From Magnetococcales bacterium (GTDB lineage: Bacteria; Pseudomonadota; Magnetococcia; Magnetococcales; UBA8363), in NCBI GenBank assembly GCA_002753515.1, contig PEAK01000023.1, positions 1 through 56,052 on the forward strand: DNA of 56,052 nt, written 5' to 3'. Below are positions 1 to 56,052 of this stretch, piece by piece. The translations under genes and the position numbers were made by a program. Position 1 is the stretch's first letter. Each line of letters begins with the position of its first letter. The notes beneath the pieces were generated by a model that saw nothing but the letters and a program-made list of their open reading frames with translations, had not been told where the DNA came from and did no database searches.

Positions 1-3000
1 AGCTTGCGGGAAAAATTGAAGGCCTCCTCGGCGAAGCTGGAAGAACGCAAACGGCAGATGCGCGAACGTACCGACATCATGCAGGGCATCACGGATCGCA
101 CCAGCAAAACCCGGGATCGGCAGCGCGAAGCACAACGCAACGAGGAAAAACTTCGTAACCTGTTGGCCAGCGCCAATCCCCAGGACAACCGGGGCGTCCT
201 GTCCGTTCGCATCGAAAATGAAAAACTGTCTCAACGGGTGGCAACGGAAATCCTGAAGGAACTGGATGCGGAACAGGAGTTTGAAAAGCAGACGGTGGGG
301 ATTCGCGATCGCCTCCTGGAATTGGCCCAACTGGAAACGGATCGGCTGCAACACGAGGTGGCCAATTACCAGGAAGCCCTCAACAAGGTCCAACATCAGG
401 CCCTGAAAGACCAGAATGCCGAAGTCCATCGCAAGGATGCCGCTGTTGAAAATGCCACCAGCAAGGATGCCTTGTTCCTGGCGACCTGGGAGGCCCACGT
501 TGCCCGCTTGAAGCGTAACGTCACCAGTTACACCGCCCTGCTGAACGATATAGGTGCCACCTTGTCGGAACAGGAAGAAAAACTGAAGTCGGAACGAGAA
601 GATTTAAAAAGCTTGCGCGCTCTGGTCGGCAAGGGGTCGGAACTGAACGAAATGTCCTCGGAAATATTTAAAAACACCTACCATCGCACCGCCAATACCC
701 GCAAGGAAATCCAGGCCGGCAGCGAATCCGGCGATTTGGAACAACGTATCAAAGAAGCCAAAGGACGCCACTATGACATTGTGGCCCTGATGCCAACATT
801 GCGTAGCCAATGGCAAAAGGAATTGCAAAAAGCCTCCGAAGGACTCTCCGAGTCCCAGGTCAAATCCTTTATCGAAAAGGCGGAAAAAGTTTTTAATGCG
901 TATCGTTCCCAACTTGCGGAAGAAAAAGGAATCCTGCTGGAAATAAGCCTGCGGGGGCAACGGTTGAAAATCTTACCCATCGAGCGCAAAGAGGTGCTGG
1001 CGGAGCTGGAAACGTTTGTCCTGTCCCGCATTTTTTGGGTACAGGATGACCTTCCCATCAGTTTGAACCTGATCGGGCCGTTGTGGAAGGAATTGTTTGC
1101 CCTGGATCGCCCCTACTCCCTGTTGAACTGGTGGATGGAGGTTTTGTCCCTGGAAACGCTCACCACCCTGCTGCGATTTTTCCAAACTGGTCTCGTTGCC
1201 TTCTGGGTCGCCTTGATGCTGGTTATTCTACCCCTGGTGTTGTTCTGGCTGCACCGTCATATCCGCAGGGCCGCCAACCTTGCAACATCAGGCCTTGATC
1301 ATCGTTTCGTCCGTGCCGACTCATTCTGGATTCCCGCTTTCGCGGGAATGACGAAAAAATCTCCTGAGATTGCAGTCGTTTGTCATTCCCGCGAAAGCGG
1401 GAATCCAGACGGAGCCGAAGCATCTTCCATGCGCTTTGGCCGAAACGATGATCAAGGCCCAACATCACAAGGGGATGGACACGGCAAGCCTGGAAAACGC
1501 CGCCTGCAATTGCTCGCCATCACCCTGGGTCCCCTGTACCTTCTGGCCCTGGCCATGGTCATCGATGCCGCAGGCTTTCCCGCAGCCCTGGGAACGGTGG
1601 TCACCCGAACCCTCATCCATATGGCCGTGTTTTTCTTCCTGTGGCGACTCAATGTTTTTCTCTTGCGCCCTCCCGCCATTCTGGCAGTTTCATGGGGCAT
1701 CCCCGGAGAGGTATGCCACGAACTCTACCGCGCCCTGCGTCTGGCACTCCTGGCCTCGCTCGCCTTTCTCCTGCCATGGCGTATTTTCAGCCCGTGGCCG
1801 TTTCATTTTGAAATTCTCCCCCGCCTGGGGATGACCCTGTTTCAAATAACGGTCATGGTGGCCATTTATCGTTTGATACGGCTGCGTTCCAGCCTGGTAC
1901 AAAGTTTTTTGCGCATTGGCGATAACGCACGCATCCTGGCCGACAACTGGAACATGATCACCCTCCCCGCCATATCCTTCATGGTGCTGATCGTCATCAT
2001 GGATCTGACGGGTTATCGCTTTGGTGCCCGTTACCTGGCCGTCAACGGCCTGCTCAGTTTTGTAACCATCGTCGCCATGACCGGCATGGTGCGCCTCATC
2101 GCCGTCACCGGAGCCAAAATGCGGCAACGCCAGGATCGGGAACAACTCCTGAACGTCTCCGGCAAAACAGGACATCCCAGAACGGAACACTTGGCCGTGC
2201 AGATGCAAGGCCCCTTGAGCTGGATGGTGTTTGCCGGCGGGACGATCCTGCTGGCCAGCTATTGGGGCATTAACGAAAGCGTCATTCGTTCCCTGAGCGA
2301 TGTCACCCTCTACAGCGTCACGGGTGCCGATGGACAGATTCAATTCGTCAGTCTGGCCGACTGGTCCTCCTTCCTGTTTTGCCTGTTCCTGGTATTTTGG
2401 TTGGCCAAGCGTTTGCCGCATTTGTTCAACTGGTTCCTTTTTTCCCGGATGAACACCGACCCGGGTATGCGTTACGCCGTGGTGACCATGACCCGCTATC
2501 TGGTCGTACTGACTGGTATTTTTGTCGCCTTCTCCTTTCTTAAACTGGATTTGGCCAAGATCGGTTGGCTGGCGGCAGCCATTTCGGTCGGATTGGGATT
2601 TGGCTTGCAGGAAATTGTCGCCAATTTTGTCAGCGGCATCATTTTATTGGTGGAACGCCCCATCCGGGTTGACGATTTGATCACCGTCGGTTCCATGTCG
2701 GGCCACATCACCCGCATCAACATACGCGCCACCACCCTGCGCAATTTTGACCAACAGGAAATATTGATTCCCAACAAACAGTTGATCACCCAGGAAGTAA
2801 CCAACTGGACCCTGGGGGACACCCGGATACGCCTGGTCATCCCCATCGGCGTCGCCTATGGGAGCGATGTGGATCGAGTCAGCGCCCTGTTGATGGAGTT
2901 GGCCAAAAGCCTGCCTGAAGTTTTACCTGATCCCCACCCTGAGGTATATTTCCTCTCGCATGCCGCCAGTTCCCTTGATTTTGAAGTACGTGTCTTCCTC

Positions 3001-3168
3001 AGTCACCCCGATCTGCGGCTGCCCACGCGTGATCGACTCAACAAGCTTATCAACAAACGTTTCAAACTGGAAAACATTGAAATCCCCTTTCCCCAGACGG
3101 ATATTCACATCCGTTCGGGATTGGAATCGTTGGTGGCAAGCCCGAAACCGATCCCCCACACCCCATGA
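1..3168 (+). CDS. MscK/KefA-like mechanosensitive channel, 5' partial
   Basis: This is a large mechanosensitive ion channel of the MscS superfamily that should sit in the inner membrane and release solutes under osmotic downshock. The frame is open from the first base, so the true start and probably a signal peptide lie outside the window. The first 330 or so residues are charged and coiled-coil-like, as in the periplasmic part of MscK. Many membrane segments follow. The MscS core is at about residues 840-1040, with the glycine/alanine-rich pore helix (GLGFGLQEIVANF) and the beta domain after it (VERPIRVDDLI). Residues 427-486 are an extra segment encoded by a mobile repeat, in the loop between the first two membrane segments. 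The stop overlaps the queE start (ATGA). The family is clear; the exact subfamily is less so. Confidence 0.9.
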   Translation, partial: SLREKLKASSAKLEERKRQMRERTDIMQGITDRTSKTRDRQREAQRNEEKLRNLLASANPQDNRGVLSVRIENEKLSQRVATEILKELDAEQEFEKQTVGIRDRLLELAQLETDRLQHEVANYQEALNKVQHQALKDQNAEVHRKDAAVENATSKDALFLATWEAHVARLKRNVTSYTALLNDIGATLSEQEEKLKSEREDLKSLRALVGKGSELNEMSSEIFKNTYHRTANTRKEIQAGSESGDLEQRIKEAKGRHYDIVALMPTLRSQWQKELQKASEGLSESQVKSFIEKAEKVFNAYRSQLAEEKGILLEISLRGQRLKILPIERKEVLAELETFVLSRIFWVQDDLPISLNLIGPLWKELFALDRPYSLLNWWMEVLSLETLTTLLRFFQTGLVAFWVALMLVILPLVLFWLHRHIRRAANLATSGLDHRFVRADSFWIPAFAGMTKKSPEIAVVCHSRESGNPDGAEASSMRFGRNDDQGPTSQGDGHGKPGKRRLQLLAITLGPLYLLALAMVIDAAGFPAALGTVVTRTLIHMAVFFFLWRLNVFLLRPPAILAVSWGIPGEVCHELYRALRLALLASLAFLLPWRIFSPWPFHFEILPRLGMTLFQITVMVAIYRLIRLRSSLVQSFLRIGDNARILADNWNMITLPAISFMVLIVIMDLTGYRFGARYLAVNGLLSFVTIVAMTGMVRLIAVTGAKMRQRQDREQLLNVSGKTGHPRTEHLAVQMQGPLSWMVFAGGTILLASYWGINESVIRSLSDVTLYSVTGADGQIQFVSLADWSSFLFCLFLVFWLAKRLPHLFNWFLFSRMNTDPGMRYAVVTMTRYLVVLTGIFVAFSFLKLDLAKIGWLAAAISVGLGFGLQEIVANFVSGIILLVERPIRVDDLITVGSMSGHITRINIRATTLRNFDQQEILIPNKQLITQEVTNWTLGDTRIRLVIPIGVAYGSDVDRVSALLMELAKSLPEVLPDPHPEVYFLSHAASSLDFEVRVFLSHPDLRLPTRDRLNKLINKRFKLENIEIPFPQTDIHIRSGLESLVASPKPIPHTP
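1283..1467. mobile_element. MITE-like palindromic element with 8-bp target duplication, inside the channel gene
   Basis: The element is 1291-1459 (169 bp). Its 19-bp terminal inverted repeats, GGCCTTGATCATCGTTTCG at 1291-1309 and its complement at 1441-1459, match perfectly. An inner pair of perfect 28-bp inverted arms lies at 1325-1352 and 1382-1409, each holding its own hairpin CCCGCTTTCGCGGG. The element is bracketed by the direct repeat CAACATCA (1283-1290 and 1460-1467), a target-site duplication. Element plus one duplication is 177 bp, exactly 59 codons, so the channel frame stays open. No transposase is encoded, so movement would depend on one supplied in trans. Confidence 0.85.
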
Positions 3169-3800
3169 ATAACGACGACGCCACAACGAGCTTTGCCATC
3201 TGCGACCTGTTCACCTCCGTGCAAGGGGAAGGGGCCCAGGTCGGCAAGCCATTTGTCTTCTTAAGGTTTTGGGGGTGCCCCCTCGCCTGCCCCTGGTGCG
3301 ACGAACCCAAACATCGCAATCCGCATACCCGGCGTGTCCTGACCCTGAACACGCTCCTGGACACCCTGGAACAGCACACCCCGGGCCTGAACCATATTCT
3401 ATTGACAGGAGGGGAACCATTGGCCGCCAATCATCTGGATATCCTGGTCAAGCATCTGAAGAAACGAAACAAATGGATCGCCATGGAAACCAGTGGCATC
3501 GGCGGCCCCATCCCGGATGCCATCGATTGGCTCACCCTCTCCCCCAAAACACCTTTGCCGCATTTTCCCTTGGAACGGGCCAACGAAGTCAAATTCATCC
3601 TGGGTGCGGAACCGGATCCCATCCAGGAAGAGTGGATCGATTGGTGGATGATGCGCCATCCGTGTGTCTGGTTGCAGCCCCGCTGGCAAGGTACCCAATT
3701 TCCGACGCTGGCGGCCAACCGATGCTACCAGAAGGTACTCGCCTCCCAAGGACGTTTGCGACTGTCACTGCAAATTCACAAATGGCTGAACATCCCCTGA
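3165..3800 (+). CDS. queE: 7-carboxy-7-deazaguanine synthase QueE
   Basis: QueE is a radical SAM enzyme that contracts 6-carboxytetrahydropterin to 7-carboxy-7-deazaguanine, a step towards preQ0 and the tRNA base queuosine. The 211-residue protein has the N-terminal SVQGEG motif. Its iron-sulfur cysteines are C38, C42 and C45 (spacing CX3CX2C), and the SAM-binding LLTGGEPL follows. Its ATG overlaps the channel stop by 4 bases. Its own stop lies 19 bases inside the next gene, so translation is probably coupled. queF, for a later step, lies about 11 kb downstream on the other strand; queC and queD are not in the window. Confidence 0.93.
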   Translation: MNNDDATTSFAICDLFTSVQGEGAQVGKPFVFLRFWGCPLACPWCDEPKHRNPHTRRVLTLNTLLDTLEQHTPGLNHILLTGGEPLAANHLDILVKHLKKRNKWIAMETSGIGGPIPDAIDWLTLSPKTPLPHFPLERANEVKFILGAEPDPIQEEWIDWWMMRHPCVWLQPRWQGTQFPTLAANRCYQKVLASQGRLRLSLQIHKWLNIP

Positions 3801-4417
3801 TACCACGACTGCTGCTGATCACCGATCGCCATCTCACCCCCAACCTGATACCCGCCCTGGCGCAGGCGGCGGAAGGTGGGGTGGATAGCATCCTGGTTCG
3901 CGAAAAAGATTTGGATGATCATGAATTCGTCCGTCTGTGCCAGGCGATACGGCACGCCATCCAACACACCTCAACGCAAATCCTGCTCTCGGGTCGGGCG
4001 CATTTGCTCCCCCATGTGGGTGCCGCCGGAGTCCATCTGCCGGAAATGCACCGACCACCTTTGTCTCAGGTGCGCACGCTCCTGGGTTCGGACAAACTCA
4101 TTGGCTGCTCCTGTCACGACCTCAGCACCGCCCGGCACTGCTGTCAGGAGGGAGCCGACTACATCACCCTCTCCCCCCTGTTCGCCACCCCCTCCCACCC
4201 CGAAACCCAACCTTTGGGAATCACAACGTATTCACAAATCTTGAAAGCTATTCCGCTCCCCGTCCTGGCCCTGGGTGGCATCAACATCACCAATGCCTCC
4301 CTGGCGATGGCGGCTGGAAGCCATGGCATCGCCCTCATACGTGGAATCCTTGACAAACGAAATCCGCAAACCCATGCTGCGCAATTGGCGTCCATTGTTG
4401 ATTCCCACCGATCCTGA
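3782..4417 (+). CDS. ThiE/TenI-family protein (thiamine phosphate synthase or thiazole tautomerase)
   Basis: This 211-residue TIM-barrel protein of the ThiE/TenI family should act in thiamine synthesis. ThiE couples the pyrimidine and thiazole halves; TenI aromatises the thiazole. Family signatures are LLITDRHL near the start, ILVREKDL, AAGVHLPE, GADYITLSPLF and LALGGIN. The Asn-Asp pair usual in ThiE is replaced by Ser-Gly (LLSGRAH), and the Thr-Lys phosphate-binding motif after the SPLF strand is TPSHPETQPLG. Both changes lean towards TenI-like activity. The ATG at 3782 was chosen for family length; the open frame extends further upstream inside queE. It is the last gene of the channel-queE group. 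Confidence 0.75.
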   Translation: MAEHPLIPRLLLITDRHLTPNLIPALAQAAEGGVDSILVREKDLDDHEFVRLCQAIRHAIQHTSTQILLSGRAHLLPHVGAAGVHLPEMHRPPLSQVRTLLGSDKLIGCSCHDLSTARHCCQEGADYITLSPLFATPSHPETQPLGITTYSQILKAIPLPVLALGGINITNASLAMAAGSHGIALIRGILDKRNPQTHAAQLASIVDSHRS

Positions 4418-4457
4418 AAAGATTACTAACTAAGAATGGGGGAAAGACATTTTCTTA

Positions 4458-4485
4458 TTGATTCATTCCTGTAATAAGCTAGAAT
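4458..4485 (+). promoter_or_regulatory. Sigma-70-type promoter for the chemotaxis operon
   Basis: TTGATT (4458-4463) and TAGAAT (4480-4485) are separated by 16 bases in the gap between thiE and the STAS gene. Transcription would start near 4492, giving a leader of about 115 bases. Confidence 0.5.
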
Positions 4486-4558
4486 CGGCGTGGTCGCTTT
4501 TCAGGGATTGCGCCAATGTACTTTTGGCCGCTACAGTGATACCCATCGACCAAGCTGG

Positions 4559-4584
4559 TTGTCGTCAATAATTGTTGTCAATAA
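4559..4584. repeat. Tandem 13-bp direct repeat in the STAS leader
   Basis: TTGTCGTCAATAA (4559-4571) is followed directly by TTGTTGTCAATAA (4572-4584), with 12 of 13 bases identical. The pair lies between the predicted promoter and the STAS start, so it could be a regulator site. No regulator can be named. Confidence 0.5.
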
Positions 4585-4608
4585 CCTATCAGACTTGACG
4601 GAGTACGG

Positions 4609-4947
4609 ATGATTGACCTATCAGTAGACGATGCCGGCGATGCCGGTACGCTGACTCTGTCTGGTGGCATCACCATTCAGCACGCAGCACAACTCAAAGA
4701 TACCTTGTTGGAGGGGATCAGTGCGGCCAAAGGCTTGGTGATCGACCTGAGCGAAGTGGACAGAGTTGATTTGTCAGCCATTCAACTCCTATTTGCCGCT
4801 CATCGCGGACTCAATGACAAGGGCAAATCATTAACGGTCGCAGGAACCATCCCCGAAGCCTGGCACAACGCCGTCAAGGAATCGGGATACTCGGGTAGCA
4901 TGAATGCGGACGATACTACAGGCTTGTGGACTGGAGAGGGAAAGTAA
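4609..4947 (+). CDS. STAS-domain protein
   Basis: This 112-residue single-domain STAS protein resembles anti-anti-sigma factors and the STAS proteins of some chemotaxis operons. The core LSGGITIQHAAQLKDTL, then LVIDLSEVDRVDLSAIQLLFA, is the conserved strand-helix pattern; the Ser of DLSAIQ sits where phospho-acceptor serines occur. It is encoded one base before cheY and just upstream of cheA, so the likely role is an accessory switch or scaffold in the same pathway. No cognate RsbW-type kinase is seen nearby. Family call is firm; function is inferred from the neighbours. Confidence 0.85.
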   Translation: MIDLSVDDAGDAGTLTLSGGITIQHAAQLKDTLLEGISAAKGLVIDLSEVDRVDLSAIQLLFAAHRGLNDKGKSLTVAGTIPEAWHNAVKESGYSGSMNADDTTGLWTGEGK

Positions 4948-5313
4948 ATGGGCAAGAAAATCATGACCGTGGACGATTCGTCCAGCGTGCGCCAAATGGT
5001 TGGGCTCACCCTGAAGGGGGCCGGCTACGACGTAGTTGAGGCGGTGGATGGCCAGGATGCCCTGACCAAACTCAAGGCCGCCCCTGTTGATATGGTGGTC
5101 ACCGATCTGAATATGCCCAACATGGACGGCATTACCCTGATCAAAGAACTCCGCGCCTTACCCAACTTCAAGTTCATACCCATTGTCATGCTGACAACCG
5201 AATCCCAGGCGGGGCGCAAACAGGAAGGCAAATCCGCCGGTGCCACCGGATGGATCGTCAAGCCTTTCAAACCACCCCAGCTCCTCGAAGTCATCAAGAA
5301 GGTACTCGGCTAA
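4948..5313 (+). CDS. cheY: CheY-like single-domain response regulator
   Basis: This 121-residue receiver domain has no output domain. The acidic pocket is at VDDSSSVRQ, the phospho-acceptor Asp is in VVTDLNMPNMDG, the switch Thr is in IVMLTTES, and the conserved Lys-Pro is in WIVKPFKPPQL. It should be phosphorylated by the CheA encoded 32 bases downstream and act on the flagellar motor or on a twitching apparatus. It starts at the base after the STAS stop, so the two are tightly coupled. More than one CheY is common in such genomes, so its exact output is open. Confidence 0.92.
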   Translation: MGKKIMTVDDSSSVRQMVGLTLKGAGYDVVEAVDGQDALTKLKAAPVDMVVTDLNMPNMDGITLIKELRALPNFKFIPIVMLTTESQAGRKQEGKSAGATGWIVKPFKPPQLLEVIKKVLG

Positions 5314-5345
5314 ACCATCCTAAAGCCAGGGGAAAGGAGAAGTCG

Positions 5346-7454
5346 GTGGAGATCGATACCAGCGCATTTACAGAGGAAGCCTACGAGCTTTTGAGCGAAC
5401 TTGAAGCCTCATTGCTCGAACTCGAGGAATCACCAGGCGACCAGGATTTGATCGGTCGCGTATTCCGCGCCATGCACACCATCAAAGGTTCGGGCGCCAT
5501 GTTTGGTTTTGACGAAGTGGCAGAGTTCACCCACGAGGTCGAAACAGTCTTCGACATGGCTCGCAACAAAACCATTCTGGTTACCAAACCCCTGATCGAC
5601 CTGACCCTGGCCGCACGGGATCAAATCCGTGCCATCCTTGACGCCGCAGCCGGCGGAGAACCCGCGGACAAAGAAAATGCCCAAAGGATTATCCAGGGCT
5701 TGCGTGCCCTGCTTCCCGGTGCAGGTGGCGCCCCAGCCGCTGGAGCCGCCCCGACATCCAAAAAGCCCCCGGCCCAGGCCTCCGAGGATGAACCCCACGT
5801 TTACCGGATTCGCATCAAACCCAGCCCGGACATTTTTGCCAATGGTACCAACCCGCTGTTGCTGTTGAGTGAATTGCGCGATCTGGGTGAAGAGTGCCAG
5901 GTGATCGCCCAGTACGACAAACTACCCCCACTGGAAAATCTAGACCCTGAAACCTGCTACACCTCCTGGGAAGTGTTCCTGACCACCCAAAAAAGTGAAA
6001 ACGCCATCCGCGATGTCTTTATTTTCGTCGATGACCAGTGTGAGCTGAATATCCGACTCCTGGATCGGGAAGAAGTATTGGGAACCGATGTCCAAAAAAT
6101 CGGCAACATCCTGGTGCAACGGGGAGATATCCCCGAGGAGGTGTTGGAACAGGCCCTCAAACCCATCGGTGACCGCTTGGTGGAAGCGGGAGCCGTCAGC
6201 CCCAGTCAGGTCAAGGCTGCCCTGGCGGAACAAAATGCCATCAAGTCCAAACGTGACAAAAAAGTGCAAGCGGAATCGGCGGCGTCGGTACGGGTTCCAT
6301 CGGAAAAATTGGATGGCTTGGTCGACTTGGTCGGAGAATTGGTGACCGTGCAGGCGCGACTCAACCAGACCGCATCCAACCGACAAGACCACGACCTGCA
6401 GCTCATCGCCGAAGAGGTCGAACGGTTGACCGGCGAATTGCGCGACAACACCATGAGCATCCGCATGCTCGCCATTGGTACAACTTTCAATAAATTTAAA
6501 CGTTTGGTACGTGATCTCTCCACAGAACTGGGCAAAAAAATTGAACTCACCACCGAGGGTGCCGAAACCGAACTGGACAAAACCGTCATCGATCAACTCA
6601 ACGATCCCCTGGTTCATATCATCCGCAACAGCATCGATCACGGTATTGAAACCCCCGACATACGTATCAAAAATGGCAAAAATCCCGAAGGACTGATTCA
6701 TCTTTCCGCCATTCATTCCGGGGCCAGCGTCCTGATTCGCGTGGAGGACGATGGCAAAGGGCTTGATCCAGAATTTCTGACCCGTAAGGCCATCGAAAAG
6801 GGCCAAATTCCTCCCGACTCCCAATTAACAGACAAAGAAGCCTTCCAGTTGATTTTTGGCGCTGGATTTTCCACGGCGGAAAAGATCACCAATGTCTCTG
6901 GCCGTGGCGTGGGGATGGATGTGGTACGCAAATCCATCGACGCCCTGCGCGGCAGCATCGATGTCACCAGCGTGCTGGGCAAAGGGACCGTCATCACCCT
7001 GAAACTCCCCCTGACATTGGCCATCATTGAAGGTTTGTTGGTGCAGGTGGCCGATGAATTGTTTGTCCTACCGCTGGCCGCCGTGGAGGAGTGTGTGGAA
7101 CTTTCCCGCCGGGACATCTCCAATGCCCACGGTCGGCACGTCATCAACGTGCGCGATGAAATCGTACCCTACATTCGCATTCGTGATCGCTTTGAAATCG
7201 GCGGCACCCCCCCCGATATCGAACAAATCGTCATATCCGATGTGGAAGGTAAACGTACCGGCTTCGTAGTCGATTCCGTTATCGGGCAGCATCAGACCGT
7301 CATCAAAAGCCTGGGTAGTAATTTTGAGCATTCGGAAGAATTTTCGGGTGCCACCATCCTGGGGGATGGAACCGTGGCGTTGATCCTCGATTTGAGCAAA
7401 ATGGTGCGCTATGTCGAAGCGGAGGAGGATTTATCCGAACCTGCGGCAGCGTGA
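5346..7454 (+). CDS. cheA: Chemotaxis histidine kinase CheA
   Basis: CheA takes the receptor signal and phosphorylates CheY. The GTG start at 5346 follows an AAAGGAGA ribosome site and yields 702 residues. Domains run in order: Hpt (P1) with phospho-His44 in AMHTIKGSG, a linker, a P2-like region, the dimerisation helices (KLDGLVDLVGELVTVQ), the ATPase with N box HIIRNSIDHG, G1 EDDGKGLD and G2 GRGVGMDVVRKS, and a C-terminal CheW-like domain. All catalytic motifs are present. cheW, cheB and cheR are not in the window, so this is either an accessory cluster or one completed elsewhere. Confidence 0.95.
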   Translation: MEIDTSAFTEEAYELLSELEASLLELEESPGDQDLIGRVFRAMHTIKGSGAMFGFDEVAEFTHEVETVFDMARNKTILVTKPLIDLTLAARDQIRAILDAAAGGEPADKENAQRIIQGLRALLPGAGGAPAAGAAPTSKKPPAQASEDEPHVYRIRIKPSPDIFANGTNPLLLLSELRDLGEECQVIAQYDKLPPLENLDPETCYTSWEVFLTTQKSENAIRDVFIFVDDQCELNIRLLDREEVLGTDVQKIGNILVQRGDIPEEVLEQALKPIGDRLVEAGAVSPSQVKAALAEQNAIKSKRDKKVQAESAASVRVPSEKLDGLVDLVGELVTVQARLNQTASNRQDHDLQLIAEEVERLTGELRDNTMSIRMLAIGTTFNKFKRLVRDLSTELGKKIELTTEGAETELDKTVIDQLNDPLVHIIRNSIDHGIETPDIRIKNGKNPEGLIHLSAIHSGASVLIRVEDDGKGLDPEFLTRKAIEKGQIPPDSQLTDKEAFQLIFGAGFSTAEKITNVSGRGVGMDVVRKSIDALRGSIDVTSVLGKGTVITLKLPLTLAIIEGLLVQVADELFVLPLAAVEECVELSRRDISNAHGRHVINVRDEIVPYIRIRDRFEIGGTPPDIEQIVISDVEGKRTGFVVDSVIGQHQTVIKSLGSNFEHSEEFSGATILGDGTVALILDLSKMVRYVEAEEDLSEPAAA

Positions 7455-7512
7455 CGACATCCCATGAAAAACACCATGTGCAAGCGCAGGCCAGCATCCT
7501 GACCGCCAAACC

Positions 7513-10215
7513 ATGAGCGTGCCCGGTTTCCCCCCCAAGGTTGCCACGATCACTTTGGTCGTGTTCTCCGGCCTGATACCCGTGATGGTGTGGACATGGC
7601 TTGTCCTGGGACACGGGACTTCCGCCATCCTCGCCGATCAAAAACTGTTGCTGCAAAACCTGGTCGAAACCAAAGTGGCCCTCGTGCAGGGCACCATGAA
7701 CAAACGTTTGGCCGATGTGCGTCTGTTGGCCTTGACAGCACCCTCCTTTGAAACGGTCACCCCCCCTCCGCCACCTCCCGAACCCTGTGAAACACCCGAC
7801 GATACGCCCCCTCCCGCCCCACACGAAAGCATCGGGGAAATGGCCCGGGTCACCGATGTGGCGGGACCATTACGCGACAAGGTGACCACGTTGCTCCATC
7901 AATTCTTTCAGGATCAACTCAAACCTGTCAAAACACTCGCCAGTGACAGCCAGTTACCCATGAAGCTGGTGGGCATCGATTGGGTTTTTCGTAACCACAA
8001 GCGCAAAGCGGGTGGGGAAAAATGGCAGCAATTCGCCAAAACCTTCACCCCCGCCCTGGATGCTTTTGTCCAAGCCAATGCCTATGACGATCTTTACCTG
8101 ATTTCCGCCAGGGGGGATATCGTCTATACGACCACCCGTGGGCCGGAACTGGGGGCCAATGTTGACGAAGCCCCCCTGAAAGGATCGGGCTTGCAGCGGT
8201 TGTTTTCCCAGGCCAGCAAACAGGTCGCCCTGGAAGACATCTCCCCATACGGTGTGGGCGATGTCAAACCTGCCGCCTTTACCGGTGCCCCTATTGTCCA
8301 TGAAGGTCGGGTGGTTGGCATACTCGCCTTGCGTTTTGATCTGTCGAGCAGGTTGCAACACTATTTCGCCCCACATGCGTTGCCATTCGCCCTCATCGCC
8401 GCCGATGGAGAGACGCGCTACAACGATGCCGCGTGGACGCAACTGCCCGCAGCGGTACAAGCCCTGCAATCCCTGCCCCAAACCATCCGTGCGACGGCAC
8501 AAGGTGTCATGGTACCGGAAAATTCGGGATTTCAGGTCGCCTGGGATCATGTTCAAACCAATTCCCTCGACTGGACAGTTCTGGCCTCCGCCCCGCTTCC
8601 CGAAGCACCCCCGGAACAAACGACCCCGCCGAAACCCGCCCCACTGTGTCAATCCGTGGCCCCTCCGGCACCCCCGGTTGTCACCCCGTCCCCGGTCAAC
8701 GCCACCCCGGGCAAGGATTATCTGGCAATTACCGGCTATTATGATCTGTTCCTGATCCGCCCGGACGGTCACGTAACCCATACCGCACGCGGTCAGGAAG
8801 ATTTGGGCACCAATCTGTTGAACGGACCCTACGCCAATACCAATCTAGGGCAATTGGTGCAGAAGGTGTTGACCACCAAGAGACCCCAGGCCTCCGATAT
8901 CGCCCCCTATCCCCCCAGTCGTAACGAACCTGCGGCTTTCCTGGCCGCACCCGTCCTGGTTGACGGCCAAGTGGTGCGTGTCGTGGCGTTGCAACGCCCC
9001 CTGGAAGAGATGACCGAGTTGCTCAACCCGGGATCCCTGCTGGGCCCCAGTGGCGATGTGGTTTTGGTTGGGGAAGATTTTCGCATGCGTTCCGACTCGT
9101 TTCTCACCCCCCGCACCCATGGGGTGAGCGCCTCTTTTCAGGGAACGATAGCCGACAATGGCATGGATATCCCGCCGGTACGCCAGGCCCTCTCTGGCGA
9201 ACGGGGAGTAACCACCCTGTCGGATGCAAACGGGAAACGTCGGCTCGTTGCCTTCGCCCCGGTTCCCAGCGCCGCAACCACCTGGGCCTTGCTCGCCAGT
9301 CGCGATCTCCCCCCTACCACCGAATCGTTGTTCAAAAACGCGGCCTGGACCTGGAAAGCCCTGGCGATTGCCACCCTGATCTGGTTTGCCTTGTCCGCCC
9401 TTATGCTGACCCTCCTGCAGGGACGCCCTTGGAAAAAACTGGCCCTGGTCACGGGCAAACTTGCCAAAGGACGCGCCGAAGATTTGCCGCACCAGGATTG
9501 GGAAACCTGGCGCGATTCCCTGGAACCACTCCACCAGGTCGTGGAACGTTGTTTCCATCTGCGGGGGAAACTCAGTGCCAGATATCTGAAACTGGCTGAA
9601 AAATGGGCGCAAATAACCCGGCTGGTGACCAACAGTAGCGCCCAACTCCCAACCAAGGGACTCGCCCTGGAAAGCCTCCCGGATAGTACCGGAGCCGTAC
9701 TGGATGCCTTGGCGCGCTGGCAACAACTCCCGGCACCCCTGCCCCCCGAGGCAATCCTCAAGGAAATTGACGCCATCGGCCTTAAATTGACCAGTCAACT
9801 CACGGAGATCCAGGAAATAGCCAATCAGGTCGCTCTTTTGGCCAACAGCACGACAAACCGTCCCTCACGGACATCCGCCAAAAAATTTACCGTGGCGGAA
9901 TCTTTGGCAATGATCCACACCTCGGCCAACAAGGTTCAGGATTTGTGCCGCGCTGGCCTTGAGACCAGCCTCACCTGGAGGAAAGGCGTGCTGCGGGCGC
10001 ACCAGGGGACGAAGAGTGATGACATCCTGGCAACGCTTCTCAAACGGATTGAAAATTTGTTGAAGGTTCAATCCCGTCTTATCAAGAGTCATGAAAATTC
10101 CGACTTGGTCGTGGGCGATGACCTGCGCCATCTGGTTGCGGAAATGACCCAGCAATTGGACAAGTTGTGGCAAACCATTGAATCCCTGCCGCGAAAGGAA
10201 CACCCCCTTGGGTAA
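7513..10215 (+). CDS. Divergent methyl-accepting-type receptor with two Cache-like modules
   Basis: This 900-residue membrane sensor follows cheA by 58 bases. A first membrane helix (residues about 9-32) and a second at about 615-640 enclose a large periplasmic part. That part holds two Cache-like modules with parallel motifs: DLYLISARGDIVYTT with a later SPYGVG segment, and DLFLIRPDGHVTHTA with APYPPS. A proline-rich linker joins them. A HAMP-like stretch follows the second helix. The cytoplasmic hairpin tip is barely recognisable: EIQEIANQVALLAN resembles the start of the MCP core, but the usual alanine- and glutamate-rich tip is gone. It may be a receptor that no longer binds CheA/CheW normally. 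ATG 7513 is the first start after an in-frame stop at 7465. Confidence 0.75.
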   Translation: MSVPGFPPKVATITLVVFSGLIPVMVWTWLVLGHGTSAILADQKLLLQNLVETKVALVQGTMNKRLADVRLLALTAPSFETVTPPPPPPEPCETPDDTPPPAPHESIGEMARVTDVAGPLRDKVTTLLHQFFQDQLKPVKTLASDSQLPMKLVGIDWVFRNHKRKAGGEKWQQFAKTFTPALDAFVQANAYDDLYLISARGDIVYTTTRGPELGANVDEAPLKGSGLQRLFSQASKQVALEDISPYGVGDVKPAAFTGAPIVHEGRVVGILALRFDLSSRLQHYFAPHALPFALIAADGETRYNDAAWTQLPAAVQALQSLPQTIRATAQGVMVPENSGFQVAWDHVQTNSLDWTVLASAPLPEAPPEQTTPPKPAPLCQSVAPPAPPVVTPSPVNATPGKDYLAITGYYDLFLIRPDGHVTHTARGQEDLGTNLLNGPYANTNLGQLVQKVLTTKRPQASDIAPYPPSRNEPAAFLAAPVLVDGQVVRVVALQRPLEEMTELLNPGSLLGPSGDVVLVGEDFRMRSDSFLTPRTHGVSASFQGTIADNGMDIPPVRQALSGERGVTTLSDANGKRRLVAFAPVPSAATTWALLASRDLPPTTESLFKNAAWTWKALAIATLIWFALSALMLTLLQGRPWKKLALVTGKLAKGRAEDLPHQDWETWRDSLEPLHQVVERCFHLRGKLSARYLKLAEKWAQITRLVTNSSAQLPTKGLALESLPDSTGAVLDALARWQQLPAPLPPEAILKEIDAIGLKLTSQLTEIQEIANQVALLANSTTNRPSRTSAKKFTVAESLAMIHTSANKVQDLCRAGLETSLTWRKGVLRAHQGTKSDDILATLLKRIENLLKVQSRLIKSHENSDLVVGDDLRHLVAEMTQQLDKLWQTIESLPRKEHPLG

Positions 10216-10337
10216 CGAACGTAAAAAAAGTAGCTTGAGTTTGCTACAGAACCGGATAAATCTATTTGCTCCCGACACAGCCAGAATTTCGACTTGTTTC
10301 TCATGGCAAAAAGACTATCATGGATCTCTGATAAATG

Positions 10338-10362
10338 CTCAATTTTTCAAAGTTGAAAATTG
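10338..10362. terminator. Imperfect hairpin downstream of the receptor gene
   Basis: TCAATTTTTCAA and TTGAAAATTGA pair almost fully, with one extra T in the left arm. The hairpin is AT-rich and has no clear T-run after it, so its role as terminator is tentative. Confidence 0.35.
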
Positions 10363-10389
10363 ATCTGATCTTGCAGAGGACCAACAAAA

Positions 10390-11382
10390 GTGAAACAACG
10401 GCAGTTGATCAGCTTCGACTGGGCCTTGAAACGACTGCTGCGCAGCAAGGCCAATTTTGAAATCCTGGAAGGATTTCTCTCCGAACTCCTTCATGAGGAA
10501 GTGCTAATCGTTGAAATCCTGGAAAGCGAAAGCAATCGGGAAGCCCGTAATGACAAATTCAACCGTGTCGATCTCAAGATCAAAAACACCCGGGATGAAA
10601 TTATTATCGTCGAGTTGCAATACGAACGAGAGTGGGACTACCTGCAGCGGTTACTCTTCAGCACCGCCAAAGCCATCACCGAACACATGACGGAAGGTGA
10701 GCCTTACTCCAGTGTTGTCAAAGTCATCACCATCAGCATCCTCTATTTTGATCTGGGGCGTGGCAAGGATTATATCTATGTGGGCAATACCTCTTTCAGG
10801 GGATTGCACACCCGGGAAGAACTAGCGTTGGACGAAGGGCAGAAGGCTTTGTTTCAACGCCCCTCGGTAGCCGCCATTTTCCCGGAGCATTACTTGATCA
10901 AAGTGAAAAATTTCGACGATGTCGCCCGCGATACCCTGGACGAATGGGTCTATTTTTTAAAAAACTCCGATATCCGTGATTATTTTACGGCTCAAGGCCT
11001 GAAAAAGGCCAAAGAAAAGCTCGACGTCCTGCAATTGCCAGAAACCGAGCGCAAAGCCTACGAACGTTATCAGGAAGAACTGCATGACCAAGCAAGCTTT
11101 GTACTCTCCACCTATGGTGCCGGTAAATGGGAAGGGCGACAGGAAGGGCGACAGGAAGGGCGACAGGAAGGGCGACAGGAAGGGCGACAGGAAGGGCGAC
11201 AGGAAGGGCGACAGGAAGGAGAAACCGCACTCCTGATGCGCCAGCTACAACGCCGTTTTGGCAATCTGCCCGCATGGGCCAATGAAAGAATATCCAAAGC
11301 AAACCTGTCCTCCTTAGAGAAATGGAGCCTTCGCATCTTCGATGCCCAGTCCCTGGACGATGTTTTCTCGGACAATGTATGA
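10390..11382 (+). CDS. Rpn-family PD-(D/E)XK nuclease / transposase-like protein with RQEG repeats
   Basis: This 330-residue protein belongs to the Rpn/PDDEXK_2 family. Its known members are DNA endonucleases that promote RecA-independent recombination, or are linked to phage defence. The core motif is a metal-binding Asp in NRVDLKIKN followed by IIIVELQYE. A GTG start at 10390 after GAGGACC is used. Residues about 247-276 are seven exact copies of Arg-Gln-Glu-Gly. The last 50 residues form the family's C-terminal DUF4351-like tail (RQLQRRFGNLPAWANE). The same tail occurs in the gene at 13734-14567. It stands alone, with no toxin-antitoxin partner visible. Confidence 0.85.
   Translation: MKQRQLISFDWALKRLLRSKANFEILEGFLSELLHEEVLIVEILESESNREARNDKFNRVDLKIKNTRDEIIIVELQYEREWDYLQRLLFSTAKAITEHMTEGEPYSSVVKVITISILYFDLGRGKDYIYVGNTSFRGLHTREELALDEGQKALFQRPSVAAIFPEHYLIKVKNFDDVARDTLDEWVYFLKNSDIRDYFTAQGLKKAKEKLDVLQLPETERKAYERYQEELHDQASFVLSTYGAGKWEGRQEGRQEGRQEGRQEGRQEGRQEGRQEGETALLMRQLQRRFGNLPAWANERISKANLSSLEKWSLRIFDAQSLDDVFSDNV
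11131..11214. repeat. Seven exact 12-bp tandem repeats (gaagggcgacag)
   Basis: The unit gaagggcgacag is repeated seven times without a mismatch and encodes the RQEG tract of the Rpn-family protein. Because the unit is four codons, gain or loss of copies keeps the frame. Confidence 0.97.
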
Positions 11383-11428
11383 CGCCGCCCCCAGAGAAAA
11401 GTTTGCTGGATTTTTCCGGTAACCAGTC
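11206..11428. repeat. Left arm of a long imperfect inverted repeat (Rpn C-terminal module)
   Basis: This stretch, from the last RQEG codons through the stop to CCGGTAACCAGT, recurs on the opposite strand at about 13692-13910. By eye roughly four bases in five match, and the match continues some 45 bases past the stop codon. The arms face each other across the cyclophilin and cyclase/cold-shock genes. Confidence 0.75.
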
Positions 11429-11641
11429 GATATCCAAATCAAATCTTATCTTTCCATGTTTTTTTCGGAAGGGTTACCTCTCCCACACGCATCAACGTCA
11501 TAAACCTTAACCCGCACCATGGACCCTGAGGGCAAATTGTGGGAAGCTCCACGTTTCCGGTTGCCTCATGGCGGCAAATCTGGCCATGATAACGTCCCGG
11601 TTTGCCTCAATCGACCATTCACAACGGAGAACCCATTGACC

Positions 11642-12250
11642 ATGCTGGCACGCATTCTATACATTGCCCTGCTTCTTGTTGCCGGTCTTGTCCATACCTG
11701 CCCCGCTGGCGCCGACACCACCGGAAAACCGACCCAATCAACCCAAACGACCGGAGCCCACCCCATGGTGACCCTCTCCACAAATCTGGGCGAAATCGTC
11801 CTGGAACTCGACGAGGCCAAAGCCCCCATAACTGTCAAAAATTTTCTCGAATATTTGGACAGTGGCTTTTATAATGGCACCATCTTTCACCGTGTTATCC
11901 CGGGTTTCATGATCCAGGGAGGAGGGATGCTCGCATCCATGGAAGAAAAGCCCAATGGTAATCCGATCAAAAATGAAGCGGATAACGGTTTGCTGAACAA
12001 TCGGGGAACCATTGCCATGGCTCGTACCCAGATCAAGGATTCCGCTACAAGTCAATTTTTCATCAACTTGGCCGACAACTCCTTCCTCAATCACGGCGGT
12101 CGCGATTTTGGTTATGCTGTTTTTGGCAAGGTTGTCAAAGGGATGGAAGTTGTTGATGCCATCGCCAAGGTCAAAACCGGCAACAAAGCGGGTCATTCCG
12201 ATGTCCCGAAGGAACCGGTCACCATACAATCGGCCACCCGTAGCCAGTAA
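11642..12250 (+). CDS. Cyclophilin-type peptidyl-prolyl isomerase, exported
   Basis: This cyclophilin isomerises prolyl bonds in secreted or outer-membrane proteins. The 202-residue form starting at ATG 11642 opens with a hydrophobic signal peptide ([17 protein letters not shown]). The open frame reaches further upstream to 11519, but that part is not family-like. The domain starts at [15 protein letters not shown]. The active-site motif [13 protein letters not shown], the strand TSQFFINL and the closing [13 protein letters not shown] are all present. It lies 14 bases upstream of the cyclase-like gene and may be co-transcribed with it. It is close to PpiA-type periplasmic enzymes. Confidence 0.92.
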
Positions 12251-12264
12251 TCTTCGGGGACAGG

Positions 12265-13590
12265 ATGAAGACCGTCGGTAAAACGTTTCTTTGCATGCGA
12301 ATCTTCCATGCCGAAGCGATTAAAAAACGCCTCGGCAGCCAGCAATGGGCCGAGTTGTTCTCCAATTTTCACACCTTGGCCACCGAATTATCAGCCCAAT
12401 ATGGGGGCATGATCGTCAAACTCTATGGCGATGGACTCCTGGCTGCTTTTAATGCTGTCGAACAAGGTGTGCAAGCTGCGGTCGTCATCCAGGAAAGCCT
12501 TCAGGAACACCCTTTCAGCCAACCTTTGTCCCTCGCCATGGGGATCGCCTCCGGGCAAGCCATCGCCATCCCCATCAGCAGCAGTCATGTCGATTATTTC
12601 GGTACCTGTGTGGAAATTGCCGAAGAACTCGGGCAAAAAGCCCGCGGTCACGCCATTCTCATGAATCATCCGGTCTTCCCCCCCAATGACAACATTGAAA
12701 TTCATTCCAAAGCGGGGGAAGCCAACCAGCGCCATGTACGTGATTATTTCGTCGAACAACCGATTTTCCGCATGTCGGGCTACAACAAACCGTTAACCTG
12801 CTATTCCGTCTTCTGGCAAAACGAACCTGCCCACTACCTGACGCAAAATCCCATCGAAGAGTATCGACCCCACCCCTTGGCAGAAACCCACAGCGAACGC
12901 ACCTACTTTGGTCGGGTGTCCGCTTTTAAAAAAGAGCGTGGCTTTGGGTTTATTCAATATTATTCGGAGGACGACATCTACAAGGAAGTCTACTTCCACA
13001 TGACCTACGTGATCGCCCAGGTTCCCATCGCCGAACATGATCATGTCCAGTTCGTTGTCCGGCCCGGCAAGGAAGAACGCCCCCAGGCCTGCTCCATACT
13101 CGTCATGGGCAGCCGCCTGCGTGGCGTGGTGGAATCCGTCCAACCCGATGGTGCCGGATATATCGTCCTGACGATCCACGACAACGATATCATCCGCTTT
13201 TTCATGCTGCCCCGGGAAAACCGCGACAATCGCTTCCAAGCCAACGAACCGGTCTATTTTACCGTAGGCTCTGGATCCGATATCGAAGGTTTGGTAGCCC
13301 TGGATGTGGAATCCGCCGCCGAACCGGAAACCCATGAAGACACGGATGCCTTGGGGTTACCCATCGGCTCAACACAACAGGCTATCGTGAATGTCTACTT
13401 CAGCGACAAGGGATACGGTTTTGCTAAATGTCGGCGTAACAACATTTACGTACATGTCTCAGAACTGGCCGACCCCAAGCATGAGCCCGCCCCGGGGGAC
13501 ATGATCGAATTTCGCGTCAGCCCTGGCCGGGACAGTACCTATCGCGCCAACGACATCCGCATTCTCCCCAAACACACCCTGGCCTTCTGA
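12265..13590 (+). CDS. Degenerate class III nucleotidyl cyclase domain fused to three cold-shock-like domains
   Basis: This 441-residue protein has an architecture I do not recognise as a named family. Residues 1 to about 185 follow the class III adenylate/guanylate cyclase fold: the YGDGLLAAF strand keeps the second metal Asp (D56), LAMGIASGQAI is the next strand, and VDYFGTCVEIAEELGQKA is the helix that normally reads VNxAARL. The first metal Asp expected near residues 8-12 is missing (FLCMRIFHAE), so catalysis is unlikely. Residues about 212-282 are a cold-shock domain with RNP1-like RGFGFI and RNP2-like VYFHM. Residues about 284-350 are a weaker copy, and 372-436 another with KGYGFA and IYVHV. 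The N-terminus may bind a nucleotide or dimerise, and the cold-shock part RNA or single-stranded DNA. Confidence 0.72.
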   Translation: MKTVGKTFLCMRIFHAEAIKKRLGSQQWAELFSNFHTLATELSAQYGGMIVKLYGDGLLAAFNAVEQGVQAAVVIQESLQEHPFSQPLSLAMGIASGQAIAIPISSSHVDYFGTCVEIAEELGQKARGHAILMNHPVFPPNDNIEIHSKAGEANQRHVRDYFVEQPIFRMSGYNKPLTCYSVFWQNEPAHYLTQNPIEEYRPHPLAETHSERTYFGRVSAFKKERGFGFIQYYSEDDIYKEVYFHMTYVIAQVPIAEHDHVQFVVRPGKEERPQACSILVMGSRLRGVVESVQPDGAGYIVLTIHDNDIIRFFMLPRENRDNRFQANEPVYFTVGSGSDIEGLVALDVESAAEPETHEDTDALGLPIGSTQQAIVNVYFSDKGYGFAKCRRNNIYVHVSELADPKHEPAPGDMIEFRVSPGRDSTYRANDIRILPKHTLAF

Positions 13591-13691
13591 CCCGAGTTTA
13601 ACATAAGGTCAACGGGGAGCATCGGTTAGTTCCTCCTCAGCTCAACAGCAACCAACACGGAACACATCGTTTTCCAGCGTCACCCTTTACA

Positions 13692-13910
13692 ACTGGTTAC
13701 CGGAAAATTTGCGGAAAAGTCTCCTCGGTCGCGTCACATCTTATCTGAAAAAACATCGTCCAATAACTGAGCATCGAAAATACGAAGGCTCCACTTCTCC
13801 AAGGATGACAGATCTGCTTTGGCGATCATTTCGTTTGCCCATGCGGGCAAATTGCCAAAACGGCGTTGCAACTGACGAGTCAGGATTTTAGCCTCGCCTT
13901 CCTGTCGTCC
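13692..13910. repeat. Right arm of the inverted Rpn C-terminal repeat
   Basis: This is the counterpart of 11206-11428 in opposite orientation. It starts at ACTGGTTACCGG, downstream of the second Rpn-family stop, and runs into that gene as far as the single remaining RQEG. Confidence 0.75.
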
Positions 13911-14567
13911 TTTCACGAACAAATCTTTCAGAAAGTCATTTTCCATTACGTTAACAGTAATGGCCATTTCCTTTACCTCCTCACTGATCATCCACTCAAG
14001 TTTTCTCAGTCCAGCCAAAATTACCAACTGCTCCAAAGCATCAGCTTTGGCCTTCGGCCCCAGATTCGCAATCCTCCTCAAAATTGTCCGTATAGTCCCT
14101 CGCTCATCTGGCATGCGGCACAAGATGGCAAGGATGTTTTCCTCCATACTTCCGCTGGCCAACAAGACGCTACAATCCACATCTCGGATATTCCGCACAG
14201 TATAGCGGAAACTTAACGTTTCTTCCTCAATCCGATCTGGTAAAGACCGGCGCGCTCCATCACCCACGAACAAGACCAGCTGAATCAATCGAACCTTGGG
14301 GTACAGCCGCCGAATGAGCGCATAATATTCCACCATTCGCCAGTGCATATCCGCATCACCGCCACTTTGCAACTCCAGATGGCAGATATTTTCGTCTTTC
14401 AATCGAACCAGCAGGTCCGGCATGCGTTTCCTGATGGTTGGAAACTCCACGGTCAACAGTTCACGTGCTTCCTGGCCAATCAGCATGCGCAGCAGGTGTT
14501 GAGGCGGCGTCTGGAATATGAATTTCAGTGTTGTATCATAGTGATGTGGATGAACTCTATCCGTCAT
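13734..14567 (-). CDS. Rpn-family / DUF4351 protein, second copy
   Basis: This 277-residue protein belongs to the same nuclease superfamily as the gene at 10390-11382, but its core is quite different. Its PD-(D/E)XK-like motif reads RMPDLLVRLKDENICHLELQ. The final 50 residues match the other protein almost residue for residue (RQLQRRFGNLPAWANE, SLEKWSLRIFDAQ, LDDVFSD). Only one RQEG is present, where the other has seven. ATG 14567 is a normal start. The two genes point towards each other. The shared tail on unlike cores suggests module exchange or recombination between family members. Confidence 0.82.
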   Translation of the reverse strand: MTDRVHPHHYDTTLKFIFQTPPQHLLRMLIGQEARELLTVEFPTIRKRMPDLLVRLKDENICHLELQSGGDADMHWRMVEYYALIRRLYPKVRLIQLVLFVGDGARRSLPDRIEEETLSFRYTVRNIRDVDCSVLLASGSMEENILAILCRMPDERGTIRTILRRIANLGPKAKADALEQLVILAGLRKLEWMISEEVKEMAITVNVMENDFLKDLFVKGRQEGEAKILTRQLQRRFGNLPAWANEMIAKADLSSLEKWSLRIFDAQLLDDVFSDKM

Positions 14568-14692
14568 AATCCAACCACCAAACCAATTTTTTCATAATAT
14601 ACACTATTAATATTCTGTCGGAGTTATCTTTATGATCTTATCCTTTTCGTCTACTGAAATCAATATCATCCGAAAGCCAATTGGGAAATCTC

Positions 14693-15097
14693 TTACCCGG
14701 ATGACCCATTTGAGAGGTTCTGGTAATCCGCTCTGATTTCGGTGGTAATGCCGCCACGCACATGAAATACCGCCCGCACAGTCATGGAACGCGGTCGGGC
14801 AACCGCCACCAACTCGTCGAGAACCCGATTGGTCACCGCCTCATGGAATGCCCCCTCATTCCTGAAACTCCAGAGGTAATTCTTGAGTGATTTCAGCTCA
14901 ATACAGAGCTGATCCGGGATATAGACAATGTGAAAGACCGCAAAATCGGGCTGACCGGTTTTCGGGCACAGACAGGTGAATTCGGGGCAGGTCAAATCAA
15001 TCTGATAATCCCGCTCCGGTTTGGGATTGGCAAAGGTTTCCAACATGGCAGAGTTCCTTAAGGCAACCGAAGTACGCCCCCCACACGCACAAGCCAT
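14693..15097 (-). CDS. queF: NADPH-dependent preQ0 reductase QueF
   Basis: QueF reduces the nitrile of preQ0 to the amine preQ1 in queuosine synthesis. This is the short, single-domain type (134 residues). The catalytic Cys is C44 in [12 protein letters not shown], with the proton-relay Asp in PDF. The QueF motif ELKSLK (E67) binds NADPH. The ATG follows the stop of the SPOR lipoprotein gene without a gap, and a later in-frame Met at residue 18 is another possible start. It works in the same pathway as QueE at the left end of the window, but the two genes are not in one operon. Confidence 0.93.
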
Positions 15098-16126
15098 TTA
15101 TTCCAACTTGTTTGTGACAGGACCCGTTTTAATATCATGTTTTTGTAAATCTTTCGCCATGGCCTGCGCCTCATCGAAATCCGCGAATGGCCCAACATAG
15201 ACCCGGTAGACGGGGACACCATCCGCCCGCGATTGCTGTTGCAGATAGGGGACGTTCAAAACTTTCATGCGTTTGACCATTTTTTCCGATTCCACATAAT
15301 CGGAAAACTGCCCCATGGTGACATAATATCCCTTACCGACGTTAACCGAACCCGAACCGGTCTGCCACGGAGCCGCTTCCAGGGGATTGGCGGGAGCGTC
15401 ACCGAAATCCACGGGTTGGTCGATACGCTCTGCCATACCCTTGGCCATGATGGAATCAGAAGGAAGTATTGCCGCCGCATCCGGAGCCATTTTTTCCTCT
15501 TTCATGAGCCCGCCACGCAACGAGTGATCACCCAATGTCGTCTCGTCCGACATCGGTTTATGAACGGTCTCCCCATCCCCCTTGGTCGCATCCATCAGGG
15601 GAGCCGGTTGGCCGGACTTCGGGATATCCTCCCCCCCGACCCGTTCCGCGGATGGGGTGCTGGCAAACAAACCGGCCACCTTATCTTTGGTATTGCGATA
15701 CCAACCGGTGAAGAACCCCTCGGAATCGCTCGAACGGCTCGATTCAGGTTGTTTTTTGGCTTCTGCCTGCTGTGGTCTGGGCGCAAAGGTTACCACCCCA
15801 TCGTTCTTGGCCTGAAAATCGCTTCTCTCGGATAGCTTCGGTTGGGAAGATTCCACCTGAGACGGTGGGGGAGGTTCCATCTTGACCGCTTGGGGAGGTT
15901 CCATCTTGACCGCTTGGGGAGATTCCATTTTTGATGGTAAGGGAGATTCCACCTTGGCCACCCCCTTGGCCGAATCCTCTCCCACCTGCTGTACCGCAGG
16001 GGCATACTGGATAGGCACCCGCTGCAAGGAATTCGTGCAACCACACACCAACAGGGATAACCCCAAAACAGAAATGCCGCATTGCAAGCGCAATCTGAGC
16101 GGAAGTGGACGGTTCCATGCAATCAT
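15098..16126 (-). CDS. SPOR-domain lipoprotein
   Basis: This 342-residue protein starts with a signal peptide ending in a lipobox (LSLLVCGC, lipidated Cys about residue 30), so it should be anchored in a membrane. A low-complexity stretch (about 55-95) repeats KMEPPQAV-like units. The last 75 residues form a SPOR domain (YYVTMGQFSDYVESEKMV, then VPVYRVYVGPFADFDEAQAMAKDL), a fold that binds denuded peptidoglycan at division sites. It directly precedes queF on the same strand. A role at the septum or in cell-wall remodelling is likely by family; the partner is unknown. Confidence 0.85.
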   Translation of the reverse strand: MIAWNRPLPLRLRLQCGISVLGLSLLVCGCTNSLQRVPIQYAPAVQQVGEDSAKGVAKVESPLPSKMESPQAVKMEPPQAVKMEPPPPSQVESSQPKLSERSDFQAKNDGVVTFAPRPQQAEAKKQPESSRSSDSEGFFTGWYRNTKDKVAGLFASTPSAERVGGEDIPKSGQPAPLMDATKGDGETVHKPMSDETTLGDHSLRGGLMKEEKMAPDAAAILPSDSIMAKGMAERIDQPVDFGDAPANPLEAAPWQTGSGSVNVGKGYYVTMGQFSDYVESEKMVKRMKVLNVPYLQQQSRADGVPVYRVYVGPFADFDEAQAMAKDLQKHDIKTGPVTNKLE

Positions 16127-16212
16127 GCCTGATTCTCCCTAAACTTTTCAAAAAAGAGACTTCAAACCTTCTTGACAGTCGCCTGCAACATTGCAAACAT
16201 CGACACACCTTA

Positions 16213-16367
16213 CTTAAACCGCAACCAGCACGGGATACGTAGTTTTCTAGCGTCATCCCCGCGAAAGCGGGGATCCAGGGAGTCTACACACCTTTCCCTG
16301 ACTTTCTGGATCCCCGCTTTCGCGGGGATGACAAGAACTGCGCATCCCAAGATAGCTGCGGTTTAAG
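16213..16367. repeat. Palindromic repeat element, second copy of the CCCGCTTTCGCGGG type
   Basis: Perfect 27-bp inverted arms lie at 16252-16278 and 16306-16332, each with an inner hairpin. An outer 11-bp inverted pair, CTTAAACCGCA (16213-16223) and TGCGGTTTAAG (16357-16367), brackets them. The inner arms resemble those in the MITE at 1291-1459 but the outer ends differ, and I see no target duplication. It fills the divergent gap between the SPOR gene and the small lipoprotein gene. Confidence 0.8.
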
Positions 16368-16406
16368 GCCCCGGTCACTGTCACCAACAATCAAGGGAGT
16401 TACCCC

Positions 16407-16763
16407 ATGAAAACTCACCCGACATGGCTACTGATCGCCCTGTTACTCTCCGGATGCGCAACTCTCTTCCCACCCCAGGCCGTGACCAACGCAGCCCTGT
16501 CCGATCCCAGTCAAAAATTTGCACCCACCCAGTCGGTCGATCTGCTGGAGGCTCCTCCCAAACAACCCTTCATCAAGATTGCCCGGATGGAAACCTTGGG
16601 CAACGAAGAGGTCATGTCCGAGGTATTTCTCATTGAAGACATGCGTGCCACCGCTCGGGAAATCGGTGCCCAAGCCATCATCGTCCCTTACGGTCGGGTA
16701 CGCAAGTTTACCCCTGACGGCATCCATTGGCTACTCCAAGGGGATGCCATCCGCTACCAATAA
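16407..16763 (+). CDS. Small lipoprotein of unknown function
   Basis: The 118-residue product has a signal peptide with lipobox LLSGC. I do not recognise the mature domain. It contains IKIARMETLGNEEVMSEVFLIEDM and AREIGAQAIIVPYG, a pattern of alternating strands and one helix as in small periplasmic lipoproteins. A GGGAG ribosome site lies a few bases before the ATG. The gene follows a palindromic repeat and ends at the base before the stop of the convergent MORN/TPR gene. Confidence 0.65.
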   Translation: MKTHPTWLLIALLLSGCATLFPPQAVTNAALSDPSQKFAPTQSVDLLEAPPKQPFIKIARMETLGNEEVMSEVFLIEDMRATAREIGAQAIIVPYGRVRKFTPDGIHWLLQGDAIRYQ

Positions 16764-18881
16764 TCAAGCCGATTTGCCCATCCTGGCCAAGATCAGCTCT
16801 TTGACTTGATGTGCCCGGTCCAATGTGGGCTCCTTGGCCAGGGCTTGTTGCAAATCATTCAACCCTTCATTCAATCGGTTCATCTCCATGTAGGTCAAGG
16901 CCCGCTCCACAAAAACTTCAGGCCCCACTTCGGGATGGACCGAAGCCTGCGTCAAATCGCGTAATGATGCCTTGTACTCCTTGAGCTGCCGTAACACAAT
17001 ACCCCTTGCCAACAGGGTGGAATAACGCCCCGGATCCTTCTCCAGTGCCACGTCAAAATCGCGAATGGCACGCTCAGGAGCCCCCAGCTTGAGCAAAGCC
17101 ATACCCCGGCCATGGAGTGCTTCGGCTGGTTTGCCCGGTTTGAACGCCAAAGCACAGGTGAAGGAATAAATCGCCCGGTTGAATTGCCCCTTGTCGTTCT
17201 GCGCCTGCCCCTCCTGCAACAATTTATTGAGTTCCTCGACGCTGTTTTTCACATCCACTGCGGCCACCTGCATCGGGACCATCTCTTCCACCCCCGCATC
17301 GGCCGGGTTGATGGTTCCCAACTCCGCCAGGAGAGGCCCCACACCCAGATCATCCAACTCTTTCTCCCCAGCCCCCACACTGATCAACCGCGATATTCTC
17401 AGCTCCACCGCGTCACCCGGCTTTTCCTCACCCTTGGGCTTGCCATCCGCCACTTGAAGGATCGATCCAACCGCCGCCGGAACCTCGTCGCCGCCCTCTT
17501 TGGGAGACCTGACAAGGGCCGAGGTATAATCCAGATTCAGTGTCACCGCCTCCATAAGCTTCAGCGTCGCCGACTCCACCCCTTCAACAACCGGATCCAC
17601 ACCAGGTTCGGGAACCATTTGGGCGACCATCGGTCCCGAAACGGCAGGCTGTTCCCGCTCGGCAGTGTGTACACCGATCTGGGGAACCGGCTGCTCGCCC
17701 CCGGTCAGGGAAACCGGTGTATTTATGGCGATCTGGGGAGCCGTCTGCTCACCCCCGGTCAGGGGAACCGGACCAGCATCAGCCAACGCTTCCCCGACTC
17801 CCCCATCTAAAGCTTCAACACCAACCTTAACCAAGGTGTCCGATTGCGCTGCGGATTCCATCTCTACGGCGGCAATCACCATGGCCAAAGGATCGGGTCG
17901 GGTCACCGCCTTCGGTGCCGGAGTTGCCATGGCCACCACCTCCGGCTTCACCACGCGCTTGGGTGACGGCTCCGCCATGACGACCGGCTCAGAAATCGCC
18001 TCAAGAGCAGCATGAATGGCCGGTTCCTTTTTGATTTCCCCCTGTTTATCCCCCGGCTTGCCAGGAGCGGGGACACCATGCGGCATCGCCCCGGGATTGG
18101 AATGCGGTAATAACTTCGGTGCCTCACCCGGAGCGACGGCGGGAGCCGGGGGCGATCCCACGTTTTTTGGCGCTGCCTCACCCGGAGCGGCGGCGGGAGC
18201 CTTGACCGGTTCCGGCGCTGATCCCACGTTCTTTGGCGATGCATCACCCGGAGTTGCTGCGGGTGGCTTGATGAGATTGTTGCTCCCAGGGGTCAAGGTG
18301 GGGACAACCTTATCCGCCTTGTTCGCAGAACCGTCCTTGGGCTGATGCCGTCCGCCAGCCTTTGCTTTCGCCGCACTCCCCCCCTTGCCAGATATCGGGG
18401 CCAACGCTTTTTTCGCTGCTTTCACCCGGGAATGCAGAGACTTGCTCCCCCTTCGGCGATCCTTGCCACCCTGGTAGCGGTTGCGATGAAACGTCCCAAC
18501 CTGGGAGCGACCATCGGGCCAGGTCTTTTTTCCATAGCCATGTTGCACCCCGTGGCGCCATGCCCCCGAATATTTCTTGCCATTGGACCAGACCAACGTA
18601 CCTTGGCCATGCCGTTGTCCCATGACGTATTGCCCGGTGAACACCGAACCATCGGCATGGGTATAGGTTCCTGCACCATGGAGTTGCCCATTGCGGAATT
18701 GCCCTTCATAACGCGCCCCGCTGGGCCACTGATAGACCCCGACGCCATTCAGGCAATCCCCTTGCAGGCATTCCGCCCACCCGATGACCGGAGACAACGC
18801 TGGAACGAGGGCTGACAAGAATACCAGCCACCACCAGCCATGACGACTGTGACCAGAAAACAATGCATTCGGAGTATTCAT
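16764..18881 (-). CDS. Exported MORN-repeat and TPR protein
   Basis: This 705-residue protein has an N-terminal signal peptide (about residues 1-36). Four MORN repeats (about 45-140) follow, visible as GVGVYQWPSGARYEG, GAGTYTHADGSVFTG, GQGTLVWSNGKKYSG and GYGKKTWPDG. A long proline/alanine-rich linker contains near-repeated PKNVGS and APGEA units. At about 560-700 are TPR repeats (FNRAIYSFTCALAFKPG, PERAIRDFDVALEKDPG). MORN and TPR segments both mediate contacts, so a scaffold at the envelope is plausible. The ATG overlaps the stop of a short upstream frame (ATGA). The TolC-like gene lies upstream on the same strand and is the best hint of a partner. Confidence 0.75.
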   Translation of the reverse strand: MNTPNALFSGHSRHGWWWLVFLSALVPALSPVIGWAECLQGDCLNGVGVYQWPSGARYEGQFRNGQLHGAGTYTHADGSVFTGQYVMGQRHGQGTLVWSNGKKYSGAWRHGVQHGYGKKTWPDGRSQVGTFHRNRYQGGKDRRRGSKSLHSRVKAAKKALAPISGKGGSAAKAKAGGRHQPKDGSANKADKVVPTLTPGSNNLIKPPAATPGDASPKNVGSAPEPVKAPAAAPGEAAPKNVGSPPAPAVAPGEAPKLLPHSNPGAMPHGVPAPGKPGDKQGEIKKEPAIHAALEAISEPVVMAEPSPKRVVKPEVVAMATPAPKAVTRPDPLAMVIAAVEMESAAQSDTLVKVGVEALDGGVGEALADAGPVPLTGGEQTAPQIAINTPVSLTGGEQPVPQIGVHTAEREQPAVSGPMVAQMVPEPGVDPVVEGVESATLKLMEAVTLNLDYTSALVRSPKEGGDEVPAAVGSILQVADGKPKGEEKPGDAVELRISRLISVGAGEKELDDLGVGPLLAELGTINPADAGVEEMVPMQVAAVDVKNSVEELNKLLQEGQAQNDKGQFNRAIYSFTCALAFKPGKPAEALHGRGMALLKLGAPERAIRDFDVALEKDPGRYSTLLARGIVLRQLKEYKASLRDLTQASVHPEVGPEVFVERALTYMEMNRLNEGLNDLQQALAKEPTLDRAHQVKELILARMGKSA

Positions 18882-19007
18882 GAGGCCTGACCCGCCGGGA
18901 CTGGGTTGAACATGAAGCGCTTTGAGGGCACCGAAAATCCTTGCCAGGGTTCTTTTGGATCAACCACTGGCACAGGTATCTTTCCCAGACGCTTCAACCC
19001 AGGAGTA

Positions 19008-20753
19008 TCAATCCGCCGACGTCGGCAGCACCTCCCCTTCCACCGCGGGTTCCGCACCTGACAGACCCCGGCTTTCCGCATCCACGGCATCCAATGGCCT
19101 GGGCGGTCTGGGAAGTGGCAACCCCTTTTTCTGGGAAAAATCCTGCAATCGTTGCCACATGCCCCCCTTATCGGCAGCGCCGGACGTTCCCGCAATCTTT
19201 TTCAATGGGTCTTCCACTTCCGGTTCCCCGCCAACGTTCCAGGCCGATAACAAGGCCGCCGTAGAACTTTCATGGCGATAGGCCATGTTGGCCATCAAGG
19301 CGGGTGGTGCCAATGTTTCCAATTCCGGCATGGGCGGGATGGGATCCCGTCCCAGGGAAATCAACAGACGCGCCAATGCCGCCTGGTTGTCGGCAAAGGC
19401 CAATCCTTGTTGCAACCGCGCCATCACCCCTTCCGCCTTCTTGACGATCCCCGATGTGACAGGATCCTGGGTGTCGTATTGCGCGGCAGCGGTGGCCGCC
19501 ATCGACAAACGACTTTTATTGTGTTCCCGCACATCCTGCAACCGTTTTTCCGTCAATCGGCACTCCAGGAGCGCCAGATGCAGGCGCACCAGCGTACCCA
19601 CACCTTGCGCCAGGCGCAGCACCTTGCCTTCGGTCTGGAGATCGGCAGCGGGATTTTTTTTGCCGTTGAGCAACTGCCCCGTCAAGGCAATGCCGGCCTC
19701 AACCCAGGATGGTGCCCCCGGCACCGTCATGATACCCGTTTCATGGGCCAACCCGGAAAAGGCATAACCGGGAAAAGCGGACAACAACGCCCATTCCACC
19801 TGTTTGGCACCCAGCCATTGATCCCGGGGGAGTTTCATCCGTTCCGCCCATTGTTTCAGGGCATAATCCTCCAAAAGCGCCATCGGCAGCGCCATAATGC
19901 CGGGATCGTGCAATTCAGCGGCAGCAACGCCAATCCGTCCTTTAAGACTCTCTTCCGGGAGACTCACCAATCCTGCAAGATGGCGTCTGGATTGAGCCAG
20001 ATCATCACGCCAAGCCCCCAGCCTGGTAACCGTTTCCAAAAGAATTTTTTGGCTTTGTGCCGATTTGGCCTTATCCTGCGCCTTCTCACCACCCTTCATT
20101 CCGGCTGCCGCCACATTGGCCTCAGCCAGCACCGACTCCAATTCCCGCATTAACAAATCGGCTGTTGCCGCACGCCAATAAGCATCGCGAACCTCATGGA
20201 CAAGGCTCAAAGCAGAAATACGCAACAAGGATAGTGACGGCTCCCCCCCACCCGGTTCCACCGGGGCATCCCCCTTCTCCATACCCAAAGCCACCAGACT
20301 CCAGACCAATGCAGGATCATATTCGCTTTGAACATCCCCGGCCCGGGTTTTGCCACCCTCCGCCAACAAACCGGCTTCCTTGGCCAAAGCACGCAATTGC
20401 TTGATGGATTGCTCCCCTTCGTGTGGTCTCTGCAACACGCTCACCAATCTGTCGGTCCGATCCTTGAAACCTGTCTTGACGGCCAGCGCCATGGCCTCGA
20501 ACAAACCAAAGCGCTGGGTTCCAGCCATAACAGGAGCCAGTGGAGCCGATTGCGGCGCAGGTGGCGCAGGCTGTTGTACACCTGTCCCCGATGCGTTTTT
20601 AAACGATTTTTTGATGATAACCGGTGCTTCGTGGACAACCGGCTGACCTTTGGAAAACGCGACCGGCGCGCCACACCATGCCGACGACATCCCCACGGAC
20701 AGCCCTACGACAACCGCCACACCTGGCCCGAAACGCACCCAACGCATCCGCAT
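19008..20753 (-). CDS. TolC-like outer-membrane efflux protein (divergent)
   Basis: This protein has the long-helix, low-identity pattern of the TolC/outer-membrane factor family, for example SLVHEVRDAYWRAATADLLMRELESVLAEA and repeated amphipathic helices to the end. The start is set at the ATG at 20753, which follows an AAAAGGGTGGG ribosome site and opens a signal peptide (VAVVVGLSVGMSSAWC); the open frame extends upstream to 20906. The resulting 581 residues are longer than usual and include a proline-rich segment near residue 65. No adaptor or inner-membrane pump gene is adjacent. The call rests on pattern, not on a signature motif. Confidence 0.6.
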   Translation of the reverse strand: MRMRWVRFGPGVAVVVGLSVGMSSAWCGAPVAFSKGQPVVHEAPVIIKKSFKNASGTGVQQPAPPAPQSAPLAPVMAGTQRFGLFEAMALAVKTGFKDRTDRLVSVLQRPHEGEQSIKQLRALAKEAGLLAEGGKTRAGDVQSEYDPALVWSLVALGMEKGDAPVEPGGGEPSLSLLRISALSLVHEVRDAYWRAATADLLMRELESVLAEANVAAAGMKGGEKAQDKAKSAQSQKILLETVTRLGAWRDDLAQSRRHLAGLVSLPEESLKGRIGVAAAELHDPGIMALPMALLEDYALKQWAERMKLPRDQWLGAKQVEWALLSAFPGYAFSGLAHETGIMTVPGAPSWVEAGIALTGQLLNGKKNPAADLQTEGKVLRLAQGVGTLVRLHLALLECRLTEKRLQDVREHNKSRLSMAATAAAQYDTQDPVTSGIVKKAEGVMARLQQGLAFADNQAALARLLISLGRDPIPPMPELETLAPPALMANMAYRHESSTAALLSAWNVGGEPEVEDPLKKIAGTSGAADKGGMWQRLQDFSQKKGLPLPRPPRPLDAVDAESRGLSGAEPAVEGEVLPTSAD

Positions 20754-20935
20754 GGTACCCACCCTTTTCCGGTCACAACCGATGGGACCGCTGTGGTCAA
20801 TGGAAGACCTGCCACGGGTTGTACCGGTATTCCCGCACCATTCCCAGTCCCAGAACCTTGAATCGGCAAGCAAATTCCATGCCCGATTCAATAAGGGGAT
20901 GGGCAATTATCCAGGAAAATGTGTCCAAGAAACAA

Positions 20936-20965
20936 TTGACTTACACTTTAATTGGTGGATAATGT
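20936..20965 (+). promoter_or_regulatory. Sigma-70-type promoter and inverted repeat before coaBC
   Basis: TTGACT (20936-20941) and TAATGT (20960-20965) are 18 bases apart, close to consensus. An inverted repeat CAATT (20933-20937) and AATTG (20950-20954) covers the -35 box and spacer. It could be an operator, perhaps for the Rrf2 regulator of the same operon. Confidence 0.55.
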
Positions 20966-20997
20966 TCTTACAAAGCACTTTATTATAGAGGTTAACC

Positions 20998-22254
20998 TTG
21001 GACTTTTGGCGCAATAAAGAGATCGTACTGGTTGTCGGAGGGGGAATCGCCGCCTGCCGCACCCTTGATTTAATTCGACGTCTCAAGGAGTTGGGTGCGG
21101 GGGTCAGCGTAGTCGGCACGGAAGCGGCCACCCGTTTTGTCACGCCGTTAACATTTCAAGCCATCTCGGGACGCCCGTTTCACGGCGATCTGTTCGATCC
21201 CACCCTGGAAGGGGGGATGGATCACATTCGCCTGGCACGGGAAGCCCATCTGGTCATCATCGCTCCGGCGACCGCCGATCTGCTGGCCAAAATGGCGCAC
21301 GGTCTCGCGGGCGATCTGGCCACGGCCATGCTCCTGGCCCGAACCGGTCCCGTTCTGGCAGCACCCGCCATGAATCATGCCATGTGGTCCCATCCAGCCA
21401 CACAAAGCAACGTCACAGTGCTCACAGGGCGGGGAATCCAATTTTGCGGCCCCGAAGCGGGATCCCTGGCTTGTGGAGAAGAGGGGGTGGGACGCTTGGC
21501 CACTGTGGAAACCATCATGGAAGTCGCCCGACGCTGCCTGGAACCACAGCCCCTGACCGGAAGGCATTTCCTCCTTACCGCCGGACCAACCCGGGAAGAG
21601 TTGGATCCGGTACGCTACCTGTCCAACCATTCCAGTGGTCGCATGGGATTTGCCATTGCCCAGGCGGCATTACGCGCCGGGGCACGGGTCACCTTGGTAC
21701 ACGGTCCGGTAGCCATTCCACCCCCATACGGAGCCAAAACCATTCCGGTGACCAGCGCCCGGGAAATGCACGCCGCTGTCATGGCGGTATGGGATCGAGA
21801 TACCGCCAACGAAACCTTGGATGCCGTTGTACTGACTGCCGCCGTTGCCGATTTTCGCCCTGCCCGGCGAGAAGCGGAAAAAATTAAAAAATCATTGGAT
21901 AGCGCCGGACACATCGAATTGCAAGCCAATCCCGACATCCTTTTGGAACTCAGCCAACGCCAACCTACCCTGAAAAACCGCAACATACCCCTTGTGATCG
22001 GTTTTGCAGCCGAAACAGGCATGGCCCTGGAACGCGCTCGGGAAAAAATGTCCCGAAAACCTTGCCATATGCTGGTTATCAACGACGTTTCCGAGGAAGG
22101 TTCCGGTTTTGGCGTGGCTACCAACCGGGTAACGCTGTTGCACCACACCCATGAGGTGGAAACATGGCCCCTCATGACCAAGGAAGAGGTTGGCAAACGA
22201 TTGGTGGCAAGCATCACCTCCAATCTTTCCCATCCATTTCACCCAGTCCATTAG
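20998..22254 (+). CDS. coaBC: Bifunctional phosphopantothenoylcysteine decarboxylase / phosphopantothenate-cysteine ligase CoaBC
   Basis: CoaBC joins cysteine to 4'-phosphopantothenate and decarboxylates the product to 4'-phosphopantetheine for coenzyme A. The flavin-binding CoaC half is at residues 1 to about 185: GGGIAACRTLDLIRRL, the active-site strand around GMDHIRLA, APAMNHAMW and the lid Cys in GSLACGEEGVGRL. The CoaB half starts at about residue 190 with LLTAGPTREELDPVRYLSNHSSG and keeps AAVADFRPA. The TTG start at 20998 follows AGAGG. It is the first gene of a five-gene operon that includes cysteine synthase, which makes one of its substrates. Confidence 0.95.
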   Translation: MDFWRNKEIVLVVGGGIAACRTLDLIRRLKELGAGVSVVGTEAATRFVTPLTFQAISGRPFHGDLFDPTLEGGMDHIRLAREAHLVIIAPATADLLAKMAHGLAGDLATAMLLARTGPVLAAPAMNHAMWSHPATQSNVTVLTGRGIQFCGPEAGSLACGEEGVGRLATVETIMEVARRCLEPQPLTGRHFLLTAGPTREELDPVRYLSNHSSGRMGFAIAQAALRAGARVTLVHGPVAIPPPYGAKTIPVTSAREMHAAVMAVWDRDTANETLDAVVLTAAVADFRPARREAEKIKKSLDSAGHIELQANPDILLELSQRQPTLKNRNIPLVIGFAAETGMALERAREKMSRKPCHMLVINDVSEEGSGFGVATNRVTLLHHTHEVETWPLMTKEEVGKRLVASITSNLSHPFHPVH

Positions 22255-22271
22255 ATTAGAGGGAAAGTAAA

Positions 22272-22733
22272 GTGCTTAAATTTTCTAAAAAGTTACTTTA
22301 TGCCATAGAAGCCGTCGTCGATATCGCCTACAACTCGGGGGGGGAACCCGTCCAGATTCGCGAGGTCACCAACCGCCAGGGGGTACCGCAACGTTATCTG
22401 GAACAAGTGATGCAGCGCTTGGTGAAAGCTGGCATCCTCAAGGGGATTCGTGGACCGAGAGGGGGCTATTTGCTTGCCCGGGAACGCTCCAGAATCAGCG
22501 TCGGCGACATCGCCCGCGTGGTCATGGATGTCAGACCAGCCGGCGATTCGGGATTACCTGATGATTTGGCCACCGGCCCCATCGGGCGTCAGGTCATCCG
22601 CCCCCTGTGGTCGGAATTTCAAGGGCAAATTCTGGAAATGATGGACAAAGTGACTATCGAGGAACTGACCACGCGAGCCTTTCGCAACGGCGTGCCCAGT
22701 GAGGTCTACAGCCGTATTTCCTACTCTATCTGA
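22272..22733 (+). CDS. Rrf2-family transcription regulator without cluster cysteines
   Basis: This 153-residue regulator has the Rrf2 winged helix: FSKKLLYAIEAVVDIAY, IREVTNRQGVPQRYLEQVMQRLVKAGILKGIRGPRGGYLLAR. It contains no cysteine at all, so it cannot carry the iron-sulfur cluster used by IscR or NsrR. Known cluster-free members include CymR, which controls cysteine genes and binds CysK. Here the gene is 17 bases after coaBC and lies in one operon with a cysteine synthase. A cysteine-status regulator is the natural guess, by analogy only. The start is GTG 22272 after GGGAAAG. Confidence 0.88.
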   Translation: MLKFSKKLLYAIEAVVDIAYNSGGEPVQIREVTNRQGVPQRYLEQVMQRLVKAGILKGIRGPRGGYLLARERSRISVGDIARVVMDVRPAGDSGLPDDLATGPIGRQVIRPLWSEFQGQILEMMDKVTIEELTTRAFRNGVPSEVYSRISYSI

Positions 22734-22745
22734 ACTGCGAACCCC

Positions 22746-23462
22746 ATGGGCCAGTCGCTTGTCCCTACCGCCACAACTGATTTTAACGTAGTCATCCTGG
22801 GTATGGGTGGCCTCGGTTCGGTTGTCGCCATGGCCCTGGTTGCCGCAGGCGTTCGCCATTTGACGTTGATCGATGCCGATTGCGTCGCCCTCTCCAATCT
22901 GCATCGACAACCCCTGTATCTGGAAGAAGACATCGGACAACGCAAAGTGGACATTGCGGCACAACGTCTCACTGCCATGGCGCCCGACTGCACAATTACA
23001 ACCCACCCTTTGCGGATGGAAACCATGGGGCAACTCCTTCCCCTGGCCCTGACGCACGCCTGCATGGTGGATGCCTCCGACAACTTCGCCACCCGTTTTT
23101 TGGCCAACGATGCCGCACTTGCATCCGGTCGTCCTTTGGTACATGGCGCGGCAACCGGCCTGAAAGGGCAGCTCATGACCATTCTCCCATTTCAAACATC
23201 CTGCCTGCGCTGTCTGTTCGACGCCCCACCCGATGACCAAGTCGCTACGTGCCAAGAGGCAGGAATTTTGGGACCATTGGTCCTGGAAATCGGCTGGTTG
23301 ATGGCTATCGAATGCATCAAGCTGCAAACAGGTGCGGCCAATCTCTTGACCAATGCCTTGTTGACGGTCAATCTGGAAACGGGAGTCCGTCGCCAGATTG
23401 CCCTGGCCCGGCAGAGCGATTGCTCAGGTTGTACCAATTGCGACATGACAAACAACCAGTGA
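22746..23462 (+). CDS. ThiF/MoeB-type E1 sulfur-carrier adenylyltransferase lacking the N-terminal segment
   Basis: This 238-residue enzyme should adenylate the C-terminus of a ubiquitin-like sulfur carrier. The ATP site is intact: GMGGLG (residues 19-24), DADCVALSNLHRQ with D43, D45, N51 and R54, GQRKVD with K67, and DASDN with D112. Zinc cysteines are C153/C156 and C226/C229. C169 in CQEAGILGPL is at the place of the catalytic Cys in ThiF. The usual N-terminal Arg-Tyr-Ser-Arg-His segment is absent; the protein goes straight into the first Rossmann strand. That segment is found in the protein encoded at 24406. No small carrier gene is nearby. Confidence 0.85.
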   Translation: MGQSLVPTATTDFNVVILGMGGLGSVVAMALVAAGVRHLTLIDADCVALSNLHRQPLYLEEDIGQRKVDIAAQRLTAMAPDCTITTHPLRMETMGQLLPLALTHACMVDASDNFATRFLANDAALASGRPLVHGAATGLKGQLMTILPFQTSCLRCLFDAPPDDQVATCQEAGILGPLVLEIGWLMAIECIKLQTGAANLLTNALLTVNLETGVRRQIALARQSDCSGCTNCDMTNNQ

Positions 23463-23476
23463 TAGGTGTATGGAGC

Positions 23477-24406
23477 ATGGCAAAAATCTACGACAGCATT
23501 ACGGAAACCATTGGCCGCACCCCCATCGTACGCATCAAACGTTTGAGTTCCGGATTGGACATTGAACTTTTGGCCAAGGTGGAATCGTTCAACCCCATGG
23601 GATCGTTAAAAGATCGCATCGGCCTTTCCATGATCGAAGCCCTGGAAAAAGCTGGAAAAATGACCTCCCGAACCCGCATCGTCGAACCCACTTCCGGTAA
23701 TACCGGCATCGCCCTGGCTTTTGTCTGCGCCGCACGAGGTTATGACCTGACCTTGACCATGCCGGAATCCATGTCCATGGAACGCCGCCGTCTTTTTGAA
23801 CTCCTGGGTGCCCGGGTGGTCTTGACCCCGACCCTTGAAGGCATGAAAGGCTCCATTGACGAAGCCCAGCGTTTGCTGAAATCCGATCCTCATGCCGTCA
23901 TGCCCAACCAGTTTGAAAACCCGGTCAATCCCGAAACGCACGCCAATACCACGGCGATGGAAATTTTTGAAGATACCGAAGGCCAACTGGATGTTCTGAT
24001 AGCGGGAGTGGGAACCGGTGGATCCTTGAGCGGCATTGCCCAAACCTTGAAGGAAAAAATTCCCGGTTTCATGGCAGTGGCCGTCGAACCGGAAAATTCC
24101 CCCGTTCTGTCAGGGGGCATGCCCGGCCCGCACGGCATCCAGGGCATCGGTGCCGGTTTCATCCCGGCGACACTGGACCGTACCCTCATCGACCGGGTCG
24201 TGCGCATTGGTGACAAACGCGCCATCCAGGCGGCACGGCTGTGTGCCCGTTTGGAAGGGATTGCCTGTGGCATTTCATCCGGGGCCACTTTGGCAGCCGC
24301 CTTGGAACTGGGCGAGGAAACCGCATTCAAGGGTAAACGTTTGCTGGTCCTCCTGCCCGATTCCGCCGATCGCTACCTGACCCTGCCCCAGTTCCAGGAG
24401 GATTGA
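23477..24406 (+). CDS. Cysteine synthase (CysK/CysM family)
   Basis: This 309-residue PLP enzyme makes cysteine from an activated serine and a sulfur donor. The PLP lysine is K45 in NPMGSLKDRIG. PTSGNTGIALAF binds substrate, GTGGSLSGI holds the cofactor phosphate, and GISSGATLAAAL closes the domain. The start ATG 23477 follows ATGGAGC. Sequence features alone do not tell CysK from CysM. The E1 gene before it and the TusA fusion gene after it favour a sulfur-carrier-fed enzyme, as for mycobacterial CysM with CysO. The stop overlaps the next start (TGATG). Confidence 0.92.
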   Translation: MAKIYDSITETIGRTPIVRIKRLSSGLDIELLAKVESFNPMGSLKDRIGLSMIEALEKAGKMTSRTRIVEPTSGNTGIALAFVCAARGYDLTLTMPESMSMERRRLFELLGARVVLTPTLEGMKGSIDEAQRLLKSDPHAVMPNQFENPVNPETHANTTAMEIFEDTEGQLDVLIAGVGTGGSLSGIAQTLKEKIPGFMAVAVEPENSPVLSGGMPGPHGIQGIGAGFIPATLDRTLIDRVVRIGDKRAIQAARLCARLEGIACGISSGATLAAALELGEETAFKGKRLLVLLPDSADRYLTLPQFQED

Positions 24407-25383
24407 TGACCCGAGGCGATTGGACCGAGCGCTATTCCCGGCACATTCTCCTGCCGCAGGTGGGAGGGGATGGGCAAAAGCGCTTGATGGAGGCCAGAGT
24501 TGGCATTGTCGGCCTTTCCCCCCTTACCCCAGGGCTGATCGACAACCTGGTCCGTACCGGCTTGGTTCACTTGGAGTTGCTTGTTGACGAAAAACAACCG
24601 TTCCCCTCCAGCTCCACTGCTTTTTGGTCCACCCCCTTCACCTCCATCCATTCCGCAGCCCATTGCACCACCTTGTCATCCCCCCTCAGTCCGGAATATC
24701 TGGAATATCAGGTCAAGAATTGGGATATCGTTATCGATATGACAGGAACCCGGGATATCGCCAACACCCTGAGTCGCTGTTGCCGGGAATGCGGCAAATA
24801 TTACCACGCCTGTTGGACATCTGGTGACCATGGTTGGGTATTCTCCGTGGATCCGCACCCCGACAAGGCTTCACCCTGTCCGATTCCGCCAAACATGGCC
24901 CCATCCCTGCCACCTGAATCACCTTGGGATATCCTGACTTTCGGTCTGACCACTGCTGTGGCAGCATGTGAAATTGTATCAAGATTTCTTGGCTTTGAGC
25001 GCAAAGAATCACTTTTTTTGTTGCAAATTGATGGTAAACAAGGTCATTATGCCGGGGTCCATGTGGCACATAAAACGGGGGTGGAAACCAACCTTACCGG
25101 AGGGGACAGTCTAAAGGCGCAGCAGGTTCCGGATAATAGCCCGAATACGCCGATACCCCCGGCGGATGTTATCGATATCACCGGTGAAACCTGTCCGATG
25201 ACCTTTGTTCGGGTCAAATTGAAACTCGAAACACTCTCCATAGGATCTTTACTCACGATTCGCCTCTCTGGAGCCGATACATTAGAGAACGTCAGGGTGT
25301 CGCTGGAAAACGCCGGACAACGTATCGTAAACAGGAAGTCATATGCGACGTGTGAGGAATGGTTGGTTGAGAAGGTTTCGTAA
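24406..25383 (+). CDS. Degenerate E1-like domain fused to a TusA sulfur-carrier domain
   Basis: I know of no standard name for this 325-residue fusion. Residues 5-36 match the start of MoeB/ThiF proteins (ERYSRHILLPQVGGDGQKRL, then ARVGIVG). The glycine-rich ATP loop is then lost (GLSPLTPG instead of GxGGLG), as are the Asp/Asn/Arg nucleotide contacts. The Rossmann pattern can still be followed to about residue 195. Residues 252-325 are a TusA domain with the persulfide Cys-Pro at C263 (GETCPMTFVRVKLKLE). ATG 24406 overlaps the cysteine synthase stop, so translation is coupled. It may complement the E1 at 22746 in a heterodimer and bring sulfur on C263. Confidence 0.78.
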   Translation: MTRGDWTERYSRHILLPQVGGDGQKRLMEARVGIVGLSPLTPGLIDNLVRTGLVHLELLVDEKQPFPSSSTAFWSTPFTSIHSAAHCTTLSSPLSPEYLEYQVKNWDIVIDMTGTRDIANTLSRCCRECGKYYHACWTSGDHGWVFSVDPHPDKASPCPIPPNMAPSLPPESPWDILTFGLTTAVAACEIVSRFLGFERKESLFLLQIDGKQGHYAGVHVAHKTGVETNLTGGDSLKAQQVPDNSPNTPIPPADVIDITGETCPMTFVRVKLKLETLSIGSLLTIRLSGADTLENVRVSLENAGQRIVNRKSYATCEEWLVEKVS

Positions 25384-25466
25384 ACTTTATTTTACACATG
25401 CCAGTTTATTTGTCATTTAGCTTCATACTGACGCCGTTTATTGACACATTTGCAGTGCCAGGCAAC

Positions 25467-25482
25467 TGGCGCGAACTATGCA
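25467..25482 (+). promoter_or_regulatory. Sigma-54 promoter for the pilin genes
   Basis: TGGCGCG-aact-ATGCA matches the -24/-12 pattern (TGGCACG-N4-TTGCA) with correct spacing and only two changes. Pilin genes are classically RpoN/PilR dependent. The start site would be near 25493, giving a leader of about 110 bases. No PilR gene is in the window. Confidence 0.55.
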
Positions 25483-25605
25483 GCACATCTCATGGGACAT
25501 GCTAGCGCGCCCTTGAGAGTACCCTTAGACCACCGGAATCTGGCGAGGCCAGCCCGGAATACTATCGCGTTAAACGATTATTTACCTACATATGGGAGAG
25601 GAAAA

Positions 25606-26034
25606 ATGAAACGCCATCAGGACCAAAAAGGTTTTACCCTTATCGAGTTGATGATCGTTATCGCGATTATCGGTATCCTCGCTGCCGTCGCCATCCCAGC
25701 CTACCAGGACTACACCGTCCGGGCCAAAATGGCCGACCCCTTGAGCAAACTCGATGCGGCCAAATCTCAGGTTTCAGAATATTACATCAGCAAATCTGCT
25801 TGGCCAGCAAGCAACACCGTGGGCGGTTTGGCCAACTCCGGTTCCTACACCAGCTCTTATGTTACCTCGCTGACCGCTACCGGAACCAAAATAACGGTTG
25901 TACTCAAAGCAATCGGTGCCCTGTCGGCTGGGCAAACCATCGCCGTTGCCGGAACGGACTCCTCAGGTTCCATCACCTGGAAATGTACTGCCAAAGGGAT
26001 CTCCAACAAATACCTCCCAGCTCAGTGCCGCTGA
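25606..26034 (+). CDS. Type IV major pilin, copy 1
   Basis: This is a prepilin of 142 residues. A short charged leader (MKRHQDQKG) is followed by the cleavage motif [28 protein letters not shown], with Phe+1 and Glu+5 as PilD and assembly require. The globular part has the disulfide-loop cysteine pair near the C-terminus ([16 protein letters not shown]). ATG 25606 is preceded by GGGAGAGG. The gene lies downstream of a sigma-54-type promoter and 46 bases before a near-identical copy. Confidence 0.95.
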
Positions 26035-26080
26035 GTTTTTGTGCTGTCCCAATCATCCTGACCAATTGGGGAGATTTAAA

Positions 26081-26509
26081 ATGAACACTTCGCGCAACCA
26101 AAAAGGGTTCACCCTGATCGAATTGATGATTGTTATCGCAATCATCGGCATCCTGGCCGCAGTTGCCATCCCGGCCTATCAGGACTACACCGTCAGAGCC
26201 AAAATGGCCGACCCCTTAAGCAAACTTGATGCGGCCAAATCTCAGGTTTCAGAATATTACATCAGCAAATCTGCTTGGCCAGCAAGCAACACCGTGGGCG
26301 GTTTGGCCAACTCCGGTTCCTACACCAGCTCTTATGTCACCTCGCTGACCGCTACCGGAACCAAAATAACGGTTGTACTCAAAGCAATCGGTGCCCTGTC
26401 GGCTGGGCAAACCATCGCCGTCGCCGGCACGGACTCCTCAGGTTCCATCACCTGGGTATGCACCGCCAAAGGGATCGCCAACAAATATCTCCCAGCTCAG
26501 TGTCGCTAG
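26081..26509 (+). CDS. Type IV major pilin, copy 2
   Basis: This 142-residue prepilin matches copy 1 except for the leader and three residues near the end. The first 110 bases after the leader differ from copy 1 at many third positions. The middle of the gene is almost identical at DNA level (one difference in about 190 bases), which points to recent gene conversion. The disulfide pair and cleavage site are kept. A GGGGAGA ribosome site precedes ATG 26081. Confidence 0.95.
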
Positions 26510-26533
26510 AGTTGGTGCCTCTTGTCAGGCAAC

Positions 26534-26560
26534 AGCGGGCCTGACCATCTCAGGCCCGCT
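26534..26560. terminator. Strong hairpin after pilin copy 2
   Basis: AGCGGGCCTGA (26534-26544) and TCAGGCCCGCT (26550-26560) form a perfect 11-bp stem with a 5-base loop. There is no T-run, so it may act as a partial terminator or protect the abundant pilin mRNA from 3' decay. Confidence 0.6.
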
Positions 26561-26618
26561 GAGGCAAACAAAGGCAACGGGGGGTAGGGTTCAGGATAAC
26601 TCATCATTGAGAACAGCC

Positions 26619-27050
26619 ATGGACAACTATTCCAACAGTAAAGGCTTCACCCTCATCGAACTGATGATTGTCATTGCCATTATCGGTATCCTGGCAGCCG
26701 TTGCCCTGCCCGCCTACCAGGATTATATCGTGCGCGTCAAATTGGCGGATCCAATCACCAAGGCGAGATCCGCCGCCTCGCAAGTATCCGAATACTATAC
26801 CGCTCACAGTTCCTGGCCTGCTTCCAATACCGTGGCGGGCCTGGTAACCGCCACGTCATATACCAGCACTTACGTACAATCGCTGAGTGTCAGCGGTACC
26901 AGAATCACCATCATCCTGAACCAAATCAAATCAGGTGCCATCAACAATAACCAGACGATCGCCCTGGTCGGAACCGATAGCGGTGGCACGATCAAATGGC
27001 AGTGTTCCACAGCCATCGCCGACAAATACGTACCTGCTGAGTGCCGCTGA
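26619..27050 (+). CDS. Type IV pilin, third paralog
   Basis: This 143-residue prepilin is more diverged than copies 1 and 2. The cleavage motif is [28 protein letters not shown] after leader MDNYSNSKG. The C-terminal cysteine pair is present ([16 protein letters not shown]). The upstream hairpin suggests lower expression than the first two copies unless it has its own promoter. It could be a minor subunit or an antigenic reserve copy. ATG 26619 gives the usual leader length. Confidence 0.93.
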
Positions 27051-27092
27051 TCCGGTCCTGAAAATCTAAAACTGGTCTACTCAAACGGGATA

Positions 27093-29069
27093 TTGCCTGT
27101 GTTAACCCGCGCACCCATCCTGCCACGACCGTTTTTCCTGTTCCTGTTGATCCTGATGGCAGCGGCAGCCATCATTTCTCCCGGGCTGCTGGGTGTCTTT
27201 CTTTTGGATGACGATGCCAACTTGCAAGATTTGGGCGCCATCAATCAAGCCAACAGTTGGTATGCCTGGTTCAATTTTGCCTTTTCGGGACGGAGCGGCC
27301 CCGCCGGTCGCCCCCTGTCGCTCCTGACCTTCTCCCTGCAACACGCCTCCTGGCCCGGCTTCCCCCTCGACTTTAAATTGTTCAACCTGGCAATCCATCT
27401 CATCAACGGCCTCCTGCTCCACCTTGTGATCATGAAAACAGGTGCCCTGGCCTCCTGGCCCAGCCAGCGCACCAAAATCCTGGCCCTCCTGGCCCCCACC
27501 CTCTGGTTGCTGCATCCCATGCAAGTGTCCACCGTTTTTTATGTGGTACAACGCATGACCCTGCTGTCAGCAACATTCATACTGGTCGGAACAGGTCTTT
27601 ATCTCCATGGCCGCCGCCTGATCACCGATACACAGATTTCCCAGTCCAAACAAAATCTGGGAGTCATCATCGCAGCCATCGGCATCATCGGCGGCGGTTC
27701 CCTCGCCGTCCTGGCCAAAGAAAATGGTGCCCTGCTCCCCCTGTACATCCTGACGCTTGAAACAACACTCCTTGCCAAACATCCCTGGCCGGAAAGATTG
27801 AAAAAATGGCGTTTTGCCGGACTCCACGGCCCCTGGATACTCATGGCAGCCTATCTCCTCACCCACTGGCAATCCGTCATGGGTCATTATGCCTCGCGCA
27901 CCTTTACCCTCCCCGAAAGGCTGTTGACCCAAACCCGTGTCGTCACCGATTATCTGCGTCTCATCGTGGCCCCGAAATTTCATGAACTCGGCCTGTTCCA
28001 CGACGATTACAGCACCTCCCACAGTTTAACCCAACCACCATCCACCTTGTGGTGCCTGGTTTTACTGGCCGCCCTCCTCGTCACCGCCCTGGCGCTCCGC
28101 AATCGCATCGCCTGGATATCCTTTGGTATTTTATGGTTTTTTGCCGGTCACCTCATGGAATCCACGTTTCTGCCGCTGGAACTTTATTTTGAACACCGTA
28201 ATTATCTGCCGCTGTTCGGGATCGCTTTCATCGCCGCCTGGGCCGTCCAGTCCCTTTATTACCAAACCAACCAACGCCGAACCCGCATGCTCAGTGCCGG
28301 CCTGGGTGCCCTGCTGCTGGGCCAATGGGCTTTCATGAGCCACGACGAAAGCCAGCTTTGGGGTGATCCCATACGCCAAGCCCTGATCTGGTCGGAAGAA
28401 AACCCCAAATCGGCCCGCGCCGTACTCAACTGGGGTAACCGTCTGTATATGTTTCACAGGGTTGATGAAGCAGAACAACTGTTGCAACACTATGGCCAGC
28501 TACAAACCGACGATGCCACATCCCTGCTCATTCAACTCAAGATTCACTGCGATTACCCCAAACGACCCATCCTGATCGATGATGCCTACGTGCAGGAGGT
28601 TTCGCGCCGGCGCGGTGGCAATAAGGCCACCATTATCGGCATTCTGGACTTCACAACCAAAATAATTGAAAGCGGTCGCTGCACTGCCGTCAAACCCGAA
28701 ACCATGCTCGCCATACTCCAGGGCATGATGGATAATCCCGCCTATGGAGGCCCCATCACCCGTAACAGCCTGCACCTCTTGACCGGTCGGCTCTACGCCC
28801 TGCAAGGCAATCTGAACCAAGCCATGGAACATTTTGATCGGGCACAAACCTATTATGAAAGGCTCGACACCTACCAGCAACAAGTCAAATGGTTGGCCAG
28901 CGCCGGTCTGTACGCCGATGCCCGCAACTATCTGGAAAAAGCCAGCGCCATGCCGGAAAAGATCACCTTTATCAAAATATTGCGAAAAAAAGAATTGCAA
29001 CCTTTTTATCAAATGGTCTCCGATATGGAGGCGGCTGATCGCAAGCAACACCGGGAAGGTAAACCGTAA
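27093..29069 (+). CDS. Multi-membrane-span protein with C-terminal TPRs, candidate pilin glycosyltransferase
   Basis: This 658-residue protein has about ten hydrophobic segments in the first 400 residues, then TPR-like helices (about 440-640, for example ALQGNLNQAMEHFDRAQTYYERLDTYQQQVKW). An acidic cluster LLDDDANL follows the first membrane span, at the place of the catalytic Asp loop in GT-C glycosyltransferases, and HPMQVSTVFYVVQRMT is a conserved loop of this protein type. The position directly after pilin genes suggests O-glycosylation of the pilin. TTG 27093 is the first possible start and GTG 27099 is equally likely. Activity is inferred. Confidence 0.6.
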   Translation: MPVLTRAPILPRPFFLFLLILMAAAAIISPGLLGVFLLDDDANLQDLGAINQANSWYAWFNFAFSGRSGPAGRPLSLLTFSLQHASWPGFPLDFKLFNLAIHLINGLLLHLVIMKTGALASWPSQRTKILALLAPTLWLLHPMQVSTVFYVVQRMTLLSATFILVGTGLYLHGRRLITDTQISQSKQNLGVIIAAIGIIGGGSLAVLAKENGALLPLYILTLETTLLAKHPWPERLKKWRFAGLHGPWILMAAYLLTHWQSVMGHYASRTFTLPERLLTQTRVVTDYLRLIVAPKFHELGLFHDDYSTSHSLTQPPSTLWCLVLLAALLVTALALRNRIAWISFGILWFFAGHLMESTFLPLELYFEHRNYLPLFGIAFIAAWAVQSLYYQTNQRRTRMLSAGLGALLLGQWAFMSHDESQLWGDPIRQALIWSEENPKSARAVLNWGNRLYMFHRVDEAEQLLQHYGQLQTDDATSLLIQLKIHCDYPKRPILIDDAYVQEVSRRRGGNKATIIGILDFTTKIIESGRCTAVKPETMLAILQGMMDNPAYGGPITRNSLHLLTGRLYALQGNLNQAMEHFDRAQTYYERLDTYQQQVKWLASAGLYADARNYLEKASAMPEKITFIKILRKKELQPFYQMVSDMEAADRKQHREGKP

Positions 29070-29114
29070 CACTGTTTTGAAGCTCCACACCTTGGCCCGA
29101 GGAAAACGCTACCC

Positions 29115-30590
29115 ATGAACCAGCCCCCCACCACCATCCCGACCGATACCAAAGCCGACAACGACACACAGCCATTGGCGCATTATTTTGATGCTCTGGC
29201 ACCCGCGCGTCGCTCCTGGATCGCCACCAACCGCTATTTTTACCAGCAAGATCTCCGCTACATGCGTTTCTTAATACCGGAGGGACAAAAGGTACTCGAC
29301 CTCGGTTGTGGCACCGGCGATCTTTTGGCCGCCTTGAAACCATCTCTGGGGGTGGGGATGGATCTCAGCCCAGCGATGATTGATGAAGCCAAAAAATCAT
29401 TTCCCAATTTGCATTTTCACGTCGGCAACATGGAGTCCGGAGACGCCCTGGCCGAAATCGCTCACCTGGGGCCGTTTGATACCATCCTCCTGTCCGACTC
29501 GATCGGTTATCTAAACGATTGCCAAAACACATTGCAGCATTTACATCTGCTTGCCAATCGCGACACCCGCATCATCATTGCCCATTATGCCTGGTTTTGG
29601 GAGCCAATACTGACCCTTGGCAAACGAATCGGGCTCGCCATGCCGGTTATAGCAATGAACTGGCTCTCCAGTGGCGACATCACCAATTTTTTGCATTTGG
29701 CAGGTTTTGAACCCATTCGCCAGGAGTGGCGTCTGCTCCTCCCCAGACGCCTGTTTGGCTTGGCCGATCTGATCAACCGCACCCTGGCCACCCTTCCGGT
29801 CATACGCCGGCTGAGTTTGCGCAATTATGTCGTCGCCCGGCCCATGGCACCCATCCCGGACACGTCCACCCTGCCTTCAACAACGGTATTAATCCCATGC
29901 CGCAACGAAAAGGGTAACATTGCCGCCGCCGTACGCCGCATCCCGTTGTTCTGTCCCGATCTGGAAATTCTTTTTGTCGAGGGGGGAAGTTCCGATGGCA
30001 CCCTGGAAGAATGCCAGCGTGTCGCGGCAGCCCATCCCACACGCAGCATCCGTGTCATGCAACAGCAGGGAACCGGCAAGGGGAGTGCCGTCCGCGAGGG
30101 GTTTGCCCAGGCTCGCGGTGACATTGTCATGATTCTTGATGCCGATCTGACCGTCATGCCGGAAGATTTACCCAAATTTTACCAAGCCCTGGTCTCGGGA
30201 AAGGGGGAATTCATCTATGGATCCCGCTTGATCTATCCCTTGGAAAAAGGGGCGATGCGCTTTTTGAACTATTGGGCCAACCGCACTTTTTCCCTCCTGT
30301 TCACCTGGCTCTTGAACCAACGAATGACCGATACCCTCTGCGGTACCAAAGCCCTCTATCAACGCCATTATCAACAAATTGCCAACAATCGGCACTATTT
30401 CGGTGATTTTGATCCATTCGGCGATTTTGATCTGATTTTTGGTGCCGCCAAACTTAACCTAAAAATGACGGAAATTCCCGTCCGCTATCGCGCCCGCACC
30501 TATGGGGAAACACAAATTTCCCGTTTCAGCCATGGCTGGCTGCTTTGGCGGATGGTGTGGTTTGCCTTTCGCAAGCTGAAAGCCTTGTAG
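29115..30590 (+). CDS. SAM-dependent methyltransferase fused to a GT2 glycosyltransferase
   Basis: This 491-residue fusion has two catalytic parts. Residues about 20-235 are a class I methyltransferase with motif I VLDLGCGTGDLL and GVGMDLSPAMID. Residues about 255-491 are a family 2 glycosyltransferase like dolichol-phosphate mannose synthases: VLIPCRNEKGNI, EILFVEGGSSDGT and the DxD-type ILDADLTV. Hydrophobic stretches near 400 resemble a membrane-facing segment. It probably charges undecaprenyl phosphate with a sugar, possibly a methylated one. The gene is 45 bases after the TPR membrane protein, so the pair may make and transfer a pilin glycan. Confidence 0.8.
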   Translation: MNQPPTTIPTDTKADNDTQPLAHYFDALAPARRSWIATNRYFYQQDLRYMRFLIPEGQKVLDLGCGTGDLLAALKPSLGVGMDLSPAMIDEAKKSFPNLHFHVGNMESGDALAEIAHLGPFDTILLSDSIGYLNDCQNTLQHLHLLANRDTRIIIAHYAWFWEPILTLGKRIGLAMPVIAMNWLSSGDITNFLHLAGFEPIRQEWRLLLPRRLFGLADLINRTLATLPVIRRLSLRNYVVARPMAPIPDTSTLPSTTVLIPCRNEKGNIAAAVRRIPLFCPDLEILFVEGGSSDGTLEECQRVAAAHPTRSIRVMQQQGTGKGSAVREGFAQARGDIVMILDADLTVMPEDLPKFYQALVSGKGEFIYGSRLIYPLEKGAMRFLNYWANRTFSLLFTWLLNQRMTDTLCGTKALYQRHYQQIANNRHYFGDFDPFGDFDLIFGAAKLNLKMTEIPVRYRARTYGETQISRFSHGWLLWRMVWFAFRKLKAL

Positions 30591-30597
30591 CCAACCG

Positions 30598-31530
30598 TTA
30601 CCCTTCCTCCGATTCCAACTCCCGCATCGACCCAATCCCCACAACCACATCGCGCAAGGTATCGGTCATACGCAACATGATCGCCGCCGTGACAGCAAAC
30701 TCCATTCCCATGACCGGCTGTAAATAATAGACGAGAACCCCTTCACGCACACCGATTCCCCCCGGAAGAAAGATCACGATCATTCCAGAAAGCTGTCCCG
30801 CAGGTACGGCAGCCCCTATCACCCCTGCCAAAGAAAAGGTTGGTTCAATACCCAAACTGAGTACAATACAAAAAAGCACAGAAGCGTAAACAATCCATTC
30901 ACCGAGCGACATGACGCACAAAGTTAGAAAAGATCGCGAGCATAAAGAATGGTGCCCTTCAGCACCCGAAGACAAAAACGTCCTCCAGCGTCCTGGCATC
31001 CAGGTTATCAGATGTCGCAACAAACGAAGACCCCAGGGACACGCCAACCATGCCAGCAACAAAGACATGCCCAAAAGCCATCCCCAAGGGGTCAGACACC
31101 AACCGACCGCCATGGCTAGGCAACCGGAAACCAAAAAAGCCATTTGTTCCAGAAACGTGGCCATGGCAATCTGTCCGGGGGACAAGGCCGTTTTTTGCAA
31201 AGCCATGCCACGACCCAGCATACCCCACACTTTCCCGGGAACATATTTGGCCACCAGGAGAATGCCGATATGTGCCATAGCCCGCCGCCCGGTCAATGCC
31301 ATACCGGATATCTGCCACAGGGAATGTCGCCAAACGATGGCTGCGGCAACGACACTGGCAAATTGGAAAAATAAGGAAATGACCAACAATCCCGGGTATT
31401 GGATCGTTACCCGGACACCCGCCCACACCTGTATCATCTTGAGAATGGCCAGCGCCAAACCCAATACCAGTAAACCTTTCACGGCCAAGCGCCAACGAGA
31501 ACCCGCCGCAAAAACGGGAGGTGTACGCAC
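30598..31530 (-). CDS. UPF0104/AglD-like polytopic membrane protein
   Basis: This 310-residue protein has about eight membrane helices and the pattern of the flippase-like LPG synthase transmembrane family: KYVPGKVWGMLGRG in the loop and FLPGGIGVREGVLVYYL near the end. Members move or modify lipids, or act in glycolipid export. The family is clear; the substrate is not. It starts at GTG 31530, ten bases after the recQ stop, so both may share a transcript. It is convergent with the glycosyltransferase gene, 7 bases apart. Confidence 0.75.
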   Translation of the reverse strand: MRTPPVFAAGSRWRLAVKGLLVLGLALAILKMIQVWAGVRVTIQYPGLLVISLFFQFASVVAAAIVWRHSLWQISGMALTGRRAMAHIGILLVAKYVPGKVWGMLGRGMALQKTALSPGQIAMATFLEQMAFLVSGCLAMAVGWCLTPWGWLLGMSLLLAWLACPWGLRLLRHLITWMPGRWRTFLSSGAEGHHSLCSRSFLTLCVMSLGEWIVYASVLFCIVLSLGIEPTFSLAGVIGAAVPAGQLSGMIVIFLPGGIGVREGVLVYYLQPVMGMEFAVTAAIMLRMTDTLRDVVVGIGSMRELESEEG

Positions 31531-31540
31531 AGGTCACTCC

Positions 31541-33259
31541 CTAAACCTTGCCATGCAACTTTTTTTTGTGGGAGCCCTTGGTTCGCAAAGCATCCACAGC
31601 CGATGACACCGCAGATTTCAGCCCCTTTACCGACAGCTTATTATTACCAACCTTGGCCGATTTTTTACCCAGCCCCTTCTCCATGCGAAATAAAATAGTC
31701 TTTTCCCCCCGCAACAGCGGACGGCTGGCTTCGCACAGGCGTAACCCGCCGTAACCTTCCACATCCATCTCCAAATATTTTCCGGCCACCAACTGCCGAA
31801 AGACCGATCGCCATTGCCCGGGAGTCAATTCTTTCCCGATACCAAAGGTACTGATTTTATCGTGCCCATGCGATAGAACTTTTTCAGTTTTTATTCCAGT
31901 CAGGACATCAATCACGTGTAGCACACCAAACATTTGCTGCGTTCGATACACACAGGATAACGCCTTCTGCGCCACAACCAAACCATCCCAGGTCTCCATC
32001 CCACGCAGGCAATTATCGCAATTGGAACAAGTTTCCGGGGGATCATCGCCAAAATAGGCGAGTAACATACGACGGCGGCATTGCACCGTCTCACAAAAGC
32101 CGATCAATGTTTCCAATTTGCCGTGTTCAATGCGTTTGATGCGCTCCTCGGCTGAAGACCATTCTATGAATTGCCGTAACAAAACCACATCTTCCAGACC
32201 GTAAGTCAGAAAAGCATTGGCAGGTAAGCCGTCGCGCCCCGCCCGACCCGTTTCCTGATAGTAGGCCTCCATACTCTTTGGCAGATCCAAATGGGCAACG
32301 AAACGGACGTCCGGTTTATCAATACCCATGCCGAAGGCAATGGTGGCGACGATAATGACCCCTTTTTCACACAAGAACCGTTGTTGGTTGACCTTGCGGA
32401 CCCCATTCGGTAAGCCAGCATGGTATGGTAGCGCATTCCAGCCCTGTTGTACCAACCATTGGGCTGTTTCATCCACCTTGGCCCGCGAAAGACAATAGAC
32501 AATCCCGGCATCGCCAACATGTTCTCGCCGTAAGAAGTGCAGCAACTGGGCTTGGGGATTTTTTTTGGCAACCACGCGGTATTGAATGTTGGGACGGTCA
32601 AAGCTGGCGACAAAAGAGCGTGCATTCTCCAAACGCAATCGTTTGGCAATCTCAGCACGTGTCGGAGGATCCGCCGTTGCCGTCAGTGCCAGACGCGGGA
32701 CCTCGGGGAAACGCTCCGCCAATACCGTCAAGCCCAAATAGTCAGGTCGGAAATCGTGCCCCCACTGCGAGACACAATGCGCCTCATCGATAGCGAACAA
32801 CGCCAGGGGTATCCGCGACAGCAAATCCAGGGCTGAACCCGTAACAACCCGCTCCGGAGCCATGTAGAGCAGATCCAGTCGCCCCCGTTTGGCCTCATCG
32901 GTCACAACCATCGCTTCCTGCCAACTCATGCTGGAGTTGATGAACGCGGCTCGGATACCCAGTTGTTGCAAAGCGCCAACTTGATCTTGCATCAGGGCTA
33001 TCAATGGGGAAATGACAACCCCCACCCCGGGTCGCATTATGGCTGGAATCTGGAAACACAACGATTTGCCACCACCCGTTGGCATCAAAACAATGGCATC
33101 CCCACCCTGGAGGACATGTTCGATGATTTCACGCTGGAAGCCGCGAAAATGGTCGTAGCCGAAATAGCGGCGCAACACCTCCATGAGGGGATCCCCGTTG
33201 GAAGCCGCAAGCGTTTGTATGCGCGGTGAGTTATTCACTTCCAAGCGACTATTCACCAA
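31541..33259 (-). CDS. recQ: ATP-dependent DNA helicase RecQ
   Basis: RecQ unwinds DNA 3' to 5' in recombination and fork repair. The Q motif ([10 protein letters not shown]), Walker A (MPTGGGKS, about 59-66), DEAH box (158-161) followed by the aromatic loop [13 protein letters not shown], and motif VI ([10 protein letters not shown]) are complete. The zinc cysteines ([13 protein letters not shown], then CSNCDNC) and a winged-helix segment follow. The 572-residue protein has no clear HRDC domain, and its end is a lysine-rich tail. The start is TTG 33259 or GTG 33256 after GGGAGAAAG. Confidence 0.95.
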
Positions 33260-33637
33260 TAACTTTCTCCCTCAACTCTTTCTCTCTGTCACATTTATTG
33301 TATAATAGATCATTTTAATGTCAACACACGCAATCAGCCGCTCACCATGGTTTTTTCGTGGCAGCATTTGACTTAACCTCCTGATTGGGTTATTATTTGC
33401 TTGAATGGGGACAGGATTGTCAAGAACGGCGTGAAATCCAGGATGGATTGCACCAACGGCCCCCAACTCTGCCGCCACTGTCATCGTTTTATATCGAGGT
33501 TCCCAAAAATTCAACGTTCCATTGGGATCGATTTGTCTGGTTGTAATGAGTTGAATGCAATAATCTTCCTGATTCATTATTCTAGACGGTAGTGGCACAA
33601 ATTCTGTGGATCATTAAAATCCGTCTCTCAATTATGA
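33260..33637. other. AT-rich gap between recQ and the MBOAT gene
   Basis: This 378-base stretch holds the recQ upstream region and the MBOAT promoter region. The one frame of note (33272-33598, minus) is listed separately as doubtful. I see no RNA gene, repeat or clear promoter. Confidence 0.5.
33272..33598 (-). CDS. Doubtful small ORF
   Basis: A 108-residue frame upstream of recQ on the same strand. I recognise no domain. It contains an odd but protein-like stretch (AELGAVGAIHPGFHAVLDNPV), has no membrane or signal segment, and no strong ribosome site before its ATG. It may be a remnant of a lost gene or chance. Confidence 0.25.
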   Translation of the reverse strand: MPLPSRIMNQEDYCIQLITTRQIDPNGTLNFWEPRYKTMTVAAELGAVGAIHPGFHAVLDNPVPIQANNNPIRRLSQMLPRKNHGERLIACVDIKMIYYTINVTERKS

Positions 33638-33646
33638 GTGATTCTG

Positions 33647-35086
33647 ATGCTCTTCAATTCTGAAATATTTTTTATATTTTCTTTAATTTTTTTCTGCCTA
33701 TGGCCTTTGTTTGTAAGAAACAACAATACGCGCTGGATATTTTTGATTGCAGCATCATTCCTGTTCTATGGTTGGTGGGATTTTCGTTATCTATCCCTCA
33801 TCATTGTATGCGGCATGATCGATTTCATTGCTGCATTATCCATGGAGGGATTTCCAAGGTATCGCAAAATATTTTTGTTCCTCTCCCTCTTGGGCAACCT
33901 GGGTATTCTATTCAGCTTCAAATATCTCACCTTTATCTCAGAAAATATAAAGATTTTAGCCAGTTTTGTTCATTTGGATATCTCTTTGACCCAACATACC
34001 CCTGAGTTTATGCTGGTTCTTCCCGTTGGGATCAGCTTTTATACATTTCAATCGATGAGTTATTCAATCGATGTTTACAATGGAAATCTGAAACCTACCC
34101 GCAATGTGTTTCACTATTTTGCTTACCTATCCATGTTTCCACAGCTTGTTGCTGGTCCGATCATCCGCGCAAAGGACATGTTACCGCAACTACTGAAGGT
34201 AAGACCTGTTACGGAAAGTCTATTTTGGGAAGGCACAGTGCTGATCACACATGGCTTCTTTAAAAAAATTTTTATAGCCGATCACATCGGGATATTTGTA
34301 TCCGCCGCCTTTGCAAATACGCACGTTGCTGGTTCGGGACTTTATTGGTGGTTGATAGCCTTGGCGTTTTCCATTCAAATTTACTGCGATTTCAGTGGGT
34401 ACAGTGACATCGCCAGGGGATTGGCCAAGTGGATGGGCTATGAAATACCCATTAACTTCAATCATCCATACAGTTCTATCTCTCTTCGGGATTTCTGGAC
34501 ACGCTGGCATATCTCCCTATCCAGTTGGTTCAGGGACTATGTGTATATTCCATTAGGTGGATCCAAAAAAGGATTCTTGCATGGCCTGAGAAATATGGCA
34601 ATCACCATGTTATTATCTGGAATTTGGCACGGTGCATCCCTGACATTCCTCCTATGGGGCGCCTGCCATGCCCTTTTTCTCAGTATTGAACGGATTACCC
34701 GGTGGCCCGAGAAACTAAATAATATCCCCTTTGGACATTGGGTCGCATGGATAGTGACCATGCTGCAAGTGATATTGGCCTGGGTCATCTTTCGCGCAGA
34801 ATCTTTTCCACAAATCGTGGATATTCTATCACGAATGATCACCTTCCAAGGAGGGATCAAACTAGGAATTGGTGAACAAATATCCGTACGGGATTTTTAT
34901 ATCCTGACCTTTCTGATAGGCATTGTCATGCTGCGTGAATTGTATTTTTTCACGCGGGCAAACCAATCATTCAAAAACAGTTTTATTTATACAAAGCTTT
35001 GTGGACCATTCGCCCTTGTTGTATTAGCCTTGGTTACTATTTATTTCCGGGGAACCACCTCCGAATTTATCTACTTTAGATTTTGA
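33647..35086 (+). CDS. MBOAT-family O-acyltransferase (AlgI-like)
   Basis: This polytopic acyltransferase moves acyl groups across the membrane onto a polysaccharide or cell-wall sugar. The N-terminus MLFNSEIFFIFSLIFF is the classic AlgI start, so ATG 33647 is preferred over GTG 33638 (479 residues). The conserved core DFSGYSDIARGLAKWMGY, then FNHPYSSISLRDFWTRWHISLSSWFRDYVYIPLGG, is present, with the active-site His in LSGIWHGASLTF. The SGNH gene 47 bases downstream is its likely partner, as in the AlgI/AlgJ and PatA/PatB systems. Base composition is clearly AT-richer than the neighbours, a sign of transfer. Confidence 0.93.
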   Translation: MLFNSEIFFIFSLIFFCLWPLFVRNNNTRWIFLIAASFLFYGWWDFRYLSLIIVCGMIDFIAALSMEGFPRYRKIFLFLSLLGNLGILFSFKYLTFISENIKILASFVHLDISLTQHTPEFMLVLPVGISFYTFQSMSYSIDVYNGNLKPTRNVFHYFAYLSMFPQLVAGPIIRAKDMLPQLLKVRPVTESLFWEGTVLITHGFFKKIFIADHIGIFVSAAFANTHVAGSGLYWWLIALAFSIQIYCDFSGYSDIARGLAKWMGYEIPINFNHPYSSISLRDFWTRWHISLSSWFRDYVYIPLGGSKKGFLHGLRNMAITMLLSGIWHGASLTFLLWGACHALFLSIERITRWPEKLNNIPFGHWVAWIVTMLQVILAWVIFRAESFPQIVDILSRMITFQGGIKLGIGEQISVRDFYILTFLIGIVMLRELYFFTRANQSFKNSFIYTKLCGPFALVVLALVTIYFRGTTSEFIYFRF

Positions 35087-35133
35087 ATCACGACATCTTG
35101 GGATACCTGCACTATCTGCCGGAAAGATAATCA

Positions 35134-36090
35134 ATGTTATTATGGAAAAATAGATCGGTACGGTTTCTCGTATATTTATTGATTTTATTATTTGCCTTGG
35201 AAACCACCGACATCATTCCAGTGAAAAAACAGGGCTATAATCGTCTCAAGTCCTATAATAGACACTATACCTTGAAGGCAAACCAGTCAGATCATTACGA
35301 TATCGTCGCCTTTGGGGATTCCTCAGTATCAACCGACATTTCACCAGAGGCGATGGTTGCTTCATTGCCCGGGTTGCGCCCCTATAATTTCGCATTTCCC
35401 GGGCTTTCGATGAACAAAACCATGTTAATGGCAACAGAGGACCGCTTGGACGTCACATCACCAAGCAAGGCCATTTTGCTTGGTTTTTCAACCCACACCC
35501 TAACCGATGCCGAGCAGGTCAATAATAAATATTATTATCCATTCAAAAATGTCCCCTTCACAGAATTGCTGACAATCCGATTGACAGGATATGATTTATT
35601 AAACCCTACATCTTTTGACTATCTCTACTGGCTGTGGACACAAAAAAGCAATCCAACCAAAAAGAAGAAGGAAGCAAAAGAACAGATCATCCCGATAATA
35701 CACGACGATACAGGCTGGTTCGAGCTTGAATCAGATGTGGTGAAGACGGAATTCAGCAGAGAGGATTACGTCAATAAATATAAAGATATTGCCTTGGGAA
35801 TCTCTCCAACCGTTGTTTCCGAGCTGTTGGAGCAAGTGCGGATTTGGCACCAAAAAGGGATCCGAGTTTTCGGTTTTCGAGTTCCTCTGGCTCCCGCATT
35901 GATAGATATTTCAGATGAAGTTGACCAATTCAACCAAAATCAGTTTGTCACTGATTTCATGCAATCTGGTGGCACATGGATACCAATCAATAGCAAAGGG
36001 TACAAAACGGTTGATGGTTTCCATCTTTCTGGTCGTGAAGCCAGACGATTGTCAAAAGATATTGCCGAAGTAATCAAATCCAAACTTTAG
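35134..36090 (+). CDS. SGNH-type periplasmic acyltransferase partner (AlgJ/PatB-like)
   Basis: This 318-residue protein has a single N-terminal membrane anchor (VRFLVYLLILLFALETT). The catalytic Ser is in FGDSSVSTDI, and the Asp/His pair is in VDGFHLSGREA near the C-terminus. Together these give the SGNH triad. It probably takes an acyl group delivered by the MBOAT protein and attaches it to an extracellular sugar. The target cannot be told from sequence. It shares the AT-rich composition of the MBOAT gene and not that of the following rpsU region. Confidence 0.75.
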   Translation: MLLWKNRSVRFLVYLLILLFALETTDIIPVKKQGYNRLKSYNRHYTLKANQSDHYDIVAFGDSSVSTDISPEAMVASLPGLRPYNFAFPGLSMNKTMLMATEDRLDVTSPSKAILLGFSTHTLTDAEQVNNKYYYPFKNVPFTELLTIRLTGYDLLNPTSFDYLYWLWTQKSNPTKKKKEAKEQIIPIIHDDTGWFELESDVVKTEFSREDYVNKYKDIALGISPTVVSELLEQVRIWHQKGIRVFGFRVPLAPALIDISDEVDQFNQNQFVTDFMQSGGTWIPINSKGYKTVDGFHLSGREARRLSKDIAEVIKSKL

Positions 36091-36148
36091 CGGTATCATA
36101 CCTGAAAATCGTCCCCGTCAGATCTCGCGAAAAACGCACAGGCAAAGG

Positions 36149-36233
36149 CTGGATTCTTAAGCTTTCGCGGGAATGACAAACAATGGCGATTGCTTACGCT
36201 TGCTTGGTCATTCCCGCGAAAACAGAAATCCAG
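36149..36233. repeat. Degenerate palindromic repeat element, third copy
   Basis: The arms 36149-36177 and 36207-36233 resemble the 27-28-bp arms of the elements at 1325-1409 and 16252-16332. The left arm has an extra TAAG-like interruption and the right arm has lost part of the CCCGC stem. This looks like an old copy between the SGNH gene and rpsU. Confidence 0.65.
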
Positions 36234-36293
36234 AAAGAACGTATCTCTAGAAGGGCAACCCAGACGCCTGTAGTCGGCACCAGGATGGGGGAT

Positions 36294-36494
36294 CTACACG
36301 CCCGCCGTTACCGCCCGACGAATTTTCTTACGCAGGCGCCGCACAGCTTCGGCTTTCTTCCTTCTCTTCTTTTCCGATGGCTTTTCAAAAAATTTCCGCT
36401 TCTTCATCTCCCGAAACATGCCTTCGCGGATCATCTTTTTTTTCAACACACGAATCGCCTGATCCACATTGTTTTCGTAAACATCAATCCTCAC
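36294..36494 (-). CDS. rpsU: 30S ribosomal protein S21
   Basis: This 66-residue, very basic protein fits S21: an N-terminal strand-helix ([25 protein letters not shown]) and a lysine/arginine-rich helical tail ([17 protein letters not shown]). S21 sits at the decoding-side platform and aids initiation. It is a single gene here, without the dnaG-rpoD neighbours of gamma-proteobacteria. Confidence 0.95.
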
Positions 36495-36696
36495 GAAACA
36501 TCACTCCTTTATCATCTAATGACGACCCGAAGGCCATCTCTTCAGGGAATTTTTAGGAACCATCGCCCGGTTACGAGAGATTATGGCGGAATAAAAAGCC
36601 GGGATGCTAGCGGTTTCCAGCGAAGAATTCAAGCATTTTTGCAGCCAGGAATTGTAACAGCACTCAAAAAATCTCGGAGAACACGCTCCGAGCCTT
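36495..36696. other. Gap between rpsU and the anti-sigma gene
   Basis: These 202 bases contain the rpsU promoter region and the tail after the anti-sigma gene. I find no coding potential that fits either strand and no convincing hairpin. Confidence 0.4.
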
Positions 36697-36966
36697 TCAA
36701 ATACCTAATTTTTTTAAGAACGACATCATCCCGTTCGAAGGGGGGGCTGTCCGATCATTGGTGACGACATTCATCACCGAAAGCGTCAAACCTTCCGGAT
36801 CATGCACCATGAATTTGTCGCTCATGACCGCCTTGACCGCAGCCAACCTGGTCATAGTTTGGACGCAATCATCGCACGAAAGCAGATGCTCGGTCACCGC
36901 CCCTACGATGACCGAATCCAGTTCGTTGTCGAGAAAAGCTGAGACCAGCTCAGGGTTGCAAGACAT
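36697..36966 (-). CDS. Zinc-finger anti-sigma factor for the adjacent ECF sigma
   Basis: This 89-residue protein has the ZAS-domain signature: an early Cys/Asn-rich helix (NPELVSAFLDNELD) and EHLLSCDDCVQT, giving the HX3CX2C zinc motif. The C-terminal part has no clear membrane helix, only MMSFLKKLGI, so it is probably soluble rather than RseA-like and membrane-bound. It follows the sigma gene by 101 bases on the same strand, the common order for such pairs. Release may depend on redox or zinc rather than on site-2 proteolysis. Confidence 0.82.
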   Translation of the reverse strand: MSCNPELVSAFLDNELDSVIVGAVTEHLLSCDDCVQTMTRLAAVKAVMSDKFMVHDPEGLTLSVMNVVTNDRTAPPSNGMMSFLKKLGI

Positions 36967-37067
36967 GAGAGCCTTTTTTAAAATTGGCTACAAAATATCG
37001 GTTCATTTCATTTACCAACGATATACTATTACAACTAGCGCAAAAGCAAGATTTTTTTTGCCTTCTA

Positions 37068-37640
<573 letters not shown>

Positions 37641-37706
37641 GTTTCAGGTCAACTATTCAGGAGGTTGAGTGGTCTCAAGAGAAAAAGTGCAAAAACACCG
37701 CAGACC

Positions 37707-37735
37707 ATGCTAGACTAAATCAACGGCGAAATCAA
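37707..37735 (-). promoter_or_regulatory. Possible sigma-70 promoter for the rpoE-like gene
   Basis: Read on the minus strand, TTGATT (37735-37730) and TAGCAT (37712-37707) are 17 bases apart. An RpoE-type GGAAC box lies further upstream but without a matching -10 at the right distance, so autoregulation is not shown. Confidence 0.4.
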
Positions 37736-37784
37736 AAACTTTTGTAAGTGTGTTCCTCAACCTTTCAACAGCCGGTCCCCCTTG

Positions 37785-39431
37785 ATGAACATGGCCGAAA
37801 CTCCCAACAAACCAAAACACTATGGCTACCGCGTGGTTTCCGATTTTCTGGTCATCGGAGGTGGCGCTGCCGGTCTGGATCTGTCACTCCGCTTGGCAGA
37901 ACTCGGCTCGGTGCAACTGATCACCAAAACCGACGTCCAGGAATCCAACAGCCGCTATGCCCAGGGGGGTATTGCCGCCGTGTTGGATGCCGAGGACCGC
38001 TTTGAACTCCACATCGAAGATACGCATCGTGCCGGTGCCGGCCTGTGTCATCAGGACACCGTCCAGTTTGTCGTGGAAAACGGGACCAGGGCAGTCAACC
38101 GTTTGATCCAACTCGGCGTCCCCTTCACCCGTACCCCCGAAGGTCCCTGTCATCTCACCCGCGAGGGGGGACATTCCAACCGCCGTGTGGTCCACTCCGC
38201 CGATGCCACCGGCCAAGCCGTCATCCAAACATTGCTGGCCAAGGTCCAACAACACCCCAATATTGAAATTTATCAAAATCACCTGGCCATCGACCTCATC
38301 ACCTCCCACAAAATTGGAAGATTCGCCCCCGATCATCCCAATCGTTGCCTGGGATGCTACACCCTGGATCTGGAAAATGACACGGTCATCACCCAACAAG
38401 CCCGTTTCACCACACTGGCCACAGGGGGGGCCGGCAAGGTTTATCTCTACACCTCCAACCCGGACATCGCCACCGGCGACGGCATCGCCATGGCCTACCG
38501 CGCCGGATGCCGCGTCGCCAACATGGAGTTCATACAATTTCATCCAACCTGCCTGTACCACCCCAAGGCCAAATCGTTCCTGATCTCCGAAGCCGTTCGC
38601 GGCGAGGGCGGCATCCTGGTATTGGCCGATGGTGATCGCTTCATGGAGCGCCATCACCCGCGCCGGGAGTTGGCCCCACGCGACATCGTTGCCCGTGCTA
38701 TCGATTTTGAACTCAAACGCACCGGCAATGATTGTGTTTTCCTGGACATCACCGCCAAAGGGGAACACTTCATCCTGGAACATTTCCCCAATATCCACGC
38801 CAAATGCCTCGAACTGGGTATCGACATGGTACGGGAACCCATTCCCGTTGTCCCAGCCGCCCACTATACCTGTGGCGGTATCCTGACCAAACTGGACGGC
38901 ACCACCGATATCGCCAACCTGTTCGCCTTGGGTGAAGTCAGCCACACCGGTCTCCACGGTGCCAACCGATTGGCTTCCAACAGCCTGCTGGAATGTCTGG
39001 TGTTCGCCGAAGCGGTGGAACAAACCATCCGCAAGCTATCCGCCGAGGAGGACACCTCCCACTGCATCCCCTTGCCCCCCTGGGACGATTTCGACACCCA
39101 CCCGTGCGATGAAGCGGTACTCATCTCCCACAATTGGGATGAAATCCGCCGCTTCATGAGCCATTATGTCGGCATCGTCCGATCCGATTCCCGACTGGCC
39201 CGTGCCCGTCGCCGCATCGAATTGCTGCAACAGGAAATCAACGAATACTATTGGAATTGCCGCATCAGCCGCGACCTCCTGGAGTTGCGCAATATTGCCC
39301 TGGTGGCGTCGCTGATCATCCGTTCCGCCATTCATCGCAAGGAGAGCCGGGGCCTGCATTACAATAGCAACCATTCCGAACGGGATGACACCCATTGGGC
39401 CAAGGATACCGTTCTACCCATCCACATTTAA
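37785..39431 (+). CDS. nadB: L-aspartate oxidase NadB
   Basis: NadB oxidises aspartate to iminoaspartate with FAD, the first step of NAD synthesis. The 548-residue form (ATG 37785) contains the FAD site FLVIGGGAAGLDLSLRLA, the substrate/flavin loop ESNSRYAQGGIAAV, the active-site motif FHPTCLYH, and HTGLHGANRLASNSLLECLVFA. All match the fumarate reductase/NadB flavoprotein family, with the length of true NadB. TTG 37782 and ATG 37791 are other starts. nadA and nadC are not adjacent. It is divergent from the sigma gene. Confidence 0.95.
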   Translation: MNMAETPNKPKHYGYRVVSDFLVIGGGAAGLDLSLRLAELGSVQLITKTDVQESNSRYAQGGIAAVLDAEDRFELHIEDTHRAGAGLCHQDTVQFVVENGTRAVNRLIQLGVPFTRTPEGPCHLTREGGHSNRRVVHSADATGQAVIQTLLAKVQQHPNIEIYQNHLAIDLITSHKIGRFAPDHPNRCLGCYTLDLENDTVITQQARFTTLATGGAGKVYLYTSNPDIATGDGIAMAYRAGCRVANMEFIQFHPTCLYHPKAKSFLISEAVRGEGGILVLADGDRFMERHHPRRELAPRDIVARAIDFELKRTGNDCVFLDITAKGEHFILEHFPNIHAKCLELGIDMVREPIPVVPAAHYTCGGILTKLDGTTDIANLFALGEVSHTGLHGANRLASNSLLECLVFAEAVEQTIRKLSAEEDTSHCIPLPPWDDFDTHPCDEAVLISHNWDEIRRFMSHYVGIVRSDSRLARARRRIELLQQEINEYYWNCRISRDLLELRNIALVASLIIRSAIHRKESRGLHYNSNHSERDDTHWAKDTVLPIHI

Positions 39432-39466
39432 AATGATCGCATCCTCACTATAAGAAAGTAATCTGC

Positions 39467-39757
39467 ATGGAGACACACTCGCACACCATCTGCCGCCGTC
39501 TCATTATTCGTGGGCGGGTGCAAGGTGTTTGGTATCGCGCCTCCACCCGCAACCAGGCTGTCAAACTGGGCCTTTCGGGATGGGTGCAAAACCTCGCGGA
39601 TGGCAGCGTTGCCGTCCTGGTCAGTGGACCGCCGCACGATGTCCTGTCGCTCATCGAATGGTGCCGCCAAGGCCCCCCCGGGGCACGCGTCGAACAGGTG
39701 GATATCGAGGAATGCCACGAGCCCGCCCCCTCCCCTGGCTTTGAAATCAAACGCTGA
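39467..39757 (+). CDS. acyP: Acylphosphatase
   Basis: This 96-residue enzyme hydrolyses acyl phosphates. The catalytic Arg is in [12 protein letters not shown] and the catalytic Asn in [11 protein letters not shown], the two family signatures. A C-terminal basic residue pair follows the last strand. It lies 35 bases after nadB and may share its transcript, though no functional link is known. Confidence 0.93.
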
Positions 39758-39858
39758 CGTCCCCTCTTGTCCCCTGTTTTGACACGGTAACTTTACCCGA
39801 CAGACAAAACCGGGTAGCATGGCACCCCGCTCATGGAAGTTTAAGGATCCTAAGTATC

Positions 39859-40269
39859 ATGCCCGATTTCGTGTTCCCTGCATCCTCTGCTGGCCGGTCG
39901 CCACCCGAAGCACCCCATTACCCAGCCAACCTGGATGGTATCGATATGGCTGAGGGGCTTGCCAACATGGGCAACGATCCAGAATTGTTCCACAAGATGC
40001 TCAAAAAAGCCGCTGAACGCTATCCCCTGCTGCAAAAACAATTGGCCAATGCAATGCACATGGGAGACCGAGGCGAAGTTGTTCGTATTCTGCACACCCT
40101 CAGAGGTCTGGCGGGAACCATCGGTGCCATGGAATTGCAACAACATGCATCGGCGATGGAAGCCGCCTGGAAACAAACCAGAGCGCCCGCAACCGTTCCT
40201 GACAACCTCCAACACGCCTTCCACGCCGCCCTGCAACGAATCCTCAACACTTTGACAATCCTGGCTTGA
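39859..40269 (+). CDS. Hpt-domain protein
   Basis: This 136-residue histidine phosphotransfer protein has a four-helix pattern. The phospho-His is in ILHTLRGLAGTIGA (the usual HxxKGxxxxxGA, with Arg in place of Lys). The first helix FHKMLKKAAERYPLLQKQL and the last helix are amphipathic. It should relay phosphate between a hybrid kinase and a receiver protein. No kinase gene is adjacent, so the partners are elsewhere. The N-terminal 25 residues are proline-rich and not part of the domain. Confidence 0.85.
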   Translation: MPDFVFPASSAGRSPPEAPHYPANLDGIDMAEGLANMGNDPELFHKMLKKAAERYPLLQKQLANAMHMGDRGEVVRILHTLRGLAGTIGAMELQQHASAMEAAWKQTRAPATVPDNLQHAFHAALQRILNTLTILA

Positions 40270-40346
40270 TCCCGGTCACTCCCCGACAAAAAACAACGAA
40301 ATACGGGGACGAACTGACGGCTCATAGAAAAGAAATGGGCGATAGC

Positions 40347-40375
40347 TTGATTATTGCGGCATCACAGGCTATAAT
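40347..40375 (+). promoter_or_regulatory. Strong sigma-70 promoter and leader of rpsB-tsf
   Basis: TTGATT (40347-40352) and a perfect TATAAT (40370-40375) are 17 bases apart. The leader up to ATG 40554 is about 170 bases, long enough for the S2-binding autoregulatory structure known in other bacteria; I did not confirm that fold. Confidence 0.7.
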
Positions 40376-40553
40376 CGATGGGTTTAGGTGATGTTATAAA
40401 CAGATAACCCCTTATTTCTCACGGCGGTGTTTGTCGGTCCCGGTGCTTCTCCTCCCTGGTCTCGAATGCCAGCGATCAAGAAGTTGGACCTGTTTCTTCT
40501 GAGAACAACAACCAACCCGTCGGCGGACCAACCGAATCACTTTGGAGCGTATC

Positions 40554-41351
40554 ATGGCAAAATTTTCCATCAAGGAACTTCTGGACGCCGGATTTCATTT
40601 CGGCCATCAAACCAAGCGCTGGAACCCCAAAATGGCGCCGTTCATTTTTTCTTCACGTAACGGCGTCCACATCATCGACCTGCAACAAACCGTCCGCATG
40701 TTGCGTGACGCCTACGTCTTCGTGCGCAACCAAGTCAGCAAAGGAGGCGTGGTGCTGTTTGTCGGCACCAAGCGGCAATCGGTGGATATGATCTCGGAAG
40801 TTGCCGGAAAAACGGGGCAATATTATGTCAATCATCGCTGGCTCGGCGGCACCCTTACCAACTGGAAAACCATCCAGGGTTCCATCCGCCACCTTAAAGA
40901 CATCGAAAAGATGAAAACCGACGGCACCTTTGAAGCCTTGACCAAAAAAGAGGTCCAGGGCCTGGAAAGGTCGCGTATGAAAATGGAACGCTCCCTGGGC
41001 GGCATCAAGGATATGACCCGCCTGCCCAGCTTGATCGTCGTGGTCGATACCAACAAAGAAGCCATTGCCGTTAAGGAAGCCAACAAATTGGGTATTCCCG
41101 TGGTGGCCCTGGTGGATACCAATTGCCATCCCGATACCATCGACTACATTGTCCCTGGCAACGACGACGCCATCCGCTCCTTGAAACTCTTTCTGACCAA
41201 AATGGGAGAGGCCATTCAGGAAGGCATCCAGGTGCGGGGTGACAATCCCGTTTACGAACGCGAGGATGATACCTCCATCAATCTGGCCTCAATGCCATCG
41301 AAACTCATTGAAGAGGCCGATCAGGATGAGGAAATGATCGAACAATTGTAA
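40554..41351 (+). CDS. rpsB: 30S ribosomal protein S2
   Basis: S2 binds the back of the 30S head-body junction together with S1. The 265-residue protein starts at ATG 40554 (GGAGCG before it) with [27 protein letters not shown]. It carries [16 protein letters not shown]-type core sequence (here [22 protein letters not shown]) and the nucleotide-like loop [32 protein letters not shown]. The acidic tail is normal. It heads the conserved rpsB-tsf-pyrH-frr order. Confidence 0.97.
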
Positions 41352-41368
41352 TCCGATGGGATTTGAAA

Positions 41369-41387
41369 GGGATCCATGATGGATCCC
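41369..41387 (+). terminator. Hairpin attenuator between rpsB and tsf
   Basis: GGGATCC (41369-41375) and GGATCCC (41381-41387) form a 7-bp stem with a 5-base loop, and a T-run at 41400-41405 follows at some distance. An attenuator at this place is known in E. coli. Confidence 0.45.
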
Positions 41388-41421
41388 CTTGTTACCGAAC
41401 TGTTTTTTGAGGATCGAAACG

Positions 41422-42333
41422 ATGTCAGTCAGTGCAAATCTGGTGAAGGAACTTCGTGAAAAGACGGGCGTTGGGATGATGGATTGTAAAAAAGCCCTGG
41501 CGGAAACCAATGGCAACCTGGAGGAGGCCGTCGATTGGCTGCGCAAAAAGGGATTGTCATCTGCCGCGAAAAAGGCGAGCCGTGTGGCGGCAGAAGGCAA
41601 AGTGGTCGCGGTTTCCAATGCCAAAATGGGATTGTTGCTTGAAGTCAATTCCGAAACTGATTTTGCCGCCAAGAATGAAAAATTCATTGCCTTCGCCCAA
41701 ACCGCAGCGGAAGTGGCCTTGGCACAAAAGATCCAAGATATTGAAACCTTGGCAAAGCATCCCTTCCCCGCTACCGGGCGGACGGTGGCCGAAGAATTGA
41801 CCCACCAGATTGCCACCATCGGTGAAAACATGAATCTGCGCCGACTCGCCAGCCTGGAAGTGCGCGAAGGATGTGTGGCCAGCTACATTCACATGCTCGG
41901 CAAGATTGGCGTTCTGGTTGGCGTTGAGTCGGGTGGGGATATCGAAAAACTGTCCGACCTGGGACGCAAACTGGCCATGCATGTGGCCGCATCGGCACCA
42001 CCGTACCTGGACCGGGCCGCCGTCTCCAGCGAAGATTTGCAGCGCGAACGGTCGGTACTCACCGAACAAGCACGAGCCTCGGGCAAGCCTGACAACATCA
42101 TCGGAAAAATGGTGGAGGGGCGTCTGAGCAAGTTCTACTCGGAAAACTGTCTTATGGAACAACAGTTTATCATGGACCCCGACATCAAAGTGGGTCAACT
42201 GGTGGAACAGACCGCCAAACAAATGAATACCACGATCCGTATCGTCGGCTTCAAACGATTCGTGCTGGGGGAAGGCCTGCAAAAACGAGAAGATGATTTC
42301 GCGTGTGAAGTGGCCAAAGCGGCCAAGGTTTGA
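41422..42333 (+). CDS. tsf: Elongation factor Ts
   Basis: EF-Ts recycles EF-Tu from the GDP to the GTP form. The N-terminal UBA-like domain (VKELREKTGVGMMDCKKALAETNGNLEEAVDWLRKKGLSSA) carries the TDFVA-type core at NSETDFAAKNEKF. Two subdomains and the C-terminal helix follow. Length is 303 residues from ATG 41422 after GAGG. Its stop is 11 bases before the chosen pyrH start. Confidence 0.97.
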   Translation: MSVSANLVKELREKTGVGMMDCKKALAETNGNLEEAVDWLRKKGLSSAAKKASRVAAEGKVVAVSNAKMGLLLEVNSETDFAAKNEKFIAFAQTAAEVALAQKIQDIETLAKHPFPATGRTVAEELTHQIATIGENMNLRRLASLEVREGCVASYIHMLGKIGVLVGVESGGDIEKLSDLGRKLAMHVAASAPPYLDRAAVSSEDLQRERSVLTEQARASGKPDNIIGKMVEGRLSKFYSENCLMEQQFIMDPDIKVGQLVEQTAKQMNTTIRIVGFKRFVLGEGLQKREDDFACEVAKAAKV

Positions 42334-42344
42334 GGATTCCAACC

Positions 42345-43067
42345 TTGGCAAAACTGACTTTTTCCCGAATTCTTCTCAAAATGTCCGGCGAAGCGTTGAT
42401 GCGGGGCGGTGACGCCATCGACCCGGTCTTCCTGGAACAACTGGCCCTGGATGTCAAGGCCGTGCGTAGCGCCGGGGTCGAGGTGGCCATCGTCGTCGGG
42501 GGGGGTAATATATTTCGCGGATTGGCTGGAAGTTCCAAAGGTATGGAACGCAGCACCGCCGATCACATGGGCATGTTGGCAACGGTCATCAATTCGCTGG
42601 CCCTGCGCAGTGCCTTCGAGCAACAAGGAATGGACGTGCGGGTGTTGTCGGCCCTGCTCATGCCTCAAGTGTGTGAACACTACACCCGCGACAGCGCCGT
42701 GGCCCACCTGGAGCAGGGACGTATCGTCATTTTTGCGGCGGGTACCGGTAACCCCTTTTTCACCACCGATACCGCCGCCAGCCTCAGGGCCGCCGAAATA
42801 GGGGCCAACTGCCTGCTCAAAGCCACCAAGGTCGATGGGGTCTATACCGATGATCCGGTGATCAACCCACAGGCCAAACGTTTGGACAGGCTGACCTACG
42901 ACGATGTTTGGAATCAGCATCTGGGTGTCATGGATATGACCGCCATCACCCTGTGCCGCGATAACAATATCCCCATTTTAGTCTTTTCCATTTTTCAACC
43001 AGGGGCGCTGATGAACGTCATGCGCTCAGAGGGGCCTTATACTTTGATAGGGGGTACACATGGTTGA
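42345..43067 (+). CDS. pyrH: UMP kinase
   Basis: PyrH phosphorylates UMP to UDP, feeding RNA, peptidoglycan and LPS precursors. The amino-acid-kinase fold shows [14 protein letters not shown] at the start, [28 protein letters not shown] and the C-terminal [18 protein letters not shown]. The TTG at 42345 has a GAGG site 9 bases upstream and gives 240 residues, the usual length; a TTG at 42330 overlapping the tsf stop is the other choice. It overlaps frr by 8 bases. Confidence 0.95.
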
Positions 43068-43617
43068 TCCCGTGTTGCAATCGTTGGACACACGCATGAA
43101 AAAAGCGCTCGGGTCTGTCAAAGAGGAGTTGGCTGGCGTGCGCACCGGGCGGGCCTCAAGCGCACTGGTGGAACACATCATGGTGGAAGCCTATGGATCG
43201 CCCATGCCCTTGAATCAACTGGCGGCCATCAACGTCCCGGAAGCCCGTCTCATCACCGTGCAACCCTGGGATAAAAGCACGACCAAAGCCGTGGAAAAAG
43301 CCATCATGGAGTCGGGTTTGGGGCTCAATCCCATGAACGATGGCGAATTAATCCGGGTTCCCCTGCCCGAACTGACCGAGGAACGGCGCAAAGAACTGGT
43401 CAAGGTGGTCCATAAGCTGAGCGAACAAGGCAAAGTGGCCATGCGTAATATCCGTCGTGACGGCATGGACCAGGTCAAAAAAATGGAAAAGGCCAAAAAA
43501 ATCTCGGTAGACGAATTACGGCAGGTCGAAAAAAAGATTCAGGAACATACCGATCATTTCATCAAAGAGATCGATACGATCGTGGCCCAGAAAGAAGCAG
43601 AGGTCATGCAGGTTTAG
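43060..43617 (+). CDS. frr: Ribosome recycling factor
   Basis: RRF splits post-termination ribosomes with EF-G. The 185-residue protein shows the three-helix bundle and the hinge domain: [41 protein letters not shown], then [36 protein letters not shown]. Its ATG overlaps the pyrH stop, which implies coupled translation. Confidence 0.97.
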
Positions 43618-43642
43618 CCATGGCCTCGGGACATAACAGGTA

Positions 43643-44362
43643 ATGCCACTTCCACCAACAGAAAAGATCCCCAAGCATGTTGCCATCGTCATGGACGGCA
43701 ACCGGCGTTGGGCCAAAGCGCGCTTTTTGCCCCGATTTGAAGGCCATCGCCAAGGGGTCAAGGCCGTGCGTCGGACTGTGGAAGCCTGTCTTGATTTCGG
43801 GGTGCCGGTCCTGACCCTCTATACGTTCTCCTCGGAAAATTGGAACCGGCCACAGGATGAAGTCTCTGCCCTGATGAATTTGCTCGCCATTCATCTGCGC
43901 AAGGAAATGGATGAATTGATTCAGGAGGGGGTTCGCTTCCAAGCCTTGGGACGCATTGCCAAATTGCCCCGAAACATCCAGGATCTGGTTCGAGAATTGG
44001 AAGACCGGACACGAAGCAATACCCGATTGCTGTTTAATATCGCCCTCAATTACGGGGGACGCCAGGAGTTGGTGGACGCTGCGGTACAAATATCCAGGGA
44101 AGTCGCAGAGGGTCGCCTGCACATCGACGACATCAACGAAACCACCCTCGCCGCACGCTTGACCACGGCGGGGATTGATGACCCCGATCTCCTGATACGT
44201 ACCGGCGGCGAACAAAGAATCAGCAATTTTCTCCTTTGGCAACTTGCCTATTCCGAAATGGTATTCCTGCCCATTTTCTGGCCCGAGTTTGATGCGGACC
44301 ATTTGCGTAAGGCCATCGAAGAATTTGGCCGAAGGGAACGCCGTTTCGGGGCTTCAACTTAA
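43643..44362 (+). CDS. uppS: Undecaprenyl diphosphate synthase
   Basis: UppS extends farnesyl diphosphate with cis-isoprene units to the C55 carrier lipid for peptidoglycan and O-antigen. The 239-residue enzyme shows HVAIVMDGNRRWAK with the catalytic Asp, GHRQGVKAVRR, YTFSSENWNRP, and the C-terminal DLLIRTGGEQRISNFLLWQLAYSE. It stands between frr and cdsA in the standard order. Confidence 0.97.
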   Translation: MPLPPTEKIPKHVAIVMDGNRRWAKARFLPRFEGHRQGVKAVRRTVEACLDFGVPVLTLYTFSSENWNRPQDEVSALMNLLAIHLRKEMDELIQEGVRFQALGRIAKLPRNIQDLVRELEDRTRSNTRLLFNIALNYGGRQELVDAAVQISREVAEGRLHIDDINETTLAARLTTAGIDDPDLLIRTGGEQRISNFLLWQLAYSEMVFLPIFWPEFDADHLRKAIEEFGRRERRFGAST

Positions 44363-44372
44363 GACCGAAGTC

Positions 44373-45170
44373 ATGGCACTTCGGATCCTCTCTTCGGTTA
44401 TTCTAATTCCACCCCTGCTGTTGCTGTTGCTCCATGGTACGGTTACGTGGGTTTTTTTCCTGCTCTTGCCCATCAGCGCCATCCTGCTCTATGAGTGGCA
44501 CGCCATGGCGGGCCACCTTTCCTGGCTTCGTCTGGCCGTTGCAATCGGAATCGCCTGGTTTCTGCTACTGAATCAATGGCTGGGATCCCTGATTCCCATG
44601 GAACTCCCCGTTTTTCTCTATGTCATGTTTTTATTTGTATCCATCATGCCCCAGTACCGGGATCACTGGCAACTCGGTATGAAAATCGGCCACCCATTGA
44701 CCGGCATTATCTATTGTATCTTCCCCTTGATAATGTTATTGGAAGTTTACCACCGTATGGGAGGAGAGTTGATTCTGTTCCTGCTACTGGTGATCTGGGC
44801 AACCGACAGTGGCGCGCTGTTTATTGGTCGATGGTTGGGACGGCGTAAGTTGGCCGTTGCCATTTCCCCGGGAAAAACTGTTGCCGGCTTTTGGGGGGGA
44901 CTTGCCTGTGGGGGCATCGTCGGGATGGTGGCAGCCAGCCCCTTATCATTACCCGGGGGGTGGATCACAGGGGGATTGGTGGGGACAGTACTCTCGTTGC
45001 TGGGACAATTGGGAGATCTGGCCGAATCCATGCTGAAACGGGAGGCGGGAGTCAAGGATTCAGGGCGGCTCATCCCGGGACACGGTGGGCTGCTGGATCG
45101 CTTGGATAGTCTGTTGTTCGCTGCTCCGGCCCTTTATTTATTGCTTCGCTATTGGGATTGGCATCCCTAG
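44373..45170 (+). CDS. cdsA: Phosphatidate cytidylyltransferase
   Basis: CdsA makes CDP-diacylglycerol, the precursor of all membrane phospholipids. The 265-residue integral membrane protein starts at ATG 44373, ten bases after uppS; the open frame extends back into uppS. Several membrane helices lead to the signature LLGQLGDLAESMLKREAGVKDSGRLIPGHGGLLDRLDSLLFAAP, with the metal-binding Asp residues. It precedes dxr in the usual order. Confidence 0.95.
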   Translation: MALRILSSVILIPPLLLLLLHGTVTWVFFLLLPISAILLYEWHAMAGHLSWLRLAVAIGIAWFLLLNQWLGSLIPMELPVFLYVMFLFVSIMPQYRDHWQLGMKIGHPLTGIIYCIFPLIMLLEVYHRMGGELILFLLLVIWATDSGALFIGRWLGRRKLAVAISPGKTVAGFWGGLACGGIVGMVAASPLSLPGGWITGGLVGTVLSLLGQLGDLAESMLKREAGVKDSGRLIPGHGGLLDRLDSLLFAAPALYLLLRYWDWHP

Positions 45171-45183
45171 GAGCTGAAAACCT

Positions 45184-46398
45184 GTGACCGTTAAAAACAT
45201 CACCCTTCTGGGTTCCACCGGATCCATTGGCGTCAGTACGCTGGAAGTCGTGGACCGCCACAGCGACCGCTTCAAGGTTATCGCCTTGGCCGCCGGAAAA
45301 AATTACGGACTCCTGGCGTTGCAGGCCCGGCACTTTCAACCCGAACTGGTAGCCATTCGCGATCCATTACAGTATGTGGCCTTGAAAGAAGCACTATCCG
45401 GGGTACATACCGAAATTTGCGCCGGGGAAGAAGGTGTTCTCCAAGTTGCAAGCCTGGCGAAAGCCGACATGGTGGTATCGGCTATCGTCGGTGCCGATGG
45501 CTTGGCACCTGGTTTGGCTGCCATACGGGCGGGCAAGGATTTGGCCCTGGCCAACAAGGAATCGCTGGTCATGGCGGGGGATATTTTCATGCGGGAGGTC
45601 AGCCGTCATGGGGTAGGTCTCTTGCCCGTTGATTCCGAGCATAGCGCCATTTTCCAGGCTTTGTACAGCGGCTCCTCATCCCATCCCCGGCAACTGGTCA
45701 TGGCCAACAGGGATCAGATTGACCGTTTGATCCTGACCGCCTCGGGTGGTCCCTTCCGCGGCTGGTCCGCCAAGCAATTACGTACTGTTACCGTCGATCA
45801 AGCTTTGGCCCATCCGGTCTGGACCATGGGGAAAAAAATTTCCATCGACTCCGCAACCATCATGAACAAGGGGTTGGAAGTCATCGAAGCCTTTTTCCTG
45901 TTTGGCTTTCCACCGGAACAGATTGATGTCATCGTCCACCCGGAGAGCATTGTCCACTCCATGGTCGCCTTTAAAGACGGGTCGGTGTTGGCACAAATGG
46001 GGACACCCGACATGCGCACGCCGATAGCGGTGGCCCTGGCTTGGCCCGAACGTATCGAAACCGATGTCGCACCCTTGGATTTGGTGACCCAGGGATCGTT
46101 ACATTTTTATGACCCACCTGCGGCAGAAGCCTTTCCATGCCTCGGCCTGGCCTATGAGGCCCTGACCCTGGGTGGGGGCGCTCCAGCGGTGCTGAACGCC
46201 GCCAATGAAGTCGCGGTAGCGGGTTTCCTGGCCGGGAATATTGGTTTCATGAAGATTCCCGAAATCATAGAGTGGTCCTTGGCACAGACGGATTTGCGAT
46301 CCAGACCCGATACCTTGGCCGAGGTCATTGCTTTGGATAAAGAAACACGCGTACGGGTGCAAAAACAGTTTTTTCCTCAGACAGGGGTGGCTGGTTAA
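45184..46398 (+). CDS. dxr: 1-deoxy-D-xylulose 5-phosphate reductoisomerase
   Basis: Dxr performs the committed step of the MEP isoprenoid pathway with NADPH and a divalent metal. The NADPH site is LLGSTGSIGVSTLEVV. Active-site motifs are LALANKESLVMAG, PVDSEHSAIFQAL, LTASGGPFRGW and KISIDSATIMNKGLEVIEA with the metal ligands. The GTG start at 45184 follows AGGAGC. It supplies precursors for the UppS encoded upstream. Confidence 0.97.
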   Translation: MTVKNITLLGSTGSIGVSTLEVVDRHSDRFKVIALAAGKNYGLLALQARHFQPELVAIRDPLQYVALKEALSGVHTEICAGEEGVLQVASLAKADMVVSAIVGADGLAPGLAAIRAGKDLALANKESLVMAGDIFMREVSRHGVGLLPVDSEHSAIFQALYSGSSSHPRQLVMANRDQIDRLILTASGGPFRGWSAKQLRTVTVDQALAHPVWTMGKKISIDSATIMNKGLEVIEAFFLFGFPPEQIDVIVHPESIVHSMVAFKDGSVLAQMGTPDMRTPIAVALAWPERIETDVAPLDLVTQGSLHFYDPPAAEAFPCLGLAYEALTLGGGAPAVLNAANEVAVAGFLAGNIGFMKIPEIIEWSLAQTDLRSRPDTLAEVIALDKETRVRVQKQFFPQTGVAG

Positions 46399-46400
46399 CC

Positions 46401-47474
46401 ATGATGCACACGGTATTTTGGGCTATCGTAGTCCTGGGAGTCCTTATTTTTGTCCATGAGTTGGGCCATTTCTTGGTGGCGCGACTGTTTGGCATACGTG
46501 TTTTGGTCTTTTCCTTGGGGTTCGGCCCCAAAATTTGGGCCCGAACAGGGAAAGATGGTACGGAATACCGTTTGTCGCTCGTACCACTGGGGGGATACGT
46601 CAAAATGTTGGGCGAGTCGGGCGACCCGGAGGAAGAAATACCGGAAGCACTCATGGATCAATCCTTCGCGGCCAAAAGCGTTTACCAGCGTTTTGGCGTT
46701 GTGTTCGCCGGCCCCTTGTTCAACTTCATTTTTGCAATGCTGGCCTTGATCATCGCCTTCATGGTGGGCGTGGAAGAGGCCTTACCGGTAGTGGGATCGG
46801 TCACCGAGGGGATGCCCGCACAAAAAGCTGGAATCCAGGTGGGCGATCACATCGTTGCGATCAATGGCACCACGGTCAACCGATGGGAGACGATGAGTCG
46901 TCGCATCAAGGATTTGGGTGAAACGGAGTTGCATCTCACCGTGGAGAGGAACCATGTGCAACTCGAAGTCACCGTCATGCCGCAAATCAAGGAGGTCCAC
47001 AATCTGTTTGGCGAATCGGTACGTTATCCCCTGATTGGTGTTGGCCCCAGTGGCGACCAGGAGTTCGTACGATACGGATTGCCAACGGCTGTCATCAAGG
47101 GGGTCAAACAGACGTGGATGATCATGGATCTGACGGTGACGAGCATATGGAAATTGCTCACACGGGTCGTTCCAGCCGACCAGATCGGTGGACCTTTGCT
47201 GATTGCCGAAATGGCGGGCAAAACGGCGAACCAGGGGGCAACCAGTCTGTTGTTTTTCATGGCGTTGATCAGTATCAATCTGGGCATACTCAATTTATTG
47301 CCGGTACCGATCCTGGACGGGGGACATTTGTTCTTTTTTACCATAGAGGCCATCAAGGGTGGACCCGTTACCGAGAAAATTCAATCCGTTGCCAACCGCG
47401 TGGGATTGACGTTGCTGGTATTGCTCATGGTATGGGCCCTCAAAAATGATTTAACGCGGCTTTTTGCCACATAA
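46401..47474 (+). CDS. rseP: Site-2 zinc protease RseP
   Basis: RseP cleaves membrane-bound anti-sigma factors and signal-peptide remnants inside the membrane. HEXXH is at H19-H23 (FVHELGHFLVARLFG). A PDZ domain lies at about 115-195, and the LDG motif is in NLLPVPILDGGHLFFF. At 357 residues it has one PDZ domain, less than the tandem pair in E. coli. The local anti-sigma encoded at 36697 has no clear membrane helix, so it is not an obvious substrate. The start is 2 bases after the dxr stop. Confidence 0.95.
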   Translation: MMHTVFWAIVVLGVLIFVHELGHFLVARLFGIRVLVFSLGFGPKIWARTGKDGTEYRLSLVPLGGYVKMLGESGDPEEEIPEALMDQSFAAKSVYQRFGVVFAGPLFNFIFAMLALIIAFMVGVEEALPVVGSVTEGMPAQKAGIQVGDHIVAINGTTVNRWETMSRRIKDLGETELHLTVERNHVQLEVTVMPQIKEVHNLFGESVRYPLIGVGPSGDQEFVRYGLPTAVIKGVKQTWMIMDLTVTSIWKLLTRVVPADQIGGPLLIAEMAGKTANQGATSLLFFMALISINLGILNLLPVPILDGGHLFFFTIEAIKGGPVTEKIQSVANRVGLTLLVLLMVWALKNDLTRLFAT

Positions 47475-47807
47475 TCGTTGCTGGCGTGATTGCTCCAATG
47501 GACGCACAGGGCAAATACCCTGGGGTAAAATGGTTTATTGCCTTGATGTTGGGATATTTTTCATATTCGGGCGCAGAACATTCGCGCGGTTTCTTGCCCT
47601 TTGGCGGTAATGTGGCTATCCTTAAGTCGCCTTGAGTGGATAATGTGTGTCCCGTTGCGCGTATTTTCATGCAGAGAAAGGGCGGGTAGTCCCGAAGCAC
47701 GAGGAATCGATACGCTCTTCCAGGTTCATTCCTCGACAAAACGGTTTGAAGAGTATCCCTCTTCAAGAGTCTCGATTTTGCCCCCCGGGGCATCCTGCTG
47801 CCGAAAC
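47475..47807. other. Gap between rseP and bamA with a hairpin
   Basis: These 333 bases have no supported gene. A perfect 8-bp hairpin, TTGAAGAG (47746-47753) and CTCTTCAA (47759-47766), lies about 40 bases before the bamA start and may regulate its translation. I see no certain RpoE-type promoter. Confidence 0.5.
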
Positions 47808-50096
47808 ATGACAATGACCCATACCAAGACTTGCCATTTGACAGTACTGTTCCTCCTGCTCCTGGTCGCCATCGCCCCCTCTGGCGCTCTGGCCGGAGCA
47901 TCCATCCGCCAGATTGTCGTGGAAGGGACAGCCCGCATCGAGACCGATACGGTCAAGAGTCACCTGGAACTGGGCGAAGGCGACCGCTTCGATACCAACA
48001 AAATTCGCAAAAGCATTCAAAAGTTGTTCGATACCGGTTTTTTCAAGGATGTGGCCATTGACCGGCGAGGCGATGACCTGGTGGTCCGGGTGTCGGAAAA
48101 TCCGGTCATCAATGAAATCACCTTCGAGGGCAACGATGCCTTCAGCAAGGAAGAACTGGAAAAATTGGTCCAGGTTAAAGCCGCCACGATCTACAACCGC
48201 GCCAAAACAGAACGCGATTTGGCCGCTTTGCGCCAGGGATACCGGGTCAAAGGGCTGTTTTTGGCCAAGATTGACCTCCTCGTCAACACCACCGGAAACA
48301 ATCAGGTCAACCTGGTCTACCGGATCAGCGAAGGGGAAAAATCCAAGGTCAGACGCATCAAAATCGTCGGGAACCAGCAATTGGATACCAAGGTGCTGCT
48401 GAAAAGCCTCATGATCAAGGAGAGCGGTTGGTTTTCCTGGTTTACCGAAGATGACACCTATGATCGGGAAAAACTGCTTTTTGACCAGGCACAGATACGT
48501 AAGACCTACCTGGATCATGGATTCTACCGGGTGCAGGTGGACTCATCCGTGGCGGAATTGACACCTGATCGAAGCGCGTTCGTGGTAACCCATACGGTTG
48601 TCGAAGGCAAACGCTACAGGTTTGGATCCATCCAAATTAACGGTGACTTCAACGAGCTGCCCAATGCCACGTTGATGGAAGAGGTCAAATTCCAGCCCGG
48701 CGATTGGTATTCAAAGACCAAACTGATGACCTCCATGGAAAAATTGACGGACCGTATTGGTGATTTCGGTTATGCCTTCCTGGACATTCAGCCTGATGCC
48801 AAGGTGGATGATGAATCCTTGACCGTCTCAGTCAACTTTCAGGTCAAAAAAGGGCAACGGGTCTACCTGAATCGGATTGAGGTGGCTGGCAATGATCGGA
48901 CACGCGACGAGGTCATCCGTCGTGAGGTACGGATGACGGAGGGCGATTTGTTTTCCGCTTCCAAGCTCCGCCGCTCCAAAGAACGATTGAAGCAGCTCAA
49001 TTTCTTCGAAAATATAGAAATATTAACACCACCGGCACAAAATCGGGAAAAAGTCGATGTCCGGGTCAAGGTTACCGAAAAGCCGACCGGTACTTTTTCC
49101 ATCGGTGGCGGCTATTCCAGCACCGAAAATTTCTTGGGAACCGCCAGTATCAGCCAGAACAATTTCCTCGGACGGGGACAGAAACTGGTTTTATCGTTCA
49201 TGGTCTCCGGCATCAGCCAAAACTATAATTTAGGATTTACCGAACCCTACTTCCTCGGCAAGGATCTCTCTGCCGGATTCGATATTTTCAACAGACAGAC
49301 CGATCAAACCAGGGTTTCCTCCTACAAAGCGAATACCTATGGTGGTGACCTACGCATCGGATTTCCCCTTTCGGAACATTTGCGCAGTAACGCCACGTAC
49401 AGTTTGACGCATACAGAAATTACAAATGTCGCAACGGGCGCCTCAACCATGATTCAGGCCATGGCCGACAAAAGTCCCTACTACCAATCCATGATCAGTC
49501 ATGCCTTTTCCTGGGATTACACCAACGATCCCTTGTTCCCAACATCGGGATCAAAGAGCAAAGTGTTCACCGACTTCTCCGGTCTTGGCGGCGATATCAC
49601 CTATGCCCGACTGACCCTGGATCACGAACAGTACTTCCCTCTGACCTTCGACGAATCCTGGGTGGCCTACGTACATGGACGAACGGGCATTGAGGACGGC
49701 CTGGGGGATGACATCCCGATCTTTGAACGCTTTCAACTGGGTGGCATTGGCTCCATCCGTGGCTTCACCCGGGGTGGTCTGGGTCCGAGAACCGCTCAGG
49801 GAGAAGCCTACGGTGGGGTTCACTACGAGCAAATCAATACGGAATTGTTATTCCCCATTTGGGATCTCAAGGAAAAAGGGGTCAGAGGCTTGGTATTCCT
49901 TGACGCCGCCTACGTTGGGGATTGGAAGTTGCCTTCAACCATCACAGAAGCTGGTGGCGTCCGCGTCTCCACCGGTGTCGGTATCAACTGGAATTCCCCA
50001 TTTGGTCCGCTCAAGTTGGTCGTAGGAACTCCAATTGTTAAAGAAAAATATGATCAATCGCGTGTATTAGACTTTACAATGGGGACAACGTTGTAA
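47808..50096 (+). CDS. bamA: Outer-membrane assembly factor BamA
   Basis: BamA is the barrel-insertion core of the Bam complex. The 762-residue protein starts at ATG 47808 with a signal peptide (LTVLFLLLLVAIAPSGALAG); the open frame extends back to 47601. Five POTRA domains follow (residues about 25-410), each with a strand-helix-helix pattern, the first being IRQIVVEGTARIETDTV. The C-terminal barrel contains the conserved loop RFQLGGIGSIRGF (the VRGF-type lid) and ends in FTMGTTL. It is in the usual place before skp. Confidence 0.95.
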   Translation: MTMTHTKTCHLTVLFLLLLVAIAPSGALAGASIRQIVVEGTARIETDTVKSHLELGEGDRFDTNKIRKSIQKLFDTGFFKDVAIDRRGDDLVVRVSENPVINEITFEGNDAFSKEELEKLVQVKAATIYNRAKTERDLAALRQGYRVKGLFLAKIDLLVNTTGNNQVNLVYRISEGEKSKVRRIKIVGNQQLDTKVLLKSLMIKESGWFSWFTEDDTYDREKLLFDQAQIRKTYLDHGFYRVQVDSSVAELTPDRSAFVVTHTVVEGKRYRFGSIQINGDFNELPNATLMEEVKFQPGDWYSKTKLMTSMEKLTDRIGDFGYAFLDIQPDAKVDDESLTVSVNFQVKKGQRVYLNRIEVAGNDRTRDEVIRREVRMTEGDLFSASKLRRSKERLKQLNFFENIEILTPPAQNREKVDVRVKVTEKPTGTFSIGGGYSSTENFLGTASISQNNFLGRGQKLVLSFMVSGISQNYNLGFTEPYFLGKDLSAGFDIFNRQTDQTRVSSYKANTYGGDLRIGFPLSEHLRSNATYSLTHTEITNVATGASTMIQAMADKSPYYQSMISHAFSWDYTNDPLFPTSGSKSKVFTDFSGLGGDITYARLTLDHEQYFPLTFDESWVAYVHGRTGIEDGLGDDIPIFERFQLGGIGSIRGFTRGGLGPRTAQGEAYGGVHYEQINTELLFPIWDLKEKGVRGLVFLDAAYVGDWKLPSTITEAGGVRVSTGVGINWNSPFGPLKLVVGTPIVKEKYDQSRVLDFTMGTTL

Positions 50097-50689
50097 TGAC
50101 AGACACTTCCAACATGACTGACCGACAACAGGGGGGGCGTATGGGTGCCCGATGGATGTTGCGGGGGAAAACCATGGCTGGCGTGGTGTTCTCCCTCTTC
50201 TTTCTGTTTGCTGGTCCCTCCACGGCCCTGGCAGAGCAATATTTGTTCGCCTTCGTGGATGTGCCCAGGGCCATGGCTTCCTCCGATGCCGCCAAACGAG
50301 CGCGCGAGCTGCTGGAAAAAAAATTGGCCTCCAAACAAAAGGAAGTGGATGCCATGGAGCAAAAAATCAAGTCCCTGAAAGATGACATGGAAAAACGCAA
50401 AAATGCGATGACTCCTGAATCCAGGGCAGAGACTTCCGAAGGCGTTCGCGGTAAATTTCGTGAATACCAACGCTTGGTGGAAGATAATCAGGCCGCCATT
50501 GATCGGGAAAACGGTCGGTGGACCAAAAAGATCAGTGAGGCAATGCGCGAAGTTATCGAGGAAATCGGTCGAGAAAGGGGATACACCGTCATATTTGGCA
50601 AAGGGCAGGTGTTATACGCCAATTCCGCCATCGATATCACCGATCAAGTTCTCATCAGGCTCAATAAACGTACAACCAGTTGGTTCTAA
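50096..50689 (+). CDS. skp: Periplasmic chaperone OmpH/Skp
   Basis: This Skp-like chaperone of 197 residues keeps unfolded outer-membrane proteins soluble on their way to BamA. A signal peptide (about 1-45) ends at ALAEQYLFAFVD. A long charged coiled coil follows (about 60-155: RELLEKKLASKQKEVDAMEQKIKSL), as in the prong-like arms of Skp. Its ATG overlaps the last base of the bamA stop. In many relatives lpxD lies between skp and fabZ; here it does not. Confidence 0.9.
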   Translation: MTDTSNMTDRQQGGRMGARWMLRGKTMAGVVFSLFFLFAGPSTALAEQYLFAFVDVPRAMASSDAAKRARELLEKKLASKQKEVDAMEQKIKSLKDDMEKRKNAMTPESRAETSEGVRGKFREYQRLVEDNQAAIDRENGRWTKKISEAMREVIEEIGRERGYTVIFGKGQVLYANSAIDITDQVLIRLNKRTTSWF

Positions 50690-50691
50690 TC

Positions 50692-51141
50692 GTGAATCTG
50701 GACAAACCTGAAGACATCTTAAAAATATTACCCCATCGCTACCCGTTTTTACTGGTTGATCGGGTGATCGAATTCACCCCCGGCGAACGGCTGGTGGCCA
50801 TTAAAAATGTCTCGTTCAACGAGCCGCATTTCCAAGGCCATTTCCCAGATAATCCCGTGATGCCAGGAGTCCTGATCCTGGAAGCGATGGCCCAGGCCGG
50901 GGCTTTGTTCGCCGGCTATACCGATGTGGAATCGGTTGCCGGTCGGTTGGTCTATTTCATGACCATCGACCGGGTCAGATTTCGCAAGCCGGTGATCCCT
51001 GGTGACCAACTCCGTCTGGTGCTGACCCTGGCACGCCGACGCAAAGATATTTGGCGCTTCGACGGCAAAGCCTATACCGGCGAAGATTTGGCAGCAGAAG
51101 CTTTGCTGATGGCCATGACCAGGGATGCCAAGGAGGCGTAG
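50692..51141 (+). CDS. fabZ: 3-hydroxyacyl-ACP dehydratase FabZ
   Basis: FabZ dehydrates 3-hydroxyacyl-ACP in fatty acid synthesis, competing with LpxA for substrate. The 149-residue hot-dog-fold protein shows [14 protein letters not shown], the catalytic His in [22 protein letters not shown] and the active-site Glu in the same helix. The GTG start at 50692 follows the skp stop by 2 bases. Confidence 0.96.
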
Positions 51142-51147
51142 GGTACC

Positions 51148-51939
51148 ATGACTGCAATGCCAGGTGTTGACATTCATGAAACGGCGGTCGTAGGGGCTGG
51201 AACGCGCATGGGCCAAGGGGTCCGCGTTGGCGCTTATGCGGTCGTTGGACCGAATGTGGTCCTGGATGATGAGGTGGAAATCGGACCCCACGCGGTCATC
51301 GATGGTCATACCTCCGTTGGCAAAAGGACACGTATATTCAGCTTCGCCTCTGTGGGCCTCGATCCCCAGGATATCCACTACCGTGGTGAACCTACCCGCG
51401 TGGAAATCGGTGATGACTGCCAGATTCGCGAATTTGTCAGTATCAACCGGGGTACCGAGTCGGGAGGGGGACTTACACGGGTGGGTAACGGCTGCATGCT
51501 GATGGCCTATACCCACGTTGCCCACGATTGTCGCGTGGGTAACCGGGTGGTCATGGCCAACGGGGCAACACTCGCAGGACACGTGGAAATTCAAGACTAT
51601 GCCGTCATCGGCGGTTTGACCGCCATTCATCAATTCGCCCGCATCGGTCGCAACGCCTTTATCGGTGGTGCTTCCGCTGTATCCATGGATGTCGTACCCT
51701 TTTTGTCGGCAGCCGGTAACCGTGCCCGTTTGATGGGAGTCAATGTCGTCGGGCTACGCCGCAGTGGCTTTTCCGAGGAAGCCATTGCCGCCATCCGGCA
51801 GGCGCATCGCATCGTCTTTCGTGCCAACTTGCGTCTTGAACAGGCGATTGAAGAGCTTGAAAAAAAATTTGCAGCAACCTTTGAGGTACAGTGCATGCTG
51901 GAATTTTTGCAGACCGGTCAGCGTGGGTTTTGTCGGTAA
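51148..51939 (+). CDS. lpxA: UDP-N-acetylglucosamine acyltransferase LpxA
   Basis: LpxA adds the first 3-hydroxyacyl chain of lipid A. The 263-residue left-handed beta-helix protein has hexapeptide repeats from about residue 5 to 180 and the catalytic His in MAYTHVAHDCRVG. The C-terminal helical domain starts near AAGNRARLMGVNVVGLRRSGFS. It follows fabZ by 6 bases. Confidence 0.97.
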   Translation: MTAMPGVDIHETAVVGAGTRMGQGVRVGAYAVVGPNVVLDDEVEIGPHAVIDGHTSVGKRTRIFSFASVGLDPQDIHYRGEPTRVEIGDDCQIREFVSINRGTESGGGLTRVGNGCMLMAYTHVAHDCRVGNRVVMANGATLAGHVEIQDYAVIGGLTAIHQFARIGRNAFIGGASAVSMDVVPFLSAAGNRARLMGVNVVGLRRSGFSEEAIAAIRQAHRIVFRANLRLEQAIEELEKKFAATFEVQCMLEFLQTGQRGFCR

Positions 51940-52001
51940 CGGAGACCGATGCCACAGCACCTATCTCAAAGTCACCTTTTTCAAGTCAGGGCACCCTCCC
52001 C

Positions 52002-52898
52002 TTGCCCACACCCGACCCTGAACATCCCATTGGACTGATTGCCGGAAGTGGCCAACTCCCCTTGTTGTTTGCTCAAAAAGTAGCCATTGAGCAATCCAGA
52101 CCTGTGGTCGTGGCAGCCCATGTCGGTGAAACCGATCAACGCATGAACGCGTTGGTCGCTGAGGTGTTGTGGGTGCCCCTGGGGCGTTTTAAAAAAATCG
52201 TTGCTTTTTTCCGCGCCAGGAAAGTTCGTGAGTTGGTACTCGTGGGAGGAATCGCCAAAGCGTCCATTTGGCGTGTTCGCCCGGATACCATGGCGTTGAA
52301 ACTGGTTTGGCGCCTGCGGCATCTCCATGATGATCTGTTGTTACGGGGCATAGCTGCTGAATTGGCAGCCCTGGGGTTTCAGGTACGTTCGGTAACCGAC
52401 TATTTACCCCAACTTTTGGCACCCGCCGGGGTGTTGACACGGCGTCAACCCGACGAATCCCTGTGGAACGATATCACCATAGGTTGGCGGGCCGCCAAGA
52501 TGCTGGGGCAATTGGACATCGGTCAGGGCGTCATTGTAAAAAGGAAAATTGTGATCACGGTTGAAGATATCGGAGGTACCGATGCCATGATCGCTCGTGC
52601 CGGTGCGCTGACACAAAATTCAAGCACGGGTTGGGCCGGACGCGGAGAAATGGTGTTGGTTAAAACGGCAAAGCCGGGTCAGGATTTGCGCCTGGACCTG
52701 CCCACCGTCGGTCCAGGAACCATCGAAAAGATGCAGGCCTGCGGCATCTCAGTTCTGGCTATCGAAGTGAACAGAACCTTGCTTCTGGACCCGGAACAAA
52801 CCATACGCTTGGCCGATCGCTACGGCCACATTGTGGTCGCGTGTGAGGAACTCGGCATGAACAAACGGATGGCAACCTTGGAGCTGTCGTCATCATGA
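52002..52898 (+). CDS. lpxI: UDP-2,3-diacylglucosamine pyrophosphatase LpxI
   Basis: LpxI hydrolyses UDP-2,3-diacylglucosamine to lipid X, replacing LpxH in Alphaproteobacteria and some others. The conserved start is IGLIAGSGQLPLLFA at 52032; GGIAKASIWRVRPD and GRGEMVLVKTAKPGQDLRLDLPTVGPGTIEKMQ are typical. No ATG fits well. TTG 52002 (298 residues) or TTG 51930 are possible, and the frame is open from 51891. A better-placed ATG with GGAG (51949) lies in another frame that closes soon, so a start-region indel is possible. The stop overlaps lpxB by 4 bases. Confidence 0.9.
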   Translation: MPTPDPEHPIGLIAGSGQLPLLFAQKVAIEQSRPVVVAAHVGETDQRMNALVAEVLWVPLGRFKKIVAFFRARKVRELVLVGGIAKASIWRVRPDTMALKLVWRLRHLHDDLLLRGIAAELAALGFQVRSVTDYLPQLLAPAGVLTRRQPDESLWNDITIGWRAAKMLGQLDIGQGVIVKRKIVITVEDIGGTDAMIARAGALTQNSSTGWAGRGEMVLVKTAKPGQDLRLDLPTVGPGTIEKMQACGISVLAIEVNRTLLLDPEQTIRLADRYGHIVVACEELGMNKRMATLELSSS

Positions 52899-54106
52899 AA
52901 GAGGATCCCTGGAAAATCATGATGGTGGCGGGTGAGGCTTCGGGTGATTTCCTCGGTGCCGAGCTACTATCCGCAGTCAAGAATAAATACCCCGATGCCC
53001 TGTTCCTGGGTGTTGGTGGTGACAAAATGCGGCGGCTCGGGGTTGATAGCCCTTTCGATACCAATCATCTTTCGGTCATTGGTATTGCCGAAGTGGTCCT
53101 GCGACTCCCCGACTTGATCCGGGTGTTCCGCTATCTGCTGCACGTCATGGATGTCTCCCGCCCGCACCTGCTGATCACCATCGATTTGCCCGATTTTAAT
53201 TTTTTACTGGCCAAACGGGCCCGAGCGCGTGGTATCCCGGTACTGCACTATGTTTCGCCGCAGGTTTGGGCTTGGCGTTCCGGTCGTGCGCAACGATTGC
53301 AATATTTTATCGATCATTTGTTGGTCCTGTTCCCCTTTGAAGCAGAAATCTACGCCCGGACCAATCTCCCAGTCACATTTGTCGGCCACCCCTTGGTCCA
53401 TCAGGCCCTTCCCTGGTCGATGCGTACCGAAGGGGTTAAGGGACGCAATCTTGTACGTCATCAATTGGGAATCGGCTCCGAGGATCCCTGGGTCATACTG
53501 CTTCCGGGAAGTCGCCACTCCGAAGTCAGCCGCTTGCTGGCCCCCATGGTGCGCGCCTGTCAACTCTTGAAAATCGCGTTGCCAGCGGTGCGCTTCGCCA
53601 TTGCCCGGGCCACAACATTGACCGATGAGGATATTCTGCGGCATTGGCCGTCGGATTGTGACGAATCATTCAAGCGGGAGGTTCCAATCCTGGCCGGGGC
53701 AACGTATGATCTCCTGGCGAGTGCTGATGCCGCATTGGTTACATCGGGGACAGCCACCTTGGAAGCCGCTTTGATCCAAATTCCACAGGTCGTCTGTTAT
53801 CGCGTCAATAACATTACTTACGCAATTGGCAAGCGCTTGGTCAACGTACCTTTCATTTCATTGGTCAATCTGGTAGCTGGGCATCAGGTGGTTCAGGAAC
53901 GCTTGCAACATGCGGCGGAACCACAGACATTGTGTCGCGACCTTATCGGTTTATTGCAGGATGGACAAACCAGGGAAAGCATTCAAGCAGGATATCAAAC
54001 AGTCCGGGACAAGTTGACACGATCGGCGGCGAGTCCGTTCGCGGTGGTTGAGGCCATGCTCGCCAAGGGGTCTGGAAGGAAACAAGTTCCAGATCGGCAT
54101 CCATAA
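52895..54106 (+). CDS. lpxB: Lipid-A-disaccharide synthase LpxB
   Basis: LpxB joins lipid X and UDP-diacylglucosamine into the lipid A disaccharide at the inner membrane. The 403-residue GT-B enzyme has MMVAGEASGDFLGAEL at the start, DLPDFNFLLAKRARARGIPVLHYVSPQVWAWRSGRA, LPGSRHSEV in the UDP-binding half and VTSGTATLEAAL. The ATG is set by the overlap with lpxI. Lipid A genes after this one (lpxK, kdtA) are not here. Confidence 0.96.
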   Translation: MKEDPWKIMMVAGEASGDFLGAELLSAVKNKYPDALFLGVGGDKMRRLGVDSPFDTNHLSVIGIAEVVLRLPDLIRVFRYLLHVMDVSRPHLLITIDLPDFNFLLAKRARARGIPVLHYVSPQVWAWRSGRAQRLQYFIDHLLVLFPFEAEIYARTNLPVTFVGHPLVHQALPWSMRTEGVKGRNLVRHQLGIGSEDPWVILLPGSRHSEVSRLLAPMVRACQLLKIALPAVRFAIARATTLTDEDILRHWPSDCDESFKREVPILAGATYDLLASADAALVTSGTATLEAALIQIPQVVCYRVNNITYAIGKRLVNVPFISLVNLVAGHQVVQERLQHAAEPQTLCRDLIGLLQDGQTRESIQAGYQTVRDKLTRSAASPFAVVEAMLAKGSGRKQVPDRHP

Positions 54107-54128
54107 CTTTTGAGGCGGGAGAATTATA

Positions 54129-54488
54129 ATGGCTACAGTCACCCTTAACAAAGAAAACTTTGAACAAACCATCAATGGCAATGATGTCATCATTATTGAT
54201 TTCTGGGCCTCCTGGTGCGGACCCTGTAAGGCGTTTGCGCCCATTTTTGAAAAGGTATCGGAACGCTACCCCAATGTGGTGTTTGGCAAGGTGGAAACCG
54301 ACGACCAGCAGGAACTGGCTCAGGCTTTCCAAATTCGCTCCATACCAACGTTAATGATTTTCCGGGAGCAGATCATCATTTTTTCGCAACCGGGCATGCT
54401 GCCTGAGCCACAATTCATTGAACTGATTGAAAAAGCACTTATGTTGGATATGGATCAGGTACGTCAAGAAATTGCGGGGAAAGAATAA
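54129..54488 (+). CDS. Thioredoxin
   Basis: This 119-residue thioredoxin-fold protein has the active site WCGPCK in FWASWCGPCKAFAPIFEKV, the cis-proline in SIPTLMIF, and no signal peptide, so it is cytosolic. It ends in an unusual acidic-amphipathic tail (LDMDQVRQEIAGKE) beyond the normal fold. It follows lpxB by 22 bases and may be co-transcribed. Confidence 0.93.
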   Translation: MATVTLNKENFEQTINGNDVIIIDFWASWCGPCKAFAPIFEKVSERYPNVVFGKVETDDQQELAQAFQIRSIPTLMIFREQIIIFSQPGMLPEPQFIELIEKALMLDMDQVRQEIAGKE

Positions 54489-54532
54489 CGCCTTAGGCGG
54501 TCACACTGGAAGTTTTCTGCCCCCTAAAGCTT

Positions 54533-54571
54533 TCACGTGACTTTGGCACCCAGGGCCAAAGTCACGTGAAT
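54533..54571. terminator. Perfect 16-bp hairpin between convergent genes
   Basis: TTCACGTGACTTTGGC (54533-54548) and its exact complement (54556-54571) enclose a 7-base loop. Its place between the thioredoxin and the recombinase remnant fits a bidirectional terminator, though neither side has a T-run. A recombinase site is the other option. Confidence 0.6.
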
Positions 54572-54620
54572 GTGCATCGCCAGAACCAACCAGCACCCCG
54601 GACACTGGGGTGGTGTGATA

Positions 54621-55472
54621 TTACAGGACTCCCGTCCCAGTCAGCGAAGTGGCGCTCTGTAAGGAGATTCCAGCAGCCGAAGCACTGGCAATCAGGCCGG
54701 AGCGCAGGCTGAACCCGCTAAAATTGGCGGGATCCAAACCGATGGATTGCACCCGCTCTTTGACGATCAACGCAACACCATGACCGGTCAAAGGTTTTCC
54801 CGACAGCCTTCCATGCCGATTGATTCCCTGGAACACCGGCCCTTCGGTAATTTCTGAGGCAACCAACCATTCATCCAGTGCGCGTACCGGACACACCTCC
54901 CCCTGGGCGTGTGGTAATCCAACGCGTCCTTTGGACAGATGAATTTCGATGCCATTTTCCCTCCTTTGCAGATCCTGCGCTCCCAGGGTGATCAAGTCTG
55001 AGCGTCTGAGACCTGCGGCAAAGCCAACCAGAATCAGTGCCTTATCACGTTTATCCTTCAGGCGGTCACCCATATGTAGACAAATTTCAACAATTTTGTC
55101 CTTGATCAAGGGAGCCACTTGTCTTTGATCCTGACCGTGTTTTTGCTTGATGCCTTTGAGAACGGCATGCACCAGATCGGTTTTAGTGGGATCGGTCAGC
55201 CCCTGGGCAGTATGCGCCTTGCCGATTGAAACTTTCCAACGCGCCAAGGTGGCAAATTTATGGGAATCGGCATGCGCCACCAGATAGGATGCAACAATCT
55301 TGGCTGTGGAAGGAACTTCACCCCCCCAGTCCATGAATCGTCGCAGATCCCCCCAATATGCCGCTCGCGTGTTATCGGCTAGTGCAGAGCCTTGTTGATA
55401 GGCTTTTACATTGGGGGGTAGTTCAATGACATCAGTAGGGGGAATCGGGAAGGCACCCATGTAGGACTCCAT
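54621..55472 (-). pseudogene. Truncated tyrosine recombinase/integrase
   Basis: The 283-residue frame shows an N-terminal core-binding domain (DNTRAAYWGDLRRFMDWGG, typical of integrases) and the start of the catalytic domain with the first Arg in FAAGLRRSDLITL. Then it decays: the HxLR box reads GFSLRSG with Phe in place of His, and the protein ends at SLTGTGVL where TGHR and the nucleophile Tyr should follow. Three catalytic positions are therefore missing and it should be inactive. It marks an old mobile element or genomic island edge beside the conserved lipid A cluster. Confidence 0.8.
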
Positions 55473-56052
55473 ATTGTTAGCCTGAATTCTTTCTTTGTCG
55501 AGTTAATTTCCATAGTCAGTTGTTACCATCCATCGCAACCTCATCGTCAATCCATTGACTAAAATCTTGCTTTTTTCATCTCTTCCTACCACTTTCTTGA
55601 CATCGGGGGCGGATCCTTGAACTTTAGCAGCACTCTTTTGTAAGAAATTTTCATTTTTAGCAGCGGTCTCACTCCAGGATCCGACCCCCGACGGGGAGAC
55701 AGCTCTGCAATCCGGGGGCCATTATCTCATTATCGCTTTTTCCGTACTGTTGATTAACAGCAATTTTTGGATATCTATCTGCTATTATTATTTTTATGAT
55801 GGCATTCCCATCCGTGCTTCGGGAATCGTGCCAAAATTTCGCAGGGTGAGTAGCGATAAGAGGGGCTGTGATTGGCCAACGAAAAACGGAGACTTGACTG
55901 ATCAGGGAGAAATGGCTGACATTCGCAAATGCTTGGTGGCCTACCATAGTTTCATTAATTCTTGTAGCCTGATCGTCACCCGGTTTCAAGAAGTTGGTAG
56001 CTCAGCAGCTCCATTATACTCCAGGCGTGGTCCGTCAACCCAGCCGCCATGG
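55473..56052. other. Non-coding right end of the window with repeats
   Basis: These 580 bases hold no supported gene. The frame at 55669-55989 (minus) lacks any recognisable motif. The stretch contains an imperfect inverted repeat (55603-55618 and 55676-55691) and a short direct repeat (TTTAGCAGC at 55623-55631 and 55656-55664). This is compatible with the remains of a mobile element end. Confidence 0.5.
55603..55691. repeat. Imperfect inverted repeat, possible mobile-element remnant
   Basis: TCGGGGGCGGATCCT (starting 55603) pairs with AGGATCCGACCCCCGA (55676-55691) apart from one inserted base. Two TTTAGCAGC copies lie inside. No transposase fragment is next to it, so the type cannot be named. 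Confidence 0.45.

Follow-up and report, generated by a model that had tools for sequence, protein, structure and literature searches.

What might a class III cyclase fold do in a protein that also carries cold-shock domains (CSDs) and has lost a metal-binding Asp of its catalytic site? The question is raised by an open reading frame (ORF) in a 56,052-nt stretch of Magnetococcales DNA (the window), for which an original prediction, made from the sequence alone, proposed a cyclase-like domain fused to three cold-shock-like domains, with the first metal Asp lost and the second retained, and with nucleotide sensing, rather than synthesis, perhaps controlling RNA binding. An ORF check of the window showed that this ORF is intact and that its predicted coordinates, strand and length are exact (Table 1).

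A cyclase fold followed by three cold-shock folds

The fusion protein is a class III cyclase fold joined to three cold-shock folds, as had been predicted, and the homology of the ORF is not a chance result because 34 full-length homologues are present across Magnetococcales. When the single sequence was used in phmmer, residues ∼8-141 matched Ma1120 of Mycobacterium avium with E=6e-10, and a profile of 22 homologues matched Ma1120 with E=5.8e-18, along with many other class III cyclases. Ma1120 was also the closest solved structure to the cyclase domain of the AlphaFold model in a Foldseek search (TM-score mostly 0.81-0.89, normalized by target length), and the window domain agrees with it in fold, in length and in alignment over residues 8-141. 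The Pfam Guanylate_cyc match alone scored 15-18 bits, under the cut-off of 21.9, so the identity of the domain rests on the profile and fold evidence. The same evidence (profile, AlphaFold and Foldseek) speaks against the possibility, raised by the original prediction as one that would overturn it, that residues 1-185 fold as something else.

The AlphaFold model of the whole protein (pLDDT 81.6) contains three beta-barrels after the cyclase domain, in a domain arrangement that is uncertain (pTM 0.47), and its top PDB match by Foldseek was Unr CSD456. The Pfam CSD family (PF00313) matched with 57.2 bits against a gathering score of 27, in two stretches of which the best covers residues 216-278, and it also matched all 34 homologues. 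Both CSD1 and CSD3 have conserved RNP1 and RNP2 motifs and the characteristics of PF00313. CSD2 has neither a Pfam CSD match nor RNP motifs and is a cold-shock domain by fold only; modelled alone, it gave a cold-shock barrel with a pLDDT of 93.6, whose best PDB matches were Unr CSD789 (2.6e-4) and CspA (4.1e-4), and this fold is conserved in the family without the motifs. The RNA binding suggested by the original prediction is thus plausible, judging from the RNP motifs, for CSD1 and CSD3 but not on the same grounds for CSD2, which lacks them.

The canonical, non-canonical, canonical order of the three CSDs is shared with Unr/CSDE1, and CSD2 is nearest to the CSDs of Unr and to those of the CspA type. 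In Unr, canonical and non-canonical CSDs alternate, and the non-canonical ones do not bind RNA alone and constrain the canonical ones (PMC7383231). However, Unr is a eukaryotic protein with nine CSDs, no cyclase domain and low sequence identity to the window protein, and the alternation common to the two is probably convergent. The family is an apparent bacterial case of the alternating arrangement characterised in Unr. The CSD effector of retron Se72 also resembles CSD3, with a score (31.7 bits) that lies far under the family cut-off of 82 and reflects generic CSD similarity.

Table 1. Coordinates of the fusion gene, its domains and key residues, the upstream gene and the plasmid-borne relatives.
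Feature	Position	Strand	Evidence or remarks
Whole gene: pseudo-cyclase (putative), CSD1, non-canonical CSD2, CSD3	12265..13590	+	441 aa
Class III cyclase homology domain, residues 1-183	12265..12813	+	phmmer, profile, AlphaFold model, Foldseek
R12, metal Asp 1 position	12298..12300	+	R 28, K 4, E 1, D 1 of 34
K52, aligns with base-contact Lys, K101 of Ma1120	12418..12420	+	K/R 33/34
D56, metal Asp 2 position	12430..12432	+	Asp 17/34
D110, aligns with base-contact Asp, D157 of Ma1120	12592..12594	+	D 30, E 3 of 34
E117, transition-state Asn position	12613..12615	+	D/E/Q in 34/34, Asn 0/34
E121, transition-state Arg position	12625..12627	+	R 6/34
Variable linker, residues 199-212	12859..12900	+	pLDDT <50 at 200-210
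CSD1, residues 213-280, canonical (RGFGFI ... VYFHMT)	12901..13104	+	Pfam, model, motifs
CSD2, residues 284-350, cold-shock fold without RNP motifs	13114..13314	+	model
CSD3, residues 370-433, canonical (KGYGFAK ... IYVHVS)	13372..13563	+	model, motifs
Cyclophilin-type prolyl isomerase, apparent signal sequence	11642..12250	+	upstream of fusion; ORF from 11519, likely start 11642
Cyclase-CSD-CSD, Streptomyces sp. NBC_01445 plasmid	L095:2887-4131
Cyclase-CSD-CSD, Mycolicibacterium crocinum plasmid	L098:3917-5143		WP_262871822.1
Cyclase-CSD-CSD, Mycobacteroides abscessus plasmid	L099:3917-5146		WP_158022956.1

Catalytic and base-contact residues across the family

Residue positions were referred to Ma1120 (PMC4215837), and residues were counted in the 34 Magnetococcales fusion members and in 18 control cyclases, among them a cyclase-FHA protein (L002) encoded in the genome from which the window comes. 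The window protein has the class III cyclase fold and, like Ma1120, keeps the Lys and Asp with which adenylyl cyclases contact the base, but it has neither the complete pair of metal Asp residues nor the transition-state Asn and Arg. The loss of the first metal Asp and the retention of the second, as originally predicted, were borne out (R12 and D56), although the extent of the loss had been understated, since Glu also replaces both transition-state residues (E117 and E121). All of the control cyclases carry the full catalytic set, with the exception of the transition-state Asn position, which is Asp in one protein (G019:C78) and Gln in two others. In comparison with Ma1120, the window family lacks the first metal Asp, is unstable at the second, has lost the Asn/Arg pair and is fused to CSDs. 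From these residues, the window domain appears to be a pseudo-cyclase that has lost what is needed for catalysis, and we infer that the window protein has lost cyclase activity.

The replacements differ in character from position to position. A basic residue (Arg or Lys) has taken the place of metal Asp 1 in 32 of the 34 members, while members lacking Asp at position 56 have S, E, P, K, N, G or R there, and the tree requires at least four changes at this position. Because the second Asp is lost in half of the family, it cannot be a general requirement, and the argument for nucleotide sensing that the original prediction drew from its retention does not hold. Weighted by lineage and scored by residue class, conservation reached 0.89 at positions 52 and 110 and 0.44 at the drifting positions 56 and 121. 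By the same classes, however, the base-contact positions are only moderately conserved, in 23rd and 26th place among 134 columns; the most conserved columns of the cyclase domain are structural (G48, F62, A72, G97 and A130), and in one lineage (f14) positions 52 and 110 have also been lost (to S and C). In L037, a member of the family in which D1, K, D2, D and R are all present, the catalytic set is broken solely by Asp in place of Asn; by its residues this protein could be active, so that the role may differ among members.

Pairwise dN/dS was ∼0.07-0.17 for the pseudo-cyclase domain and 0.00-0.08 for CSD1 and CSD3, as computed with our own Nei-Gojobori script and with dS saturated in several pairs. 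These low values indicate that the pseudo-cyclase domain is maintained by purifying selection and is not decaying. The CSDs evolve more slowly than the cyclase domain, and CSD1 and CSD3 are nearly frozen.

Distribution, relatives and origin

Of the 48 Magnetococcales genomes covered by a profile search, 34 have the full-length fusion; the search also recovered one fragment at a contig edge. It was not found in family f12 (three genomes, including one closed 4.7 Mb chromosome), in families f3, f4, f6, f8 and f11, or in one genus of f5, several genomes of the families without it being incomplete. Among ∼350 Pseudomonadota genomes outside the order, the listed matches of two profiles (A1 and A4) covered the cyclase part only. 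Peptide patterns applied to a large genome collection recovered Magnetococcales only, but these patterns were specific to the query and the result therefore sets no limit on the distribution elsewhere. Relatives were absent from IMG/VR viral contigs, and relatives of the mycobacterial protein were absent from phages. In the literature searched, cold-shock and cyclase homology domains were mentioned together only in one unrelated paper, Magnetococcales and cold shock in none, and nothing useful came up on class III pseudo-cyclases.

The architecture, which the original prediction did not recognise, is real but not unique. In a tblastn search of plasmids, a Streptomyces plasmid protein matched residues 6-300 of the window protein, and it led to relatives on Mycolicibacterium and Mycobacteroides plasmids that are annotated as "hypothetical protein"; the two Rhizobium plasmid matches inspected were set aside as cyclases without CSDs. 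An hhalign comparison of the Magnetococcales and actinobacterial families gave a colinear alignment of cyclase, CSD1 and CSD2 over 347 columns (prob 99.8, E 2.8e-30). At the catalytic and base-contact positions the actinobacterial proteins have D, K, D, D, D (for N) and R. They share Asp in place of the transition-state Asn with most Magnetococcales members but differ from the Magnetococcales family in keeping D1, K, D2, D and R, in lacking CSD3 and in being plasmid-borne, and the two annotated ones have no cyclophilin neighbour. Both mycobacterial relatives come after a DUF6290 gene, and on the M. abscessus plasmid an Abi-family gene lies ∼2.7 kb from the cyclase-CSD-CSD gene.

In the cyclase-domain tree, the Magnetococcales fusions, the actinobacterial proteins and G019:C78 were split from the control cyclases with support of 100/99, and G019:C78 clustered with the actinobacterial proteins (100/97). 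L037 diverged early within the fusion clade in both trees, but its branch was long and weakly supported. G019:C78 (L041:3820-5167) is a cyclase-CSD-CSD-like locus that accompanies the degenerate fusion (C71) in a Magnetococcales genome and is more intact than it. A KEQ-repeat stretch and 100 N interrupt this locus in the assembly, and we rejected its assignment as a stand-alone cyclase because CSD-like sequence lies past the N run; it is probably a cyclase-CSD-CSD gene. Downstream of this locus (L041:5180-5560), a 'ggaatcgggggacaccttacctatttcc'-like unit is repeated.

Homologues with a full catalytic set, which the original prediction had named as evidence against itself, nearly exist: L037, the actinobacterial proteins and G019:C78 have all of it except for Asp in place of Asn. 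Relatives of this kind speak for descent from an active-type cyclase and not for activity of the window protein. Given this kinship, the simplest account would be an ancestor of the active cyclase-CSD-CSD type that already had the Asn to Asp change, followed in Magnetococcales by loss of the RNP motifs from CSD2, gain of CSD3 and abandonment of the cyclase site.

Possible roles and the gene neighbourhood

The reading that we prefer, with a probability of roughly 0.5, is that the window protein is a cytoplasmic RNA-binding regulator in which a non-catalytic, probably dimer-forming and possibly nucleotide-binding cyclase fold controls the CSD module. The cyclase fold would no longer make cyclic nucleotide and would serve as a regulatory domain, which most likely pairs two molecules because class III cyclases function as dimers. 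Nucleotide may still bind through the retained base-contact positions, a basic residue having replaced metal Asp 1, and the state of the cyclase fold would then set the geometry or the availability of the C-terminal CSD module. Within that module, single-stranded RNA would be the ligand of CSD1 and CSD3, and CSD2, the non-canonical one, may serve as a rigid spacer in the way described from Unr. Nucleotide gating is plausible given the kept base-contact positions and the change of metal Asp 1 to Arg or Lys. There is a precedent in bacterial conflict systems, where several cNMP-cyclase domains that occur in fusions are inactive and have been proposed to bind nucleotide or to act dominant-negatively (PMC7159879). 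A narrower and doubtful version is that of a nucleotide-gated RNA chaperone, derived from a cyclase-CSD ancestor like the near-complete proteins of the actinobacterial plasmids, that thanks to the basic residue in place of metal Asp 1 reads the level of an (adenine) nucleotide without spending it and switches a clamp made of a non-canonical CSD between two canonical ones. If the regulator reading is true, cyclase pseudoenzymes on RNA-binding domains would tie cyclic-nucleotide-type folds to post-transcriptional control. On a common CSD scaffold, the family offers a series in which the change of an enzyme into a sensor or scaffold can be tested: the near-complete catalytic sets of the actinobacterial plasmids, G019:C78 and L037 contrast with members that lack them.

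The moderate conservation of positions 12, 52 and 110, below that of the structural columns, counts against the regulator and fits a pure scaffold equally. The main rival, which is possible although we would not bet on it, is accordingly a dimeric multi-CSD RNA chaperone whose pseudo-cyclase is a ligand-free scaffold for dimerisation or protein interaction. The prominence of structural columns, the lineage that has lost both base-contact residues and the faster evolution of the cyclase domain than of the CSDs are consistent with such a scaffold, but it would leave unexplained why only one of the 34 members departs from the residue class of the base-contact positions and why metal Asp 1 has given way to a basic, and not a random, residue in nearly all of them.

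It is improbable that the protein is a domesticated, inactivated descendant of a plasmid-borne, Pycsar-like anti-phage system (an active cyclase with nucleic-acid-sensing CSDs) that still acts in defence. PycC is a class III cyclase like the window domain, the colinear Streptomyces and mycobacterial plasmid homologues have near-complete catalytic sets, the Streptomyces relative (L095) matches PycC models (6.7e-16, 56 bits), and one mycobacterial plasmid has the Abi-family gene ∼2.7 kb away. However, the window protein itself scores only 18 bits against PycC, and it has neither intact catalytic residues nor an adjacent effector (PycTM or PycTIR); the conserved neighbour is a cyclophilin gene and not a cyclic-nucleotide-sensing effector, and wide conservation in the order under purifying selection is unlike typical defence genes. 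Least probable is a protein that is still a cyclase through altered chemistry, with one metal site and other general residues, and that takes the binding of RNA by its CSDs as input. Ma1120 is active despite Ala at the transition-state Asn position (PMC4215837), and L037 is short of that Asn only; against this, nearly all members, including that of the window, lack D1, most lack the Arg and half lack D2 as well.

In the window, the fusion ORF starts 14 nt past the cyclophilin ORF. As a rule the fusion gene comes straight after the gene of a secreted-type cyclophilin: in 19 compared loci (families f1, f7, f9 and f13; a few of these are one contig fetched twice), the adjacent upstream gene has the same orientation, is spaced by −4 to +24 nt and encodes a cyclophilin with an apparent signal sequence, and the commonest spacing was a 4-nt overlap. 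The pair looks like an operon, and translation of the two genes is likely to be coupled where they overlap. On both sides this pair is flanked by ORFs with near-identical C-terminal ends: the product of the first (10390-11382) is of the PD-(D/E)XK transposase family/DUF4351 (Rpn-like) and carries a (GRQE)n repeat, and the second (13734-14567) looks similar to it by eye. The window, over its 56,052 nt, contained no Rfam elements. Farther upstream, a 900-aa protein (7513-10215) with weak dCache and GAF matches is a possible sensor, and homologues of it occupy this neighbourhood in several congeneric genomes. Elsewhere in the window's genome, the cyclase-FHA protein (L002:1441-2331, contig G000:C17) has a full catalytic set and, by eye, adjoins a PP2C-like phosphatase ORF; similar cyclase ORFs of ∼300 aa occur in most of the Magnetococcales genomes searched.
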